Shown: in pieces, positions 1-64,000 of the stretch
Numbering within the stretch: position 1 is the first letter of the stretch
Layout: each line of letters begins with the position of its first letter
NCBI RefSeq assembly: GCF_025399835.1
Contig: NZ_JAODVR010000002.1
Span: forward strand, 372,001-436,000
Direction: 5' to 3'
Source: Haloarchaeobius sp. HME9146
GTDB lineage: Archaea > Halobacteriota > Halobacteria > Halobacteriales > Natrialbaceae
DNA: 64,000 bases
Notes under the pieces: model-generated
Database searches by the model: none
What the model was told of the DNA's origin: nothing
The model's input: the letters and a program-made list of their open reading frames with translations, nothing else
Position numbers and translations under genes: made by a program

Positions 1-1290
1 TCCCGGAATGACCACGAGGTCCAGCGGACCGACGGCTGGACCTACGGGAAACTCGCCCGGGCGGACGACGGCACCCTCACCCAGAACGTCGTCAGCGTGG
101 CGACCGACGCCAGGACCACGGAAAGCGCGGTCGGCGCGAACCAGACCGGGATGGTCGTCGACCTCCTCGTCCACGACGACGAATCGGCAGGAGGGCTCGC
201 TGGCTCCGTGACCAAGACGACCGCGGGCGGGTTCGAGATCGCCTTCGATGGTGACTCACTCCCCGACCGCCAGCAAGCCGAGGGCTTCACCGTCCTCTTC
301 CAGGCGTTCAAGACCGACGACGACGCCGCGGTGGAGGTCGGCTACTTCCCGACCCCGACCGAGCCAAGCGTCCAGTCGGTCGACCTCGGCATCGACGCCA
401 GCTTCGTCGCCCTGACCGCGACCAACGCGGTCACCGCGGCCGACACGGCATCGGTCACCGACGCGGCAATCGGCGTCTCCCACGGCGAGGCCGTCAAATC
501 CCCCGCTGGCGCAGTCCAGCAACACGTCGCTAACAGCACGGTCGTACCCGGAACGGTGGTCCGGAACGGCTACGCCGGCTACCAGGACCGCGCCCTCCAC
601 CTGCTCGACGGGGTCGGCGACGACCTCGACGCCCGGACCTCGGCACGGGTCACCGACCTCGGGGAGACGATGGAACTCACCTACGACGAGGTCGCCGCTG
701 GCGAAACCGGCGGGCCACTCATCACCTACCTCGCCGTCGAGACCGCCGAGCACCGGACCCCCGCTGTCGGCCACTTCCGCGTCCCGGCACCCGACGCGGA
801 CTACCCGACCAGAGTCGAGGTCGGGTTCGACCCCGCGATGGTCGAGCTGACCACCTGCAACCTCGACGTGCTCGGCGCGGACCAGGTCGTCGCGGACCAC
901 TCCTTCGGCTTCGGCTGGTCCCACGGCGTCGCCATGCCCGATGCCGACGGCGGCGTCGCCCACCACCTGCTCCACGGGTCCCTGGAACCGGACGACGTGT
1001 TCGGACGGGTCCTGCCACCGGTGGTTGATGAGGGAGGTGCCCAGCACGCCGCGGCAGACGGCGGGATGTCCTCGGGTGTGCGGACCGAGGGCACCCCGGC
1101 TGCCGCCCGTGTGCTTGCTCTGGACGACGACGGGCACGTGACTGGGCGTGACGACGTGCTGGTGTCGGCAACGACTTCGACGGGATTCCAGGTCGAGACG
1201 ACTGGTGTGAGTACCGGACGACGGAACACCGCGAGCGAGGTCAGGCCGGTGGTTTTCTACCGGGCGTGGCCGCACGAGGGAGAACTATGA
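1..1290 (+). CDS. Beta-repeat protein, 5'-truncated by the window edge
   Basis: The frame is open from base 1, so the true start lies upstream; 429 codons are visible. The visible part consists of about 140-residue repeats. Each opens with a strand pair of the type VEVGYF...VDLGFD...FVALTATN, then has a short SHG or GWSHG motif and a Gln/His element about 12 residues later. Units begin near nt 331 and 763, and the tail of an earlier unit (GWTYGKLARADDGTLTQ) is at nt 37-84. The protein ends in VVFYRAWP, the same ending as the repeat block of the 2812-aa protein at 15056-23494, so the two share a domain family. I do not recognise the fold and see no enzyme motif; an all-beta binding or structural domain is my inference. 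Its stop overlaps the ATG of a 21-codon ORF leading into the next gene, which places it in the giant-protein operon. Confidence 0.8.
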   Translation, partial: SRNDHEVQRTDGWTYGKLARADDGTLTQNVVSVATDARTTESAVGANQTGMVVDLLVHDDESAGGLAGSVTKTTAGGFEIAFDGDSLPDRQQAEGFTVLFQAFKTDDDAAVEVGYFPTPTEPSVQSVDLGIDASFVALTATNAVTAADTASVTDAAIGVSHGEAVKSPAGAVQQHVANSTVVPGTVVRNGYAGYQDRALHLLDGVGDDLDARTSARVTDLGETMELTYDEVAAGETGGPLITYLAVETAEHRTPAVGHFRVPAPDADYPTRVEVGFDPAMVELTTCNLDVLGADQVVADHSFGFGWSHGVAMPDADGGVAHHLLHGSLEPDDVFGRVLPPVVDEGGAQHAAADGGMSSGVRTEGTPAAARVLALDDDGHVTGRDDVLVSATTSTGFQVETTGVSTGRRNTASEVRPVVFYRAWPHEGEL

Positions 1291-1352
1291 ACACGACTCT
1301 ACGTCGATTCCAGGGAGACGACTGGCGAACCAATACTTGGTGGCAACGATGA
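1287..1352 (+). CDS. Small bridging ORF, 21 aa
   Basis: The ATG overlaps the stop of the preceding gene as ATGA (1287-1290). Its TGA (1350-1352) overlaps the ATG of the next gene, again as ATGA. The peptide is basic and has three tryptophans (ends NTWWQR). It exactly fills the 58-nt gap between two giant genes, which suggests that it carries ribosomes through the gap (translational coupling). Whether the peptide itself has a function cannot be told. An ORF this short could be chance, but two similar bridges occur at 8021 and 12272. Confidence 0.4.
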   Translation: MNTTLRRFQGDDWRTNTWWQR

Positions 1353-4297
1353 GTGAGAGCCCGCTGACGGAGGCGAAGCGGTATCATCGGCAGTATATCG
1401 ACGCTCTCGAGTCGTACAAGTCTCACGTCAACCAGAATCCAGGCGAGTACGCCCTCTTCAACGTCATACGGGACCTCATCGTCGGGACATCCTACAAGAA
1501 GGGTGGGTCGGACACCCGCGAGGCCGTGTACGAGCACCTCGGCGTCACCGAGACGATGGACGAATTGTCAAACGGATGGGTGGAACAACTCCAGAGTGAG
1601 GGAAAAGTCGATGACGACTTCGAGATAGTCTGGGGGCACGACTACGGGTTCAAGGACGCGTTCGCGCTGGACAAGCTTCCCTACGAATCTTCGAAGGACC
1701 CGTTCGACCGGGGGGCGCTCTCGAACACGTTCATCGAGTTCGGGAGGGAATTGTACGGAAAACAGCTAAAAGTGGAGGAAAAGGCACGCAGACTCGTTTC
1801 TTACATGAAGTTCGGGAAACCAGAGTACGGGGATGGTGCCTACCCGTACGGCCACTTCCTGGGAACACTCGACGAGACTGCCCTCAAAAACATGAACACG
1901 GTTCTCGGGGAATCCTTGACCGGTAAACAGCAGGATGGCTTGAAGACACTCGCAAAGCGGTTCGGAATCGACCCGACCCAGAGCATCTCGGCTATCAAAT
2001 CCGACTTTCGCTCGGCCATCGGGTCGATGACATACAACGAGTTCTACGACGATTTCCTCCACGGAGACGGTGCCCGGGAGGAGAATCATGCTATCGACGA
2101 GGTCCTCAATGACACGGCACCCCGGTCGTTCACTGAACAGCTCAAGACGCTCCAGGCCCTCACCGATCGGCTCTTCGAGAGCCACACAGGGAAGATGTTC
2201 CTCGCAGAACAGTTCGAGAAGCAGTACCACTCCGCGCCCAGTTCAACCTCCCAACGTTACCAGAACTTCGCCATCTTCCCACCGAACCGAATCGTCGACC
2301 CAGCGTTCCTCAGCAGGGGAACCCCGGTCACCGACCCACATAGGGAACGACCGTTTCTTGTCAAAGAGGACCTCCCAAAGGGAGACTATTTCGAGAGACT
2401 AACCGGGAACACTTCCGGGAACCAGCAGTACGGTCCGATACTTGGGCCGGGAGAGCAGAGCCCATGGGGCCAGAAGGACGTGCTGGCATTCAACAAACTC
2501 GTCGCGACTTTCGTCCACGGAGGCTGGCACTACTACACTGCGTACAAGACCGTCACGTCGTGGGATGGTGACAAGCAGTACTTCGGAGAGACGAACGTGA
2601 ACACACGAAAATCACACGTCGAGACGTTCGTCCAGGTGTACCTGTCTCGACTGATGAGCAACGATCAACTGCAGTCCGTCTATGACGGGATACTCTCGAA
2701 GCTCCGTAGCGGGAACGCCGAGTCGGGTGAATTGTACAAACTGGCGAAACAACTCGGCGTCTCCACGAACGGGAATCTGAAGCAGGTCTCGAACCGGCTG
2801 GAGACGGAGATACAGACCCTGAAATCGTCTCACGATATATACGACATCGGTTCAGGAGAGGCCAAGAAAATCACCGCAAGCGTCATGAGCTGGGGCTGGT
2901 CCCTCACCGATGGAACAGACTGGTTCGACGACGCGACGGCGACGGTCACCGCGTCGGGGAAAGTCGGCTTCAGCGTCGTCGGGCTCGTCAGCGCAGGCAT
3001 CAAGACCTACGAGACGCTCCAATCACAATCCGGTGCTGGACAGAAGGCGATGGAGGTCGTCTCACTAGTCAACACAGTACGGGGCTTCGTCGCGGGGTTG
3101 GGTGCCATCGAGGACGTGACATCGTTGGTCTCGAAGGGAACACTGAGCGAGGCGAGCGCGGTCAAGATAGCTGGCAAGTTCGCCGTGGTTTTCAACCTCT
3201 ACGAGACCATCAAGAACTTCTGTTACTCGTACTCGGAGTACCTCGACGGCGACTACGACCAGATGGCTGGCTACGCCATATTGGGAGCATCGGCGGGCTG
3301 CTTCACCTACGCATTCTTCGCGAGCAGTTCCGTCGGCTGGGTTCCCGGGTATGGACAGGCCGTCGTCCTTGGTACCGGCCTTCTTGCGGTCGGCGTACTG
3401 GCCTTGGCGTGGGCAACCGACTCAGATCTCGAAGAGTGGGTGAAATACTGTCACTTTGGAGATAGTTCGGAAGCGAACCAGACCAAAAACAACCTCAAAG
3501 CGAACGACTGGATCAACGATACGACACAACCGTACTTCGGATTCAAGTACCCCGATAACTATCTACAGCTGGCAAGTCCAGATGAGGAAGACGAGCTTCC
3601 CAAAGCCGTCGGGAGGGACTGGGATGAGAACTTCTTCGGACAGATATCGGCACTGGCGACGCTTGCTCGTCCAATCGGTCTCAACCAGAGCGATGCAGAA
3701 CTCTACTGGGACGACGACAACCACAAGGGAGTGATCAAACTCAAACCCGATGCCGCCGCGTCGAAGAATTCGAAGGTGAGCCAGACCGGGTACATCGTCA
3801 TCAGACCACTGAGTAAACAGTACACGGTGCAAGATGGGTCTCCCTACGTGGACTACGCGGACGATGACACGTACGTCGAGAACGCCGCGAGCAATGTGGA
3901 TGATCTGAAAAAGGGAGTGCAAACCAAAGGGGCCCAACCACCGCTTCACCTGATACAGCTGTTTCCAGATAAATACGCGAACGAACCGGAGACGGAAACC
4001 CCCCTTCGGACCGGTGTTCGCGTCACACACACTATCAAAGAAATCGTCATCGTTGACGAGGACAACATCAAGCGCTGGAAAAGCGAACTTGAGCCGGTCA
4101 CCGACCGGTCCGTGAACGTTTTCGGCTTCACCGAAGACACGATTACGACCAACTTCCATTACCCGTTTCTGGAGTTCATCTACCTCGAACACGAGCAAGC
4201 TCAGGAGATGATGAAGATGGACTCAGCAGCACGAGGGACGTTCCTCGATACGGTTCCGGCACCACGCGAGTTCAGATACATCGAGGAGACCATCTAA
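1349..4297 (+). CDS. 982-aa protein with hydrophobic core, possible pore-forming effector-like protein
   Basis: The start is placed at ATG 1349, which overlaps the 21-codon ORF; an upstream TTG at 1337 is in frame but less likely. Residues 1-530 are mainly polar and helical. Residues about 535-690 hold Gly/Ala-rich hydrophobic segments (VGFSVVGLVSAG near 540, FVAGLGAI near 580, then a long pair at 640-690), followed at once by DSDLEEWVKYCHFG. A hydrophobic hairpin followed by an xxLExWLxxCxFG element is, from memory, typical of VasX/Tme-like pore-forming effectors of bacterial type VI secretion; this is resemblance only. The C-terminal third is polar with beta content. Codon use is visibly less GC-rich than its neighbours, suggesting separate acquisition or faster evolution. 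There is no signal peptide. Its stop is 1 nt from the next start. Confidence 0.75.
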   Translation: MSESPLTEAKRYHRQYIDALESYKSHVNQNPGEYALFNVIRDLIVGTSYKKGGSDTREAVYEHLGVTETMDELSNGWVEQLQSEGKVDDDFEIVWGHDYGFKDAFALDKLPYESSKDPFDRGALSNTFIEFGRELYGKQLKVEEKARRLVSYMKFGKPEYGDGAYPYGHFLGTLDETALKNMNTVLGESLTGKQQDGLKTLAKRFGIDPTQSISAIKSDFRSAIGSMTYNEFYDDFLHGDGAREENHAIDEVLNDTAPRSFTEQLKTLQALTDRLFESHTGKMFLAEQFEKQYHSAPSSTSQRYQNFAIFPPNRIVDPAFLSRGTPVTDPHRERPFLVKEDLPKGDYFERLTGNTSGNQQYGPILGPGEQSPWGQKDVLAFNKLVATFVHGGWHYYTAYKTVTSWDGDKQYFGETNVNTRKSHVETFVQVYLSRLMSNDQLQSVYDGILSKLRSGNAESGELYKLAKQLGVSTNGNLKQVSNRLETEIQTLKSSHDIYDIGSGEAKKITASVMSWGWSLTDGTDWFDDATATVTASGKVGFSVVGLVSAGIKTYETLQSQSGAGQKAMEVVSLVNTVRGFVAGLGAIEDVTSLVSKGTLSEASAVKIAGKFAVVFNLYETIKNFCYSYSEYLDGDYDQMAGYAILGASAGCFTYAFFASSSVGWVPGYGQAVVLGTGLLAVGVLALAWATDSDLEEWVKYCHFGDSSEANQTKNNLKANDWINDTTQPYFGFKYPDNYLQLASPDEEDELPKAVGRDWDENFFGQISALATLARPIGLNQSDAELYWDDDNHKGVIKLKPDAAASKNSKVSQTGYIVIRPLSKQYTVQDGSPYVDYADDDTYVENAASNVDDLKKGVQTKGAQPPLHLIQLFPDKYANEPETETPLRTGVRVTHTIKEIVIVDEDNIKRWKSELEPVTDRSVNVFGFTEDTITTNFHYPFLEFIYLEHEQAQEMMKMDSAARGTFLDTVPAPREFRYIEETI

Positions 4298-4298
4298 G

Positions 4299-7200
4299 AT
4301 GAGCCAGAAATCAACTCAACCCTCCGGCGGCGGAACCGAATCGGTGCTAGCTCGAGAACTCACTCGGGTCGTTGAGCCAGTCATCGAAGCAACAGAATCT
4401 CCAGACGGCGTCGTCGACCTTCTCGACGGGGCAGGAATCGGGGAACTCCTCGTCGATGAGGAGGTCGAGAAGGTGGTCGAGGAGTTCGAACGGGACTTCG
4501 TCGAACCTGCGGAGACCATCATTAAGATAGTCGAGAATGGGTTCGGTGCCGATGACCTTGCGAAGGTCGGCGACCTCGTCGGGGCGGTCTCGACGCTGAT
4601 AGAGTCAATCAAATCCCTCGACGAATTGGAGTTCGAGAGTCCGGACGTGAGCGAACTCGGCGATGCGTTGCTCGACCACCTCGTCGTGCGCTACCTCTAC
4701 CTCTACAGACCACACGTCCACGACTTCCTGGCCATCGTCGGCGTCGTCACCGAAGGGTACGGCAGGGGCCAAGAGGAGATACAGTTGACCGGCATCGCCG
4801 AGGCGGTGCAAGACCCCAACACGGCAGCGAAGGAGACGCTCGGATGGGGGACCGACGCGTTACGGGACGAGCTGTTCCTCCGCTTCGTGGGGCACCTTGC
4901 GACCGAACAGGGCCTCACGAGCATCGTCGACGAAGCAGACGTGAACCAGTTGGATACACTCTCGTACGAGAAGACCACGCCGCCGACGTTTCCGAAGTCG
5001 GACGCGCCGACCCAGCTCGACACCACCCTCCTGGAACTTGTCGGCGACGGGTTCTCCTCGCGTGCTGGCGTGAAACTGACACCGATGCCGTTCAAGGAGG
5101 ACGACCCCCTTGGTCTCCTCCTTCAGGCGTACGCGACAGGTGGGTTCAAGCAGTCACTGTCGCTCGGGAAGGACTGGACACTGACGACTGGTATCGAGAC
5201 GAACCAGTCGGTCGGGTTCGCCGTCCGTCCGACCGGAGACGGAACCGAGTTCCAACTCGTCTCCGGGGCAGGCCTGACTGGGGATTACCACGCCGACGCC
5301 GCGCTTTCCTACGAACCCGAGTCCACCAGCGACAGCCCAGGAAAGGTTCTGCTTGGCGAACCCGATGGTTCATTCCTCGCACTGGGGTCTGTCTCCATCT
5401 CGACCGCACTCGACTACGATGGGGACTCCGGAACCGTCGCGGTCGAACTGCCCGCGTCCGGCTCAGTCCAGGTCCGCCCGAAAGGCGGCTTCTTGGAGAA
5501 AGTCCTGCCCGATGAAGTCGGGAGCGACTTCGACGTGACTGTCGGCTGGTCGACGCTCAAAGGGTTATACTTCGAAGGCGGTGCGACCCTGGAGGTGGCA
5601 CTCCCGGTCCACCAGAAACTCGGCCCACTCGACATCAAGGAGATATTCCTCTCGCTCGGATTCGACGCAGAAACCGGCGAGATAACCGTCCAGGCGGCCG
5701 CATCCGCATCCGTCAAACTCGGGCCCATCGTCGGCACCGTCACCCGAATCGGCCTCGAAACGGACCTCTCGTTCCCCGAAAACAAGGACGGGAACATGGG
5801 CGTGGTCGACCTCGAACTCGGGTTCAAGCCACCCGAAGGGGTCGGCCTCGATATCGCTGCTGGGCCGGTCACGGGCGGTGGCTACCTCGACTTCGACCCG
5901 GAGAACGAGCGCTACGCCGGGACTGGCCAACTCACGGTCCCGAGTGGCCTGAGCATCTCGGTGGTCGGGCTCATCACGACCGAACTGCCCGATGGGTCGG
6001 ACGGCTTCTCGATGATGCTCATCGTCGCGGGCGAGTTCGATGCCGTCCAGCTAGGCTTCGGCTTCACGCTGAACGGCGTCGGCGGGATGCTCGGCATCAA
6101 CCGAAAGTTCCGGAAGAAACCACTGCAGGACGTTGTCAGGCAGGGCGAGCTCGACAGCGTGCTCTTCCCCGAAGACGTGGTGGAGAACGCCCAGCGCATC
6201 ATCTCGGACGTGCGGGCTATCTTCCCGCCGACGCGGGGGACCCACGTGTTCGGGCCGATGCTCAAGATCGGCTGGGGAACACCCGCCATCATCGAGGCCT
6301 CTGTCGGTGTGGTTCTGGAGATTCCGAGCTTCCGCATCGCCATCCTCGGCAAGATCGAGATGGCACTCCCCAACCTCGAAATCGAGCGCCCCGAGGGGTT
6401 ACCGGAAGAGGTGCCGTACCCACCCATCCAGATCAACCTCGACGTGGTGGGCATCATCGACATCCCCGGGAAGACGCTGTCGCTCGACGCCTCGCTGTAC
6501 GACTCGCGCATCATGCAGTGGAAGATGTCGGGCGACATGGCGCTGCGCTCCTCGTGGGGCGATGATTCGAAGTTCCTGCTCTCCATCGGCGGGTTCAATC
6601 CCCGCTACGAGCAACCGGGCGGGTTCCCGAAGCTCGACCGCGTGAAGGTGAGTCTGGACGTGCCCGGTGGCCAACCGGTCATCGACTTCACGGGCTACCT
6701 CGCGGTCAGTTCGAACACGTTCCAGGTGGGCGCGCAGGTCAACGCCGAACTGGAGGTCGGCCCGCTTTCCATCTGGGGTGGCCTGGGCTTCGACGCGCTG
6801 TTCCGGTTCAACCCGTTCTCGTTCATCATCGATTTCTTCGCGCACTTCGGCGTAGCGTTCAAGGGCTGGGAACTGACCGTCGGCATCGACGGGACCATGT
6901 CCGGCCCGACGCCGTTCAACCTCCGGGGGAAGGCCAAGTTCTCGGTCGGCCCCTTCGACGTCTCGAAGCAGTTCGACGTGACGCTCGGGAAGGACGCGAA
7001 GACCAAGCAACTCCCCACGGCGGAGGTGCTGCCCGAACTCGTCGACGCGCTCTCGGAACCGAAGAACTGGGACGCCCAGTTGCCAGGTGACGGGAACGCT
7101 ATCGCCACACTGCGGAGTGCGAAGAGCGCAGAGGCACGCGAGCAGGCTCGCCAGTCCGCCCAGGGCGGCAGTGGTGCCGGCGACGTCGAACCCGAGCAGC

Positions 7201-8021
7201 CGATCATCGCGCATCCGCTGGGGACGCTGACGGTTCGCCAGACCGTCGTCCCGCTGAACTACCACATCGAGAAGTTCGGGGAGGCGCGACCGACCACCTA
7301 CGACGAGTTCCGCATCGCGGGTGTCACACTCGGCGGGGTCAGAGACCGCGACCGCCAGCCGGTCGACGAGGAGTTCGCACCCGCGGCATTCCGGAAGATG
7401 GACGACGCGAAGAAGCTGGAATCGGACGACTTCGTCGACCTGGAGGCCGGGACGACCGCCGGCGACATCGGGCTGGTCGTCGGTGGCGAGGGCGGCAGGG
7501 AGGACGTGACCGAGGCAGCGTTCACCTACGAGGAGGTCGTGTACGACGACGCGAGCGGCCACCGTGGCGAGAACCTCGCCGAGGTGGACGCTGGGCAGGC
7601 AGGGACGGCCCACACCGCGTTCACCGCGCACGAACTCTCGAAGGGTAAGCGCGGCGTCCAGCCCACCTCGGAGGGGCTGTTCGGCGTCGACGATGCGGAC
7701 GCCAGCGACGGCGGCCTGTTCGGTGTCGGCGAGAACGACTACGTGGTCGTCGACGTGGACACGTTCGAGCCGGTCGTCACAGACTTCGTCGGCTTCGACG
7801 ATGGCGGGGACGACGGTGACGGGCAATCCGACGAGTCAGAGACACGCGAATTCGCTGCCGTGGCCGACAGTAGCGAGGCCGAGCGCGTCCGGCCGGGGCT
7901 CCACGTGGGGACCTCGAAGGGCCGCGCACAGGTCGAACTGAAGCGCTTCGCCAGGGAGGCGGACGTGGACGAGAAACGGCTGCAGGTCGTTTCCGCGGCC
8001 AGTCTGGAGGGTTCCAGGTGA
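4299..8021 (+). CDS. DUF6603-type giant beta-rich protein, 1240 aa
   Basis: The start is 1 nt after the preceding stop. Residues 1-180 are acidic and helical. From about 230 onwards the chain is beta-rich, with many short alternating strands (GPLDIKEIFLSLGFD, LDIAAGPVTGGGYLDFD). Residues about 515-905 match my memory of DUF6603, including VGGMLGINR followed by VLFPEDVVENAQRIISDVRAIFPP and GPMLKIGWGTP. The repeated amphipathic strands suggest an elongated beta assembly, but no function is known to me. The last 300 residues are acidic and partly disordered (VGFDDGGDDGDGQSDESE near 1160). No signal peptide, transmembrane segment or catalytic motif is visible. It sits between the effector-like protein and the 1385-aa protein in the same operon, so it is probably part of the same complex. 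Confidence 0.85.
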   Translation: MSQKSTQPSGGGTESVLARELTRVVEPVIEATESPDGVVDLLDGAGIGELLVDEEVEKVVEEFERDFVEPAETIIKIVENGFGADDLAKVGDLVGAVSTLIESIKSLDELEFESPDVSELGDALLDHLVVRYLYLYRPHVHDFLAIVGVVTEGYGRGQEEIQLTGIAEAVQDPNTAAKETLGWGTDALRDELFLRFVGHLATEQGLTSIVDEADVNQLDTLSYEKTTPPTFPKSDAPTQLDTTLLELVGDGFSSRAGVKLTPMPFKEDDPLGLLLQAYATGGFKQSLSLGKDWTLTTGIETNQSVGFAVRPTGDGTEFQLVSGAGLTGDYHADAALSYEPESTSDSPGKVLLGEPDGSFLALGSVSISTALDYDGDSGTVAVELPASGSVQVRPKGGFLEKVLPDEVGSDFDVTVGWSTLKGLYFEGGATLEVALPVHQKLGPLDIKEIFLSLGFDAETGEITVQAAASASVKLGPIVGTVTRIGLETDLSFPENKDGNMGVVDLELGFKPPEGVGLDIAAGPVTGGGYLDFDPENERYAGTGQLTVPSGLSISVVGLITTELPDGSDGFSMMLIVAGEFDAVQLGFGFTLNGVGGMLGINRKFRKKPLQDVVRQGELDSVLFPEDVVENAQRIISDVRAIFPPTRGTHVFGPMLKIGWGTPAIIEASVGVVLEIPSFRIAILGKIEMALPNLEIERPEGLPEEVPYPPIQINLDVVGIIDIPGKTLSLDASLYDSRIMQWKMSGDMALRSSWGDDSKFLLSIGGFNPRYEQPGGFPKLDRVKVSLDVPGGQPVIDFTGYLAVSSNTFQVGAQVNAELEVGPLSIWGGLGFDALFRFNPFSFIIDFFAHFGVAFKGWELTVGIDGTMSGPTPFNLRGKAKFSVGPFDVSKQFDVTLGKDAKTKQLPTAEVLPELVDALSEPKNWDAQLPGDGNAIATLRSAKSAEAREQARQSAQGGSGAGDVEPEQPIIAHPLGTLTVRQTVVPLNYHIEKFGEARPTTYDEFRIAGVTLGGVRDRDRQPVDEEFAPAAFRKMDDAKKLESDDFVDLEAGTTAGDIGLVVGGEGGREDVTEAAFTYEEVVYDDASGHRGENLAEVDAGQAGTAHTAFTAHELSKGKRGVQPTSEGLFGVDDADASDGGLFGVGENDYVVVDVDTFEPVVTDFVGFDDGGDDGDGQSDESETREFAAVADSSEAERVRPGLHVGTSKGRAQVELKRFAREADVDEKRLQVVSAASLEGSR

Positions 8022-8125
8022 TGATTCGACGACTACCATTCACGGCGGTGGCGAGCAGCAGTCTGGATACCGGGGCGGCCTGGGGCAACACCGGCGGTTC
8101 CGGAGGTGAAACCCATGGCGAGTGA
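8021..8125 (+). CDS. Small bridging ORF, 34 aa
   Basis: The ATG overlaps the upstream TGA by one base (TGATG at 8019-8023). The ORF ends at TGA 8123-8125, 11 nt inside the next gene in another frame. It therefore spans the whole 93-nt gap between two giant genes, including the Shine-Dalgarno site of the downstream gene. The peptide begins MIRRLPFTAVASS and is Gly/Ser/Thr-rich afterwards. Translational coupling is the most likely role; a functional peptide is possible but unsupported. Confidence 0.35.
   Translation: MIRRLPFTAVASSSLDTGAAWGNTGGSGGETHGE
8102..8109 (+). promoter_or_regulatory. Shine-Dalgarno GGAGGTGA deciding the start of the 1385-aa gene
   Basis: GGAGGTGA lies 5 nt before ATG 8115. 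This selects 8115 over the in-frame GTG at 8106, which is inside the motif itself. Internal operon genes here often have such sites, whereas first genes appear leaderless. Confidence 0.7.
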
Positions 8126-11100
8126 CCCCAGCGTCGGCGCTCGCTTCCGGTTCCTCCCGATGGTCCGCGAAGGGTTCCGGCCATCGACGCCGTTCGAGCG
8201 CGACCGCTCCTCGAACCCGATTCCGGGCCCGATGACCGTCGGCGTCGAGTTGACCCTGGCGGCCCGCGGGAAGGACGACGAGACCTGGGACCAGGAACCC
8301 GAGGCAATCGCGAACGGAGACCTCGACCGGCCGAGCCAGGACGTCCGGATGTACGGCCCCGGTGACGTCATCGGCATCGACCGCGAGCAGGTGAGCCGAC
8401 TGGAGCCCGAGCCGGACAGCAACAGCTTCCCGCCGAACCTGTTCCCGATAATCGAGTTCAGCAGGCCGGACCTCCCGTGGCTGTTCAGCCCAGAGCGCGC
8501 CGACACGAGCGAAGGCGGCAAGTCACGGAACCGCCCCTGGCTCACGCTGGTCGTGGTTCCGAAGGACGCGAAGGGCGTCGAGGTTGCGGGTGCGGGGACG
8601 AACCCATTGCCCGTGCTGAAGGCCCCGACGAGCGAACTCCCACCGCTCGCGCAGTCCTGGGCGTGGGCACACGCGCAGGTGGTCGGTGACACCACCGCGG
8701 CGAGCAAGGTCGTTCGGGACCATCCCGAGCGCGCCGTCTCACGACTCGTCTGTCCGCGCAACCTGGAAGAGAACACGAAGTACATCGCAGCAGTCGTCCC
8801 GACGTTCGAGCCCGGGCGACGGGTCGGCCTCGGTCGGGCACCCTACGACGACAGCAAGGGTGACGAAGGGGCTGGCAAGTCCATCGACTTCTCGTGGACC
8901 GACGAGAGCGCGGACCCGGTCGAACTCCCGATATACCTCCACTGGGAGTTCCACAGCGGCGAGGGTGACTTCGAGCAACTCGCGAACCGGCTCGAGCCGG
9001 TGCGACTCTCGGACTCGGACGTGGGCCGTCGCGAGGTCGACGTGCGCGACCCGGGCCCCGACCGCCTCGGCCATCACGAGCCTGTCTACCAGACGGGCGC
9101 GCTGAAATCCCCGAGTCTGACGGTCGACGAGTTCCAGAACAAGGCAGAACTCGTCGAGCTGTTGAACCAGCCATACGAGCTGGCGAAACAACAGGACCTC
9201 CCGGTCGTCGGCGCGCCCCTCTACGGCCAGTGGCACGCCGACCGGAGAGAGCTCGATCCGGACGACGACTTCTGGTTCAGCGACCTCAACGAGTCCCTCC
9301 GGTACCGCATCGCCGCGGGGCTGGGTTCGGAGGTGGTCCGCGACCGGCAAGAGGACTACATGGCCCGCGCCTGGGACCAGGTCGGCGAACTCGACGCGAT
9401 GAACCGGACGCTCGCGGGCGGGCAACTGGCCCGCGCCGCGAGTTCGCATATCCACGACCGACTGGTCGCCAGTGTCGGCCTGGCCGGCGAGAAGAACGCG
9501 GCCCGGCTCCTGCAGTTCACGCAGCCGCTTCACCGGACTATCGGGACGACGGTCGGAACCGACGCGGCGGAGGCGCTCCGGTCGTTCGACACCGAGTTCA
9601 GGCAGATGGCCGACCTGCCGGAGACGGTCCTGACGCCGACGTTCCGTCGGCTCTCGCGGCCGAACGGGCCACTCCTTCGGAACGCGAGCGTCTCGGCCCA
9701 GACTGGCGACGTGACCCCGACGTCGCTCGCCACCGACTTCGAGACGAAGCAGGTCACACCGGCAACCCTGAAGACCGAACTGCGGCCGCGGGTCACCACG
9801 ATCGACGACCTCGCAAGCGCGCGGAGGCTCCCCGGAACCGGGTTCGGCGGTGGCTTCGACTTCGGACGAGATGCCGTGGACCTCGGCCCCATCATCGATG
9901 GGCCTATCGAAGGAATCGACGGGGTAGACGGTGGCCTGGGAGTCGGTACTGGCGGCGGAAACGGCGGGCTCGGGCCCATGTTCACCGGCGACTCGATGCC
10001 GACGTTCGGCGACACACCCGCGCTCGAGGAGGAGACGCTCCAGATGGACCCGACCAGAACCGACTCTGGAACGACCCAGTGGCAGTTCACCTCGGGCACG
10101 ATGGAGACCGACCCGACCGGGCAGGCGACAGGCGCACCCAGCGATTGGCAGTTCCGACAGGGCTCGCTCGACCCGGACATCGCCAGACAGACCGCGGGCG
10201 CACCCGAGACCGTCCCGAACGACGGTATTTCCCTCCCTGGGGAGTCGCGCCAGACGCCCGCACAGTTCCCGACCGGAACCGACGTGGTCACGCCCGAACT
10301 CGCCCGCGTGGCCAGACTCGGGACGTGGGCACAGACCCTCCCCGACGTGGACATTCGGCGCATCGACCTCTCGGCGGTCACTCCCGCGAACCCGACTGCG
10401 TTCGCGGTCCGGAAGGTCGACGTGCAGGTCCAGAGCAGCATCGACCACGCGGGGACCGCGCTGTTCCAGATGCGCCAACTCTCGACCAACCTCGACACGG
10501 CCACCCGCGGGACCGGGACCGCGCCGCCACCGAAGACGGTCAGAGCCCACGCCGACGCGGTCAAGACCAACACCTTCCAGCCGCTGGTCCGGACGCTCGA
10601 CAACCTGTTGAGCACGAACCCCGAGGCGACGCCGGCACAGGTCTCGGAGGACAAGAGTGGCTTCGTCGACGGCCTGCGCTCGGACCACGAGGCGGCTGTC
10701 GACAGTCTCGACGAGGTCATCAGGTCGCTCCAGCAGCAGGGACTCGACCCCTCGCGGGGCGACCTCGGACGGCCCGGGGGCCCGGACGGCCCGGACGGCG
10801 GCCCCGATTCCGTCGACGTGCCCGATCTGGTTCGCCGCGTCGACGCGGCTGCCGCGGAGATGCAGTCCGTGCTCGACAGACTGGAGCGCCTGCGAACCGC
10901 GCTCCGCCTCGGCCCCGAGGTCCTCACACCACCGTCGGGACTCGGGTCGGGAATCCAGTTCGGCGACTCCTACGACCGCTCCCAGCCGTCGAAGATACTC
11001 GACCACGTCGACCCCGACATCACGGTCACGTCGAACGTTCTGGGGGGCATCAAGGCCGCTGGCGGCCTCGCCGACGAACTCTCTGACCGCGAAGACCCAA

Positions 11101-12272
11101 TCGAGCCGGTAGCGTGGGCCCCTCGCTTCCCCGACCCGATGGCCGAGGCGCTCGAAGCCATCTCACAGGAGTACCTCATGCCGGGCGTCGGAGACATCCC
11201 GCGGGACTCCATCGGCGCGCTATCGACGGACCCCGCGTTCGTCGAGGCCTTCGTCGCGGGCCTCAACCACGAGTTCTCCCGCGAGCTGCTCTGGCGGCGC
11301 TTCCCGACCGATAGAAAGGGCACCTACTTCGACACGTTCTGGGACAAGACGAGCAACCCGTTCTCGACGGCCGACGACCGCCCGGACGTGGCCCCCATGC
11401 ACGAGTGGCAGAATCGGCTCGGGAAGAACGGCACCGGTGACGACGTCGCGACCTTCGAGGACGACCGGGAGGGCCGCGTCGTGCTGGTGCTCCGTGGCGA
11501 ACTCTTGCGCCGCTTCCCGGACACCACCATCTACATGGTCCGGTCGAACCCGGACGACGACGAGGAGTCAGACCGCGAAGGGCGGTCACCGAAGCTCGAA
11601 GAGGTCGGCCACGTCACCAAGGAAGCCTACGAAAACGGCGAGGTGACAGGCGTCAAGTTCCCCATCTTCCAGGGGAAACTCGACCCCGACATCCGGTTCC
11701 TGGGCTTCGATCTCGCGCCGAGCGATGCCGTCGGCAATCCGGACGAGGACGACCCCGGCTGGTTCTTCGTCTTCGAGGAGCCGATGGGCGAGACACGGTT
11801 CGGCCTCGATGCCGGCGACGCCGGCCATCGAAAGTCCGTCCCCGCTGGTATCAGCGTCAGGGACGGCGATAGCCCGATCGAGACGGTGCCGGTCGACGTC
11901 GATGTCCTCAGGGAGCACGGCGACTCGCCGGCCTGGAACGGTCTCTCGTGGAACCACCTCGTCCCCTGGGAGAAAGAAGAGTCCGAGAAAGACGCCGACG
12001 ACCTCGTCACCTACATCGACCTCTGGGACAGCCCGCCTGGCGCGGGTGGGAACGAGGCGGAGACCTGGAAGGTCCCGCAGAGCAAGGTGGACGCGTGGAA
12101 ACAGGCAGGCGACGACGACGACACCAGTCCCGCCGAGGAGTACCCCAGCCTGGCAAACGCGTTCGCCGAGTGGGGCCGCAACAGCGCCCACATGGCACGC
12201 ATCACCTGGCAACGCCCCGTCCGCGTGGCCATCCACGCCGACGACCTGCTCGCCCCGGAGGTGGACCAGTGA
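8115..12272 (+). CDS. Uncharacterised giant protein, 1385 aa
   Basis: The start at 8115 is fixed by a strong ribosome site. The N-terminal 450 residues carry blocks I recall from uncharacterised bacterial giant proteins: MYGPGDVIGIDREQVSR near 80, FPPNLFPIIEFSRPDLPWLF near 105, PLYGQWHADRR near 370, and LRYRIAAGLGSEVVRDRQEDYMARAWDQVG near 395. Residues about 570-720 are Gly-rich and low complexity and hold two 22-residue tandem units beginning WQF at residues 656 and 678. The C-terminal part (about 1010-1385) has a second conserved set: VVLVLRGELLRRFPDTTIY, FQGKLDPDIRFLGFDL, DPGWFFVFEEP and a final ITWQRPVRVAIHADDLL. No signal peptide, transmembrane helix or enzyme motif is visible. A structural subunit of a large complex is inference from size and operon position. 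Confidence 0.85.
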   Translation: MASDPSVGARFRFLPMVREGFRPSTPFERDRSSNPIPGPMTVGVELTLAARGKDDETWDQEPEAIANGDLDRPSQDVRMYGPGDVIGIDREQVSRLEPEPDSNSFPPNLFPIIEFSRPDLPWLFSPERADTSEGGKSRNRPWLTLVVVPKDAKGVEVAGAGTNPLPVLKAPTSELPPLAQSWAWAHAQVVGDTTAASKVVRDHPERAVSRLVCPRNLEENTKYIAAVVPTFEPGRRVGLGRAPYDDSKGDEGAGKSIDFSWTDESADPVELPIYLHWEFHSGEGDFEQLANRLEPVRLSDSDVGRREVDVRDPGPDRLGHHEPVYQTGALKSPSLTVDEFQNKAELVELLNQPYELAKQQDLPVVGAPLYGQWHADRRELDPDDDFWFSDLNESLRYRIAAGLGSEVVRDRQEDYMARAWDQVGELDAMNRTLAGGQLARAASSHIHDRLVASVGLAGEKNAARLLQFTQPLHRTIGTTVGTDAAEALRSFDTEFRQMADLPETVLTPTFRRLSRPNGPLLRNASVSAQTGDVTPTSLATDFETKQVTPATLKTELRPRVTTIDDLASARRLPGTGFGGGFDFGRDAVDLGPIIDGPIEGIDGVDGGLGVGTGGGNGGLGPMFTGDSMPTFGDTPALEEETLQMDPTRTDSGTTQWQFTSGTMETDPTGQATGAPSDWQFRQGSLDPDIARQTAGAPETVPNDGISLPGESRQTPAQFPTGTDVVTPELARVARLGTWAQTLPDVDIRRIDLSAVTPANPTAFAVRKVDVQVQSSIDHAGTALFQMRQLSTNLDTATRGTGTAPPPKTVRAHADAVKTNTFQPLVRTLDNLLSTNPEATPAQVSEDKSGFVDGLRSDHEAAVDSLDEVIRSLQQQGLDPSRGDLGRPGGPDGPDGGPDSVDVPDLVRRVDAAAAEMQSVLDRLERLRTALRLGPEVLTPPSGLGSGIQFGDSYDRSQPSKILDHVDPDITVTSNVLGGIKAAGGLADELSDREDPIEPVAWAPRFPDPMAEALEAISQEYLMPGVGDIPRDSIGALSTDPAFVEAFVAGLNHEFSRELLWRRFPTDRKGTYFDTFWDKTSNPFSTADDRPDVAPMHEWQNRLGKNGTGDDVATFEDDREGRVVLVLRGELLRRFPDTTIYMVRSNPDDDEESDREGRSPKLEEVGHVTKEAYENGEVTGVKFPIFQGKLDPDIRFLGFDLAPSDAVGNPDEDDPGWFFVFEEPMGETRFGLDAGDAGHRKSVPAGISVRDGDSPIETVPVDVDVLREHGDSPAWNGLSWNHLVPWEKEESEKDADDLVTYIDLWDSPPGAGGNEAETWKVPQSKVDAWKQAGDDDDTSPAEEYPSLANAFAEWGRNSAHMARITWQRPVRVAIHADDLLAPEVDQ
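10080..10211 (+). repeat. Two 22-residue tandem repeats within the 1385-aa protein
   Basis: Codons from 10080 (residue 656) and 10146 (residue 678) encode units of exactly 22 residues. Both start with WQF and end ...QATGAP or ...QTAGAP, and the sequences diverge between. They lie in a Gly/Pro-rich linker joining the two conserved halves of the protein. Confidence 0.7.
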
Positions 12273-12424
12273 TGGCGACCGATTCGACCCCACAGAACCC
12301 GATTTTCATGCAACAACGACAGACGACCCTGGGACTGCAGTGTTTCGAACAGCCGGCCGACCACGGGAACATGGATGACGGCGGCGATGCGGCAGTCGTC
12401 TCCCGGGAGGTCGCCGATGAGTAG
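12272..12424 (+). CDS. Small bridging ORF, 50 aa
   Basis: The ATG overlaps the TGA of the 1385-aa gene (TGATG, 12270-12274). The TAG (12422-12424) lies 8 nt inside the next gene in another frame. It spans the full 144-nt gap, with haloarchaeal codon use. The peptide has a single Cys (TLGLQCFEQP) and an acidic C-terminus (ends REVADE). This is the longest of three bridging ORFs in the operon and the most likely to be a genuine protein. No homology is recognised. Confidence 0.5.
   Translation: MATDSTPQNPIFMQQRQTTLGLQCFEQPADHGNMDDGGDAAVVSREVADE
12405..12411 (+). promoter_or_regulatory. Shine-Dalgarno GGGAGGT deciding the start of the 880-aa gene
   Basis: GGGAGGT lies 5 nt before ATG 12417, choosing this start over the in-frame ATG at 12375 further upstream. 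Confidence 0.65.
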
Positions 12425-15059
12425 TCAGTCCGTCGCCGAGGTGCGGGCCGACTTCCGGACCGCCGAGGACGAACTCACCAGGGCGAGCCATCTGCTCTCG
12501 ACGGTCACCGAGTTCGCAGAAGCCCGGAAACACGGTGGCGACGCCGACCCGACACCGGTCGAACGGGCAGCCAGCCGTTTCCTCTCGCCAGGTCCCGGGC
12601 CAGCCCAGACCGCCCAGACCAGACGGTCAGAACTCGCCTACCTCACGAAACCACTCCTCGACCACGACGGGACCGCCCGTGACTTCTTCGCGGTCGCCCG
12701 TGCCTACGAATCGGCGGCCAACCGGACCGGGTCGGGCGAGGAATCCGTCACCCGGTTCATCGACCATCTGGAGCAGTTCGTGACGGGGACGACGGACCAC
12801 GTTCCTCCCGCAGAGACGCTCGCGACGCTCGCCAACGCCGACGACCGGGCGATGGCCGGGCACCTCCGGGCAGTGATTTCGACGCTCGTGACCGCGGCTC
12901 GGGCCTGGCGCGACGAGGCTCAGGACCGCCTCAACGACCAGTACACAGAGACCGACGACGGCGACTACAAGCGCCAGTCGACGGGCACGATTCAGTCGTT
13001 CCTCGACGCCCACGACGACACGGTCGAGACGCTGTCCGACGAACCCATCGCCCTGCTCCCGGTCCGCCTGGAGACCCGGTTCGTCGACGGCGACCTGCTG
13101 GTGCGGGTCTACCCCGACCGTATCCACGAGGACAGCCACGAACCCCAGTTGAGCGACACCGAGCGCCAGTGGGGCCAGAACTTCTGGGCCTATGCCTGGT
13201 ACGCGACCGTCGAATTCCCGACCGCAACCGAGTTCGCGACCGACCTGCCCGCGGAGCGCCACGACGAACTCGTCACCATGCTCGCCGAGCTTCCCGACGA
13301 GGGATACCCGACCGACCCTGCCGAGCGAAAGCAGGCGATTCGGACCCGGGCGTGGGGCCAGCTCGTCGAGCGCTTCGGACGCGAACGGGCGTCATTCGTC
13401 GTCCACGCGCTCAAGCCCGAAGTCGGCGGAGAGTCGGACGACGCCGACTGGTCATACCTGCTCGACGAGACGGCGACGGCCCAGTCGGTCGGCGCGCTCT
13501 CGTTCCCGGAGCCGGACGGCCGCCCCGGCTCCTGGACCCGCGCTCCCGTGGCTCGACTGCTCCCCGACGAGTGGCTGATCTACGGCGTCTGGGCGACCGA
13601 AGGCGAATCCGACAACCGCGAGACGTTCCTCGTCCGCGGTGGGGCGATCCGCGAACCGCTTCGAATCGGCCCGGACCCAGGTGCCATGGCGGTCGCGATG
13701 CAGGCTGTCGACGAGACGCCCGAGTCCACGCGCACCGAGGAAGGTATCGACTGGCTCGTCGACTTCGACGCCGCCGAACGCGCCGGGATGGCGCTGCGAA
13801 TCACGTCTGAGGACGTGTTCGATGCCGGTTCGAAACCGCTCGACTCGGGCTACTTCGAGAAGCTGGTCGTCACCGGCGTCAAGGCCAGTATGGACGCCGA
13901 CCGGACAGCCCGGGAGCTCCGTGACCTCTTCGACGCCCAGCACTACACGAACGGGCTGGCGATGGTCCCGCAGGGGACCCCGACCAACAACGCCGACGAG
14001 AATGCGGGCTACCGGTCGCGGACCGACCCCGAGGAGACGGTCGACGTGGAGGCGGCCCCACCACTGGTGGAACACGGCGACGTGACGGACGGGGACCTGC
14101 TCGCCCGGGCGCTGGCCATCGACCCGTCCTCGCTCGGCGACGACGACCACGTCTTCGCCCACGTGGCCGACGCCGACGCGACCGACCAGCTCGACGCCTG
14201 GCACGCCAACTCGGCGCTGTGGTCCGGCACCATCGGGTACTACCTGCAGACGATGCTCCGGCCGAACCGCTACGACGGGACGAGCGAGACGCCCCCACTG
14301 TTCGACCAGCTCGACACCGACGGCCAGCCGGACATCTCGGACTGGCTCGACGGGGACGACCCCGCGAGCTGGTACGAGGCGTACCGGCGACACTTCATCG
14401 AGTACGTCCGCCCGGGCGGCCCACTGCCGACGTTCCGTGCCGGTCGCCAGCCCTATGGCGTCCTCCCCGCGGCCATCAGCGACCCCGACAGCGACGACCG
14501 TCTCTGGGCCGGAGCCGACCTCTCGGACGTACTCGCACCCGACTCGAAAGACCGGACGAGTCCGGGTGGCAACGTCAAAATCCCGCGTCGCAAGGGTGGC
14601 AAGGGAACCAGGGACTGGTCGCTCGAAGACATCGGCCTCGGCGGGTCGAACGACGAGGAGTCGACCGAGGAAACGGACAAGTCCTCCCTGAAAGGCGACG
14701 ACCCCGCCCGGGACTTCGCGGCCGGTTCGACCGACGAGTTCCGGAAGACGTACCGACCCGAGGACGCGAAGGGGAGCATCCCCGACGCCGACCTCGCGAA
14801 GACCTACACCCCCGAGGAGACCGCGACCGTGTTCTCCAGCAAAGAGATAGCGACACACTACAGCCCCGACGACGCATCGACCGTCCTCTCGACCGACGAA
14901 CTGAACGCGAACTACAGCAGCGAGGAACTCGCTTCATCGTCGGTGAAGACAGACGCGAAGGGCCGTGCCATCGACGAGGAATCCGTCGATTCGGTCGGAG
15001 CGAAGACCGAAGACGACCGCGACGATGCGGCCGACGAGAAAGGAGGGTGGTTCCGATGA
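12417..15059 (+). CDS. Uncharacterised giant-operon protein, 880 aa, with 18-residue C-terminal repeats
   Basis: The start at 12417 is set by GGGAGGT. Residues 1-190 look helical. A conserved-looking block begins near 200 (IALLPVRLETRF, then VRVYPDRIHEDSHEPQLSDTE). Later come RLLPDEWLIYGVWA near 385, IDWLVDFDAAERAGMALRI near 445 and FRAGRQPYGVLPA near 675. I recall these motifs in uncharacterised bacterial giants encoded beside the other proteins of this cluster. The last 100 residues change character to highly polar, with three and a half perfectly spaced 18-residue repeats from residue 777 (KTYRPEDA, KTYTPEET, THYSPDDA, ANYSSEEL). These may be docking peptides for a partner; that is inference. 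There is no signal peptide. Its stop overlaps the next start as ATGA. Confidence 0.85.
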   Translation: MSSQSVAEVRADFRTAEDELTRASHLLSTVTEFAEARKHGGDADPTPVERAASRFLSPGPGPAQTAQTRRSELAYLTKPLLDHDGTARDFFAVARAYESAANRTGSGEESVTRFIDHLEQFVTGTTDHVPPAETLATLANADDRAMAGHLRAVISTLVTAARAWRDEAQDRLNDQYTETDDGDYKRQSTGTIQSFLDAHDDTVETLSDEPIALLPVRLETRFVDGDLLVRVYPDRIHEDSHEPQLSDTERQWGQNFWAYAWYATVEFPTATEFATDLPAERHDELVTMLAELPDEGYPTDPAERKQAIRTRAWGQLVERFGRERASFVVHALKPEVGGESDDADWSYLLDETATAQSVGALSFPEPDGRPGSWTRAPVARLLPDEWLIYGVWATEGESDNRETFLVRGGAIREPLRIGPDPGAMAVAMQAVDETPESTRTEEGIDWLVDFDAAERAGMALRITSEDVFDAGSKPLDSGYFEKLVVTGVKASMDADRTARELRDLFDAQHYTNGLAMVPQGTPTNNADENAGYRSRTDPEETVDVEAAPPLVEHGDVTDGDLLARALAIDPSSLGDDDHVFAHVADADATDQLDAWHANSALWSGTIGYYLQTMLRPNRYDGTSETPPLFDQLDTDGQPDISDWLDGDDPASWYEAYRRHFIEYVRPGGPLPTFRAGRQPYGVLPAAISDPDSDDRLWAGADLSDVLAPDSKDRTSPGGNVKIPRRKGGKGTRDWSLEDIGLGGSNDEESTEETDKSSLKGDDPARDFAAGSTDEFRKTYRPEDAKGSIPDADLAKTYTPEETATVFSSKEIATHYSPDDASTVLSTDELNANYSSEELASSSVKTDAKGRAIDEESVDSVGAKTEDDRDDAADEKGGWFR
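14745..14933 (+). repeat. 18-residue tandem repeats, 3.5 copies, C-terminus of the 880-aa protein
   Basis: Units start at 14745, 14799, 14853 and 14907, exactly 54 nt apart. The consensus is x-x-Y-[RTS]-[PS]-[ED]-[DE]-A, then about 5 variable residues, then an acidic S-x-x-[ED]-[LI]-A/N. Nucleotide identity is lower than the regularity of the pattern, so the repeats are old and constrained at the protein level. Confidence 0.8.
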
Positions 15060-18000
15060 GCGACGACGACCAGCCCATCGGCATCGACGCCCGGGACGAC
15101 GACCTCGTCGGGACGCCCGACGACCCCGGACACCTCGCGCGCTGGCTCACCCTGTTCCGGTCGGCCTGGGCCGAGGGCGCGACCAGAGAACACACCCAAC
15201 AAGAGCCGGGCGTGCCCCACGTCGGCCGTGCCGGGACGACCGCCGAGTTGAGCGACATCCTCGCGATGACCGCGACGAGCCACGCCCATCACTACCGGCG
15301 CTACCTCACCGGTGAGGAGTCACTCGCGAACGTGCTCGGCCTGGACACTCCCGGGCGGGACCGGCGGACCCACGAGAGCGACGGGGTTCCATCGTCGCTT
15401 CCCGGCGAAGTTCTGAAGCTGTACGACGACACGGTTCTCAACGCGCTCATCGGCGGCCCCGACTCTGAGGTAGCCGAGGTGGTCAAGCGGACGATGACCA
15501 ACTTCCGGCTGCTGGAGTGGCAGTGGGACCCGGTCAGCGACTCATACACGCGGCCGCCGACCGACGGATCGTCTGACGCGGACTGGGAACGGGAGGTCGT
15601 CCTCGGGACTAGCCGCTCCGAGGCGCTCCAGAAACAGCGTAAGACCCTCAAGACGGCTGTCGAGTCCCTGGCCGAGAGCGAAGACCTCCCGACCAGCGCG
15701 CTCGACGTGCACGTCGCGAACCTGCTCTTCCAGGACCTCGACCCGCAGGACGACGTGCTCCCACTGGTCGACGACGGGGTGGGTGACCACATCCGGGCGC
15801 TGCTCGCCGAGGACTACGACACGGTCCGGAAGATGGGGACCCAGCTCGAGTTCGACGGCAACGGCCGGGTCTCGAACGAGTTCAAGAAGGAGGTGTACCT
15901 CGAACTCGACGACATAGTCGAGGCGAACGACTTCCTGACGGAGGGGCAGAAAGAGGACATCGAGCAGCAGGCCGACCGCGAGCGCCTGGAGAAGGCCAGA
16001 GAGATGGCGGAAGGTGGCGGCCCGCCCGGTGGCGGGATGGGCCCCGGGAGCGGGACGACCCAGCCCGGCGGCATCGACGGCGGCCAACCCGGCGCGGTCG
16101 ACCCGCCCCAGGACGGAAGCGGACAGGGCGGCTTCGACGGCGGTGGCGACCCCGAAGACGCAGACAGAGCGCGACGAGAGAATCGGCTGAAGCAGGTGCT
16201 CGCGAAGTTCAAACGCCCCCATACCACCGAGGACGGCGAGGAACTCGACCTCTTCACCCGACACGCCAGACTGGAGAACATCGGCGATGAGACCTACTCG
16301 CTGCTCGAAGGACCGAGACCCCTCGCGAACTACGAGCCGGGAACGGCCATCTACACCCTCGGGATGACTCCCCGACTGCTCCGGAGCAAAGGCCTGCAGT
16401 TCACCTACCAGCGCGTCGGCGAGGACATGTTCTACCCGATGCGCCAGCGTCGGGCCCGCTTCGAGAAGCTCGAGGTGCTGCACGAACTCGGCAAGGACGA
16501 CCGGTACGACGACAACCCCGCGATGATGCGCTCTGTGGGCCGGCATCTCCTGCGGTTCAGCCTACAGCGCGCCCGGCACTCGGCGGCCCTGCGCCAGTCC
16601 TTCCTCGAAGGTGAGGTCAGCATCGAAGCTGGCTCAGAGACCGGTGGTGACGTGTATATCAACATCCAGCCGCCGGACTCGGACGACTATTCGATGCCGC
16701 TCAACCGGTTCCTCGACCGGCTGCAGTACCCGAACACGTTCCACGTCGACGAATCCTCGTTCGAGCCGGAGACCCCGTTCGACCTCGGGAACGTCGACGC
16801 GGCCGACGACCCGCGGCTCGAACAGGTGGGCCACAGCCTACGCTACCTGCAGGCAGTCGACCCCGACGACCTCGACCGACTCCTCAGGGGGACGCTCGAC
16901 CTCGCCAGCCACCGGTTCGACGCCTGGTGGACCTCGCTCGCGACGCGCCGACTCGCCGAGCATCGCAACAAGCAGGACAACTGGTACCTGCCGGAACCCA
17001 CGACCTACCGGAACGACGCGGGCGAGAACGTCTGGAAGGATGCGGACGCCTACGTCCCCCCGGCCGGGCTTCCGGACTGGCCACCGGAGTCGTTCAAATC
17101 CGACGAAGACGACGAAGACGATGCGGCCGACGGGCAGTCACAGGACATCACAGACACCGACCTCACGGAAACGGTAGAATTGCCGAGCGAGGTCGAGACG
17201 GGGGCCCGAAAGATCGCCGAAGGAACGGAAGAGTACATCCTCGACGCAGGGAACAACCTCGTCAACGATCCCTCGACCGAGCAGGTCTCACCATCGGTCC
17301 CCCTGCCCGAGAGTTCGGCCGGCATCCACGTCGGGGCGTGGGGCTTCGTCGAGAACCTCCACCCGGACGAGAGCGACGCCGAGGGCGAGTTCGTCCACGC
17401 GCCCTCACTGGGTCAGGCGACGACCGCGGCCGTCCTCCGCGGCGGCCACAAGGCCTTCGAGAACCAGGACGACGGGCACCTCTCGGCGGTCGACCTCTCG
17501 GCCGACCGGGTCCGAATCGCGAAACAGGTGCTCGAGGGGGTCCGCGAGGGACAGCCACTCGGCGCACTGCTCGGCTACCGGTTCGAGCGCGGCCTGCACG
17601 AGGCGGACCAGCAGCGGTATATCCACGACTTCAGACAGGCCTATCCCACGTTCACCGGGACGCTCGGCGGCCCCGAGCCATCGACGGAAGCTGCCCGGAG
17701 CGACGTGGTCGACGGGTACAAGCTCTACCGTTCGGTGACCTTCGACGACGGGACCCACACCATCGACCCGACGCCACCGCGGCGACCCGACACCGACGAG
17801 CGCCCGGAGACGCCGAGCTACCGCGACAGGCAAGCCGAACACGGCCTGCCCCCGCTGTCGGAGAACCCGGGGGTCGCGGGTGCCCTCTGGCACCTGTTCG
17901 AGGCGGTCGACGCGGTCCGCGACGTGCTCACGGCCGAGAGTGTCCACCAGTTCACGCAGGGGAACTACTCCCGGGCGGCGGGCTCGCTGGAGGCGCTGGC

Positions 18001-21000
18001 GGCCGGGAAGGCGGTTCCCGAGCCACAGGTCATCGACACGCCGCGAACGTCGGTCGGGCTCACCCATCGCCTGCTCGTCACCTTCGGCGACGCCGACGGG
18101 GCGACCACGCCGAGTGCGTGGCAGGACGACACTGCATTCACCCACCCGGCCGTGCCACCTGTCGATTCGAGCGATGACGAGTTCACGCACGAACCCGAAA
18201 TGCCCGAGATCGTCGAGGACGAATCGCGTCTCGCGCAACCGGGCCATGACGTCGACCTAACTGACGATTCGGTCATCGAGGGCCCGGACGTTCCCGCCGT
18301 CGGCCAGGACGACGCCTTGCCCCTCCAGACCCGCAAGGGAGCCGAACCGAACCTCGATTCGTGGGTCGGCGAGTTGCTACCCGACCCGGCCGACGTGGGC
18401 TGTGAAGCGTCCTACCGATGGACCGACGAACGCGAGTTCGCCGCGAACACCTTCCGCACCCCGAAGTCGTCGGGCCGCGTCTCGGTGACAGACGTTGGGT
18501 TCGAACCGGACGTGGTGGTGTTCACCGCCTCGGTCGCGGCCGAATCGTCGAAAGACACGAACACTGGGAAGGCAGAGGCTCCGACCAACCACGGCTGGGG
18601 CCACGGTTCCGCGAAGCGAGCCAGTGACGGGACCCTCACCCAGCAGTCGGTTTCCGCGGTCTACGACACCGAGGCCGGCCAGACCATCGGCACCGCAGAC
18701 ACCGACGACGCGCTCCACCTCGCGTTCGCCGGGGACGACAGCGCCTCCATCAGCGGCACCGTCGCCGAGACAACGGCCGAGGGCTTCGAGTTCGACGTCA
18801 CCGTCACCGGAACCGACCGGGCTGTGACCGTCCAGTACCTCGCGCTCGCGGTCACGGACCCCGGGCTCGTCGAGGTCGGCCACTTCGAGACGACGAGTGG
18901 CTCGCACACCGAATCGCTCGGCTTCGATGCCGACACGGTCGTCCTGACGGCTACCGACGCGGTCGACGCCGCCCCCCTGGGCGCACAGGGCGCGACCACC
19001 CAGGCCACGACGGGCGGGGTCGGGCTCTCGTACGGGCACGCGACCGCAGGCTCGAACGGTCTCACGCAGCACGCCCTCTCGCTCTCGCAGGACCCGGATG
19101 GAAACGCCGCGCCGACCGGAACGGCCCGCGACGACCGAGTCGTCCACCTTCCCGGTGACTGGTCGCTCGAGTGCACCGGCCTCGGGACCGACCTGACGCT
19201 CACGGCGAAGACCACTGGCTCGACTGCACGCCCGGTCACCTACGTCGCGATGGCCTCCCCACCAGACGAGCCGGCCCCCGAAGTAGGCGTACTCGCCGAC
19301 GGCGAGAACGCGCTCGTCGGTGGGTTCCGCCCCGGGGCCGTCGAATTCGTCGCCGTTCCGGGCGTGACCGAGACGGACATGACCGCAGGAGCGTCCGTCT
19401 CTCTGGCCGATTCCACGGCCGGCATCGGCCACGGGTTAACGATTGGTCTCGGCCGCCAGCTCAGCGTCGCCGATTCAGTCACGGACGGGACGGTCGCCGC
19501 CCCGACCGAGGTCGGTTCGGTTGTCTCGGTCCCCACGGCGGGAGCGAGCACGCTGACGGTCGACCTCACGAGCGTCTCCGACGACGGCTTCTCGGTCGAG
19601 TTCACCGAGGGGTCCCCCGGGGACTGCCTCGTCCTGTATCGTGCCTGGCCCGCCGAACCGACCGAGCGCGAGTTCGTCGCCGACACCAGCCTCACCTTCG
19701 ACGAACTCCTGCTGTCGCCGCTCGACGTCGTCGCCTTCTCGAAGGAGGACGACGAGACGGCCCAGACCCAGCTCGAACAGCGCATCGCGTTCTACCTTCG
19801 CCGGAACCGCGACGAGAAGCCGACGACCGCCGAGGGCGGGCATCCACCGATTCCCGCGGACACGACGGTCGAACTTCGCTTCCGCGAAGACGGCGGCGCT
19901 CGCGTAAGTGCAGCCGACCTCCTCGAACTCGTCCGGTCGATTCGAGAGACGCTCGCCGATGGGCGGCCGGCCACCGCCGACGACTTCGCGCACCCGGCCG
20001 AGCAGACCGGCCCGGGCTACGATTCAGCCACGTTCGCGACCCTCAGCGACCGCGCGACGGCGGCCGAAGCCGCGCTCGCGGACGTGACGGCACTGGTCGA
20101 CGACCGACTCGGCCTGCTCGACACGGCCCTCGACGCGTCCGACGCGAAGGAGAAACAGGAAGCCACCAGGGAACCCCCGACCGTCACCGAACAGGTCGAC
20201 CAGCTTCAGGACGCGATCTCCGAGTTCCGGTCACAGGTGCCCATCTCGGGTATCGAGGAAGCCTGCTCCCAGGTCGCCTCGGCGACCGGGGCTGGCGACG
20301 ACTCCGTCCTCGAGGCCGAACTCGAACGCGTCCTCCGAGCACTCCCCGCGGGCCCGACCAATCCGACAGAGTTCGACGAGTCACTGACCCTCGAACCGCT
20401 GGCCGGGCAGACCCTCACCTGCGACTCCGGCCTCGGCGAGGCGACCAGCCTCGACGTGACGGTACTCGGGAACACGGGAGCGGACGACGTGACGACCGGC
20501 CAGGCCGCGCAGTTCGTCGAAACCCGTACCGTCCAGACCACGGCCGAGGGCGTCTTCTCGGTCGACCTCGACTGCCACGACCTCACCCGGGGCGCGCAGT
20601 TCCTAGTCATCGCCCAGTCGGGCGACCGCGTGGTCTACAGCGAGGTCGGCCGCGTCGTGGACCCCCGAAGTGTCCACGTACTGGACCCCGCGGACGAGGG
20701 CGGAGCCAGCCAGGACCTGACCTGCACCACGTCGCTCTCCGGTGCGACCCAGGTGTCCGTAACGGTCTCCAGCACGCAGGCCGGCGACGAGCCGACCGCG
20801 TTCGACACCTCGGTCCAGACGACCACGCAGGCGGACGGAACCTTCGGCCTCTCCGTCAACCTGACCGACGTGCACCCGGGAACCTCGTTCACGGTCACCG
20901 CGACCGATGGAGACGGGAACACGGTGTACGACGCCGACGGGCACGTCCGCGACCCTGCCGCCGACATCGACCTCCGGGACCTCCTCGACGAGTTGCCCGT

Positions 21001-23494
21001 CCTGCCGAGGCTCCTCTGGCTCGGGCGGCAACAGCCCGCGCTCGACCCGCTTTCCCCGGAGTCGCCCGCGGCCGTGATGCAGGCGCGCCTCGCCGAGGAG
21101 TCGACCGACTGGGACGCGATTGGCGACGAGATCTCCCTCCTCAGCCAGTGGAAGGCTAGCGTCGACGCTCGAACCGGAAACACCGGGACAGCACCCAGGC
21201 CAGCGCTCGACGTGTCCGACGATGACCTGGCGGTGCTGGGCGCGCTCGAACAGCTGGAGACCCTCGACCTCGGCACCCTCGCTGAGACGGTCGCGAAGGC
21301 GCTGACACCGCTCACCGCGGTCGGCGTCGTCGACGCCATCGACCAGACCGGCGGCGAGGACCGTGTCGACGACGCCAGGTTCTGGCCGACTGCCGATCCG
21401 CACCGACTCGCGGCTGTCCGGACGGCGCTCGCCCAGTTGCTCCGGAACCCGGCCGGACAGGGAATGGATGCCGAGTTGCTGCAGTTCGCGCCGGAGTTCG
21501 TCGCCGCTGTCGAAGCTAGCGGGTCCGACCCAGCGCGGCGCGCGTTCGCGCACCTCGAATTGCTGTTCACGAACGTCGACTGGGTCGCCACCGAATTCGA
21601 CGCCGCACTCGACGACCCGGTCGCGTTCCTCGACCGCCTCCGGACGTTCGTCGCCTACCCCGAGTCACTGACCGACGCTGACTGGGGTGCGCTCGACGGC
21701 GACTTCGTCGCGCTGGCGGGCTACTACCGCAAACTGCGGACGCTCCCCGGCTTCGACCGGGCAGTGGACCGCACCAAAGCGTTCGCCGACGTGCTCGACC
21801 GACAGCGCGTCGAGGAGGAGATGGAACCGCGAGCCCACGAGACCGCGACCCATGGCGTCGAACAGGTGCTCGACGTGCTGGAAGAGTTCCCGGCCGCTCG
21901 GAGCGAAGCCGAGTTCACCCACCTGTTCGAACTGCTGGAAGAACCGCTCGACGAACTCGACGACATCGACCACGTCGAACCGACCAAGAAGGCGTTCGAA
22001 TCGATGCTCGGGACCATCGAACGCTTCCACGAGAAGACCGACGGCGAGGAGCCGTGGCAGCGCTTCGAGCGCTTCGACGAGCGCTTCGAGGACGCTAACC
22101 CGGACCTGGGCGTCGACGGTAAGGAGTCCGACGAGGCCACGCCCTCGACGGAGTTCGTCGCGGTCCTCCGCGGCCTCAGACAGGTCAGCTCCATCGCCGA
22201 GGAGCGCATGAGAGAGCCGGATTCAGAGCCGGTGTTCCGGGCCGCTGCGGCACGGATCGACTTCGAGGCGTGGTGGACGCGAACGACCAGCAGCCTCACC
22301 TCGGAGGTGCAGACCGCGGTGCAACCGCTGGCGGCCGTCGCCCGGTCGACCCGGCTGGACGAGACCTTCCGTCGCTGCCTGCTGGAGACGCTCCGCATCC
22401 CGCTGCTCCGGGCGTCGTACTTCGGTGTGTACGCGAGCACCCCGCAGTCGGCCACGGGCGGCAGACCCGACGACGAGCGGACGCTGGTCGCACAGGCCCA
22501 GGGAGTCAGAGAGCGCCTGCACCAGCGCCTCGACGACGCCAGCGCACAGACCGCGGCGGTCCAGCGACTGGTCCAGGGTGCCGGAGACTACGCGACGGCA
22601 GCCGCGGTGCTCGCCGGGGAGACCAGCACACGACCAGACAGCGCAGCCGTGACGGAAGCGGCCGATCGAGAACTGGACCGGTTGTCGGCACTGTTCGGCG
22701 AGTCGTTCGTCGTGCTCCCACCGTTGTCACCGCCGAACCAGGCAGAACTCTCGAAGACGTTCGCAACGGCGCACGTCGACGAGTTGCTCGCCGATGCCGC
22801 CCCCATGGAGACCGAGACGTGGCTCCAGAGGGCGGCCCGGGTCCGGGAGCGCCCGGCAGCGCTCCAGCAGACCCTGTCGTACGCCGAGATGGTCTCCGGT
22901 CGACTGCTCCGGGACGGGCTCACGGTCGGCCAGTTGCCCTACCGCGAGACCGACGACTGGGTCGGCATCGACGGACTCGACGAGACCCCGGAGCGCGGGC
23001 AGGTGTCGATGGTCACGACCTTCCCGACGGTGTTCCACGACGAGCACCCGGTCGCGCCGAGTCCGGGCGACCCCGACGGGCAGCCCGGCGCGCAACTCGC
23101 GGGCTTCCTCGTCGACGACTGGCGCGAGTCCGTCCCCTCGACCGAGGAGAAGACCGGCGTCGCCGTCAACTACGACGACCCGAGTACCGAACCGCCACAG
23201 TCCATCCTGCTCGCGGTCCCGCCCGAAGGCGGCGACGCGCCGTGGTCGACGGACGCCCTGTTGCGGACCATCCTGGAGAGCATCGACCTCGCGAAGATGC
23301 GCGGGGTCGACCTGAACGTCATCGGGAAACCACGGAGCGACCCGAGACAGCGAGTTCTCGGCCACCTGCTGCCCGCGCTGGCGTTCCCGCACAACACCCG
23401 TGACGTGCCCGACACGCCGACGGTCGACTTCGACCTCGATTCCGACCTCGCCAGCCAGTTCGGCGGGGCGGCCAACGGAGGTGATGGCGAATGA
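15056..23494 (+). CDS. Uncharacterised 2812-aa protein with triple beta-repeat block and two Ig-like domains
   Basis: The start is ATG 15056, overlapping the upstream stop as ATGA, with GGAGGGT at 15042-15048; the open frame extends upstream but is not coding there. Residues 1-320 are helical, followed by a Gly/Pro linker at about 320-367. A long core follows, with motifs I recall from bacterial giants: LASHRFDAWWTSLATRRLAEHR near 625, IHVGAWGFVENLHP near 755, FVHAPSLGQATTAAVLRGGH near 780 and GQPLGALLGYRFERGLH near 835. Residues about 1117-1530 hold three copies of the repeat domain seen in the truncated first gene, closing with LVLYRAWP. Two tandem Ig-like domains of about 100 residues follow at about 1770-1970 (LDVTVLGNTGADD, VSVTVSSTQAGDE), and the rest is helical. 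No signal peptide or transmembrane segment is seen. Probably the scaffold of the complex (inference). Confidence 0.88.
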   Translation: MSDDDQPIGIDARDDDLVGTPDDPGHLARWLTLFRSAWAEGATREHTQQEPGVPHVGRAGTTAELSDILAMTATSHAHHYRRYLTGEESLANVLGLDTPGRDRRTHESDGVPSSLPGEVLKLYDDTVLNALIGGPDSEVAEVVKRTMTNFRLLEWQWDPVSDSYTRPPTDGSSDADWEREVVLGTSRSEALQKQRKTLKTAVESLAESEDLPTSALDVHVANLLFQDLDPQDDVLPLVDDGVGDHIRALLAEDYDTVRKMGTQLEFDGNGRVSNEFKKEVYLELDDIVEANDFLTEGQKEDIEQQADRERLEKAREMAEGGGPPGGGMGPGSGTTQPGGIDGGQPGAVDPPQDGSGQGGFDGGGDPEDADRARRENRLKQVLAKFKRPHTTEDGEELDLFTRHARLENIGDETYSLLEGPRPLANYEPGTAIYTLGMTPRLLRSKGLQFTYQRVGEDMFYPMRQRRARFEKLEVLHELGKDDRYDDNPAMMRSVGRHLLRFSLQRARHSAALRQSFLEGEVSIEAGSETGGDVYINIQPPDSDDYSMPLNRFLDRLQYPNTFHVDESSFEPETPFDLGNVDAADDPRLEQVGHSLRYLQAVDPDDLDRLLRGTLDLASHRFDAWWTSLATRRLAEHRNKQDNWYLPEPTTYRNDAGENVWKDADAYVPPAGLPDWPPESFKSDEDDEDDAADGQSQDITDTDLTETVELPSEVETGARKIAEGTEEYILDAGNNLVNDPSTEQVSPSVPLPESSAGIHVGAWGFVENLHPDESDAEGEFVHAPSLGQATTAAVLRGGHKAFENQDDGHLSAVDLSADRVRIAKQVLEGVREGQPLGALLGYRFERGLHEADQQRYIHDFRQAYPTFTGTLGGPEPSTEAARSDVVDGYKLYRSVTFDDGTHTIDPTPPRRPDTDERPETPSYRDRQAEHGLPPLSENPGVAGALWHLFEAVDAVRDVLTAESVHQFTQGNYSRAAGSLEALAAGKAVPEPQVIDTPRTSVGLTHRLLVTFGDADGATTPSAWQDDTAFTHPAVPPVDSSDDEFTHEPEMPEIVEDESRLAQPGHDVDLTDDSVIEGPDVPAVGQDDALPLQTRKGAEPNLDSWVGELLPDPADVGCEASYRWTDEREFAANTFRTPKSSGRVSVTDVGFEPDVVVFTASVAAESSKDTNTGKAEAPTNHGWGHGSAKRASDGTLTQQSVSAVYDTEAGQTIGTADTDDALHLAFAGDDSASISGTVAETTAEGFEFDVTVTGTDRAVTVQYLALAVTDPGLVEVGHFETTSGSHTESLGFDADTVVLTATDAVDAAPLGAQGATTQATTGGVGLSYGHATAGSNGLTQHALSLSQDPDGNAAPTGTARDDRVVHLPGDWSLECTGLGTDLTLTAKTTGSTARPVTYVAMASPPDEPAPEVGVLADGENALVGGFRPGAVEFVAVPGVTETDMTAGASVSLADSTAGIGHGLTIGLGRQLSVADSVTDGTVAAPTEVGSVVSVPTAGASTLTVDLTSVSDDGFSVEFTEGSPGDCLVLYRAWPAEPTEREFVADTSLTFDELLLSPLDVVAFSKEDDETAQTQLEQRIAFYLRRNRDEKPTTAEGGHPPIPADTTVELRFREDGGARVSAADLLELVRSIRETLADGRPATADDFAHPAEQTGPGYDSATFATLSDRATAAEAALADVTALVDDRLGLLDTALDASDAKEKQEATREPPTVTEQVDQLQDAISEFRSQVPISGIEEACSQVASATGAGDDSVLEAELERVLRALPAGPTNPTEFDESLTLEPLAGQTLTCDSGLGEATSLDVTVLGNTGADDVTTGQAAQFVETRTVQTTAEGVFSVDLDCHDLTRGAQFLVIAQSGDRVVYSEVGRVVDPRSVHVLDPADEGGASQDLTCTTSLSGATQVSVTVSSTQAGDEPTAFDTSVQTTTQADGTFGLSVNLTDVHPGTSFTVTATDGDGNTVYDADGHVRDPAADIDLRDLLDELPVLPRLLWLGRQQPALDPLSPESPAAVMQARLAEESTDWDAIGDEISLLSQWKASVDARTGNTGTAPRPALDVSDDDLAVLGALEQLETLDLGTLAETVAKALTPLTAVGVVDAIDQTGGEDRVDDARFWPTADPHRLAAVRTALAQLLRNPAGQGMDAELLQFAPEFVAAVEASGSDPARRAFAHLELLFTNVDWVATEFDAALDDPVAFLDRLRTFVAYPESLTDADWGALDGDFVALAGYYRKLRTLPGFDRAVDRTKAFADVLDRQRVEEEMEPRAHETATHGVEQVLDVLEEFPAARSEAEFTHLFELLEEPLDELDDIDHVEPTKKAFESMLGTIERFHEKTDGEEPWQRFERFDERFEDANPDLGVDGKESDEATPSTEFVAVLRGLRQVSSIAEERMREPDSEPVFRAAAARIDFEAWWTRTTSSLTSEVQTAVQPLAAVARSTRLDETFRRCLLETLRIPLLRASYFGVYASTPQSATGGRPDDERTLVAQAQGVRERLHQRLDDASAQTAAVQRLVQGAGDYATAAAVLAGETSTRPDSAAVTEAADRELDRLSALFGESFVVLPPLSPPNQAELSKTFATAHVDELLADAAPMETETWLQRAARVRERPAALQQTLSYAEMVSGRLLRDGLTVGQLPYRETDDWVGIDGLDETPERGQVSMVTTFPTVFHDEHPVAPSPGDPDGQPGAQLAGFLVDDWRESVPSTEEKTGVAVNYDDPSTEPPQSILLAVPPEGGDAPWSTDALLRTILESIDLAKMRGVDLNVIGKPRSDPRQRVLGHLLPALAFPHNTRDVPDTPTVDFDLDSDLASQFGGAANGGDGE
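18478..19650 (+). repeat. Three copies of the approximately 135-residue beta repeat shared with the protein at 1-1290
   Basis: Units begin near 18478 (VTDVGFEPDVVVFTASV), 18871 (VEVGHFETTSG then LGFDADTVVLTATDAV) and 19276 (PEVGVLADGENALVGGFRPG). They are spaced 131 and 135 residues apart. Each contains a GHG or YGHA motif followed by a Gln-rich step, as do the units at 1-1290. The sequence is protein-level repetition, not recent DNA duplication. Confidence 0.75.
23477..23484 (+). promoter_or_regulatory. Shine-Dalgarno GGAGGTGA for the 980-aa gene
   Basis: The site is 6 nt before ATG 23491, inside the end of the 2812-aa gene. It supports the ATGA-overlapping start. Confidence 0.6.
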
Positions 23495-26433
23495 GCGGGG
23501 ACGAACTCGACCTCGACCCACAGCAGGTGAACACCACCGGGACCGCAAGCCCCCTCGACGTCGAGGCGTGGACCGACTCCGCGACGTTCTGGACCCGGCT
23601 CGAACCGCGGGCCCGGGACACCCGGCTGAATCGCCCCATGCGGGCCGAGGTCCACGACCCGGCGTGGCTCCTCTGTCGGCAGTGGCAGGTCGGCGAGTTC
23701 CAGGGTGAGGACGCCGGCTCGCCGGTCACGGCGGCGGTGTCGTACGCCCGCGACTACCTGAGCCGGTACGAACTCGGCGGCATCGACGCCTCCGAGGTGT
23801 TCCCGGGTGAGGACGGTCTCGACCTGCCCATCACGCCACCGCCCGCACTCGGTGGCGGCTCCGTGCCGGTCGCCGAAGAGCGCTCCCGGCTCGACGCCGT
23901 GACCGCGGCACTCGAGGCCCACCGGACTGCACAGGGCGACAGCAGTAGCAAGCCCCAGGCCGCCCAGGCGGCGTTCGAATCGTACCTGCAGGCTGGAGAT
24001 AGCCAGACCCCGTCCGCCCGTCAGCAGGCCCTTGCGTACCTGACGACGCCGCTGCCGGAGGACGGTGAACCGGCCGACACCACGTTCCTCGACCGGGCGA
24101 CGAACTACCTCGCCGGCCAGCCGAGCGGTGAACGGACCGTCGGTGGCGACAGCATCAGCCAGCTGGTCTCCGAACTCGTGGCCTACGCCCAGGACCAGAC
24201 GAACTGGCAACCCGCCGTGACGACGTTCGCCGTCCTCGTGCAGGCGGGCTCGCAGAACACGACCAGACACCTGCTGGAAGTCCTTCGCATCGCCCAGGTG
24301 GTGCTCGCCGATTACGAGGCGATGCAAGACGGAAGCGACGATGGCACAGGGGACGAGTCGGGGCCGGACAAGACGGTCACCGGCGATGCTGCACCCTACC
24401 GCGGCGAACCGCTGGAGGTGCTCGTGGAACGCGAACCCGTCACGACCGGCCTCGTCGACGACGACGCGCCCCCCGCGCGCCTCCGGGCCGACGCGGGTCA
24501 GACCTACCTCCGGTTCCTCGCCGAGGAGGGCGTGACGCCAGCTGCCGACGGCGAGAGCTACGCGGCGGGCGACCTCATCGACCCGAACGCGAACGATCCG
24601 GACCGGTTCCTGCTCGCGGAGCCAGACGAATCGCTTGACCCGGCCGACCGTCGCTTCGTCTCCCTCACGGACGGGCGGGCGGTCGACGGCCACCTCGTCT
24701 ACCGGGCGCTCGTTGCGGCCGTTCCGGGCATCCAGGACGCCCCCGGCTGGGAAGCTCCCTCGTGGCCGTCTTCGGGAACCGACCTGCCGCTTCCGTCTGG
24801 AGAGTCCCTCTCGGACGGCTTCAAGCGAGCTGCGACGGGGTACGTCGACTGGTACGCAGACCTCTACGACGAGCCCGAGTCCGGGGCGAACCCGTCGTGG
24901 CAGGACGACCGACAGGAACACCAGTTCTCGGTCGCGACCGGCCCGGCGGACAGCGAGACCGTCCTCAAGGCCGAGGAGTACCCCGGCGGCCACCTCGACT
25001 GGCACTCGTTCTCGGTCGCCAGCGGCCCCCTCGACACGCTCTCGCCCCCGGCCGCAGCCGACACCGACCGGACGCTCACCGAGTCCGAGACCAGGGACGT
25101 GACGTTGAACCGGCTGCGCTACCGCGGGATGCCCGCCTCACGCTGGTGGGAGTTCGAAGACGGTGCCGTGAACCTCGACGAGATTCCGGCCGGTCCCGAG
25201 GAGCTGTCGAAGCTCCTCCTGCTCGACTTCAGTCTCGTCCACAGCGACGACTGGTTCCTGTTCTCGCTGCCGACGCCCATCGGGACGCTGAACCGCATCA
25301 CCGACCTCACCGTCACGGACACGTTCGGCCAGACGACGACGCTCGAATCCGCGACGAAATCGACCGACCGCTGGAACGCGTTCTCGTTCACCGACCTGCC
25401 CGAGTCGGTCACCGACGACGGGGAGCCGGGGCTGTTCCTCCCGCCGACGCTCTCGGAGAGCCGCACCAGCGACGCGGTCGAGCGGGTGACCTTCACCCGG
25501 GACGAGATGGCGAACCTGGCCTTCGCGGTCGAAGAGCGCGTCGAGAGCCCGGTCGGCTCGCCCCTCGACCGCGAGGAGTTCCGCGAGCCCGACCTCGCCA
25601 TCGACCGGGTCGTCGCCGGTCCCGACGTGGCCGACGAGCATCTCGTCATCCGGAACGTAGGCGACGCGCCTCTCGACGTGACCGACTGGACTGTCGAAGT
25701 CACGGTCGGTACGACGGACGTCGGGGCGGCAACCGACGAACTGTACCAGTTTGTGCCGGCAGCCGACGAGTCCGTGACGCTCGACCCCGACGAGACCGTC
25801 ACTATCCACACCGGCGCGGAGCCCGAGGGCCTGCCTGAAGACGACCAGGTCTACCTCGGCGGGCTCTCCGAGCACCAGAGCCTGTCCGCCCCGGTCTGGG
25901 ACCAGCAGGTCGGCACCGTGGTCCTCAGGCGTGCCGGCGATGGCAGCGCCGACGAGCGCTTCGTGACGCGGTCGGTCGTCACCCACTCGCCCGTCGACCT
26001 GCCCGAGTACGAACTGGCCAGTTCGGTGCCGGATCACTTCTTCGCGATGAAGCCGGTGCGGCCGAAAGACGACTTCCAGGACGACGATAGCGACTCGGAA
26101 CCCGACCCGGAGACGGTATCGGACACCTACCGCCTCGCGCTCTCGCTGCTCCTGGACGCCGACTCCATGGGCGACCCACTCCAGCGACTACCCACGCCCC
26201 GCGGCCGAATCCTCGACACCGAGGAACCGCTCCGGCTCTACGAGGAGGAGGTCACGCGGGCCGGTCGAGAGGTCGAACGACACTACCAGCTCGCGCGCTG
26301 GACCGACGGCAGCACCCACCTCTGGTCGAGCCGTCGCGTCTCGACCGGCCGCGGCGAGTCCGCGAGTCGACTCCGGTACGACGACCTCGTCGAACCCGAC
26401 GAGACCGACGTGTCGGCCGGGAACCGCAACTGA
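23491..26433 (+). CDS. Uncharacterised 980-aa protein with lamin-tail-like domain
   Basis: The ATG overlaps the upstream stop as ATGA. The N-terminus has DSATFWTRLEPRARDTRLNR and VHDPAWLLCRQWQVGEFQGEDAGSP (residues about 28-80). I recall this block from uncharacterised proteins in actinobacteria and cyanobacteria. Near residue 545 is LNRLRYRGMPASRWWEFED, followed by DWFLFSLPTPIG, both also typical of that family. Residues about 701-820 look like a lamin-tail (LTD) domain: EHLVIRNVGDAPLDVTDWTV, LDPDETVTIHTG and a closing VWDQQVGTVVLRRAGDG. LTD domains occur in many secreted or surface archaeal proteins, yet no signal peptide is present here. It is the last giant gene of the operon; the region after it is T-rich. 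Confidence 0.85.
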   Translation: MSGDELDLDPQQVNTTGTASPLDVEAWTDSATFWTRLEPRARDTRLNRPMRAEVHDPAWLLCRQWQVGEFQGEDAGSPVTAAVSYARDYLSRYELGGIDASEVFPGEDGLDLPITPPPALGGGSVPVAEERSRLDAVTAALEAHRTAQGDSSSKPQAAQAAFESYLQAGDSQTPSARQQALAYLTTPLPEDGEPADTTFLDRATNYLAGQPSGERTVGGDSISQLVSELVAYAQDQTNWQPAVTTFAVLVQAGSQNTTRHLLEVLRIAQVVLADYEAMQDGSDDGTGDESGPDKTVTGDAAPYRGEPLEVLVEREPVTTGLVDDDAPPARLRADAGQTYLRFLAEEGVTPAADGESYAAGDLIDPNANDPDRFLLAEPDESLDPADRRFVSLTDGRAVDGHLVYRALVAAVPGIQDAPGWEAPSWPSSGTDLPLPSGESLSDGFKRAATGYVDWYADLYDEPESGANPSWQDDRQEHQFSVATGPADSETVLKAEEYPGGHLDWHSFSVASGPLDTLSPPAAADTDRTLTESETRDVTLNRLRYRGMPASRWWEFEDGAVNLDEIPAGPEELSKLLLLDFSLVHSDDWFLFSLPTPIGTLNRITDLTVTDTFGQTTTLESATKSTDRWNAFSFTDLPESVTDDGEPGLFLPPTLSESRTSDAVERVTFTRDEMANLAFAVEERVESPVGSPLDREEFREPDLAIDRVVAGPDVADEHLVIRNVGDAPLDVTDWTVEVTVGTTDVGAATDELYQFVPAADESVTLDPDETVTIHTGAEPEGLPEDDQVYLGGLSEHQSLSAPVWDQQVGTVVLRRAGDGSADERFVTRSVVTHSPVDLPEYELASSVPDHFFAMKPVRPKDDFQDDDSDSEPDPETVSDTYRLALSLLLDADSMGDPLQRLPTPRGRILDTEEPLRLYEEEVTRAGREVERHYQLARWTDGSTHLWSSRRVSTGRGESASRLRYDDLVEPDETDVSAGNRN

Positions 26434-26481
26434 GGCCTTCCGTTTCCGGTTTCGTCGCGACACGAAGCACGTAGCGTCCCG

Positions 26482-26487
26482 TTATTT
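26482..26487 (+). promoter_or_regulatory. TATA box for the 210-aa membrane protein
   Basis: TTATTT lies about 29 nt before ATG 26514. That places the transcript start at or within a few bases of the start codon (leaderless), as is common in haloarchaea. Confidence 0.45.
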
Positions 26488-26513
26488 CCACCCTGCAAGG
26501 AACTCTGTACCCA

Positions 26514-27146
26514 ATGCTGCTCGCGACGCTCCTCTCCGCGCTCTGTGTCCCACTCCAGTCGCTCCCGCCGGAGCTGGCCGAGATGGTGAACGAGGTCCTG
26601 GGTACACTCAACCCGACGACGGCGGCGATGTACGGTGGCGGTGGCCTGTTGAGCGTCGCCAGCGTCCGCTGGCTCGTCAAGCGCCGCGCTGGCGGCAGCC
26701 TGAAGAACGCGGCCGGTGGGACGAACGTCAGTACCAGTGGCGGTGGCGGCGGTGGCGGCGGTGGCGGTGGCCAGGCGGCCGTCACGACGACCAGTTCCGG
26801 CACCTCGAAGCACAACGTCGCGTTCACGCTCCCGTCGTTCATCCCGCTCTCGAAGGGCGTTCGGAGTGTCACCCACAACGAGATACACGCGCTCGAACTG
26901 GGCGTGGTCGTCGGGCTGGTCGGCACCTGGCTGTACGCACAGGGACAGACCGAGGTGGTGACGACCATCGTCGTCGCGTTCGTGATGGGGAGCCTCGGCT
27001 ACAAACGCTACAGCAGCAAGGCGTTCAAGACCATCCGGTACGAGCCCTGGTACGCCCTGCTCGCGCTCGCAGGCGGCGGCGCGCTCGGCTTCGGCCTGTT
27101 CCTTATGGAGCCGAGTCTCATCGCGGGCGTGCTCTCGCTGGGCTGA
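26514..27146 (+). CDS. Membrane protein with polyglycine linker, 210 aa, function unknown
   Basis: I do not recognise the family. A hydrophobic N-terminus (LLATLLSALCVPLQ) is followed by a short amphipathic part and a hydrophobic stretch near residues 40-55. A basic segment (VKRRAGG) and a Gly-only run near residues 77-86 come next. The second half has three hydrophobic segments (about 125-145, 150-165 and 182-208) joined by short basic loops. It lies 80 nt after the giant-protein operon on the same strand with its own TATA-like site, so it may be a separate transcript. A membrane partner for the giant complex is possible but rests only on position. Confidence 0.75.
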   Translation: MLLATLLSALCVPLQSLPPELAEMVNEVLGTLNPTTAAMYGGGGLLSVASVRWLVKRRAGGSLKNAAGGTNVSTSGGGGGGGGGGGQAAVTTTSSGTSKHNVAFTLPSFIPLSKGVRSVTHNEIHALELGVVVGLVGTWLYAQGQTEVVTTIVVAFVMGSLGYKRYSSKAFKTIRYEPWYALLALAGGGALGFGLFLMEPSLIAGVLSLG

Positions 27147-27191
27147 CCGACGGCATCGCAGCCACGTCGGGAGTCAGCGTGGAAAACCGAT

Positions 27192-28565
27192 TCAGCGTCG
27201 TTCCAGCTGGGCTTCTAATGCTTGCTGGAGTTCGTCGGTCAGCGACGAGAGACCGTCGCTTATCGTGACCTGATACCGCTCGGGACGCTCCAGCGACCGG
27301 TATCGCTCGTCGAACCGTCGCAGCTGGTCGATTGCGCGGTCCCTGCAGACGTCGAGCGAGGGCCTCTCGCCGACGAGGGTGCCGTTCTCGACGACGGGCT
27401 GCAGCAGTTCCGTTCCCGGCCCTTCCTCGCCACGGATTCCAAGCACGTCCTCGACCGGCTTCCCATCGGTTACGAGCCGCCGAACGCTCTTGGGACCGGG
27501 GTAGGTCACCTTCCCCGAGGACAGCTTCATGCTCGGCTGCATCTCGCCATCGTGCTCGACGGCCACGAGTTTGTAGACCGCATCCAGCGAGGACTGGTCC
27601 GCGCTGGTTACCAGTCTCGTGCCAGGGCCGAAACCGTCGGCCACGCCGCCCCGTGCGAGGAACTCGGCTATCTCGAACTCGTCCAGCCCCGATGAGACGA
27701 AGATATCCGCGTCGCCAACGATGTCGGCGACCTCCTTCGAGAGCGCCGCGAGGTCACCGGAATCCAGGCGCACACCACCCAGCGGAACACCCAGCTCATC
27801 GGCGACCGAGACGGCCAGTTCGGCCCCCGCAATCGTGTCGTAGGTGTCGACGAGGAGCGTGCTATCCTCGCCGTACTCCTCGACGAAGGCCGCGAACGCC
27901 TCGCGCTCGGTCGGGAAGCTCTGGATCCACGAGTGCGCCATCGTGCCGAACGCCGGGATGTCGAACGCTTCTGCAGCCGCGTCGTTCGAGGTCCCGGTGA
28001 ACCCACCGATGTAAGCTGCTCGCGCCGCCTTCAGCCCGGCGTCGGTCCCGTGGGCACGCCGCGAGCCGAAGTCGACCAACGATTGCCCGTCTCCGAGGCG
28101 CTCGACCGCATCGCGCATCCGCCGCGCCTTCGTGGCGACGAGCGTCTGGAAATTCACCTGGTTGATGACCGCCGTCTCCAGCAACTGTGCCTCGAATATC
28201 GGGGCCGTCACCTCCAGAATCGGTTCGTCCGGGAACACCGGTGTGCCCTCCGGAACCGCCCAGATCTCACCGGAGAACGAGAAGTCCGCGAGTTCGTCGA
28301 GGAACGGTTCCGAGAAGCCCTCGGCTTCGAGGTACGACAGTGCTCGCTCACCGAATTCGAGCGTCTCGACGTAGTGGAGCACCTGTTCAAGACCGGCCGC
28401 GATGGCGTAGCCTCGCTGGTCCGGGAGGTCACGGAAGAACAGGCTGAAGGTGGCCTGTGGGTTGTGTCCCTGGGCGTGATAGCCCTGCAGCATCGTCAGC
28501 TCGTAGCGGTCCGTGAACAGGGCCAGGTTCTCCGGCGTGAGATAGCCGAACGTCGGGGACGACAT
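27192..28565 (-). CDS. pncB: Nicotinate phosphoribosyltransferase
   Basis: This cytoplasmic enzyme converts nicotinate and PRPP to nicotinate mononucleotide in NAD salvage (Preiss-Handler pathway). The 457-aa protein begins MSSPTFGYLTPENLALFTDRYELTMLQGY, where the TDRYELTM block is typical of the family. The active-site region VDFGSRRAHGTDAG contains the conserved Arg-Arg and His, and GGVRLDSGDLAAL with VSSGLDEFEI forms the phosphate-binding part of the barrel. The ATG at 28565 was chosen over a longer reading because the family N-terminus begins there. It appears to be a single-gene transcript: the preceding gene is on the opposite strand, and the MBL gene upstream on the same strand is 158 bp away. 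Confidence 0.93.
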   Translation of the reverse strand: MSSPTFGYLTPENLALFTDRYELTMLQGYHAQGHNPQATFSLFFRDLPDQRGYAIAAGLEQVLHYVETLEFGERALSYLEAEGFSEPFLDELADFSFSGEIWAVPEGTPVFPDEPILEVTAPIFEAQLLETAVINQVNFQTLVATKARRMRDAVERLGDGQSLVDFGSRRAHGTDAGLKAARAAYIGGFTGTSNDAAAEAFDIPAFGTMAHSWIQSFPTEREAFAAFVEEYGEDSTLLVDTYDTIAGAELAVSVADELGVPLGGVRLDSGDLAALSKEVADIVGDADIFVSSGLDEFEIAEFLARGGVADGFGPGTRLVTSADQSSLDAVYKLVAVEHDGEMQPSMKLSSGKVTYPGPKSVRRLVTDGKPVEDVLGIRGEEGPGTELLQPVVENGTLVGERPSLDVCRDRAIDQLRRFDERYRSLERPERYQVTISDGLSSLTDELQQALEAQLERR

Positions 28566-28723
28566 CGTAGGAGACCTAGTTCGTCCGTGGGCAAAACCGC
28601 GTGCCTGACTGTCGAGCACGGAGAGGACGGGAGATCTGCAGGACTCGTGCAGTCACCGGGACAACGCTCCCGACCGGTGGCGACGACCGGGGTGGCACGG
28701 CGTTCCAGTGAACGCCGCCCGAA

Positions 28724-29722
28724 TCAGCCCCTGTCCGTCGGTTCAATGCTCCAGGCCTGACGGACTGGGGCGGTTCCCGTCGCTACTTCGTCTGAGAGCG
28801 CGAAGGTGGCAGGGTCCGAAGCGACACGTTCGACGAGCCCGAGTTCCTCGAGATGTGCCAGGTGCGCGAACGCTTCGCCCGCGCCGAACTTGACATGGTA
28901 GCCGGCCATCTCGCCGAAGAGCGCCGTCGCTACCTCCCAGGGAGTCACCGACTCGCCCGTGTCGTCGCCCCCGAGTACCGCGAAGACACGCTCGGCACGC
29001 TCGAAGTGGTGGCTCCTGAGTTCCGCAGTTCTGTCGGAGAGCGCGAACTCGCCGCCGTGGCCGGGATGCGCGACCGCAACGCGCTCTTCGAGTCGCGAGA
29101 GGGTTTCCAGATACCGCGACAGCGGGTTCTCCTGTCTGGTGTCACCACCACCGACGTTCGGTGTGACGGTTCGGAGGATTGCGTCACCGACGAACGCCTC
29201 GTCTCCGAGCACGAAGGCCGCGTGACCAGCGGTGTGGCCCGGCGTATGCAGCACCTCGACACCTTCGACGGACTCGCCGTCGGCAAGTTCACGGACCGGG
29301 ACGGAGTCCGGGATGGGTGACCGCGAATCGAACTCGACGAGCGGGTCGATACGGTCCTGTGGGACACCCCAAGTTGCGAGGGTCTCGGCATCGCGCTCGA
29401 GTCGGCGCGCTCGAGCCTCGCGATAGTCGGAGAGCAAGGGTGCATCGACCTCGTGCATCCAGAGGGTCGCGTCGGCCTCGCTGGCGAGTCGCGGGGCGGC
29501 CCCGGTGTGGTCGGCGTGCCAGTGCGTGACCAGGACGTGCTCGATAGCAGTGAGGCCAAGCCCTGCATCTTCGATACCGTCTCGCAGCCGGTCCCACGTC
29601 TCGTCGCCGGGTGGGCCCGGGTCGACGAGGACGCCGCGCTCCGGCAGCAGGTAGGCACTGTTCCCGCCCTCGGGACTGCCACTGGAATCGGTCGAGACCG
29701 AGATGCGTCGAACGTCGGGCAT
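28724..29722 (-). CDS. MBL-fold metallo-hydrolase
   Basis: The 332-aa protein has the metallo-beta-lactamase signature THWHADHTG (H67, H69, D71, H72). HTPGHTAGHAAF near residue 155 gives the third metal His, and HPGHGGEF near 230 the fourth. It thus has a full di-zinc site and is probably an active hydrolase. The last 90 residues form a winged-helix-like tail (FGEMAGYHVKFGAGEAFAHLAHLEELGLVE), as in LACTB2-type and related archaeal hydrolases. The substrate is unknown; candidates are thioesters, RNA or glyoxalase II-type substrates. The start is ATG 29722, since upstream sequence is not family-like. Confidence 0.87.
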   Translation of the reverse strand: MPDVRRISVSTDSSGSPEGGNSAYLLPERGVLVDPGPPGDETWDRLRDGIEDAGLGLTAIEHVLVTHWHADHTGAAPRLASEADATLWMHEVDAPLLSDYREARARRLERDAETLATWGVPQDRIDPLVEFDSRSPIPDSVPVRELADGESVEGVEVLHTPGHTAGHAAFVLGDEAFVGDAILRTVTPNVGGGDTRQENPLSRYLETLSRLEERVAVAHPGHGGEFALSDRTAELRSHHFERAERVFAVLGGDDTGESVTPWEVATALFGEMAGYHVKFGAGEAFAHLAHLEELGLVERVASDPATFALSDEVATGTAPVRQAWSIEPTDRG

Positions 29723-29783
29723 TCGCTCCCAACTCGGCGGCCCCGTGGCAAACGTGTTCCGCTCGGAGCAGACGGGACGGCGG

Positions 29784-30314
29784 TCAGTCCGAGTCGAGGT
29801 TCCCGCGGAAGGCCTTGATCGCGGTCGCGATGCCGGCGAACGAGAATATCGCACCGAACGCCCCGCCGCCCAGGGCGGTCAACAGGTCGAATCGCGGGGG
29901 AATCAGGAACGCCACGCTGGGGTCGGCCGGGTCGTAGTAGACCGTCACGGTGTCCTGCCCCTGAAACTGGCCGAGCACGTTCCGGGCGGCGGACCGCGAG
30001 TCGAAGTCACGGCCCGGCAGCTCCCCTGCTTCCTTGTCGAGGTCGGTGGTCGCGTAGATTCGCCAGCCCTTGTACGCAGTTCCGTCGACCGTGTACTCGT
30101 AGTCGACGCGGGGGTAGTACTCGACCTCTGTCTCGCCGTCGTCGACCTCGGTCGCGGACTCCATGTCGGTCCCGACGACCGACCCGGTGACGCTCGCTGC
30201 GTTGTCCGCGATCTGCTGGTCCTGGTACTCGCCGTAGACCGTGAAGCCGGCCACGCCGACGCCGGCCACCAAAAACAGGAGTCCGAACACGACGCCGCTC
30301 CACTGCACACTCAT
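29784..30314 (-). CDS. DUF3592-type membrane protein
   Basis: The 176-aa protein has one N-terminal membrane segment (about residues 8-27) and one near the C-terminus (about 145-168). Between them is an extracytoplasmic beta domain with the motifs YYPRVDYEYTVDGTAYKG and VTVYYDPADPSVAFL. The YxPxVxYxY...VxVYYxPxxP pattern is that of DUF3592, a family of unknown function. ATG 30314 was chosen because the hydrophobic segment then follows directly. The downstream neighbour on the same strand is the MBL hydrolase, 61 bp away. Confidence 0.8.
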   Translation of the reverse strand: MSVQWSGVVFGLLFLVAGVGVAGFTVYGEYQDQQIADNAASVTGSVVGTDMESATEVDDGETEVEYYPRVDYEYTVDGTAYKGWRIYATTDLDKEAGELPGRDFDSRSAARNVLGQFQGQDTVTVYYDPADPSVAFLIPPRFDLLTALGGGAFGAIFSFAGIATAIKAFRGNLDSD

Positions 30315-30453
30315 CGCACTCGTCTCTCGACACGCTTGTCCGGCCGGAATCCACTGGCAGTCGGGGTGAATCGCACGCCGACTGACTGTTGCTGCATAGA
30401 CATCGCCCAGTACTCGACGTGCAGCCACGATATAGCCGGACTCGAAGTACCTC

Positions 30454-30464
30454 GTGTGTCACAC
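30454..30464. repeat. Palindrome GTGTG-T-CACAC upstream of the DUF3592 gene
   Basis: This is a perfect 5-bp inverted repeat with a one-base centre in the 173-bp gap between two small membrane-protein genes. It resembles the repeats at 37508-37522 and 40691-40699. It could be a regulator site, but it is short enough to be chance. Confidence 0.3.
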
Positions 30465-30487
30465 CGCGCGGAAAAACGGGTCGCTGG

Positions 30488-30913
30488 TCAGTTGGACGCC
30501 GCGAACGGGCCGATTATCGGGAGTTCGAACCGGTTGCCCTGGTAGGCCTGGTACAGCATGAACACCCACAGCAGGAAGCCGCCGAACCCGAGCAGCGGGA
30601 ACAGCAGGCCCGTCAACACGCCGAGTATCCGCCCCACCACCGGGACGAACGACAGGACGACGGTGAGGATGCCGAGCGCGAGGTACAGGCCGAATATCAC
30701 GACCGAGAGGCCGATGCTCTGCATGGCGTGGAACCGTACGAAGTCGTCGTCGCCGTCGACGACGAGCATCACGATTCCGCTCAGGAGCCCGAAAACGTAC
30801 GCGAGTGCCCCCGCGACGTTGGGCGCGAGGCCGGAGCCGCCCGCGTTCTTCCGCATCGTCGGGTCGCCGCTCCCGTATTCGGGGTCGACCGTTTGCTGGC
30901 TGTCGGCCGCCAT
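30488..30913 (-). CDS. DUF4870-type membrane protein
   Basis: The 141-aa protein has a polar N-terminus of about 30 residues and then APNVAGALAYVFGLLSGIVMLVV. DDDFVRFHAMQSIGLSVVIFGLY follows, with two further hydrophobic segments (about 80-100 and 105-125). The FVRFHAxQS block between membrane segments is the hallmark of DUF4870. It is an integral membrane protein of unknown function, widespread in archaea and bacteria. ATG 30913 is preferred over an in-frame ATG three codons upstream. Confidence 0.85.
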   Translation of the reverse strand: MAADSQQTVDPEYGSGDPTMRKNAGGSGLAPNVAGALAYVFGLLSGIVMLVVDGDDDFVRFHAMQSIGLSVVIFGLYLALGILTVVLSFVPVVGRILGVLTGLLFPLLGFGGFLLWVFMLYQAYQGNRFELPIIGPFAASN

Positions 30914-30966
30914 CGTCAGCACCCCTCCGAACCGCGGTAGTCACGCCCTCGCTCACCGGTCGTCTG

Positions 30967-30985
30967 TATGAGTACTCGGCTCATA
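30967..30985. promoter_or_regulatory. Inverted repeat TATGAG-N7-CTCATA in the DUF4870 promoter region
   Basis: Perfect 6-bp arms flank TACTCGG, and the repeat contains an inner 8-bp palindrome GAGTACTC (30970-30977). It lies 54-72 bp upstream of the DUF4870 start, near where a TATA box with a short leader would sit. An operator is plausible. Confidence 0.4.
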
Positions 30986-31113
30986 TGCCACTGCGTTTCA
31001 CCCCCACCCGCTTCTAACGCGAGGCGACGTACTTCGTGTCGGGAGTGACAGCGCCGGTCAAACCGCCACAAACCAGCCGAAAACACGTTTTCCAGTGGTG
31101 TACGGTCCCCGCC

Positions 31114-31245
31114 ATGGACCCCAGACTCGCGCCGGTCGTCGACGTCGCCTGCCCCGACCGCGAGTTCGTGGACGAGCCGGAATCCGAGTTCGCGGCGTGG
31201 GTCGAAACGGTGATGGAGCGGCTGCTGGCGGCGATTCGAGACTGA
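31114..31245 (+). CDS. Small hypothetical protein, 43 aa
   Basis: A short acidic protein (begins MDPRLAPVVDV, ends MERLLAAIRD) with strong haloarchaeal codon bias. ATG 31114 was chosen because the preceding in-frame stretch lacks that bias. No domain is recognised. It is convergent with the 73-aa gene 12 bp downstream on the other strand. Confidence 0.55.
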   Translation: MDPRLAPVVDVACPDREFVDEPESEFAAWVETVMERLLAAIRD

Positions 31246-31257
31246 AAAATGAGTGGT

Positions 31258-31479
31258 TCAGGCCGACGGGGCCCGTTCGCGCTCGTCTTGCTCCTTCGCC
31301 GCCCGGTGCGGGAAGCAGTCCTCGCAGAAGAACGCGTTCTCGAGTTGCTGTGCCGTCCCGAACGGGACCAGCGTGTACTCGCGCTGGTTCTCGACGTCGA
31401 CGTTGTCCGCGTCGTGGATCTCCCAGTAGTCGTCGCGCGGTTCGAGGAACACGGGTTTGAGCGCGTCTACGGTCCTCAT
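31258..31479 (-). CDS. Small hypothetical protein with CxxC, 73 aa
   Basis: The protein contains YWEIHDADNVDVENQREY, followed by AFFCEDCFPHRAA. The CxxC with a nearby His could hold zinc, but only two Cys are present, so dimeric binding or none is possible. The C-terminus is charged. ATG 31479 is used. It is 50 bp downstream of the ribonucleotide reductase gene start-to-end direction on the opposite side and shares its strand, so it may be read through from it. Function unknown. Confidence 0.65.
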   Translation of the reverse strand: MRTVDALKPVFLEPRDDYWEIHDADNVDVENQREYTLVPFGTAQQLENAFFCEDCFPHRAAKEQDERERAPSA

Positions 31480-31528
31480 AGCTGCTGAATGTAGGAGCCG
31501 AGGCCTCAAATCGCCGTCCTTGAGATTC

Positions 31529-33256
31529 TCACGCGAACTCGACGCACTCGGAGACGCACTCCTCCTTCAGGGGGTCGCCACCGAGGACCTGCTCGCGCCG
31601 TGAGCCGCTCCGGAAGACGGTGATACCCTTCACACCGAGTTCGCGGGCCTGCTCGTAGAGGTCACGGACGTCTTCGGGTGTGGCATTCTCGGGCAGGTTC
31701 ACGGTCTTGCTCACCGCGTTGTCGGTGTGCTGCTGGAAGGCGGCCTGGATCTCGAGGTGGCGCATCCCCGGGACGTCGTGGGCAGTCTGGAAGAGTTCCC
31801 GGACCTCCCCGGGTATCGCCTCGACGTCCTGAATCGAGGTCTGCTCCCGGAGCGACTGCAGGAGCGACTCCGAGTAGAAGCCGTGCTCCTTCGCGAGCCG
31901 CACGAACCGGGCGTTCAGTATATCCAGCCCGCCGAGGACGTGTTTCTCGTAGTTCACGGCGTAGATGGGCTCGATACCCGAGGTGCAGCCAGCGATGAGT
32001 GAGATGGTTCCAGTGGGTGCAATCGCGGTCGTGGTCGCGTTGCGGACCGGCCGGTCCAGCACCGACCGGGAGAAGTTGGGGAACTGCCCGCGCTCGTCAG
32101 CGAGTGTGGCCGACGCGTCCCAGGCGGTCTCCGAGACGAAGCTCATCACGTCCTCGGCCGTCGCGACCGCATCCGCGGAGTCGTACGGGATACCCAGGTC
32201 GACGAGCAGGTCGTGAAAGCCCATCACGCCCAGCCCGATCTTCCGGTTGCGGGAGACGATATCCTCGATCTCGGACAGCGGGAACTCGCAGGCATCGATG
32301 GTGTCGTCGAGGAATCGGACGCCGAGGCGGACCGTTCTGGCCAACCGGTCCCAGTCCACGGCCCCGTCACGGGTCATCCGCGCGAGGTTGACCGACCCGA
32401 GCACGCAGGCCTCGTAGGGCAGGAGCGGCGTCTCTCCGCAGGGGTTCGTCGCCTCGATGCGCCCCAGTTCGGGCGTCGGGTTCGCGGCGTTGACGGTATC
32501 CATGAAGACGAGACCGGGGTCGCCCGCGGCCCAGGCAGCGGCCGCGATGTCGTCCAGCAACGCGTCGGGGTCGATGTGGTCGACGACCGCGCGGTTCCGC
32601 GGGTTGCGGAGGTCGAACTCCTCACCCCGTTCCAGCGCGTCCCAGAACCGCTCGTCGGTCGCGACGGAGAGGTTGAAATTTCTGAGGATGCCCTCCTCGG
32701 CCTTCGCGGTGACGAACGCCTCGATGTCCGGGTGGGAGGCCGCAAGTACACCCATGTTCGCCCCGCGGCGGCGACCACCCTGTTTCACCTGCTCGGTCGC
32801 AACGTCGAAGATGCGGATGAAGCTCACCGGGCCGCTGGCGACGCCACCGGTCTCCTTGACCACGTCACCCTGTGGCCGGAGCTTCGAGAACGAGAACCCG
32901 GTGCCACCCCCGCTCTGGTGGATGAGCGCGGCGTCCTTCACGGCGGTGAAGATGGAGTCGAGCGAGTCCTCGACCGGGAGGACGAAGCAGGCCGCGAGCT
33001 GGCCGCGCTGGGTACCAGCGTTCATCAGGACCGGCGAGTTCGGCAGGAATTCGAGCGCGTCGAGCATCGCCGCGAACTCGTCGGCTACGACCTCCGGGTC
33101 GTTCCCGTAGCGCGCTTCGACGCTCGCGATGGTCTTCGAGACGCGGTCGAGGAGTTCGCCAGGCGTCTCGGCCACCTTCCCCCGGTCGTCACGGCGGAGG
33201 CACCGCTGTTCGAGGACGGTCCGTGCGACCGGGTCGGGGTCACTGAGCGTCGACAC
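31529..33256 (-). CDS. nrdJ: Adenosylcobalamin-dependent (class II) ribonucleotide reductase
   Basis: The enzyme reduces ribonucleotides to deoxyribonucleotides using adenosylcobalamin to generate the thiyl radical. The 575-aa protein has LEFLPNSPVLMNAG and AACFVLPVEDSLDSI (one of the redox Cys) near the N-terminus. NPCGETPLLPYEAC carries the radical Cys273 and catalytic Glu, and PTGTISLIAGCTSGIEP binds substrate phosphate. A C-terminal CVSEC pair re-reduces the active site. It is shorter than many class II enzymes because it lacks an N-terminal ATP-cone, so dATP control at that site is not expected. It starts at GTG 33256. A B12-type importer is encoded nearby (37541-40679), which fits its cofactor need. 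Confidence 0.93.
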   Translation of the reverse strand: MSTLSDPDPVARTVLEQRCLRRDDRGKVAETPGELLDRVSKTIASVEARYGNDPEVVADEFAAMLDALEFLPNSPVLMNAGTQRGQLAACFVLPVEDSLDSIFTAVKDAALIHQSGGGTGFSFSKLRPQGDVVKETGGVASGPVSFIRIFDVATEQVKQGGRRRGANMGVLAASHPDIEAFVTAKAEEGILRNFNLSVATDERFWDALERGEEFDLRNPRNRAVVDHIDPDALLDDIAAAAWAAGDPGLVFMDTVNAANPTPELGRIEATNPCGETPLLPYEACVLGSVNLARMTRDGAVDWDRLARTVRLGVRFLDDTIDACEFPLSEIEDIVSRNRKIGLGVMGFHDLLVDLGIPYDSADAVATAEDVMSFVSETAWDASATLADERGQFPNFSRSVLDRPVRNATTTAIAPTGTISLIAGCTSGIEPIYAVNYEKHVLGGLDILNARFVRLAKEHGFYSESLLQSLREQTSIQDVEAIPGEVRELFQTAHDVPGMRHLEIQAAFQQHTDNAVSKTVNLPENATPEDVRDLYEQARELGVKGITVFRSGSRREQVLGGDPLKEECVSECVEFA

Positions 33257-33394
33257 GGCTGTTCACACCCGATAATGGGGTTCTGGCAGCGTAACGGTGT
33301 TCCACATCCCACTGAGGAGACCGGTGGGCTGCGGCGAAGGTGCCGGCGACACCCAAGTGAGAACGGTTAGGTACCCGGCCTCGAATCGACGGAT

Positions 33395-34729
33395 ATGGCA
33401 GACGAGGACGACCAGTCGACCATCGCTGGCATGAACCGACGGCGGGTCGTCGGCACGCTCTTCCTCGTCATCTTCATCGACCTGCTCGGGTTCGGCATCC
33501 TCATCCCCGTCATCCCGCTCTACGCGAAGGCGTTCGGCGCGAACGAGTTCACCGGGAGCCTGCTCATCGCGACCTACTCCCTGTTCCAGTTCGCCGGTGC
33601 GCCCATCCTCGGCCGCCTCTCTGACGAGCGTGGTCGCCGTCCGGTCCTCCTCATCTCGCTGTTCGGGAGCGTCCTCGCGTGGACCCTCTTCGGCGTCGCG
33701 GGCGAACTCGGCCCGGTACTGGGTGCGACGAACGGCCTCATCGTGCTCTTCGTCGCCCGCGCACTCGCCGGGGCGATGGGTGGCAACATCGCGACCGCGA
33801 ACGCCTACATGGCGGACATCACGCCGCCGGAGGACCGCGCGAAGGGGCTCGGCATCCTCGGGGCAGCCTTCGGCCTCGGGTTCGTCTTCGGGCCGGCTAT
33901 CTCCGGCGTCGTCTCCAGCGGGGCAGCCCTGGCGCTCTTCCGTGACGTACTGCCGGCCGCCATCCCCGTCACGGAGTTCACGATGCCGTCGTTCACCGCG
34001 GCCGTGCTGACCGCAGCCAACCTCGCCCTCGCCGCGGTCGTCCTCCCCGAGCCGCCCCGGCGCGAGCCCACGACTGCGGCCGGAGGCGGCTCTCGCCTTC
34101 GCCAACTCTACGACGCGGTCACCTCGCCGGACATCGGCTCGCTCGTCATCGCGTTCTTCCTCGCCAGCTTCGCCTTCTCGGCGTTCGAGAGCCAGTTCAT
34201 CTTCCTCACGAACGACAAACTCGACTACGGGACGGCTGAGAACGCCGTCTTGCTCACCTACATCGGCGTCCTCATCGCCATCGTGCAGGGCGGGCTGGTC
34301 GGCCCGCTGACCGAGCGCTTCGGCGAGTACCGACTCGCACTCGCGGGCACCGGTATCCAGGTCGTGACGCTCCCGCTCGTTCCCTTCGCCGTGACCTCGA
34401 CCGTGTTCCCCGCGCTGGGGCCGGTCGAGTCGGGCGCAGTCGCCCTAACCGCGGTCTCCACCCCGCTCGCGTTCGGCAACGCCCTCACGAACGTCTCCCT
34501 GAACGCGCTCGTCTCGCTGAACACCGGGTCGGATGAGCAGGGCGGCGCGTTCGGCCTCACACAGTCGGCTGGCAGCCTCGCCCGGACGTTCGGGCCCGCG
34601 CTTGCAGGCTTGCTGTACGTCGCGGTCGCCTACTGGACGCCGTTCCTCGTCGCCGGCGTGCTGTTCGTCCCCATCCTCCTGCTGCTCGGGCGGGTCGCCC
34701 GGGAACGCGTGCAGCCCGTGGCTGGGTGA
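33395..34729 (+). CDS. MFS transporter, TetA/DHA1-like
   Basis: The 444-aa membrane protein is predicted to have 12 segments. It begins VVGTLFLVIFIDLLGFGILIPVIPLY, a TetA-like first helix with Asp. The family motif A GRLSDERGRRPVLL follows between helices 2 and 3, and motif C-like GLGFVFGPAISG lies in helix 5. These features mark the drug:H+ antiporter-1 group. The substrate is unknown; export of a hydrophobic compound is the usual role. It is divergent from the reductase gene across a 138-bp gap. Confidence 0.88.
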   Translation: MADEDDQSTIAGMNRRRVVGTLFLVIFIDLLGFGILIPVIPLYAKAFGANEFTGSLLIATYSLFQFAGAPILGRLSDERGRRPVLLISLFGSVLAWTLFGVAGELGPVLGATNGLIVLFVARALAGAMGGNIATANAYMADITPPEDRAKGLGILGAAFGLGFVFGPAISGVVSSGAALALFRDVLPAAIPVTEFTMPSFTAAVLTAANLALAAVVLPEPPRREPTTAAGGGSRLRQLYDAVTSPDIGSLVIAFFLASFAFSAFESQFIFLTNDKLDYGTAENAVLLTYIGVLIAIVQGGLVGPLTERFGEYRLALAGTGIQVVTLPLVPFAVTSTVFPALGPVESGAVALTAVSTPLAFGNALTNVSLNALVSLNTGSDEQGGAFGLTQSAGSLARTFGPALAGLLYVAVAYWTPFLVAGVLFVPILLLLGRVARERVQPVAG

Positions 34730-34806
34730 GGGCCGACGACCGCGCCATCGATGACCTGTCGACGGAGAAGAACTGTTTTGTCGATACGCGCTAACCGGGG
34801 GAACGA

Positions 34807-36117
34807 ATGACACAGGGTCGTACCCCGCCCGCCCCATCGGGCCTCCCGCTGGTCGGCCACGCTGCCTCCTTCGCCAGGGACCCGTTCGGGTTCATCGAAC
34901 GGTCGGTCGCCTCGACCGGCGACGCGTTCCAGATGCGATTCCCGGGCCGAGACGTCTACGTCCTCGCCCACCCGGACCACATCGAGACGAGTCTGACGAA
35001 CCGTGAGGCGTTCGCGAAACTCGACGACTTCCAGGTCGCCTTCGGCGATGCACTGCTCGCGGTGGAGGGCGACCAGTGGCGACGACAGCGCCACGCGATG
35101 GAGCCGTTCTTCAGCCCCACCCGTATCCACGAGTACGCCGAGACCATGGTCGACATCACGGCGGACCGGGTCGATGGCTGGCCCCCGGGTGAGTCGGTCC
35201 GCATCGACGAGGAGATGAAATCCCTCGCCCTGCACAACCTGTTCGAGGTCGTCCTCGGGCAGTCGCTCTCGGAGGCAGAGGCCGACGACCTCGCCGAGAC
35301 CGCCTACGCCCTCAACCTCTGGTTCGAACCCGCCACCTGGGCGCTTCCGAACTGGGTGCCGACCCCAGCCCGGCGAGGCTTCCACCGGGGTGAACAGGAA
35401 CTCCGCGACCGGGCGCGACGCATCCTCGAGAACTCCGGTGACGGTGACGGCGAAGAAAGCCTCCTCTCGCGGCTTGCGGCGCTGCGCGACGACCCGGACT
35501 CGGGCTTCGACGAGACCGAGGTGCTCGACCAGGTCGTCGGGATGATCTTCGCCGGCCACGAGACCACCGCCCTCGCGATGACGTACGCGCTACACCAGCT
35601 CGCTGCCCATCCCGAGGTTGCGGCGCGGTTCCACGCCGAGCTCGACGAGGTCGTCGACGGCAAGCCCACCCTCGCGGAGTTGCAGGAGATGGAGTACCTC
35701 GACAGGATCATCCACGAGACGCTGCGGCTCTACCCACCGGTCCACGCGATTCCCCGGGTGATGCGGGAGCCGGCCGAGGTCGGTGACTACGTCGTTCCGG
35801 AGGGTTCCGACGTCCTGCTCTCCGTCTGGAACGTGCACCACGATTCGCGGTTCTACGACGACCCGTGGACGTTCGACCCGGACCGCTGGGCGGACACGAC
35901 ACCACGGGGGCGCGGGTACGCCTACGTCCCGTTCGGTGCCGGCCCGCGGATCTGCATCGGGCGGCATTTCGCCCGCCTGGAGATGAAGGCCGTCCTCGCC
36001 ACGGTCGGCCAGCGGTATTCGCTCGACGTCGACGACGACGCGGTCGAGGTCGACCCACAGATGACGCTACAGCCCGCGGAGCCGGTGCTGGCGCGGGTCG
36101 AGCGGCGGGAGGAATGA
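34807..36117 (+). CDS. Cytochrome P450
   Basis: The 436-aa haem mono-oxygenase has every key element. The I-helix oxygen-activation motif AGHETT is at 249-254 and the K-helix ETLR (E304, R307) follows. The haem loop FGAGPRICIGRHFA carries the axial Cys383. There is no membrane anchor, so it is soluble. The substrate and redox partner are unknown and no ferredoxin is encoded beside it. It overlaps the next gene (phosphatase) as ATGA, so the two are co-translated. Haloarchaea commonly carry one P450 of this general size. Confidence 0.93.
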   Translation: MTQGRTPPAPSGLPLVGHAASFARDPFGFIERSVASTGDAFQMRFPGRDVYVLAHPDHIETSLTNREAFAKLDDFQVAFGDALLAVEGDQWRRQRHAMEPFFSPTRIHEYAETMVDITADRVDGWPPGESVRIDEEMKSLALHNLFEVVLGQSLSEAEADDLAETAYALNLWFEPATWALPNWVPTPARRGFHRGEQELRDRARRILENSGDGDGEESLLSRLAALRDDPDSGFDETEVLDQVVGMIFAGHETTALAMTYALHQLAAHPEVAARFHAELDEVVDGKPTLAELQEMEYLDRIIHETLRLYPPVHAIPRVMREPAEVGDYVVPEGSDVLLSVWNVHHDSRFYDDPWTFDPDRWADTTPRGRGYAYVPFGAGPRICIGRHFARLEMKAVLATVGQRYSLDVDDDAVEVDPQMTLQPAEPVLARVERREE

Positions 36118-36551
36118 GACCAGTCATGGACGAAGTCTCCGACGACCTGTTCGTGAGTGGAATCGAGGCGGCCAGTGACCGGGCGCAGCTACAGGCGAAC
36201 GACATCACCGCGGTCGTCTCCGTGACCCACGAGTCGCCGGACGGTGACATCCCATCCGGGCTCGACCATCGACACCTCCCGATGATGGACGGCCCCAGGA
36301 ACGACCGCGAAGCGTTCGAGCAGGCCGTCACAGAGGCGATTGAACTGCTCCAGGCTGGCGAGCGCGTCCTCGTCCACTGTTCGTGGGGGTCCTCGCGTAG
36401 CGCGGCCGTCGCAGCGACGGCGATGGCGCTCCACCGGGGCCGTGACATCGGCGACGCGTTCGAGACCGTCGCGGCAGGAAGGAAAGAGGTCGACCCGCAT
36501 CCCGAACTGGTCCGCCGGGCGGTGTCGGTCTGGGAAGACCGCCGGGACTGA
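36114..36551 (+). CDS. Dual-specificity protein phosphatase
   Basis: This 145-aa compact phosphatase has the cysteine-phosphatase loop HCSWGSSRS: nucleophile Cys89 and Arg95 in an HCx5R arrangement, with Ser following Arg. A likely general acid is Asp59 in MMDG. It begins VSDDLFVSGIEAASDR, the typical N-terminus of DUSP-like proteins. The target is unknown (phospho-Ser/Thr/Tyr or a small phosphate ester). ATG 36114 overlaps the P450 stop; ATG 36126 is the alternative start. Coupling with the P450 suggests matched amounts, but no functional link is known to me. Confidence 0.85.
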   Translation: MRPVMDEVSDDLFVSGIEAASDRAQLQANDITAVVSVTHESPDGDIPSGLDHRHLPMMDGPRNDREAFEQAVTEAIELLQAGERVLVHCSWGSSRSAAVAATAMALHRGRDIGDAFETVAAGRKEVDPHPELVRRAVSVWEDRRD

Positions 36552-36569
36552 GCGGGGCCGCACCGGTAC

Positions 36570-37469
36570 TCAGGCCCGCTCGCGCAGGTCCTCGACCACG
36601 GTCACGATCTCTTCGATCGAGGCCCGACCGGGTTCGAGGACGACCGCGATGTCGTGTTCGCGGCAGAAGGCCAGTACGTGGTCGAGCCCGTCTTCGGCGT
36701 CGTGGCCGGTCTTCGGCAGGCCGTCGTCGACCGGGTGGTTCAGATGGACCGCACGGACCCGCTCGCCACCGGTCGCGTAGAGCGTCGTCAGGACGGGTGC
36801 CCAGGGGTCACTCGCCGGCACCGTTCCCTCGAGCCCGGACAGGTTCCCTGCGACGAACTGACGAAGGTCATCCTTGACGCCGGCGGCCAGTTCCGACGGG
36901 GCCCTGTCGAGAACATCGACGATGACCGCCTCGTCGACCGCGGCCTGGCATCTGTCCGTATCGACGTGGGCCGTGTCCACGAGCAGGTACGTGTCTGCTA
37001 GGCGGTCCACCTGGTCGGTCAGCATCGCCACGAACGCGAGTTCCTCGGGGGCGTGGAAGTACGACGCGTCGGGCGTGTTCTCGACCGCAATCGGGAAGCC
37101 GGTGAGGTCGGTGACGGTGGCGAATCGCTCGACCTGCTCGCGGTAGTCGAACCGCCGCACCGTATGGACGGTCAGCCATTCGGGGTCGACAGCCTCGCCC
37201 AGCCCTCGATGGATGAAGTCGGTGATGGTGCCGGTGTTGCCGGGCGCGATGGCCATGCCGTGCCGGCGGTTCGTCCCAGGCGGAAGGTGGATGCTGCGAA
37301 TCAAGTCGGTGCCCACACCCTGCTCGCGACAATGTTCCGACACCGGTTTATCCGAGAGGAGTGCGTCGACGTGCTCCCAGTCGAGCTTGAGTTCCACGCC
37401 GTCTGTCCGGCTGGCGATGGCTCCGAGAGACGCCGGATGCGACGAGACGGAGACCGACAGGAGCGTCAT
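36570..37469 (-). CDS. Xylose isomerase-like TIM-barrel protein
   Basis: The 299-aa protein resembles the sugar phosphate isomerase/epimerase superfamily (AP_endonuc_2 fold). Strands and metal-binding positions are suggested by VELKLDWEH, SIHLPPGTNRRHGM, AVENTPD, LLVDTAHVD and VRAVHLNHP, with a final VVLEPGR. Glu, His and Asp at strand ends fit a divalent metal site. The exact substrate is unknown. A TATA box 26 nt upstream implies a leaderless transcript. It lies downstream of the importer operon but has its own promoter. Confidence 0.75.
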   Translation of the reverse strand: MTLLSVSVSSHPASLGAIASRTDGVELKLDWEHVDALLSDKPVSEHCREQGVGTDLIRSIHLPPGTNRRHGMAIAPGNTGTITDFIHRGLGEAVDPEWLTVHTVRRFDYREQVERFATVTDLTGFPIAVENTPDASYFHAPEELAFVAMLTDQVDRLADTYLLVDTAHVDTDRCQAAVDEAVIVDVLDRAPSELAAGVKDDLRQFVAGNLSGLEGTVPASDPWAPVLTTLYATGGERVRAVHLNHPVDDGLPKTGHDAEDGLDHVLAFCREHDIAVVLEPGRASIEEIVTVVEDLRERA

Positions 37470-37490
37470 ACTAGAACAGTCGTTTCACCG

Positions 37491-37498
37491 ATAATAAA
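37491..37498 (-). promoter_or_regulatory. TATA box of the TIM-barrel gene
   Basis: On the minus strand it reads TTTATTAT, centred 26 nt before ATG 37469, the haloarchaeal spacing for a leaderless message. It is one of the clearest promoters in the window. Confidence 0.65.
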
Positions 37499-37507
37499 CG
37501 ACCGGGT

Positions 37508-37522
37508 GGTGTGCGACACACC
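37508..37522. repeat. Inverted repeat GGTGTG-CGA-CACACC between the ATPase and TIM-barrel genes
   Basis: Perfect 6-bp arms flank a 3-base loop, just downstream of the importer ATPase and 10 bp upstream of the next TATA box. Read as RNA from the importer operon it is a tight hairpin followed by a T-containing stretch, so it could stop transcription. As DNA it could be an operator for the TIM-barrel gene. The sequence cannot decide between these. Confidence 0.45.
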
Positions 37523-37540
37523 CTCGTGCCACAGGGACGG

Positions 37541-38290
37541 CTACGCCCCGGGGATGACAACCGTGTGTCCGTCGACCTCCACCACGCGCGCCTCGATACC
37601 GTACACCTCGCTCACGAGGTCGGCGGACACGATGTCCGGACCACCGACTTCGACGACCTCGCCGTCCGCGAGGAACACCAGCGTATCGGCATAGCGGACC
37701 GCGAGTTCGAGGTCGTGCAGCGCGAAGACGACGGCCAGCCCATCGTCGGTCAGTTCACGCACGTGCTCGAGCACGTCGAGCTGGTGACGCAGGTCGAGGC
37801 TGCTCGTCGGTTCGTCGAGGACGAGCCCATCCGGTTCCTGTGCGAGCGCCCGGGCCAGCCGGACCTGCTGGCGCTGTCCTCCGGAGAGGTCCGACAGCGA
37901 CCGCATCGCGAGGTCGGTGATGCCGACCTGTGCCAACACGTCGCCGACGACCTCGCGGTCTGCCTCGGTCGGCCGCCACGAGGTGTGGGGTTTTCGGCCC
38001 GTCAGTACCGTCTCGAACACCGTCGAGGGAAGTCCCCCGGATTCGGACTGCGGGACGTAGCCCAGCCGGCTCGCGATGGTGCCTCGTTCGAGTCCCGTCA
38101 CATCGTCTCCATCGACGGTGATGGTCCCCGAGAGCGGGTCACGCAGCCCGAGAATCGACCGGAGCAAGGTTGACTTCCCGACGCCGTTTGGACCCAGCAG
38201 GGCTACACACTCGCCACGGTCGACCGAGAACGACACGTCCGAGACGACCGGGTCGTCGTAGCCGACCGTGACCGCATCGAGGTGAATCAC
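37541..38290 (-). CDS. btuD: BtuD-type ABC transporter ATPase (cobalamin/iron-chelate)
   Basis: The 249-aa cytoplasmic ATPase powers the FecCD/BtuC-type importer encoded just upstream. It has Walker A GPNGVGKST, Q-loop VPQSES, signature LSGGQ, Walker B GLVLDEPTSS and the H-switch ALHD, all intact. GTG 38290 overlaps the permease stop as GTGA, so translation is coupled. BtuD and FecE-type ATPases cannot be separated by sequence alone. B12 is favoured because the window encodes a B12-dependent reductase, but siderophores or haem remain possible. Confidence 0.85.
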   Translation of the reverse strand: MIHLDAVTVGYDDPVVSDVSFSVDRGECVALLGPNGVGKSTLLRSILGLRDPLSGTITVDGDDVTGLERGTIASRLGYVPQSESGGLPSTVFETVLTGRKPHTSWRPTEADREVVGDVLAQVGITDLAMRSLSDLSGGQRQQVRLARALAQEPDGLVLDEPTSSLDLRHQLDVLEHVRELTDDGLAVVFALHDLELAVRYADTLVFLADGEVVEVGGPDIVSADLVSEVYGIEARVVEVDGHTVVIPGA

Positions 38291-39408
38291 CAGTACTCCC
38301 TCCCGTTCACGATGAGGTAGAGGAACAGTGGCACGCCGACGAAGGCCGTGACGATGCCCACGGGGAGGACGACCGGGGCGATGATGGCTCGCGCGACGAT
38401 ATCCGAGGCGAGCAAGAGCACCCCGCCAGCCACGCTGGAAGCGACGACGAGAAAGCGTTCGTCGCCGCCGATGACCCGTCGCACGATGTGCGGGACGACG
38501 AGGCCGACGAAGCCGATGACGCCGAACAGCGAGACCACGACCGCGGTCACCAGCGAGGCGACGATCATCCCGACGAGTCGGATCCGGGTGACGTTCACCC
38601 CGAGCGAGCGCGCCGTGTCGTCGCCGGCGTCGAGCACCTCGTAGGCCCACGCCCGGCGGACGAAGTAGAGGCTCGCCACGGTTACCACGACCCACAGGAC
38701 TAGATTCCCGTCCCAGGTCGCGCCGGAGACGGTCCCGAACTTCCAGGCGATGAGCGCCGCGAGCTGGACGTTGGTCGCGAAGTACTCCAGCGCCGAGGTG
38801 CCGGCCGCGAAGAACGCCCCGAGCGCGATGCCCGTGAGCACGAGCGTCTCGGGCGTGGCCCGCTTGAGACGCGCGACGAGCAGGATGGCGACCGTCGACA
38901 GCAGTGCGCTTGCGAAGGCGCTCAGGGTCGTCAGGTAGGGCACCCAGTCGAACGCCGAACTGGTCGTCGACGACCCGTCTCCCAAGACGACGATGGCGAC
39001 CGCAGCCCCGAACGCGGCCGCCTGCGAGATACCGAGGGTGTACGGAGAAGCCAGCGGGTTCCGGAGCAGGCTCTGGAGGACGGTTCCCGCGACCGCGAGC
39101 CCGAAGCCCGCCCCGACCGCGGCCACGATGCGGGGGAGCCGGATGTTCCAGATGACGGTCGCGCCCCGGCCGCCCGTCTGCCCGAGCAGGATGGCAGGCA
39201 GCGACCGAAGTGGGATGGAAATCGGCCCCGTCAGGAGCGCATAGGTCGCGAGCACCAGCAACAGCCCGACGAGCCCACCGACGACGAGGACCTTCTGGCG
39301 GACGTGGCGCTCGTACGCGGCGACCGCATCGCTCCCGAGCGATTGGTCCGCAGGTTGCGCGGCGTCCGATTGCGTGTCCGTCACGCCCGATACGTCGGAT
39401 TGGGTCAC
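38287..39408 (-). CDS. btuC: BtuC/FecCD-type permease
   Basis: The 373-aa permease is predicted to have about ten helices. A 40-residue polar N-terminus precedes the first helix (VLVVGGLVGLLLVLATYALL). Typical family blocks include IRLPRIVAAVGAGFGLAVAGTVLQSLLRNPLASPYTLGIS and GVNVTRIRLVGMIVASLVTAV. The coupling region is GFVGLVVPHIVRRVIGGDERFLV. It starts at GTG 39408, 2 nt after the binding-protein stop, so the three genes form one operon. Confidence 0.88.
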   Translation of the reverse strand: MTQSDVSGVTDTQSDAAQPADQSLGSDAVAAYERHVRQKVLVVGGLVGLLLVLATYALLTGPISIPLRSLPAILLGQTGGRGATVIWNIRLPRIVAAVGAGFGLAVAGTVLQSLLRNPLASPYTLGISQAAAFGAAVAIVVLGDGSSTTSSAFDWVPYLTTLSAFASALLSTVAILLVARLKRATPETLVLTGIALGAFFAAGTSALEYFATNVQLAALIAWKFGTVSGATWDGNLVLWVVVTVASLYFVRRAWAYEVLDAGDDTARSLGVNVTRIRLVGMIVASLVTAVVVSLFGVIGFVGLVVPHIVRRVIGGDERFLVVASSVAGGVLLLASDIVARAIIAPVVLPVGIVTAFVGVPLFLYLIVNGREYW

Positions 39409-39410
39409 GG

Positions 39411-40679
39411 TTAGTTCATCGGTCCGTAACCGCGACCGTAGGCGTCGACAACTCCTTCATAAACACCTTCGCCGACGAAGGCCTCGTATATCTCGTCGGC
39501 CTTCGCGACGGGGTCCACGTCGTAGGCGTCGGGGTTGGCGGCCGCGCCCACCGCGTAGGCGTCGGCAATGACCGTCCCGAAGTTCGTCCCGTAGTCACGG
39601 GTCGGCATGACGGCGTAGACGTCGTCGTTCGCGATGGCTGTGACGTCCTGGTACTCGGGCGCGTCGAGCGCCTCGTACGTCTCAGTGCCGAGGTCGACGA
39701 ACAGCACCTCGGGGTCCCACTTGATGAGCGTCTCGGGGTCGATCTCGATGCGGGAGGCTCCCTTGCCGCCACCGCCGCCACCACCGCCGCCTCCGCCGCC
39801 TCCACCACCACCGCCGCCACCACCGCCCCCACCGCCTCCGTCTCCCCCACCGCCGCCACCGTCACCACTCCCGGTCGCCCCGGCCGCGACGTTCGTAACG
39901 CCGCCGAAGGTGAACGGGACGTAGCTCGGCTGGGTGAAGGTGAGCCCATGCTTGCCGCGACCGAGGTAGCCCACGTAACCCTGCGGCTTCGTCTCGATTC
40001 CCCCGGCTCGTGATTCCAGATCGGCCAGCGTGTCCTCGACGAAGGTTCGGAGTTCTGCGACACGGTCCTCGGTTCCCAGGATGGTGCCCAGGAGGTCGAG
40101 CGACCCGAAGAAGGAACTTTCGAGTTCCTCGGTCAGCCCACCCGGCTTGATGGAGACGACGGGGACGCCGAGCTGGTCCTGCATCGTGTTCGCGTCGGAC
40201 TTGCTCGCGTAGCCCGCGATGACCACGTCTGGGTCGGTCTGGAGCACACGTTCGAGGTCCGGGCTCTTCCGGGTACCGACGGTCGGCAACTCGGTGAGCT
40301 GCATGTTCGCCAGCGTGTACGGCCGGAAGGGCCGGTCCGCGTTCGAGGTCTCCAGTTGTTCGACCCCGACGACCCGCTCGACGCCACCCGCGTAGACGAC
40401 GAACCGGAGCGCCCCCGAGCCGAGCCCGACGACCCGCTCGACGTCGGCGGGAACCGTCACGGTCCGACCGACGGCGTCCGTCACCGTCTGTTCGCCCGAC
40501 TTCTCCGAGTCGCCACCGCCCGTCGTGTCCGTGCCGCCTCCAGCAGACGTATCGGTCGGGTTCGCCCCGGTTTCCGGTGCTTCCGAGGTCGTGCTGCAGC
40601 CAGCCAGTGCCGTACTCCCTCCCACAGCCAGCGCGCCGAGTCCCTGGAGGAGGCGACGACGCGAACGTTGTTCCGTCAT
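39411..40679 (-). CDS. btuF: Tat lipoprotein binding protein for cobalamin/iron-chelate importer, with polyglycine insert
   Basis: The 422-aa lipoprotein begins MTEQRSRRRLLQGLGALAVGG, a Tat signal, with lipobox LAGC near residue 27 and a Thr/Gly/Ser-rich tether. The mature domain is the BtuF/FhuD-type fold: VTDAVGRTVTVPADVERVV, then LPTVGTRKSPDLERVLQTDPDVVIAG and WDPEVLFVDLGT. Residues 274-305 are almost pure glycine, with one Asp within and one just before, and interrupt the C-terminal lobe. This is highly unusual for a folded binding protein and may be a surface loop. It is first in the operon with the permease and ATPase. Cobalamin is favoured only by context. Confidence 0.85.
   Translation of the reverse strand: MTEQRSRRRLLQGLGALAVGGSTALAGCSTTSEAPETGANPTDTSAGGGTDTTGGGDSEKSGEQTVTDAVGRTVTVPADVERVVGLGSGALRFVVYAGGVERVVGVEQLETSNADRPFRPYTLANMQLTELPTVGTRKSPDLERVLQTDPDVVIAGYASKSDANTMQDQLGVPVVSIKPGGLTEELESSFFGSLDLLGTILGTEDRVAELRTFVEDTLADLESRAGGIETKPQGYVGYLGRGKHGLTFTQPSYVPFTFGGVTNVAAGATGSGDGGGGGGDGGGGGGGGGGGGGGGGGGGGGGGGGKGASRIEIDPETLIKWDPEVLFVDLGTETYEALDAPEYQDVTAIANDDVYAVMPTRDYGTNFGTVIADAYAVGAAANPDAYDVDPVAKADEIYEAFVGEGVYEGVVDAYGRGYGPMN
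39765..39860 (-). repeat. In-frame GGN trinucleotide tract (polyglycine) in the binding-protein gene
   Basis: Thirty-two consecutive codons are GGN except one GAC: 25 glycines, one Asp, then 6 glycines when read along the plus strand. Mixed third bases (GGC, GGT, GGA, GGG) make it an imperfect microsatellite. Because the unit is 3 bp, slippage would change loop length without breaking the frame. Confidence 0.9.
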
Positions 40680-40733
40680 AGATACAACGAGTGTCACACA
40701 ACGACTAAAACTATTCGGCGTCGATACGGTCCA
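40680..40733. promoter_or_regulatory. Divergent promoter region between binding-protein and TiaS-like genes
   Basis: The 54-bp gap drives genes in both directions. TAAAACTATT (about 40705-40714) lies 20-29 nt before ATG 40734. Its reverse (AATAGTTTTA) is about the same distance before ATG 40679, so the two TATA boxes may overlap. GTGT-C-ACAC (40691-40699) is a small palindrome between them. Shared control is plausible. Confidence 0.45.
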
Positions 40734-41444
40734 ATGCGACTCCTGGTCGGAATCGACGACACCGACGCCATCGACAGCGACCACGGGACCGGACGGGTAA
40801 GCCGAATGCTCGGTGCCCAGCTAGCCGACGACCACGGTCTCGACTGGGTCGGCAGTGTTCGCCAGCAGTTCCTGGTCGACCCCCGCGTTCCCTACACCAC
40901 CCACAACAGCGCGGCGTGCCTGGTGTTCGAGGCGGATGCGCCACCCATCGACCGGATCGTCGACGACGCCGGGATGTTCCTCGAGGAGATCATGGCCGAC
41001 GTGGCCGACCCCGGCCTCTGCGTGGCTCCGGCGGGTGACGTTCCCGACGAAGTGACCGACTGGGGCCACCGCGCCCAAGACTCTGTGGTAGAGAAGGCCC
41101 AAGCATACGAGGTGGCCGAGGCTGCCGGCGTGTTCCTCGACGAGTATGGCGGCACCGGCGACGGCGTCATCGGCGCACTCGGGGCAGTCGGATTGACCGC
41201 CAACGGCGAGGACGGGCGGTTCATCGCCTACGGGAACATCCGGGAGTACGGCGAACAGGTGTCCGTGAGTCAGCTTCGAAACGACGGTATCGCCGTCGTG
41301 GACGAGGACGGCGACCCGGTAGAGGAGGGAACCGTGAACACCCACGACTGGATTCGACCGCAGCTTCGAGGAGGGCAGCCGATGCTGCCTGTCGAACCCG
41401 ACGAAAGTGATGCTGAGACGATGAAGCCCACGAACCTGAATTGA
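40734..41444 (+). CDS. TiaS-like GIDDTD protein, short form
   Basis: The 236-aa protein opens MRLLVGIDDTDAIDSDHGTGRVSRML. The GIDDTD motif is characteristic of the TiaS family (tRNA-Ile2 2-agmatinylcytidine synthetase) and relatives. Later blocks include YTTHNSAACLVFEAD and GGTGDGVIGALGAVGLTANGEDGRFI, the second also found in TiaS. TiaS itself is roughly 400 residues or more with further nucleic-acid-binding domains that are absent here. This is therefore probably a paralogue with another substrate, not the tRNA-modifying enzyme. It is divergent from the B12/iron-type importer, possibly co-regulated. Confidence 0.6.
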   Translation: MRLLVGIDDTDAIDSDHGTGRVSRMLGAQLADDHGLDWVGSVRQQFLVDPRVPYTTHNSAACLVFEADAPPIDRIVDDAGMFLEEIMADVADPGLCVAPAGDVPDEVTDWGHRAQDSVVEKAQAYEVAEAAGVFLDEYGGTGDGVIGALGAVGLTANGEDGRFIAYGNIREYGEQVSVSQLRNDGIAVVDEDGDPVEEGTVNTHDWIRPQLRGGQPMLPVEPDESDAETMKPTNLN

Positions 41445-41475
41445 ATCGGGAAAACTGAAGTCGCCGTTCTCTCGC

Positions 41476-42807
41476 TTACTCGTCGGACAGCTTCCCGGGC
41501 TGCCACGCGCCCTCGAACTCGCGATGCGTGTACGGCTTCGCAATCTCGCCGGCGTAGTCGCCGACGATGTGGCCGTCGCCTTCGAGGTGGTACTTGTAGG
41601 TCGTCAGGCCTTCGAGCCCGACCGGGCCGCGGGCGTGGGTCTTCCCGGTGCTGATGCCGACCTCGGCGCCCAGGCCGTACCGGTAGCCGTCGGCGAACCG
41701 GGTCGAAGCGTTGTGGAAGACGCTCGCCGAGTCGAGGCTCCGCATGAACCGGGCCGCCCGTTCGGAATCCTCGGTGACGATGGACTCGGTGTGTTTCGAG
41801 CTGTAGGTCGTGATGTGGTCGATGGCGTCCGAGAGCGAGTCCACGACGCGGATGGAGAGCACGAGGTCACCGTACTCGGTCGACCAGTCCTCCTCGGTGG
41901 CCTCCTCGACGTCGACGAGTTCGCGGGTGCGCTCGTCGCCGCGAACCTCGACACCGGCCTCCTCGTACCGGGCAACCATCTCGGGCAGGAAGTCGGCGGC
42001 CACGTCCTGATGGACGAGCAGTGTCTCGACCGCGTTGCACACCGCAGGGTACTGGCACTTCGCGTCGTAGGCGATGTCCGAGGCCATGTCGAGGTCGGCC
42101 TCGCGGTCGACGAAGACGTGACACACGCCCTCGGTGTGGCCCAGCACGGGAATCGAGGTGTTGTCCTGGATGTACTCCACGAACCGCGAGCTGCCGCGGG
42201 GCATCAGCAGGTCGATGTACTCGTCCATCTCCAGCATGCGGTCGACGTCCTCGCGCGCCTCGATGAGCTGTGCCCAGCCGGTAGGCTGGTCCGCGGTCGC
42301 CTCGCGGATAATGTCGTACAGCACGCGGTTGGAGTGCTTCGCCTCGCTGCCGCCCTTGAGCATCACCGCGTTGCCCGATTTCAGGCTGAGCGCGGCAATC
42401 TGCACCAGGGCGTCGGGGCGGGACTCGAAGACGGTCCCGATGACGCCGATCGGGACTGAAAGCTTGTAGAGTTCCAGACCGTCGTCGAGTTCGCGCGAAC
42501 TCAGGGTCTTCCCGAGCGGGTCGTCCTGGTTCGCGACGCTTCTGACCATCTCGGCGATGCTGTCGAGCTTCGAGTCCGAGAGCTTCAGCCGGTCGACCAG
42601 CGCCTGGGTATACTCGCCCTTCGCGAGCATCTCCTCGGCCGCCTCGACGTCCTTCTCGTTCGCCTCGAGAATCTCCTGGTGGCGGGCGTCGATGGCGTCT
42701 GCGATGGCTCGCAGCGCCTCGCTTCGCGTCTCGTCGGACAGCTTCGCCAGTTCGAGCGACGCGGTCTGTGCCTCCTGCACCTGTGCGAGTGTGTCGTTCT
42801 CAGTCAT
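41476..42807 (-). CDS. proA: Gamma-glutamyl phosphate reductase
   Basis: The enzyme reduces gamma-glutamyl phosphate to glutamate semialdehyde with NADPH, the second step of proline synthesis. The 443-aa aldehyde-dehydrogenase-fold protein has [30 protein letters not shown] and the catalytic [13 protein letters not shown] with Cys257. [23 protein letters not shown] near the end is the family signature. It overlaps proB by 8 nt at ATG 42807; a GTG at 42816 is an alternative start. It is last in the proC-proB-proA operon. Confidence 0.95.
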
Positions 42808-43648
42808 CGTGGTCACCGTTGATGGGAAGGAAGATGGTCCCGACCGACTCCGCGTTCGCGATGCGTTCGAGGACGGCGGGTTCGGTCGATTCCGCGATGA
42901 TGGCGGGGATGCCGTGTTCGCTCACGTCGCGTGCGCCTTCGACCTTGGTCCGGATACCGCCGAACCCATCGGTCGCGCTCTTCGCGATGATGTCCTGCAC
43001 CACGTCGTAGTTCTCGCCGACGGCCGGAATACGTTCCGCCTCGGGGTCGTGCTTCGGGTTGCCGGTGTAGACGCCCGGGACGTCGGTGAGGGTCACCAGC
43101 AGGTCGACGTCGACGCCGATTGCGATGGACGCCGAGATCATGTCGTTGTCACCGATCTGGATCTCCTCGGTGGCGACGGCGTCGTTCTCGTTGATGATGG
43201 GGACGATACCCCAATCCAGCAGCGTCTCGATGGTGTTCCGGAAGTTGGTGAACCGCTCCGGGTTGTCGAGGTCCTGCTGGGTGATGAGAATCTGGGCGAT
43301 GGTCAGGTCGTACCGCTCGAAGCTCTCGGTGTACCGCCGCATGAGGTGGCTCTGGCCGACCGTCGAGAGGGCCTGCTTCTCTTCGACGGTCCGGTCCGTC
43401 CGGCCGAGCCGCCCGGCCCCGGCCCCGATGGCCCCCGAGGAGACCAGAAGCACCTCCTTGCCGCGCTTGCGGAGGTCGTAGATGTCGTCGACGAGCTTGT
43501 CGAGCTTCGAGTCGTCGAGGTTGGAGTCGTCGTCGGTCAGCGAGTTCGTCCCCGCCTTGACGATGACCCGCTCCGCCGCGGCGGCCTGCTTTCGCACCGC
43601 CGAGACGGCGTCGTCGTCGACCGGGGTGCTGTCTATCGCCTCAGTCAT
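42800..43648 (-). CDS. proB: Glutamate 5-kinase, short form without PUA domain
   Basis: The enzyme phosphorylates glutamate at the gamma position, the committed step of proline synthesis. The 282-aa amino-acid-kinase fold has [59 protein letters not shown] and GTIFLPI at the end. The C-terminal PUA domain of bacterial ProB (usual length about 370) is absent. Proline feedback may differ, though feedback residues in the kinase domain cannot be judged here. It overlaps proC by 8 nt. Confidence 0.94.
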
Positions 43649-44420
43649 CCCTGAACTCCTCCGCGAGTTCGACCGAGCGTTTGCGGGCGGCCTCCACCGC
43701 GTCCATGACGGCGGTGTCCGCGTCGCTGGCTCTGAGCACCTTCATGCCCTCGATGGTCGTCCCGTTGGGCGAACAGACCGCGTCGATGAGTTCGTCGACG
43801 CTCCGGTCGTCCTGCAGGACGATCTCACCCGCCCCTTTGAACGTCTGGGCGGCGAGCACCTCGGCCTGCTCCGGGTTGAGACCGCTCTCGATGCCGGCGT
43901 CCTTCATCGCTTCGAGAAGATAGAAGACGAACGCCGGGCCACTGCCGTTGACCGCGGTCGCGATGTCCATCAGGGACTCGTCGACCTCGACGAACGAGCC
44001 GACAGCGCCCAGCATCGCCCGGACCTCGTCCGACAGGTCCTCGGCGACGGCGGCTGCCGCCATGTCGCCGTAGGCGGCGGCGATGTTCGGCATGACCCGA
44101 ACGACCGTGGCGTCGGTCCGCGCCTGGACGTACTCCCGGCGGACGCCGGCCGCAAAGGAGACCAGCGTCTGCTCGGGCGAGAGGTCGATAGAATCGAGCA
44201 CCGGGCCGACGATGTCTGGTTTCACGGCGACGACGACGATGTCCGCACCAGCAGTCGCCGCCGCGGGGTCGTCGGTCGTCTCTTCACAGTAGTCCGCGAC
44301 GCGCTCACGAGCGTCGGGGTCGAGGTCGCAGGCTGTCACGGAATACCCGCCAGCCTTCGAGAGGCCCTCTGCGAGGGCGCTCCCCATGTTACCACAGCCG
44401 ATAATACTCACGTAGACCAT
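43641..44420 (-). CDS. proC: Pyrroline-5-carboxylate reductase
   Basis: The enzyme makes the last step to proline using NAD(P)H. The 259-aa protein has the Rossmann start [17 protein letters not shown], and [15 protein letters not shown] follows. The C-terminal signature [19 protein letters not shown] and the dimer region FKGAGEIV...[11 protein letters not shown] come next. It is the first gene of the operon; a palindrome abuts its start codon (44421-44437). Confidence 0.94.
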
Positions 44421-44437
44421 CCTATATCCTGTATAGG
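44421..44437. promoter_or_regulatory. Palindrome CCTATA-N5-TATAGG directly upstream of proC
   Basis: Perfect 6-bp arms around TCCTG end exactly at the proC ATG. In a leaderless message this covers the transcription start, a classical repressor position. A CTCTATCC element at about 44448-44455 is the candidate TATA region. Confidence 0.55.
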
Positions 44438-44506
44438 TCGCTCATCGCGGATAGAGACTTGGGTTCTCACAGGATTTGGGAGGGACGTAAGTCTGGGACT
44501 GGCGTG

Positions 44507-44938
44507 TCAATCCTCCGTCATCGTGCCGTCGCTCGCGGGCGTTTCTGGCGAGTCCCCTTCGGACTTCGCGCGCTCGCTCCGGAACAGTTCGACGAGGACC
44601 AGCATGAGCACGAGCTGGACGATCTTGTCGAACAGGCCGAGGGTGTCGTAGACGTTCGGCCACCGGAGGACGAAGTACAGTACGAACTGCAGGCCGGTGT
44701 AGAAGATACCGACGATGTACAGCGGTAGCCGGGGGTAGTCGAGGAAGAAGAGCACGATAGCACCCAGGAACCCGAGTCCGGCGAGGATGAACATGACGCC
44801 GAGCACCCCCTCTCCCAGGTCCTCGACCCCTTCGTACAGGTGGACGAGCGCCGTGACCAGAACGAGCAATACCGCGACCGATTCCATCGTCGTCAGCGAC
44901 CGGTATCGGGCGGCCATCCGGGAACGAACTGCTGGCAT
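44507..44938 (-). CDS. Small membrane protein, 143 aa, function unknown
   Basis: Four hydrophobic segments are visible: ESVAVLLVLVTALVHLYEG, GVMFILAGLGFLGAIVLFFL, LPLYIVGIFYTGLQFVLYFV and IVQLVLMLVLVELF. A short charged tail follows (ERAKSEGDSPE). I recall similar small polytopic proteins throughout haloarchaea without assigned function. ATG 44938 was chosen; ATG 44917 is the alternative. Confidence 0.75.
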   Translation of the reverse strand: MPAVRSRMAARYRSLTTMESVAVLLVLVTALVHLYEGVEDLGEGVLGVMFILAGLGFLGAIVLFFLDYPRLPLYIVGIFYTGLQFVLYFVLRWPNVYDTLGLFDKIVQLVLMLVLVELFRSERAKSEGDSPETPASDGTMTED

Positions 44939-45055
44939 ACCCGTAGGTAGGCGTCGGTGAAGCAAAAGGTCGTAGAACCCTCAGCGAGCAGGAAATCTCC
45001 TTTTTCGACAGCTTTCAGCGGTTGCAGGACGGGAGACAGACCAGCAACCAACCAC

Positions 45056-45074
45056 TTTATTACTTAGCAATAAA
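45056..45074 (+). promoter_or_regulatory. TATA box with overlapping inverted repeat, dioxygenase operon
   Basis: TTTATTA (45056-45062) is centred 26 nt before ATG 45085, giving a leaderless promoter. TTTATT-N7-AATAAA forms a perfect 6-bp inverted repeat (45056-45061 with 45069-45074) that covers it. A protein bound there would block TBP, so repression is likely. Confidence 0.55.
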
Positions 45075-45084
45075 ACCAAGTGGT

Positions 45085-45864
45085 ATGCAGCTCACAGACA
45101 GCGACTTCGCCCACTACCAGCGCGAGGGGTACGTGGTGGTAGACGGACTGCTCGACGAGTCGGTCGTCGAGCGAACGAAGCGACGGCTCCAGGAGTACGT
45201 CGAGGGGTACCGTGCGGAACGGGAGTTCAGTCGGATGCTCGAACCGAAGGCGGACTCGCTCCCCGGGGACACTGGTGGAGAGGCCGCGCCGGTCCGGAAG
45301 TTCGAGGGGCTCGGGATGGTGCGCGAAGACGACGCGTTCTCAGACCTCGCCGAGGACGACGGTATCGTCTCGGTGGTCCAGCAGCTCCAGGGCCCGAACC
45401 TCAAACTCCTGCGGAGCGCGGCGATGTTGAAGCCGCCCCGGGTCGGCAGCGAGAAGAAGTTCCACCAGGACGCGGCGTACTATCCCATCCACCCGATGGA
45501 CCACGTCACGGTGTGGATCGCCCTCGACGAGGCGACGACGGAGAACGGCTGCATGCAGGTCGTACCCGGCGCGCACACGGACGGTCTCATCGAACACGAG
45601 GCACTGGAGTACGACACCGATATCACGCTGACGGGGAGACAGTACGGCCCCGAAGACACCGTGGCGCTCCCGATGGAGCCCGGCGACGTGTTGTTCCAGC
45701 ACTGCCTGTTGCCCCACTACACCGCGCCGAACACGACCGACGACTGGCGGCGCGCGTTCATCCTCGCGTACATGCGAGGTCGCTCACGGTTCACCGACGA
45801 GGAGCCGCCCGAGTGGGTCGACAGCCTGCACATCACTGGCGAAGAGTTCCCGGGGTGTGTCTGA
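45085..45864 (+). CDS. Phytanoyl-CoA dioxygenase (PhyH) family protein
   Basis: This 259-aa Fe(II)/2-oxoglutarate-dependent oxygenase has the iron-binding HxD in FHQDAAYY (His127, Asp129) and the distal His in LLPHYTAPN (His211). The 2-oxoglutarate Arg lies in WRRAFILAY. ENGCMQVVPGAHTDG and MEPGDVLFQH complete the family pattern. The substrate is unknown; PhyH proteins hydroxylate lipids, osmolytes and natural products. The leaderless start at 45085 follows a clear TATA box. It is first in an operon with the NRAMP-like carrier 2 nt downstream and a P-loop protein. Confidence 0.85.
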   Translation: MQLTDSDFAHYQREGYVVVDGLLDESVVERTKRRLQEYVEGYRAEREFSRMLEPKADSLPGDTGGEAAPVRKFEGLGMVREDDAFSDLAEDDGIVSVVQQLQGPNLKLLRSAAMLKPPRVGSEKKFHQDAAYYPIHPMDHVTVWIALDEATTENGCMQVVPGAHTDGLIEHEALEYDTDITLTGRQYGPEDTVALPMEPGDVLFQHCLLPHYTAPNTTDDWRRAFILAYMRGRSRFTDEEPPEWVDSLHITGEEFPGCV

Positions 45865-45865
45865 G

Positions 45866-47227
45866 ATGGCGACGAGTGACTCCGGGGGCCGATTCGACGC
45901 ACTGCTCTCCAGGATGGGCCCGACCTGGCTCGCGGGTGCCATCGCGGCCGGTCCGGCCACCATGGCCAGCCTGCTCACGGCCGGTGCTGGCTACGGCTAC
46001 ACCCTCCTCTGGATCGTCCTGCTGTCGGCGCTGCTCGGGGCGACGGCGCAGTTCCTCGCGATGCGGCTCGGGTTGCTGACCGAGGCGGGCATCGTCTCCG
46101 TCGTCGAGGACCGGCTCGGCTCGAGATGGGCGTGGCTGCTCGTCGGCGACGCGGTCCTCGCCTCCGGCCTGGCACAGCTGGTCATCATGAAGACGGTCGC
46201 CGACGTGAGCGCGACCATCACCGGTGTCAGCAACGTGGTCTGGGCGGTCGTCTGGGGTGTCGTCCTCGCGGTCGGGCTCGCCGGCGGTGGCTACCGTATC
46301 GCCGAGATGGGCGCGAAGGTACTCGTCTCGCTCGTGGTGCTCGCGTTCGTAGCCTCACTCGTCGTCGTCCCGGTCGACCTCGGGGCGGCAGCGACGGGGC
46401 TCGTCCCACAGATTCCCGCGGGGACCAGCGGCGCGCTCGCCGCCGCGGGCATCCTCGGCGGCGCGGTCCACATCACCCTCATCACCATGCAGTCCTACAC
46501 GATGCGCGCCAAGCAGTGGACCAGAGACGAGTACGACCTCGCGGTCACCGACATCGGGGCATCGATGCTCGTCGCCTTCGGCGTCTACAGCCTCGCCATC
46601 TTCCTCGTGGCTGCAGGCGTCCTGCACTCCGCAGGAGCAGTCTCCGCGGACGGCTTGACAGCGACCGCGGCCGCCCAGGCCCTCGGCCCGCTGGTGGGCG
46701 AGAACGCCAAGTGGCTGTTCCTGCTTGGACTCTGGGGCGCGGCCATCTCCACGCTCGGCGGGAACACGACCGTCCCCCCGTACCTGATGGCCGACAAGCT
46801 CGGCTGGGAGACCGACGTGTCCGACTCGCGGTACCGGGCCGCCATCGTCGTGACTGCGCTCGTGGGTATCGGCGGCGTCTTCCTCGGCGGCGCGTTCTTC
46901 CCGCTGCTGGTGCTGGTGCTGGCCTTCGGGCTGGTCGGGACGCCCTTCGCCATCGCGCTCGTCCTGTTCCTGCTCAACGACACCGAGACGGTGTCGGAGA
47001 CGAACTCCGTCGCCGCGAACGTCGCGGGACTCGTCCTCATCGGTGTCACCACCGTCACGGCCGGGTCGTTCCTTCGGGGACAGGTCGCTGCGGGTCTCGG
47101 TGACCCCATCACGCTGTTCGTGGTCATCTTCGCCGCGGTGCTCGGCGTGGCGACCCTCGGGTTGCTGGCGCTGTTCGTCCGGGACTGGGGCAGCCGCGAG
47201 CCAGCCGCACAGGAATCGCTCGACTGA
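45866..47227 (+). CDS. NRAMP-like transporter lacking the DPGN metal motif
   Basis: This 453-aa protein has about 11 helices and the general NRAMP/APC pattern. It opens GPTWLAGAIAAGPATMASLLTAGAGYGYTLLW, matching NRAMP helix 1, but the metal-binding DPGN is GPAT at residues 29-32. Helix 6 reads GILGGAVHITLITMQSYTMRAKQW, without the usual MPH. Transport of the standard divalent metals by the classical site is therefore unlikely. Another substrate, or Mg-like handling as in NRAMP-related carriers, is possible. It is co-transcribed with a PhyH dioxygenase, whose substrate or product might be carried. ATG 45866 lies one base after the upstream stop. Confidence 0.8.
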   Translation: MATSDSGGRFDALLSRMGPTWLAGAIAAGPATMASLLTAGAGYGYTLLWIVLLSALLGATAQFLAMRLGLLTEAGIVSVVEDRLGSRWAWLLVGDAVLASGLAQLVIMKTVADVSATITGVSNVVWAVVWGVVLAVGLAGGGYRIAEMGAKVLVSLVVLAFVASLVVVPVDLGAAATGLVPQIPAGTSGALAAAGILGGAVHITLITMQSYTMRAKQWTRDEYDLAVTDIGASMLVAFGVYSLAIFLVAAGVLHSAGAVSADGLTATAAAQALGPLVGENAKWLFLLGLWGAAISTLGGNTTVPPYLMADKLGWETDVSDSRYRAAIVVTALVGIGGVFLGGAFFPLLVLVLAFGLVGTPFAIALVLFLLNDTETVSETNSVAANVAGLVLIGVTTVTAGSFLRGQVAAGLGDPITLFVVIFAAVLGVATLGLLALFVRDWGSREPAAQESLD

Positions 47228-47781
47228 TGCCCGACCTGCCGTTCCCGCTGTCGGGCTCGACGCTCATCGTGGGTCCCTCGAACAGTGGGAAGACCCGGCT
47301 CACGGCACAGGCACTCGACGCCTGGATTGGCGAGCACGGGGCAGAGGGCGTCGTCGTGCTGGAGTTCGCGCCCGAGGTCGAGCGCGATGGGGTGCTCCTC
47401 GGGGGGCGGCTCTCGCAGTTCACCAGGGTTCCGGACGCGGCCTGGCACGGCGTGCTGGAGGCCCACGCGCCCCGGGCAGACAGCGACTCCGAGATGGGAG
47501 CGATGCAGCTGGCCGAGGAGAACGCAACACGTGCCTACGAACTGGTCGACGCCGCGCCAGCAGACCCCACGGCCGTCTTCGTCAACGACGCGACCATCGC
47601 GTTGCAGGCCGAGGCCGACGCGACCGGGCGGTTGACGAGCTACTGTGACCGGGCGACCGTGGCGGTCCTGAACGCCTTCGAGAGCGACGAACTCGGAAGC
47701 GACGACCCGGTGTCGCGAAACGAGCGTGCGGCACTACGTCGGCTTCGGGCGTGGACAGAGCGGGTCGTCGAGCTCGGATGA
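47227..47781 (+). CDS. P-loop NTPase-like protein, 184 aa
   Basis: The protein begins with a beta strand and GPSNSGKTRLTAQAL, a Walker A motif at residues 16-23. A possible Walker B strand with Asp occurs in PTAVFVNDATIAL near 115. I recognise no family beyond P-loop NTPase. ATG 47227 overlaps the transporter stop (TGATG), so it belongs to the same operon. No link to the transport role is visible. Confidence 0.65.
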   Translation: MPDLPFPLSGSTLIVGPSNSGKTRLTAQALDAWIGEHGAEGVVVLEFAPEVERDGVLLGGRLSQFTRVPDAAWHGVLEAHAPRADSDSEMGAMQLAEENATRAYELVDAAPADPTAVFVNDATIALQAEADATGRLTSYCDRATVAVLNAFESDELGSDDPVSRNERAALRRLRAWTERVVELG

Positions 47782-47803
47782 CCGAAACCCCGAAATCAGT
47801 CGC

Positions 47804-48586
47804 TTACCACTCCATCCCGCCGTTGACCCCGAGCACCTGCCCGGTCATGTAGCTCGACTGCTCGCTGGCCAGGAACCGGACGAGACCGACGATGTCCTCC
47901 GGGTCGGCGAACCGGTCGAGGGGTATCTTCGCGCGAATCTTCTCCCGGACCCGCTCCGGGACCTCCCCCAACATGTCCGTCTCGGTGAACCCAGGGGCGA
48001 CGCAGTTCGCCGTCGAATCGCTCCGGGCGAGTTCTAACGCGATGGTGCGCGTGAACGCGATGAGTCCGCCCTTCGAGGTCGCGTAGTTCGCCTGCCCGTA
48101 GTTCCCCTGCTGGCCGACGACGCTCGAGATGTTGATGAGCCGACCTCCATCGGCGGCCTTGATGTCGTCGTAGAACGCCTTCGTGCAGTTGAACGCGCCG
48201 TTGAGGTTGACCCCCATGACCTGATTCCAGTCCTCGTAGGTCATCTCCTCGAAGGTCCGGTCCCGCGTGATTCCGGCGTTGTTGACCAGGACATCGATCT
48301 GGCCGAACTCGTCGTGGACTTCGTCTGCCATCAGTTCGACCTGCTCGGGGTCAGAGACGTCCGCACCGACAGCCATCGCGGTTCCCTCGTTCGCCTCGAT
48401 GAGCTCGGTGACCTCCGTCGCACGCTCCTCGGACGAGTTGTAGTTGACCACGATATCGCCCCCACAGCGGGCGAGTTCGAGCGCGATCTTCCGACCGATA
48501 CCGCGCGACGAACCGGTGACGACGCAGGTCTTCCCCGCGAGGGGCGTTCGGTCCAGTGGCTCCAGCCGTTCTGATGTAAGAGACAT
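47804..48586 (-). CDS. phaB: Short-chain dehydrogenase, PhaB/FabG-type 3-ketoacyl reductase
   Basis: The 260-aa NAD(P)-dependent reductase has TGSSRGIGRKIA (cofactor loop), NNAGITRD, the catalytic Ser in INISSVVGQQ and YATSK with Tyr and Lys. The ending SSYMTGQVLGVNGGMEW is typical of FabG/PhaB. In haloarchaea such proteins reduce acetoacetyl-CoA for polyhydroxyalkanoate synthesis; archaea lack standard fatty-acid synthase, so that role is likelier than fatty-acid synthesis. No polymer synthase is encoded near, hence the symbol is tentative. The start is ATG 48586. Confidence 0.8.
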   Translation of the reverse strand: MSLTSERLEPLDRTPLAGKTCVVTGSSRGIGRKIALELARCGGDIVVNYNSSEERATEVTELIEANEGTAMAVGADVSDPEQVELMADEVHDEFGQIDVLVNNAGITRDRTFEEMTYEDWNQVMGVNLNGAFNCTKAFYDDIKAADGGRLINISSVVGQQGNYGQANYATSKGGLIAFTRTIALELARSDSTANCVAPGFTETDMLGEVPERVREKIRAKIPLDRFADPEDIVGLVRFLASEQSSYMTGQVLGVNGGMEW

Positions 48587-48690
48587 ACTGTGTTTCGTTT
48601 GCGAGGGAGAGAAAAACCGTGGGTTGAAGGAGCAAGCACCGGGGGGACCCACCGTCCGGGTCTGGGCTGTCGACTCGAAGCAGCTCTCGG

Positions 48691-48954
48691 TCAGGGCAGG
48701 AGCAACCAGGTGATCCCGACCAGATACGCGGTGCCGACCAGCGAGCACAGCGGACCACCGGCGAGCCAGAAGACACGGAGTATCTCGTCGTTGTCGGTCA
48801 GCCCCAGCGGGCCGAAGACGTGTCGGAACGACCCGAAGGTGAGCTTGTCGAACTGGCGTCTGGCCGCCCGGCGCGTCTGCAACACCCCGCCGTAGAGGAG
48901 CGCGAGACCGAACCCGTACCCGACCACCAGCCGTCCGAGGAACACCAGGTCCAT
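48691..48954 (-). CDS. Small membrane protein, 87 aa, function unknown
   Basis: The N-terminal hydrophobic segment LGRLVVGYGFGLALLYGGVL is followed by a basic loop (TRRAARRQFDKL). A second segment (VFWLAGGPLCSLVGTAYLVGITWLLL) ends the chain. No family is recognised. It lies 60 bp downstream of the symporter on the same strand and may share its transcript. Confidence 0.6.
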   Translation of the reverse strand: MDLVFLGRLVVGYGFGLALLYGGVLQTRRAARRQFDKLTFGSFRHVFGPLGLTDNDEILRVFWLAGGPLCSLVGTAYLVGITWLLLP

Positions 48955-49014
48955 CCGGGTCGACCGTCTCGGACCGACGACAAGACAGTTTCGCCAGGGC
49001 CAATACGGCCGCTC

Positions 49015-50547
49015 TCACTCCTCCTGCTCGCGCCCCCCGTCTGCCATCGGCTCGTCGAGCCGCCGAATCTCCCGGGCGAGCCGGTCGAAATCGAAGTCAG
49101 CGTCTGCGACGCGGGCCGCGACGAGCGCCAGCCCCGCAGAGACCAGGAACGCGCCAGCGAAGGAGGTGAGGTACAGCGGGTCCGCCGCAGGCAACAGGTC
49201 GCCGACGACCGGAATAGACGTGATGTACCCCCGAAGGTCCGGGAAGTACGCGAGCCCGACCGCGAGGCCACCGAGACTACTCACGAGCGCGCCCGGGCCG
49301 GTGATTCGCTCCGAATAGAGTCCGTACACGAGTGGGAACGCGACCGCAGCCCCGAGCAGGTCCGCGAGGAAGAACAGTCGAAGGACACTCTGCGCCCGGA
49401 GGCTGACGTAGATGGCCGCGACCGCGACGACCACGGTGAAGGCCCGCGAGCCGAGGGCGAGCTGGTGGTCGCTCGGACCGGAGAGGAGGCGGGCGAGGTC
49501 GGCCGTCACGAGGCTCGACAGCGCGTTGAACAGCGTGTCCACGGAGCTCATGACGAGCAACAGCGCGAGCAGGACGACCGCGAGGACGAGCCACTCGGGG
49601 AAGGCGCTCTGCAGGAGGACGAAGAACGCCACGTCCGCGTTGTAGCCCGAACTCGTGATGTCCGTGACCACGTCGGCGTTTCCGACCGCGATGATACCGA
49701 AGAGTGCGGCGAAGAAGACGAGGCCGCCATTGAGGAGGCTCGCCCGTCTGAAGCTGCTGGCGACGGTCTCGCTGTCCTTCCCGGCGTAGATTCGTTGCCA
49801 CCAGGTCTGGTTGAGCAGTTCCGCACCGAGGATAGCAAAGGAGAGCGCGACGCCGAACTGCAGGCCGGCGGCAAAGCCGGCGTCCAGCAGCGTCGGGCTG
49901 GCGGTCTGTACGCCCTCGTACACCTGTCCGGGGCCACCGAGGGCGACGATTGCGCCACCGAACGTCAACAGGAGCAGGGGCAGGACCAGCAGCGCCTGCA
50001 CCGTGTCGGTGAACAGGCTCGCCCGGAGGCCACCGTATCCGGTGTAGAGCAGCACGAACCCACCCACGAGGACGGCGGTCTGCCACTGGGGAACCCCGGC
50101 GACCAGGGCGAGCGCGCCCGCGATACCGGTCAACTCGGCGGCGAGGAAAATGAACATGTAGAGCGCACTCACGAGCACGACGAACCCGTACATGGTGTCC
50201 CCGTACCGGGCGTGGGCGTACTCGGTGAGCGAGTGCCCGTCCGGGATGAGCTGGCGGATGCGCGGGCCGAGTTTCGAGTACACGAGCATCGGGACCGCCT
50301 CGCCGATGGCGTAGCCGACGACCGCGGCGATGCCGAATCCTGCACCGGCTTCCGGAGCTGAGAACAGTATCCAGACACCCATGACCGACGCGACCAGCGT
50401 CGCGGTCGTCCGCCGTCCCCCCGCGGAGTTCCGGGCCGTGATGAGGTCCTCCACCGAGCCGACGCGGCCGCGCGAGTGCCAGAGCCCCAGGGCGGTGAAG
50501 ACGACGAGCGTCGCGACCGTGAGCGAGAGCGCGAGCGCAGTGCTCAC
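49015..50547 (-). CDS. Sodium:solute symporter family protein, probable thiamine-precursor uptake
   Basis: The 510-aa SSS-family carrier has about 13 helices. The first helix region and ARNSAGGRRTTATLVASVMGVWILFSAPEAG are typical of the fold, as is the Ser-rich MSSVDTLFNALSSLVTADL sodium-site helix. The substrate is not set by the sequence. Two TenA genes directly upstream in the same operon, with 4-nt overlaps, point to a pyrimidine or thiamine degradation product. GTG 50547 was chosen because it overlaps the TenA stop as GTGA. Confidence 0.82.
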   Translation of the reverse strand: MSTALALSLTVATLVVFTALGLWHSRGRVGSVEDLITARNSAGGRRTTATLVASVMGVWILFSAPEAGAGFGIAAVVGYAIGEAVPMLVYSKLGPRIRQLIPDGHSLTEYAHARYGDTMYGFVVLVSALYMFIFLAAELTGIAGALALVAGVPQWQTAVLVGGFVLLYTGYGGLRASLFTDTVQALLVLPLLLLTFGGAIVALGGPGQVYEGVQTASPTLLDAGFAAGLQFGVALSFAILGAELLNQTWWQRIYAGKDSETVASSFRRASLLNGGLVFFAALFGIIAVGNADVVTDITSSGYNADVAFFVLLQSAFPEWLVLAVVLLALLLVMSSVDTLFNALSSLVTADLARLLSGPSDHQLALGSRAFTVVVAVAAIYVSLRAQSVLRLFFLADLLGAAVAFPLVYGLYSERITGPGALVSSLGGLAVGLAYFPDLRGYITSIPVVGDLLPAADPLYLTSFAGAFLVSAGLALVAARVADADFDFDRLAREIRRLDEPMADGGREQEE

Positions 50548-51266
50548 CAACGCGTCTCACCCCCTGCGACCGCCTCGGATTCACCGTAGGCCGCATCGAA
50601 GAACGCGACCTCGAGTTCGACCGTCCGGCGGAACAGGCGGGCGAGTCGTTCCTGTCGTCGGGGTGCAGCCTCGGCCCCGACCCGGTCGAGTTCCGACCGG
50701 AGCCAATCGACGAACGACTCGAACGCGGGCGTCGCGTGCAGGTCGACCCACTCCGCGAGGTAGAACCGGGACTGCTCCTGGTCAGCGACCGCGGTCGCCC
50801 ACGCCAGGTACACCCACTCTGCGGGCACGAGCACGGCCAGGGTCTCGGCGTAGTCTCCCTGCGCGGCGGCGCGGCCGAGCAGGTCCACGAAGGCTCGCGT
50901 CGGCGGGAGCAGGTCGGGGTTCTCGTACTCGGATTCGGTGACCCCCAGTGCCTCGAACGACCGCTCGAAGTAGTCGTTCTCCTCGTCGGTCAGGCTCCCC
51001 AGGAAGTCGGTGAGCCGCGATTTCGCCGCCATCGTCGGAGCCTGCCCGACGGCGTGACCGAACGTCCCGACCAGCGTCTCGACGAAGGCGTAGTCCTGCA
51101 GGAGGTAGCGCTCGAAGGTCGCATCGTCGACATCGTCGGCACCGAGTTCACGGGTGAAGCGATGCTCGGTCGCTGCCTGCCAGTCCGCCCCCGTCCGCTC
51201 TCGAAGCCAGTCGGTGAACCGCGGTTCGTCCCGGGCCGCGGCGTACTGCTCGAACTCGCCAGTCAT
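50544..51266 (-). CDS. tenA: TenA family protein lacking the active-site cysteine (TenA_E type)
   Basis: The 240-aa TenA/thiaminase II fold protein has RYLLQDYAFVETL and LAVLVPAEWVYLAWA. At the position of the catalytic Cys it has Ala149 followed by Glu (VPAEW), so it belongs to the Cys-less, Glu-type branch. That branch is known from plants and microbes to act on aminopyrimidine or N-formylaminopyrimidine breakdown products. ATG 51266 overlaps the upstream tenA stop as ATGA, and its own stop overlaps the symporter start. Confidence 0.85.
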   Translation of the reverse strand: MTGEFEQYAAARDEPRFTDWLRERTGADWQAATEHRFTRELGADDVDDATFERYLLQDYAFVETLVGTFGHAVGQAPTMAAKSRLTDFLGSLTDEENDYFERSFEALGVTESEYENPDLLPPTRAFVDLLGRAAAQGDYAETLAVLVPAEWVYLAWATAVADQEQSRFYLAEWVDLHATPAFESFVDWLRSELDRVGAEAAPRRQERLARLFRRTVELEVAFFDAAYGESEAVAGGETRW

Positions 51267-51928
51267 AGCGGCCACTCCTCCTCGGTCCACGCCGCCTCCC
51301 AGAAGAGGTACTCGTACTGTGCGGAGGTCCGGAACAGGTCACGGTATCGGGCGTGGTCGGTCTCCGTCCCGTCCGCGGCCACCTGGTCCAGCAGGTCCTT
51401 GCACCACTCGGTGAGTTCGCTGAACTCCTCGCCGGCGTACATCTCGACCCACGCAGCGTACTGTTCGTGGTCGGGCGTGCCCTGCGCCGCGAGTCGTTTT
51501 CCAGTCTCGTTGAAGCCCCACATGCACGGGAGCAGCGCCGCAACGAGGTCGCCGAAGGTGCCGTGCGAGGCCGTCCGAACCAGGAAGTCGGTGTAGGCCC
51601 GGGTCGTGGGCGACGGGCGGGTCGCCGCGAGTTCTGCCTCGTCGATGCCGAACTCGGCGGCGTAGGACCGGTGCAGGTCCATCTCCGTGTTGACCGTGGA
51701 ATCGAGGAGCTGTGCGAACGTCCCCATCGTGTCCAGGTCGGGTGCCTTCGCGGCCCCCAACGCGAACAGTCGACTGTACTCGACCAGATAGACGTAATCC
51801 TGTCTGACCCAGTACCGGAACGGCTCCTCGTCGAGGCTGCCGTCACCGAGTCGCACGACCATCGGGTGCTCGACCATGGCCTCCCAGCACGCGTCGGCCT
51901 CCGCTCGTATCTCGTCCGTGAACGCCAT
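51263..51928 (-). CDS. tenA: TenA family aminopyrimidine aminohydrolase, cysteine type (TenA_C)
   Basis: The 221-aa protein has the TenA core FRYWVRQDYVYLVEYSRLFALGAAKAP and VAALLPCMWGFNETGKRL with the nucleophile Cys135, the same number as in Bacillus subtilis TenA. It hydrolyses aminopyrimidine to hydroxypyrimidine (HMP) for thiamine salvage. It is first in the tenA-tenA-symporter operon. The promoter has a TATA-like element about 32 nt upstream and a pair of direct repeats beyond it. Confidence 0.9.
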   Translation of the reverse strand: MAFTDEIRAEADACWEAMVEHPMVVRLGDGSLDEEPFRYWVRQDYVYLVEYSRLFALGAAKAPDLDTMGTFAQLLDSTVNTEMDLHRSYAAEFGIDEAELAATRPSPTTRAYTDFLVRTASHGTFGDLVAALLPCMWGFNETGKRLAAQGTPDHEQYAAWVEMYAGEEFSELTEWCKDLLDQVAADGTETDHARYRDLFRTSAQYEYLFWEAAWTEEEWPL

Positions 51929-51956
51929 AGGAGCAGTTGCGTGACGGTGACGAAAA

Positions 51957-51984
51957 GTATTATCATCGAGTCATACCACCGAGT
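51957..51984 (-). promoter_or_regulatory. tenA operon promoter with tandem direct repeats
   Basis: On the minus strand ATAATAC (51957-51963) is the TATA element, 32 nt before ATG 51928. Overlapping and upstream are two 11-bp direct repeats 13 bp apart: ACTCGATGATA (51961-51971) and ACTCGGTGGTA (51974-51984). The helical-turn-like spacing fits one regulator bound twice. Archaea use ThiR for thiamine genes; I cannot say whether this matches its site. Confidence 0.5.
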
Positions 51985-52006
51985 TATCTCCGGGTGGGAG
52001 CGGGAC

Positions 52007-52810
52007 CTACCGGGCTTCGCTGGAGCCGCCGATTCCCGCCTCGAACGCGGCGACCAGTTCGTCGGTCGCCTCCCGCAGGAACTTCGCATCGTAGCCGACG
52101 ATAGCGAAGTCGAACCCGGAGTCGAGCCACTCCTCAAGCTGGTCGGGAGCAGTCGCGAACACACCGACAGGGACGCCCTCGGCTTCGGCGGCGTCGAGAA
52201 CCGTTCCGACCGCATCCTCGAACTCGGAAGCCGAGAAGTCGAGGTGGCAGTCCAGTGCCGCCGAGAGGTCCGCCGGGCCGACGAACAGGGCATCGACGCC
52301 GTCGACGGCGGCGATCTCGGTGGCGTTGTCGACAGCGTCGCGGGTCTCGACCTGGATTATCCGCGTCAGCGCCTCGTCCGCGGCGTCGATGTATGCCGGA
52401 AGCGTCCGACCGTAGTTCGAGGCCCGCCCAGCACCGGTCCCGCGCATGCCCGCAGGCGGATACGTCGAGGCCTCTACGACCTGTGCTGCCTCGGCGGGCG
52501 TGTCGACCCGCGGGACGAGCAACCCACCGGCACCGGTGTCGAGAACGCGCTTGATCGCGACCTGGTCGGCCGAGGGTGGGCGAACCAGCGGGACCGTCTC
52601 ACCGGGCGTGACCGAAACCGCGCGCACGAGGTTCTCGACGGTCTCGATGCTCATCGACGCGTGCTCCATGTCGATAGTGACGAAGTCCAGGGCTGCATCT
52701 GCGGTTATCTCGGCGACCGCCGGGTGACCGATAGAGACCCAGCCACCGACGACGGGCTCGCGGGCTCGCATCGACTCGCGGAGTGCTGCGGCATCGTGAA
52801 GATGTTCCAT
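52007..52810 (-). CDS. HpcH/HpaI aldolase family protein
   Basis: The 267-aa class II-type pyruvate aldolase has GGWVSIGHPAVAEITADAALDFVTIDMEHA at the N-terminus. KRVLDTGAGGLLVPRVDTPAEA follows, and the metal site lies around IIQVETRDAVDN and DALFVGPADLS. Such enzymes cleave 2-keto-3-deoxy sugar acids or 2,4-dihydroxyhept-2-ene-dioate into pyruvate and an aldehyde; the true substrate is unknown. It has its own promoter region, with CGATAAG about 27 nt upstream of ATG 52810. Confidence 0.87.
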   Translation of the reverse strand: MEHLHDAAALRESMRAREPVVGGWVSIGHPAVAEITADAALDFVTIDMEHASMSIETVENLVRAVSVTPGETVPLVRPPSADQVAIKRVLDTGAGGLLVPRVDTPAEAAQVVEASTYPPAGMRGTGAGRASNYGRTLPAYIDAADEALTRIIQVETRDAVDNATEIAAVDGVDALFVGPADLSAALDCHLDFSASEFEDAVGTVLDAAEAEGVPVGVFATAPDQLEEWLDSGFDFAIVGYDAKFLREATDELVAAFEAGIGGSSEAR

Positions 52811-52981
52811 GAGGGCACACACTCGTTCTGATGGCTTATCGGTACGGTCTCAGTGGGGGAGTTTGCGACAGAAACAAAAAATGTAAGATATATGTTTTAT
52901 CGAGTCAGAACTGGACTGAATCAGCGTGTCGTGGACACCCGCGCCGATATGCTTTTGAGCGTGGCTCTCTCGGGTGGAAGC

Positions 52982-53176
52982 ATGCGCCAGAACTTCCTCT
53001 CGATACTCTTCGCGCTCGATACCATCCTTCTCGTGCTCCTGGCGATCGGGTACCAGTTCACCGAGCCTGGAACGGCCGAACGCGCCATCTCGCTCGCCTC
53101 GTTCGGGATAATCCTGGCCACACTCGCCGGGCTTGGCATCGCGATTCGACGAGGAACAGAGTTTTACGAGCCCTGA
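52982..53176 (+). CDS. Small membrane protein, 64 aa
   Basis: Two hydrophobic segments are visible: FLSILFALDTILLVLLAIGY and ISLASFGIILATLAGLGIAI. A short polar loop lies between them and RRGTEFYEP ends the chain. ATG 52982 starts a leaderless reading, with ATGCTTTTG near 52950-52958 as the TATA region. The function is unknown. The 150 bp after it are AT-rich and hold the promoter of the glucan operon. Confidence 0.65.
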   Translation: MRQNFLSILFALDTILLVLLAIGYQFTEPGTAERAISLASFGIILATLAGLGIAIRRGTEFYEP

Positions 53177-53239
53177 ACCACGCTATTCTCTCGCGCTGGC
53201 CCCGACAGCGCCCAGATTCGTCCGTTGAACCCGGTTCGC

Positions 53240-53300
53240 AATTATGTCAACGTAATTATTTATTGGGCCACTACATCTAAAACATCATCGAAAATACATA
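53240..53300 (+). promoter_or_regulatory. AT-rich promoter region of the glucan-utilisation operon
   Basis: ATACATA at 53294-53300 lies about 27-33 nt before ATG 53327 and is the candidate TATA box. Upstream, AATTA-N8-TAATT (53240-53244 with 53253-53257) is an inverted repeat that could bind a sugar-responsive regulator. The stretch is far richer in A+T than the rest of the window. Confidence 0.4.
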
Positions 53301-53326
53301 CATACCTGCCGGTTTTTGGTCGAGGT

Positions 53327-55147
53327 ATGTCCGAACACCACACGGACGAAAGCGAACGAAACCTGCGAAAGACTCGACGTCGTTTCCTGCAAGCTGCAGG
53401 GGCGGCGGGCGCTGCCGGCCTCGCCGGCTGCGCCGGCTCGAACAAGGACACTGCCACCACCGCCGGCGACGATAACAACGGCGGTGGGGGTGGGGGTGGC
53501 GGTACCGGGACCCAGACCTCGAAAGACGAACTGCCGATGACCGACCGGACGTTCGTCACCGCGACGGCTGACGTCCCGAAGGACATGCAGTTCAACCCGT
53601 ACGGCCAGAAGTACCCCGAGCGCATCGCACTGGCGCTGTTCGAGAACCTGCTCTACGTCAACGAGGCGACGAGCAAGTTCATGCCGGGTATCCTCGAATC
53701 GTGGGACATCGGGAGCGAGACGGTCACGCTCTCCGTCCGCGATGGCTACCACTGGCACAACGGCAACGAGATCACCGCCGAAGACGTTGCGTTCAAGCTG
53801 AAGCTCGAAATCTACGACGGCGCAGCCATCGGGAACATCGTCAACGCCGAGGACGTCTCGGTCGTCGACGACTCGACCCTCGAACTCGGCCTCCAGCGCT
53901 CCGTCTCCTCCGAGGTCTTCCTCTACTCGCTCAAGCCCATCGCACTCGACACGCCCCGCGACACGTTCGAGGAGTTCCTCGACGCCTACGAGTCGGACGG
54001 CGAGGCACCCGGCCTGACCGAGCTCACCATCGACGAGCCGAACGGCAGCGGGCCGTTCAAACTCGTCCGGGCGGAGAACCAGGAGGTCGTCGCCGAGCGC
54101 TTCACGGACCACCCTGACGCGGACAACATCAACTTCCCGCGGATGAAGTGGAACTACCTCCAGTCCAACCAGAAGCAGTGGCAGGCACTGCGCACCGACA
54201 CGGTCGACGGGATCGACAACGTGTTCACGCCCAGCAACATCGCGGAGTCCTACGGCGACCACGTCCGCGAGATTCCGATGCCCGCCAACTGGGGGATGGG
54301 CATCATGTTCAACCACGAGCACGAGCACTACAGCCAGCAGAACGTCAAGCGCGCGATCCAGTACGTCATCGACCGCCAGAAGCTCGCACAGAGCGCGGGC
54401 TCGAAGATGCACGTGCCGGTCGAGGTCCCGAGTGGCCTCCCGGGCAACTTCAACGGCAGCTACAAGAACTGGCTCGGTGACAGCCTCTCGAAGTTCGACA
54501 AGTACGAGCCGAACACGGACAAGGCCGCGTCGCTCCTGCGTGAGGCAGGCTTCGAGAAGAACAACGGGACCTGGGTCGACGCCAAGGGCAAGACGCTGAA
54601 GTTCCCGTACAAGATTCCGGCGGGCTGGAACGACTGGACGGCCGGTGGCCAGTCCATCGTCCAGGACCTGAACGACTTCGGCATCGAAGCCTCGCTCAAC
54701 CCGAGCCAGTCCTACTGGGGCGACATCTACGGCAACCAGAACTACACGGTCGCCGGCCTCGGCTGGGCTGACGGGAAGGTCTACCCGTACTTCACCCTCA
54801 ACAAGCTGCTGAACGGCTTCCGTTCGCGGACCATCCTGAAGTTCCCGCGCGAGGTCGAGGTCTCGCCGCTCGGCCAGCCGAACGGCTCGAAGCGGACCGT
54901 CAACCTCGAATCCGAAGTGAAGGAACTGGCCGGGCTGACCGGCGAGGAAGCGATGCAGAAGACCCAGGAGCTCGCGTGGGTCGTCAACCGGCACCTCCCG
55001 ATGGCGCCGCTCATGGAGAAACTCGACCAGTCCTGGCTGACGACCGACAACTGGGAGACCATCAAGAAGAACGACGAGGACGCCATCGTCGACTGGCCGC
55101 CGTACTACCTGCCGCGCGAGGGGAAGCTCACGGCCAAGCCCAAGTGA
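53327..55147 (+). CDS. Dpp/Opp-family substrate-binding lipoprotein, probable beta-glucan oligosaccharide binder
   Basis: The 606-aa lipoprotein has a Tat signal (TRRRFLQAAGAAGAAGLAGC), a lipobox Cys near residue 36 and a Gly-rich tether. The mature part is the family 5 (DppA/OppA) binding fold: RIALALFENLLYVNEATSKFMPGILESWDI, then VRDGYHWHNGNEITAEDVAFKLKL and NVKRAIQYVIDRQKLAQ. Family members bind peptides or, in Thermotoga and Pyrococcus, beta-linked oligosaccharides such as cellobiose. Enzymes encoded in the same operon make the latter likely here. It lies 6 nt before the first permease. Confidence 0.88.
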   Translation: MSEHHTDESERNLRKTRRRFLQAAGAAGAAGLAGCAGSNKDTATTAGDDNNGGGGGGGGTGTQTSKDELPMTDRTFVTATADVPKDMQFNPYGQKYPERIALALFENLLYVNEATSKFMPGILESWDIGSETVTLSVRDGYHWHNGNEITAEDVAFKLKLEIYDGAAIGNIVNAEDVSVVDDSTLELGLQRSVSSEVFLYSLKPIALDTPRDTFEEFLDAYESDGEAPGLTELTIDEPNGSGPFKLVRAENQEVVAERFTDHPDADNINFPRMKWNYLQSNQKQWQALRTDTVDGIDNVFTPSNIAESYGDHVREIPMPANWGMGIMFNHEHEHYSQQNVKRAIQYVIDRQKLAQSAGSKMHVPVEVPSGLPGNFNGSYKNWLGDSLSKFDKYEPNTDKAASLLREAGFEKNNGTWVDAKGKTLKFPYKIPAGWNDWTAGGQSIVQDLNDFGIEASLNPSQSYWGDIYGNQNYTVAGLGWADGKVYPYFTLNKLLNGFRSRTILKFPREVEVSPLGQPNGSKRTVNLESEVKELAGLTGEEAMQKTQELAWVVNRHLPMAPLMEKLDQSWLTTDNWETIKKNDEDAIVDWPPYYLPREGKLTAKPK

Positions 55148-55153
55148 GAGCTG

Positions 55154-56179
55154 ATGTACGAGTACTTCGTCAAGCGAACAGCGCAGGCGCTGTTTACAGC
55201 GCTCTTCGTCCTGTCGCTCTCGTTCGCACTGGTTCGGCTCATGCCGGGTAACCCGGCCGACCAGCTCCGCGGCCAGCTCATCCGGAACAACCCCGACCTC
55301 TCCCAACAGGAGATCAACCGGAAGGTCGAGAACTTCATCAACATCGACCTCACCAAGCCGCTTCACGAGCAGTACGTCGAGTACGTCGTAGGTATCTTGC
55401 AGGGCGACCTCGGCCGGTCGATCAGCCAGAACGCACCGGTGTCGGAGATACTTGGCGAGGCACTCCCGTGGACGGTGTTCGCGTTCTCCACCGCCATCGG
55501 CCTGATGTTCACCGTCGGCATCGCGCTCGGTGCCATCATGGCCTACTGGGAAGGCAGCCGCTTCGACATGAGTGTGACCGGCGTCGGTATCGTCCTGAAC
55601 TCGACGCCGAACTACGTGACCGCACTGCTGTTCCTCTACGTGTTCGGGTTCACGCTGGGATGGTTCCCGACGAACGGGCACTACTCCTCACAGGTCGCGC
55701 CCATCGTCGACCCGCTCCAGCCGGTCGCGACGTTCCAGTTCGTCGCCGACGCGTTCTACCACGCGACGCTGATAATCGCGGCGGTCGTCATCACCGGCTT
55801 CGGTGGTGTCGCACTCGGGATGCGCGGGAACAGCATTCAGGTCCTCGGTGAGGACTACCTCCGGGTCGCCCGTCTTCGCGGCCTCTCGGACACCCGCATC
55901 GCCCTGCGCTACGTCGCCCGCAACGCGATCTTGCCGATGTACACCGGGATACTCCTGTCCTTTGGAGCCGTCATCGGTGGCTCGGCGATCCTCGAAGAGA
56001 TCTTCGTCTACCCGGGGCTCGGCTACTACATCGTCGCGGCCGTCGAGACACGCGATTACCCGCTGATGATGGGGACGTTCGTGCTCATCACGCTCGCCGT
56101 CGTCACCGGCGCGTTCATCGCCGACCTGACCTACGGCCTCGTCGACCCGCGCGTTACGACCGGAGGTGACGCCCAGTGA
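55154..56179 (+). CDS. ABC transporter permease, DppB type
   Basis: The 341-aa permease begins YFVKRTAQALFTALFVLSLSFALVRLMPGNPADQ, the DppB N-terminus, followed by about five more helices. The coupling loop is EDYLRVARLRGLSDTRIALRYVARNAILP. It forms a heterodimer channel with the next gene. The GGAGGTGA site of the next gene lies in its last codons. Confidence 0.9.
   Translation: MYEYFVKRTAQALFTALFVLSLSFALVRLMPGNPADQLRGQLIRNNPDLSQQEINRKVENFINIDLTKPLHEQYVEYVVGILQGDLGRSISQNAPVSEILGEALPWTVFAFSTAIGLMFTVGIALGAIMAYWEGSRFDMSVTGVGIVLNSTPNYVTALLFLYVFGFTLGWFPTNGHYSSQVAPIVDPLQPVATFQFVADAFYHATLIIAAVVITGFGGVALGMRGNSIQVLGEDYLRVARLRGLSDTRIALRYVARNAILPMYTGILLSFGAVIGGSAILEEIFVYPGLGYYIVAAVETRDYPLMMGTFVLITLAVVTGAFIADLTYGLVDPRVTTGGDAQ
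56162..56169 (+). promoter_or_regulatory. Shine-Dalgarno GGAGGTGA deciding the GTG start of the second permease
   Basis: The site lies 6 nt before GTG 56176 and makes this the start rather than ATG 56194. The GTG overlaps the upstream stop as GTGA. Confidence 0.65.
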
Positions 56180-57288
56180 GCCGGGAGAACCAGATGAGTA
56201 ACTTCCCGGACGACCCCAGCGGGTTCAGCACGGTGGCCGACTCCTCGCTGAGCCGGATGGACCGGCTCCAGAAGGTGTTCGACCTCTGGCTCGCGGCACC
56301 GGCGAAGGTCGTCTGGAACGACGTCCGTGCCCGCATCGGGACGGCGCTCGTCCTCGGGTTCATCCTCATCGGCGTCTTCGGCCCGACCGTCGTCGTGGAG
56401 CCGCGCATCGGCCAGGCACCCCTGCTGTTGGGGCCGTTCCACGGTGGCATCATCGGCGGGAGCTGGTACGAGTTCACGAGCATGTCGCTGTTCGGTGTCT
56501 CGGTCCCCTGGATGGCCTTCTACTGGCCGCTCGGGACCGACAACATCGGTCGCGGCATCCTCGAGCAGGCCGTCTACGCGACCCCGCGGATGCTCCAGAT
56601 GATCACGAGTGCTGGCCTCTTCGTCACCATCCTCGGGACGAGCGTCGGGGCGCTCGCCGGCTATTCCGGTGGTCGTCTCGACCAGGGGCTCTCGACCATC
56701 ATCGACATCGTGATGACGCTCCCGGGGCTGCCCATCCTGCTCATCCTGGTTGCACTGTTGCAACCGGAGGACCCCATCGTCCTCGGTATCGTCCTGTCCC
56801 TGCAGGGCTGGGCCGGGATGGCTCGCGCCATCCGGTCGCAGGTCCTGACCCTCCGGTCGACCTCCTACGTGGAGGCCGCGAGGGCCATGGGGCTGTCGAC
56901 GCCGAGCATCGTCGGCAAGGAAATCGTCCCGAACATCATGCCGTTCGTGATGATCAACATGGTCGGCGCGATGCGGAACGTCATCTTCGCCTCAGTCGGC
57001 CTGTACTTCCTCGGCCTCCTACCGTTCTCGAAGGTCGTGAACTGGGGCGTCATGCTCCAGCTGGCCTACTCGAACGGTGGGATGCTGACGCTCGATGCCG
57101 CCCACTGGCTCATCGTCCCGATGCTCTGCATCATCCTGCTCTCGATGGGTCTCATCCTGTTCGCGCAGGGGATGGACCGCGTGTTCAACCCACGCGTCCG
57201 GGCTCGCCACGCGAAGTCGACCGGCGACGAGGACGGGGACCCCGCCGAGGCGTCCAGCGCGTCCACGACCGTCGGAGGTGAACTATGA
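56176..57288 (+). CDS. ABC transporter permease, DppC type
   Basis: The 370-aa permease has a long cytoplasmic N-terminus before the first helix (TALVLGFILIGVFGP). The family block IGRGILEQAVYATPRMLQM and the coupling loop STSYVEAARAMGLSTPSIVGKEIVPNIMPFVMINM follow. It pairs with the DppB-type permease. The C-terminal 30 residues are acidic and disordered. It overlaps the next gene as ATGA. Confidence 0.9.
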   Translation: MSRENQMSNFPDDPSGFSTVADSSLSRMDRLQKVFDLWLAAPAKVVWNDVRARIGTALVLGFILIGVFGPTVVVEPRIGQAPLLLGPFHGGIIGGSWYEFTSMSLFGVSVPWMAFYWPLGTDNIGRGILEQAVYATPRMLQMITSAGLFVTILGTSVGALAGYSGGRLDQGLSTIIDIVMTLPGLPILLILVALLQPEDPIVLGIVLSLQGWAGMARAIRSQVLTLRSTSYVEAARAMGLSTPSIVGKEIVPNIMPFVMINMVGAMRNVIFASVGLYFLGLLPFSKVVNWGVMLQLAYSNGGMLTLDAAHWLIVPMLCIILLSMGLILFAQGMDRVFNPRVRARHAKSTGDEDGDPAEASSASTTVGGEL

Positions 57289-58343
57289 GTAAGTCTACTG
57301 CAACGCGATCGACCACGACCGAATCGAGCGCCGAGGACGTCGTCCTCGAGTGCCGTGACCTCACCGTCTCGTTCAGCATGGAACGGGGGACGAGCCGCGT
57401 CCTCAACCAGGTCGAGATGGACATCCGTCGCGGCGAGATTCTCGGTATCGTCGGGGAGAGTGGTAGTGGCAAGTCGATGTTCGCATCGGCACTGCTGAAC
57501 GCCGTCGTCAACCCCGGTCGAACCGAGGGCACGATCAACTACTACCCCCGCGATGGCGAACCCGTCGACGTCCTCGACCTCGGCAAGCGCCCGCTTCGGG
57601 AGCTCCGCTGGGAGGACATCTCGATGGTGTTCCAGGGAGCGATGAGCTCGTTCAATCCGACGATGGACTTCCACGAGCACTTCGTCGAGACCCTGGAGGC
57701 ACACGACTACGACGTCGAAGCGGGAATCGAGAGAGCCGAAGAGCTCCTCGCGGACCTCTACCTCGACCCCGAGCGCGTCATGGATTCCTACCCACACGAA
57801 CTCTCGGGTGGGATGAAACAGCGGGCGCTCATCGCGCTCGCACTGGTGCTCGAACCGGAGGTGCTCGTGATGGACGAGCCGACGGCCGCACTGGACCTGC
57901 TCATGCAGCGCTCCATCATCAGCCTGCTGTCGGACCTTCGTGACAAGTACGACCTCACGATGGTGTTCATCACGCACGACCTGCCACTCGTGACGAAGCT
58001 GGCCGACCGCATCGGCGTGCTGTACGCGTTCGAGTTCGCGGAGGTCGGCGACACGGACGCGATGGTTCGCAACCCGCGACACCCCTACACCCGTGCTCTG
58101 CTCAACGCGACCCCGAACCTCGACGCACCGCTCTCGGAGATGCGCCCCATCGCCGGGTCCGCACCCGACCCAGTCGCCGTCCCGCCGGGCTGCCCGTACC
58201 ACGAACGGTGCCCGATGGCGACCAGCGAGTGCGAGGACTCGAAACCCGCCATGGAGCCCGTCTCGGAGACGCACGACGTCGCCTGCCACCACTGGGAGGA
58301 CATCGACGACGAGATATCGCTCTCGACGGGGGTGCAGCGATGA
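57285..58343 (+). CDS. ABC transporter ATPase, DppD type
   Basis: The 352-aa ATPase has Walker A GESGSGKSM, Q-loop VFQGAMSSFNP, signature ELSGGMKQR, Walker B VLVMDEPTAALD and H-switch FITHDL. The C-terminal oligopeptide-type extension has four Cys (GCPYHERCPMATSEC and VACHH), a pattern that in some DppD proteins binds an iron-sulfur cluster. GGAGGTGA at 57274-57281 precedes ATG 57285. It forms the motor with the next protein. Confidence 0.9.
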   Translation: MSKSTATRSTTTESSAEDVVLECRDLTVSFSMERGTSRVLNQVEMDIRRGEILGIVGESGSGKSMFASALLNAVVNPGRTEGTINYYPRDGEPVDVLDLGKRPLRELRWEDISMVFQGAMSSFNPTMDFHEHFVETLEAHDYDVEAGIERAEELLADLYLDPERVMDSYPHELSGGMKQRALIALALVLEPEVLVMDEPTAALDLLMQRSIISLLSDLRDKYDLTMVFITHDLPLVTKLADRIGVLYAFEFAEVGDTDAMVRNPRHPYTRALLNATPNLDAPLSEMRPIAGSAPDPVAVPPGCPYHERCPMATSECEDSKPAMEPVSETHDVACHHWEDIDDEISLSTGVQR

Positions 58344-59455
58344 GTACTGATACCCCACTCGAGGAGGACCCCCTGCAGTCGGACCAGCCGGTCCTCTCGA
58401 TGTCGAACGTCGACGTGCACTTCAAGAAGGAAGGCAGCGGCCTGAACCCCTTCGCGCACAGACCGACGGTTCGCGCCGTCGACGGTGTCGACCTCGAGAT
58501 CGAGCAGAACGACGTCGTCGCCATCGTCGGCGAGTCCGGCAGTGGCAAGACGACGCTCGGCAAGACCGCGGTCGGCCTGCAGAAGCCGACCAACGGCAGC
58601 GTCAACTACTGGGGACAGGACATCTGGGAGGCGAAGAAGTGGCGGTCGGACCCGGAGATTCCCTTCGAGGAGATCCGCCGCTCGCTCCAGATCATCCACC
58701 AGGACCCCGGCGCGTCGCTGAACCCGAACCGGACGGTGCTGTCCTCGCTGTCCGCACCGCTGAAGCGGTGGCAGCCGAACCTCGGCTCCGAGGACCGCGA
58801 GGCACGCATCTTCCACTTCCTCGAACGCGTCGGGATGTCCCCGCCGCAGGACTACGCACACCGCTACCCACACCAGCTCTCGGGTGGCGAGAAACAACGC
58901 GTCGCGCTCATCCGTGCGCTGCTGATGAACCCCGACCTCATCCTCGCGGACGAGGCGGTCAGTGCGCTCGACGTGAGCCTCCGGGTCGAGATGATGGACC
59001 TGATGCTCGAGCTGCAGGAGCAGTTCGACACGTCGTTCCTGTTCATCAGTCACGACCTCTCGAACGCCCGGTACATCGCCGAACACGCCGGCGGGCGTCT
59101 CGGCGTGATGTACCTCGGCGAGCTGGTCGAGATCGGCCCGGTCGAGGAGGTTCTCGAGAACCCCCAGCATCCCTACACGAAGGTGCTGAAGTGGGCGACC
59201 CCGGAGCTCGGCATCGAAGAGGACGCATCGGGCCCGCCGGTCCGCGAGATAGACATCCCGGACCCGGTGAACCCACCGGCCGGCTGCCGGTTCCACACCC
59301 GGTGCCCGAACGCGACCGAACACTGCAAGACGGCTGCACCGGACGTGACGGCCGTCGACGGCGACGACAACGGCAAGCATCGCGTCGCCTGCTACCGCAC
59401 GACCGAGGACGACGCCTACTGGGATAGCGACCCGCTCGACGGAGCTGAGCTCTGA
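58340..59455 (+). CDS. ABC transporter ATPase, DppF type
   Basis: The 371-aa ATPase has Walker A GESGSGKTTL, signature LSGGEKQRV and H-switch FISHDL. The Walker B segment LILADEAVSALD carries Ala-Val where the usual motif has Pro-Thr after Glu. The C-terminal extension again has Cys (GCRFHTRCPNATEHC and VACYR). ATG 58340 overlaps the previous stop as ATGA. It completes a full SBP-BCDF importer directly ahead of the two glycosidases. Confidence 0.9.
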   Translation: MSTDTPLEEDPLQSDQPVLSMSNVDVHFKKEGSGLNPFAHRPTVRAVDGVDLEIEQNDVVAIVGESGSGKTTLGKTAVGLQKPTNGSVNYWGQDIWEAKKWRSDPEIPFEEIRRSLQIIHQDPGASLNPNRTVLSSLSAPLKRWQPNLGSEDREARIFHFLERVGMSPPQDYAHRYPHQLSGGEKQRVALIRALLMNPDLILADEAVSALDVSLRVEMMDLMLELQEQFDTSFLFISHDLSNARYIAEHAGGRLGVMYLGELVEIGPVEEVLENPQHPYTKVLKWATPELGIEEDASGPPVREIDIPDPVNPPAGCRFHTRCPNATEHCKTAAPDVTAVDGDDNGKHRVACYRTTEDDAYWDSDPLDGAEL

Positions 59456-62190
59456 TGGGACGCGACACCGGCTTCCTGCTCGACGGTGACACCGAGCTCT
59501 CCCGTCGGCGGTGCCTCGCTGGCATCGGTGCGATCGGGAGCGTCGGACTCGCTGGCTGTTCCAGTCAGTCCGACGGGACCGAAACGACCACCACCGGCAG
59601 CAAGCCCACGTCGACACCCACGGCGACGGCGACGGCGACCGAGACCGCAGAGGCCACGGCGAACGTGGTCTCCGTGGGGTCCGGCAGCTACACCACGACC
59701 CTCCCGTCCGGCGAGGAGGAACCACCAGAACAGGTGTACGCGACCGACGACGTGTCGGCACCGTACCCGACCAACGACTGGTGGAGTAACCTCCTCCGTG
59801 GCCAGTACGGCGAGGCGATGTGGGCACACCCGCTGGTGGGAACCCCGACCAGCTCGGGGCTCGGCATCTCCCACCCGACCGAGTGGAACTTCACCCAGGT
59901 CAACGGCGACAAGAACCGCGGCAACATCGCCGAGATGGACCCAAGCGCCGACCTGACGCTGTCGACCACCGGCGCGTCGTTCCTCGATGCGAGGTGCGCC
60001 GGCTACGGTGACTGGCACGTCGACGTCCGGTGGGGGGCGGGTGACGCCTCCACGCCGACGCTCGACGCGACGATGGCGCAGGGTTCGCCCTTCGTATTCG
60101 CGGAGGTCGATGGAGCCGACGCCAAGCTCTCGTTCTCGGCCACGCCGGACGTCTGGGCCGACCAGGGCAACGTCATCGGTGTCACCGTCAACGGGCACCA
60201 CTACGGCGTCTTCGCGCCCAGCGGCGCGACCTGGTCCGGCATCGGTTCGCCGACGCTCACCAGCAGCCTCGCCGGTGCCAGCTACCTCACGATCGGCGTG
60301 CTACCCGAGGCGACGACGGCGGCACTCTCGCGCTACGAGTCCTACGCATACAACACGATCACCGGGACCACCGTCTCGTGGACCTACGACGAGGCGAGCG
60401 CGACGGTGCAGACGACCCACACGTTCGAGACGACCGCTCGCGCGGAGTCCTCGACGACCGGGACCATCGCTGCACTGTACCCGCACCAGTACAAGCACTC
60501 CGACGCGACCCTCGACGGCGACACCTTCGTCTCCCCGCGCGGGACGATGAAGACGACGACCGGCTCGGCGTTCGAGACGCAACTCGACCTGCCACCCATC
60601 GTGCCCTTCATGCCCGATGTCGGTGAGTACGACGAGTCCCGTCTCGCCAGCTACGTCGACGACGTCGAGGCAGAGCCCGAACTCATCCGATTCGGGCCCG
60701 AACAACCCGGCGACGGCACGTACTGGACCGGCAAGAACTACGAACGGCTGTACCAGTTGCGCCCCATCGCCGAGCAGGTCGGTGACACGACCGCCGCCGA
60801 CGCGTTCCTCGGCGCGATGCAGGACGAGCTGGAGACCTGGCTCGACGCGACCGTCTCCGGCTCCTCGGACTCCGAGGACGTCTTCTACTACAACGAGACG
60901 TGGGGGACGCTCATCGGCTACAACGATTCGTTCGGCTCCGGTCCCGAACTGAACGACCACCACTTCCACTACGGCCAGTACGTCAAGGCGGCCGCCGAGA
61001 TCGCGCGGACGAACCCGACGTGGGCCGACGACTCGAACTGGGGTGGGATGGTCGACCTCCTCATCCGCGACTACGCGAACCCGTCGCGGAGCGACGCGAA
61101 GTTCCCGTTCCTGCGGAACTTCTCGCCGTACGAGGGCCACTCCTGGGCCGCCGGCAACCCGGCGTTCTACCTCGGCAACAACCAGGAGTCCTCCTCAGAG
61201 GCGGTCAACGCCTACGCGGCCGTCCTCATGTACGGCGAGTACATCGGGGACACGGAACTCCGTGACACCGGCGCGTACCTGCTCGCCCACGAGACGACCG
61301 CCGTCGACGAGTACTGGTACGACGTCGACGAGGAGAACCACCCCGCCGACTGGGACTACGGCTTCGCCGGCATGGTCTGGGGTGGCGGCTACAAGTACGA
61401 CACCTGGTGGACCGACGACGTCGAGGCCATCCACGGCATCAACGTCCTGCCGGTCGGCGGCCACAGCCTCTCGCTCGGCCGCGACCGGGATGCTGCAGAA
61501 TCCACCTACCAGGAGCTCGTGGCCGCCAACGGCGGCGACGACTTCGACTACTGGCCCGACATCCTGTGGTCCTACCGCGCGTTCAGTGACCCCGCAGACG
61601 CACTGCGCCTGTTCGAGGCCGAGGCGTCCTCGTACCCCGTCGAGTTCGGCGAATCGAAGGCGCACACCTACCGGTGGCTCACGGCGATGGACGGCCTCGG
61701 GGCGGTCGACGCCAGCGTCACCGCCGACACCCCCCTCGCCGCCGTCTTCGACGACGGCACCACCAGGACGTATGTCGCTTACAATGCTGACGACACCAGC
61801 ACGACAGTCTCGTTCTCCGATGGGACCTCGCTGTCGGTCCCGGCGAACGACCTTGCGACGACGACCGCCAGTTCGAACTCGGGCGACGGTGGCGCCGACG
61901 ACTCGACCACCCCCTCGGTCGACTCGGTGTCCACCTCGACCAGCAGCAATGGCCCCTGGACCGACGTCACCGTCGACTGGACGGTGTCCGACGCCACCGC
62001 CGACCTCCAGTCGGTGACGGTCGAACTCCGCGACGATTCGGGGTCGACCCTCGACTCGGCAACGATCTCGGTCTCCGGCGACTCGGCCTCGGGGACGACC
62101 GTCCTCGAGACGAAGAACACCCCCGAAACGGTCGCGGTATCCGCGACCGACCAGGCGGGCCAGGAGACCACCACGACCACGACACTATGA
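59455..62190 (+). CDS. GH81 endo-beta-1,3-glucanase, Tat lipoprotein
   Basis: This 911-aa enzyme hydrolyses internal beta-1,3 links in laminarin or callose-type glucans. A Tat-like signal (LSRRRCLAGIGAIGSVGLAGC) and a Thr/Ala-rich tether place it on the cell surface. The N-terminal beta domain starts PYPTNDWWSNLL, a GH81 hallmark. The (alpha/alpha)6 domain has NDHHFHYGQYVKAAAEIA (Asp501), GHSWAAGNPAF and NNQESSSEAVNAYAA. Glu578 and Glu582 correspond in spacing to the catalytic glutamates reported for fungal GH81. After a Ser/Asp linker an Ig-like domain (about 815-911) ends the chain. ATG 59455 overlaps the ATPase stop (TGATG). Confidence 0.93.
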   Translation: MGRDTGFLLDGDTELSRRRCLAGIGAIGSVGLAGCSSQSDGTETTTTGSKPTSTPTATATATETAEATANVVSVGSGSYTTTLPSGEEEPPEQVYATDDVSAPYPTNDWWSNLLRGQYGEAMWAHPLVGTPTSSGLGISHPTEWNFTQVNGDKNRGNIAEMDPSADLTLSTTGASFLDARCAGYGDWHVDVRWGAGDASTPTLDATMAQGSPFVFAEVDGADAKLSFSATPDVWADQGNVIGVTVNGHHYGVFAPSGATWSGIGSPTLTSSLAGASYLTIGVLPEATTAALSRYESYAYNTITGTTVSWTYDEASATVQTTHTFETTARAESSTTGTIAALYPHQYKHSDATLDGDTFVSPRGTMKTTTGSAFETQLDLPPIVPFMPDVGEYDESRLASYVDDVEAEPELIRFGPEQPGDGTYWTGKNYERLYQLRPIAEQVGDTTAADAFLGAMQDELETWLDATVSGSSDSEDVFYYNETWGTLIGYNDSFGSGPELNDHHFHYGQYVKAAAEIARTNPTWADDSNWGGMVDLLIRDYANPSRSDAKFPFLRNFSPYEGHSWAAGNPAFYLGNNQESSSEAVNAYAAVLMYGEYIGDTELRDTGAYLLAHETTAVDEYWYDVDEENHPADWDYGFAGMVWGGGYKYDTWWTDDVEAIHGINVLPVGGHSLSLGRDRDAAESTYQELVAANGGDDFDYWPDILWSYRAFSDPADALRLFEAEASSYPVEFGESKAHTYRWLTAMDGLGAVDASVTADTPLAAVFDDGTTRTYVAYNADDTSTTVSFSDGTSLSVPANDLATTTASSNSGDGGADDSTTPSVDSVSTSTSSNGPWTDVTVDWTVSDATADLQSVTVELRDDSGSTLDSATISVSGDSASGTTVLETKNTPETVAVSATDQAGQETTTTTTL

Positions 62191-64000
62191 CGACCCACGA
62201 TTCACAGATAACGCAAACGCAGGAAGGAGAGACCGAAGCGCGCGTCGAGACGCTTCTCGACGAGATGACGATTCGAGAGAAGGCCGCCCAGCTCGCCGGC
62301 ACCTACGTCGGCACCATGGGCGAGACACGGACCGTCGAAGACGCCGAAGAGATGGTCCGCGACCACGGTCTCGGCTTCGTGACCCCCTTCGGGTACGGCG
62401 CGTCCCCACACCGGGACTCCACCGAGGTCGTCGAGATCGCGAACGAACTCCAGCGCGTCGCCCGGGAGGAGTCCCGTCTCGGGATTCCCATCCTCATCCC
62501 CGTCGACGCCATCCACGGGAACGCCTACGTGGAAGATACGACCATCTTCCCGCACAACCTCGGCGTCGCGGCGGCCCGTGACCGAGATCTCAGCGAACAG
62601 GTCGGGGCCGTCACGGCGACCGAGGTCGCGGCGACCGGGTCGAGCCTGACCTACGGCCCGACCTGTGACGTCGGCCGCGACCCCCGCTGGGGTCGGACGT
62701 TCGAGACCTTCGGCGAGTCGCCGTACCTCGTCGGAGAGCTCGCCGCGGCGAAGGTCCGCGGCATCCACGACGCACCCGTCGACGTGGCCGCCATGGCGAA
62801 GCACTTCCCGGCCTACGGTGAGCCCGAACGCGGCGAGGACACCGCACCGGTCGACCGCTCGCTGTCGTCGCTCTACCGCGACTTCATCCCGTCGTTCGAG
62901 AAGGTCATCGACGAGGGCGTCGAGGGCATCATGCCCAGCTACAACTCCATCAACGGCGAGCCGTCACACGGCTCCCGTCGCTGGCTGACCGACGTGCTCC
63001 GGGACGAGTTCGGCTTCGACGGCTACGTCGCCTCCGACTGGAACGGCATCAACATGCTCCACGACGACCACCGGGTCGCGACGACGAGCAAGGACGCCAT
63101 CCACCAGTCGTTCGACGCGGGCGTCGACGTCCACTCACTCGGCGAGGTCGACCACATCGAGCACATCGCGGACCTCGTCGAATCCGGTGTCATCACCGAG
63201 GACGCGGTCGACGAATCGGTCCGTCGCGTGCTCGAACTCAAGGCAGAACTCGGTCTGTTCGAAGACCCCTTCGTCGACCCGACCGAGTCCGCCGATACCC
63301 TCGGCAAGCCCACCCACCAGCAGGTGTCGCTCGAGGCTGCCCGCAAGTCGATGACGCTGCTGAAGAACGACGACGACCGGCTCCCGTTCGACGCCGACAC
63401 CGACGAGATACTCGTCACCGGCCCGAACGCCGACTCGCTGGTCAACCAGGTCGGCGGCTGGAGCCTGAAAGAGGAGCACGAACTCAGCGGCGCGACCATC
63501 CGCGACGGTATCGAGGAGCTCTCGTCCGCCGAGACGACGGTCAACTACGAGCGTGGCTCCGGGACGGACGAACCGGGCGACATCGACGCAGCCGTCGAGG
63601 CCGCCGAGTCTTCCGACGCCGCCGTCGTCGTCCTCGGGGAGAACTGGTACATCCACGAGTTCGGTCCGCAGGACGTCACCGGCCCGACCGAGGACTTCCC
63701 GAACCGCGCCGAGCTCACCCTGCCCGACGCGCAGCGCGAACTCCTCGAAGCCGTCCTCGAGACCGGGACGCCGACCGCCCTCGTGCTCGTCACTGGGCGG
63801 CCCCTGGCGATTCCGTGGGCGGCCGAGAACGTCGACGCCATCCTGCAGGCGTACTATCCGGGCGCCCAGGGTGGCCGGGCCGTCGCCGAGACGCTGTTCG
63901 GCGAGAACAACCCGGCCGGGAAGCTCCCGATATCGGTCCCGCGCTCGGAGAGCCAGCTCCCGGTACGACACAACCACCTGCCGAACCCGACGCCGATCGG
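62187..64000 (+). CDS. GH3 beta-glucosidase, cytoplasmic, 3'-truncated by the window edge
   Basis: 604 complete codons are visible and the frame runs off the end. The (beta/alpha)8 domain has PILIPVDAIHGNAYV, LTYGPTCDVGRDPRWGRTFETFGESPYL, MAKHFPAYG and the nucleophile Asp284 in VASDWNGI. The second domain has KSMTLLKNDDDRLPF, VTGPNADSLVNQVGGWS and VVVLGENWYIHEFG, with LVTGRPLAI and PGAQGGRAVAETLFG following. No signal peptide is present, so it acts inside the cell. The likely role is releasing glucose from laminari-oligosaccharides imported by the operon's transporter. ATG 62187 overlaps the GH81 stop as ATGA. Confidence 0.93.
   Translation, partial: MTTHDSQITQTQEGETEARVETLLDEMTIREKAAQLAGTYVGTMGETRTVEDAEEMVRDHGLGFVTPFGYGASPHRDSTEVVEIANELQRVAREESRLGIPILIPVDAIHGNAYVEDTTIFPHNLGVAAARDRDLSEQVGAVTATEVAATGSSLTYGPTCDVGRDPRWGRTFETFGESPYLVGELAAAKVRGIHDAPVDVAAMAKHFPAYGEPERGEDTAPVDRSLSSLYRDFIPSFEKVIDEGVEGIMPSYNSINGEPSHGSRRWLTDVLRDEFGFDGYVASDWNGINMLHDDHRVATTSKDAIHQSFDAGVDVHSLGEVDHIEHIADLVESGVITEDAVDESVRRVLELKAELGLFEDPFVDPTESADTLGKPTHQQVSLEAARKSMTLLKNDDDRLPFDADTDEILVTGPNADSLVNQVGGWSLKEEHELSGATIRDGIEELSSAETTVNYERGSGTDEPGDIDAAVEAAESSDAAVVVLGENWYIHEFGPQDVTGPTEDFPNRAELTLPDAQRELLEAVLETGTPTALVLVTGRPLAIPWAAENVDAILQAYYPGAQGGRAVAETLFGENNPAGKLPISVPRSESQLPVRHNHLPNPTPI

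Follow-up and report, generated by a model that had tools for sequence, protein, structure and literature searches.

Results

We analysed a 64,000-nt stretch of contig NZ_JAODVR010000002.1 of Haloarchaeobius sp. HME9146 (the window, in which all positions below are counted), where three genes follow one another on the forward strand. They encode a PhyH-type Fe(II)/2-oxoglutarate dioxygenase of 259 aa (45085..45864; PF05721, E=1.7e-38), an NRAMP-related transporter of 453 aa (45866..47227; PF01566, E=6.2e-69), which public records name 'divalent metal cation transporter', and a small P-loop NTPase/kinase-like protein of 184 aa (47227..47781), recognised by its Walker A motif and fold model. The start of the transporter gene is ambiguous (GTG 45857 or ATG 45866). 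In tblastn, the PhyH match stops 5 bp ahead of the transporter and the P-loop gene begins 3 bp beyond it. Because the gaps amount to a few bases only, we read the three genes as one operon; the coordinates, the Pfam matches and the small gaps bear out the preliminary description, which had placed these genes in a single operon. Neighbouring genes were called by GC-frame scoring and tblastn.

The operon is preceded by a 15-bp operator-like palindrome, TAAAACCAAGTGGTA (45071..45085, forward strand), which ends on the first base of the PhyH start codon, ATG. This consensus site scores 18.3 bits with a position weight matrix (PWM) whose training set was 60 thiC/thi4 promoters alone (EM, random seeds), above every one of 1287 control promoters (maximum 16.8); the cut-off used below was set at 99% of these controls (1% pass). 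A second, overlapping and putative operator half, TATTACTTAGCAATA (45058..45072, forward strand), was recognised through comparison with thiC promoters. The arrangement of TATTACTTAGCAATA plus TAAAACCAAGTGGTA is the layout of thiC promoters. When the HME9146 genome was scanned, the consensus gave ten matches at seven sites, and a control pattern gave three matches. The seven sites precede thiC, thi4, thiD-thiN, tenA, a TPP-dependent E1 dehydrogenase gene, the PhyH operon and one regulator gene, the last of which is probably a chance match. The strict consensus is less clean in eight other genomes, since there the reversed control pattern matches about half as often as the real one.

Across loci, an operator above the 99% threshold precedes 84/123 transporter genes, or 71/92 when only those heading a transcription unit are counted, and 13 of 22 PhyH genes, with eight of the other nine falling between 95% and 99%. 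The same threshold was passed before 9/10 TENA2-type tenA and 9/13 thiD-thiN genes, and before none of 55 P-loop genes, which sit inside operons. Rodionov and Hwang, both in 2017, reportedly described an archaeal ThiR regulon in which the regulator is of the HTH-ThiN kind and palindromic operators precede the thiamine genes, and the haloarchaeal system resembles it in both respects. The HTH-ThiN gene of this genome is a 298-aa ORF, its helix-turn-helix judged by eye and by likeness to a protein of another locus; its product, a ThiR-type protein, is most likely the regulator responsible. As the operon starts with the operator of thiC, thi4, thiD-thiN and tenA, it is predicted, very probably, to be turned on when thiamine phosphates are scarce.

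On the reverse strand, the window also encodes TenA (thiaminase II / aminopyrimidine aminohydrolase; 51263..51928; TIGR04306, 188.1 bits against a cut-off of 130), a divergent TenA-family paralogue (50544..51266; PF03070, E=7.7e-26, under the NCBIfam thiaminase II cut-off) and a sodium:solute symporter (49015..50550; PF00474, E=2.4e-32) that is probably co-transcribed with both tenA genes. Upstream of this tenA-tenA-symporter operon lies another of the seven consensus sites (51974..51987, forward strand). Relatives of the symporter occur within 6 kb of the transporter at 13/124 loci.

To describe the transporter neighbourhoods we used counts that leave out the genome's other NRAMP, seven PhyH-only loci and about a dozen further transporter loci. 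A tenA, thiD-thiN or HTH-ThiN regulator gene lies within 6 kb at 32 of the 124 loci, in 16 of 46 genera (annotated examples are found in Halobaculum roseum, Halobacterium hubeiense and Haloferax larsenii), and at 92 loci no recognised thiamine gene was found within that distance. Near the transporter, both these vitamin B1 genes and the P-loop gene, which adjoins it at 55/124 loci, are commoner than PhyH, adjacent at 16/124 (one a gene remnant) in 12 of 46 genera. PhyH as an obligate partner of the transporter was therefore rejected, which answers in the negative the question raised in the preliminary description, whether GPAT-type transporters always neighbour PhyH. Conversely, the transporter is present in 22/22 genomes bearing PhyH and in 65/65 carrying the P-loop gene; when these two genes were compared with each other by independent pairs, the pairs were too few for a decision. 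No thiamine neighbours were seen at the seven loci of standalone PhyH genes.

ThiC was found in 96 of 136 genomes with the transporter versus 82 of 156 without it (Fisher p=0.002, with no correction for phylogeny), which means that the majority of carriers have their own route to the pyrimidine. Absence of ThiC was thus rejected as a clue to the substrate: genomes with ThiC hold the transporter more often than those that lack ThiC, and this gives no pointer to pyrimidine auxotrophy. The best 80 of 152 relatives in a contig scan were haloarchaeal by title, save one 'uncultured archaeon' record, and the matches in 11 of 196 genomes of the phylum all fell within the order of Haloarchaeobius sp. 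HME9146.

In a profile alignment to D. radiodurans MntH, GPAT (residues 29-32, helix 1) sits under DPGN and HIT under MPH of helix 6, with H202 replacing the Met. GPA[T/S] and H202 are kept in 118/118 haloarchaeal orthologues, a count that, like the tree, excludes one locus with a broken N-terminus, and also matches starting beyond query residue 40. All 118 have Gly at the helix-1 Asp position and Thr or Ser at the Asn position, and the invariant His of helix 6 is followed by I/V and then almost always by T. Such constancy indicates that the altered site is conserved, neither decayed nor due to chance. The three acidic positions of MntH helix 3 that we take to form the DraNramp proton path align with V97, Q104 and I107. 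The transporter model (pLDDT 87) superimposes on MntH with Z 48.5 (VIA-align; rmsd 2.1, 374 aligned, 24% identity); its helix 1 is briefly interrupted by a non-helical stretch beside GPA, and its helix 6 by another at H202. Alignment and model together support the view that the canonical metal site is absent throughout the clade and the NRAMP fold retained, as had been suggested from GPAT in place of DPGN and the missing MPH.

The PhyH gene is the only one in the HME9146 genome. Residues H127, D129, H211 and R222/R223 of its product are kept in 22/22 orthologues; the first three correspond to the HxD...H iron triad and the arginine to the one binding 2-oxoglutarate. The nearest solved structure is EvdO2 (E=2.3e-25). 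The P-loop protein carries the Walker A sequence GPSNSGKT and has only sub-threshold AAA matches in Pfam. Its model (pLDDT 93) is RecA/kinase-like, and the fold search gives similar scores, Z 11.3-12.8, for several P-loop families, among them CobA and CobU (Z 12.8 in VIA-align) and type II thymidine kinase (12.3).

Discussion

Like the Nramp-related orphan/G-motif proteins, which lack DPGN and MPH (PMC12873925; also PMC9606685, PMC10606218), the transporter belongs to PF01566 and has neither metal motif. PMC12873925 describes these proteins as entirely uncharacterised except for the NRMT-like and G-motif 3 groups. The present clade differs in the His at the helix-6 Met position, where the substitutions given in PMC10606218 imply Val for the orphans. 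EleNRMT, a Mg2+ transporter, has the same fold (Z 47.4, rmsd 2.5, 388 aligned), and both sites are altered. NRMTs, however, retain the helix-1 Asp in a DxxG signature with Gly three residues on (PMC8806188), and this signature is missing from the window transporter, which reads G29-P-A-T.

An organic-substrate precedent within the NRAMP family is PxpT/YcsG, which likewise shares an operon with organic-metabolism enzymes. It belongs to a 5-oxoproline operon and is required for growth of C. glutamicum on 5-oxoproline (PMC13274462). Superimposed on the YcsG chain in PDB model 9a52, the window transporter gives Z 44.0 (rmsd 3.5, 397 aligned, 17% identity over the aligned part), although the pathway and the partners are different. 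The proposed HMP transporters CytX and PLUTO, which cluster with thi genes and occur in organisms without ThiC (PMC5874261), share the position near thi genes but belong to the NCS1 family.

The operator common to thiC, thi4 and tenA, together with the gene neighbourhood, makes an organic substrate the better reading than a metal, with vitamin B1 vitamers as the candidate class. We consider it likely that the three genes serve salvage as members of the thiamine regulon, and that what the transporter takes up is either a precursor of B1 or a product of its breakdown. The earlier suggestion of an unusual substrate thus gains support, but a fixed pairing of transporter and PhyH does not. The carrier, having lost its metal ligands, would take up an organic vitamer such as hydroxymethylpyrimidine, its aminomethyl or formyl breakdown products, a thiazole or thiamine. 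PhyH, in the few lineages that have it, would hydroxylate the import, or the import in damaged form, to give a precursor that the pathway can use. Phosphorylation may fall to the P-loop protein, and TenA and ThiD-ThiN, adjacent or encoded elsewhere, would complete the path to thiamine phosphate. Several observations weigh against this reading: the 92 loci with no recognised thiamine gene within 6 kb, the nine PhyH promoters under the 99% threshold, ThiC in most carriers, the seven standalone PhyH loci, the less clean consensus in eight other genomes, and the manganese report on a related NRAMP discussed below. More tentatively, and with considerable doubt, the salvage might be oxygen-dependent: the carrier would import a pyrimidine or thiazole in damaged or incomplete form, PhyH would hydroxylate it and the thymidine-kinase-like P-loop protein phosphorylate it. 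For example, PhyH could act on the 5-methyl group of a pyrimidine to give hydroxymethylpyrimidine without ThiC. If so, the NRAMP family would include a vitamin transporter, and thiamine would have a new chemical entry.

The carrier could instead still move Fe2+, Mn2+ or Mg2+ and owe its place in the thiamine regulon to the metal demand of thiamine enzymes (an iron-sulphur cluster in ThiC, iron in Thi4 and PhyH, magnesium in TPP enzymes), which we regard as unlikely. Membership in PF01566 fits such a role, in which the invariant H202 would be a new ligand, and EcoDMT M235A and an NRMT-like triple mutant retain Mn2+ transport (PMC8806188). B. subtilis YcsG/MntG, a related NRAMP presumably without the motif, is reported to raise cell manganese and has been claimed as a Mn2+ importer (PMC10448178). 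The preliminary description had held that normal manganese or iron transport by homologues with its motif would undo its proposal; YcsG/MntG is the one candidate, and a contested one in view of the 5-oxoproline role of PxpT (PMC13274462). Nevertheless, the helix-1 Asp replaced throughout this clade is called universally conserved in SLC11, and its mutation strongly compromises transport (PMC8806188). The acids of the proton path are replaced by Val, Gln and Ile in the window transporter, and the neighbours are pyrimidine-salvage genes with no recognised metal genes among them.

Export of a B1-related compound, for instance a toxic antimetabolite or a surplus breakdown product, appears improbable. 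Transport direction is not revealed by sequence, and TenA and oxygenases can serve detoxification too; yet the operator is the one of biosynthetic thiC and thi4, expected to be on at B1 scarcity, and the NRAMP-family members of reported function cited here are importers. Least probable of all is uptake not of a B1 vitamer but of a compound on which TPP-dependent enzymes act, such as a 2-oxo acid. Although one of the seven operator sites precedes the TPP-dependent E1 dehydrogenase gene, the neighbours that recur across loci are tenA, thiD-thiN and HTH-ThiN, and an E1-like gene stands two genes upstream in only a few loci of one group, where gene order is otherwise fixed.

According to PMC12873925, the NRAMP superfamily includes a diverse set of proteins with neither the metal motif nor a known substrate. 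For one haloarchaeal clade among them, the regulatory link to B1 provides a testable substrate class, and import of a B1 vitamer would make a second case of the NRAMP fold serving organic metabolism, after PxpT/YcsG. Our literature search found no title or abstract connecting NRAMP with thiamine; the ThiR regulon papers lay outside it, and an earlier mention there is possible. FAMP and AmMP arise from thiamine breakdown, and which transporters take them up is a stated open question (PMC10470507), for which the window transporter is a candidate. The archaeal TenA_E sequences recovered in that study came largely from Halobacteria and Haloferacales.

Results

The three genes are arranged head to tail on the + strand of the window (G000:C2:372001–436000, G000 being the Haloarchaeobius sp. 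HME9146 genome and C2 one of its contigs), inside a 675-kb haloarchaeal contig. They encode a PhyH dioxygenase (45085–45864; Pfam PhyH, E=1.7e-38), an NRAMP-fold transporter (45866–47227; Pfam Nramp, E=6.2e-69) and a 184-aa P-loop protein (47227–47781) with only sub-threshold AAA matches in Pfam. Gene coordinates, Pfam and profile alignment confirm the preliminary description, which had placed three such genes here and noted altered motifs in the transporter. The PhyH gene is the only member of its family in the whole genome, and the iron triad and conserved arginines are intact in all 22 orthologues.

In a profile alignment to D. radiodurans MntH, GPAT takes the place of DPGN and HIT that of MPH; V97, Q104 and I107 occupy the acidic helix-3 positions. 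The AlphaFold2 model of the transporter (pLDDT 87) matches MntH with a Z of 48.5 (rmsd 2.1, 374 residues) and still shows helices 1 and 6 interrupted by short non-helical stretches. Among 118 orthologues (119 complete minus one broken row), G29, P30, A31 and H202 are invariant, and residue 32 is Thr in 106 and Ser in 12. The canonical metal site is therefore gone and the fold kept, as had been proposed, and the transporter carries a different site maintained by selection. The one further clear PF01566 protein of this genome (locus L186, about 5105–6226, − strand; G000:C1:203125–204168), a second non-canonical type, has GPGT in helix 1; since it is the sole other such protein, no DPGN-type NRAMP was found in G000. 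At locus L183 of another haloarchaeal genome, G140 (6164–7426, + strand), the transporter N-terminus is apparently frame-shifted, giving two tblastn pieces.

Of 292 haloarchaeal genomes, 136 contain the transporter clade, 65 the P-loop protein and 22 an intact PhyH orthologue; the transporter is present in all 65 and all 22. The transporter is not always beside PhyH: among 124 transporter loci from 46 genera, 16 (from 12 of the genera) have PhyH no more than 400 bp away, one of these a remnant. The P-loop gene is far commoner at that distance (55 loci, 22 genera). Thiamine genes (tenA, thiD-thiN or HTH-ThiN) stand up to 6 kb away at 32 loci, in 16 genera. Because, in addition, 7 of the 22 PhyH genes are located elsewhere in their genomes, the transporter–PhyH pairing noted earlier is real but neither obligate nor dominant. 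PhyH can be co-directional with the transporter or divergent from it, and its presence changes at least eight times on a quick tree. At locus L058, two fragments of a PhyH remnant (68% identity; upstream of 6697) directly precede an intact transporter gene; PhyH can thus be lost while the transporter stays. In genus g41 (loci L175–L179, around 6250–7250, − strand), a lone PhyH orthologue stands among conserved neighbours, one of them a creatininase-like gene, named by reading the sequence; its promoters score 5.9 to 13.7 bits with the operator matrix described below.

The genes that recur beside the transporter encode TenA, HTH-ThiN, ThiD-ThiN and a sodium:solute symporter. The window includes a tenA-tenA-symporter operon (49015–51928), 1.8 kb downstream on the opposite strand. 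Its adjacent tenA genes are of different subtypes, the divergent TenA falling below the thiaminase II cut-off, and the symporter is another candidate for B1-vitamer transport. Thiamine neighbours were seen on three of five annotated plasmids examined: in Halobaculum roseum the transporter, P-loop gene, symporter, two tenA and thiD stand in a row, Halobacterium hubeiense has tenA-transporter-P-loop and Haloferax larsenii tenA-transporter. They are absent from the Halalkalicoccus jeotgali plasmid, which carries PhyH-transporter-P-loop, and on that of Halarchaeum sp. CBA1220 the transporter has none of these neighbours.

Reading upstream sequences first suggested a common palindrome. To avoid circularity, we trained a matrix on 30 thiC and 30 thi4 loci alone, by EM from random seeds, which gave TA[TC][CA]AC[CT]TAGT[TGA][GA]TA (17.9 bits). 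Other genes were scored from −150 to +10 with a threshold of 10.6 bits, taken as the 99% point of the scores of 1287 control promoters drawn from the same loci (control maximum 16.8). The threshold was exceeded by 84 of 123 transporter genes (71 of the 92 heading a transcription unit), PhyH (13/22), TENA2-type tenA (9/10), TENA1-type tenA (2/10), thiD-thiN (9/13), HTH-ThiN (2/16) and the symporter (4/13), and by none of 55 P-loop genes. Of 21 transporters immediately preceded on their own strand by PhyH or a thiamine gene, 16 have no such site, as expected for genes inside an operon. The operator of the window PhyH (18.3 bits) directly adjoins the ATG, an arrangement also seen in promoters of thiC and thi4.

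A scan of the 4.19-Mb G000 genome with the strict consensus TAHMACYNRGTDRT gave ten matches, which fall at seven places; the reversed control pattern gave three matches. The seven places precede thiD-thiN, thi4, thiC, a gene for a TPP-dependent E1 dehydrogenase, tenA, the trio operon and a small HTH gene, the last perhaps by chance. An HTH-ThiN gene of ThiR type is also present in the genome. When eight other genomes were scanned, the pattern picked out promoters of thiC, thi4, PhyH or the transporter in several of them, and the control occurred about half as often as the real pattern; the clean G000 result should therefore not be generalised without the matrix. Outside the window, at locus L338 (1–1472, − strand; G000:C2 near 177515), the operator stands ~30 bp before the gene for the E1 component of the TPP-dependent 2-oxo-acid dehydrogenase, which suggests that a TPP-using enzyme shares a regulon with TPP synthesis.

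Discussion

The trio operon very likely belongs to the thiamine regulon. The preliminary reading, that an unusual substrate is taken up and then modified by the dioxygenase, is partly supported, and operator and neighbourhood redirect it to vitamin B1 salvage. The HTH-ThiN protein would regulate the operon, the transporter would import a B1 vitamer, PhyH would oxidise the imported compound and the P-loop protein would phosphorylate it. That the transporter moves a B1 vitamer is probable; oxidative salvage chemistry is doubtful. The confident P-loop model ties among CobA, CobU, thymidine kinase and RecA-type proteins (Z 11.3–12.8), and because several families tie, ‘kinase’ is a guess.

A metal role for the transporter retains some probability, given the use of iron and magnesium by thiamine enzymes and a report that B. 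subtilis YcsG, a member of the wider group to which the transporter belongs, raises cell manganese (PMC10448178). However, C. glutamicum PxpT, 50% identical to YcsG, is reported to be required for growth on 5-oxoproline (PMC13274462), and the clade lacks the helix-1 Asp that another paper calls universally conserved in SLC11 proteins (PMC8806188). Two other readings, export and uptake of a TPP-enzyme substrate, have lower probability.

A 2026 preprint on Nramp describes every Nramp-related group apart from NRMT-like and G-motif 3 as entirely uncharacterised (PMC12873925), and which transporters handle FAMP and AmMP, breakdown products of thiamine, is described as unclear (PMC10470507). CytX/PLUTO was proposed to transport HMP because it clusters with thi genes (PMC5874261). 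ThiR is stated to be a thiamine regulator (PMC12029414). Two studies of the ThiR regulon (Rodionov 2017; Hwang 2017) may already list the transporter as a regulon member, which lowers our claim of novelty.

A periplasmic-binding-protein-like ORF elsewhere in the window (39411–40784, − strand) has a long mid-protein glycine run, possibly a repeat-length or assembly oddity.
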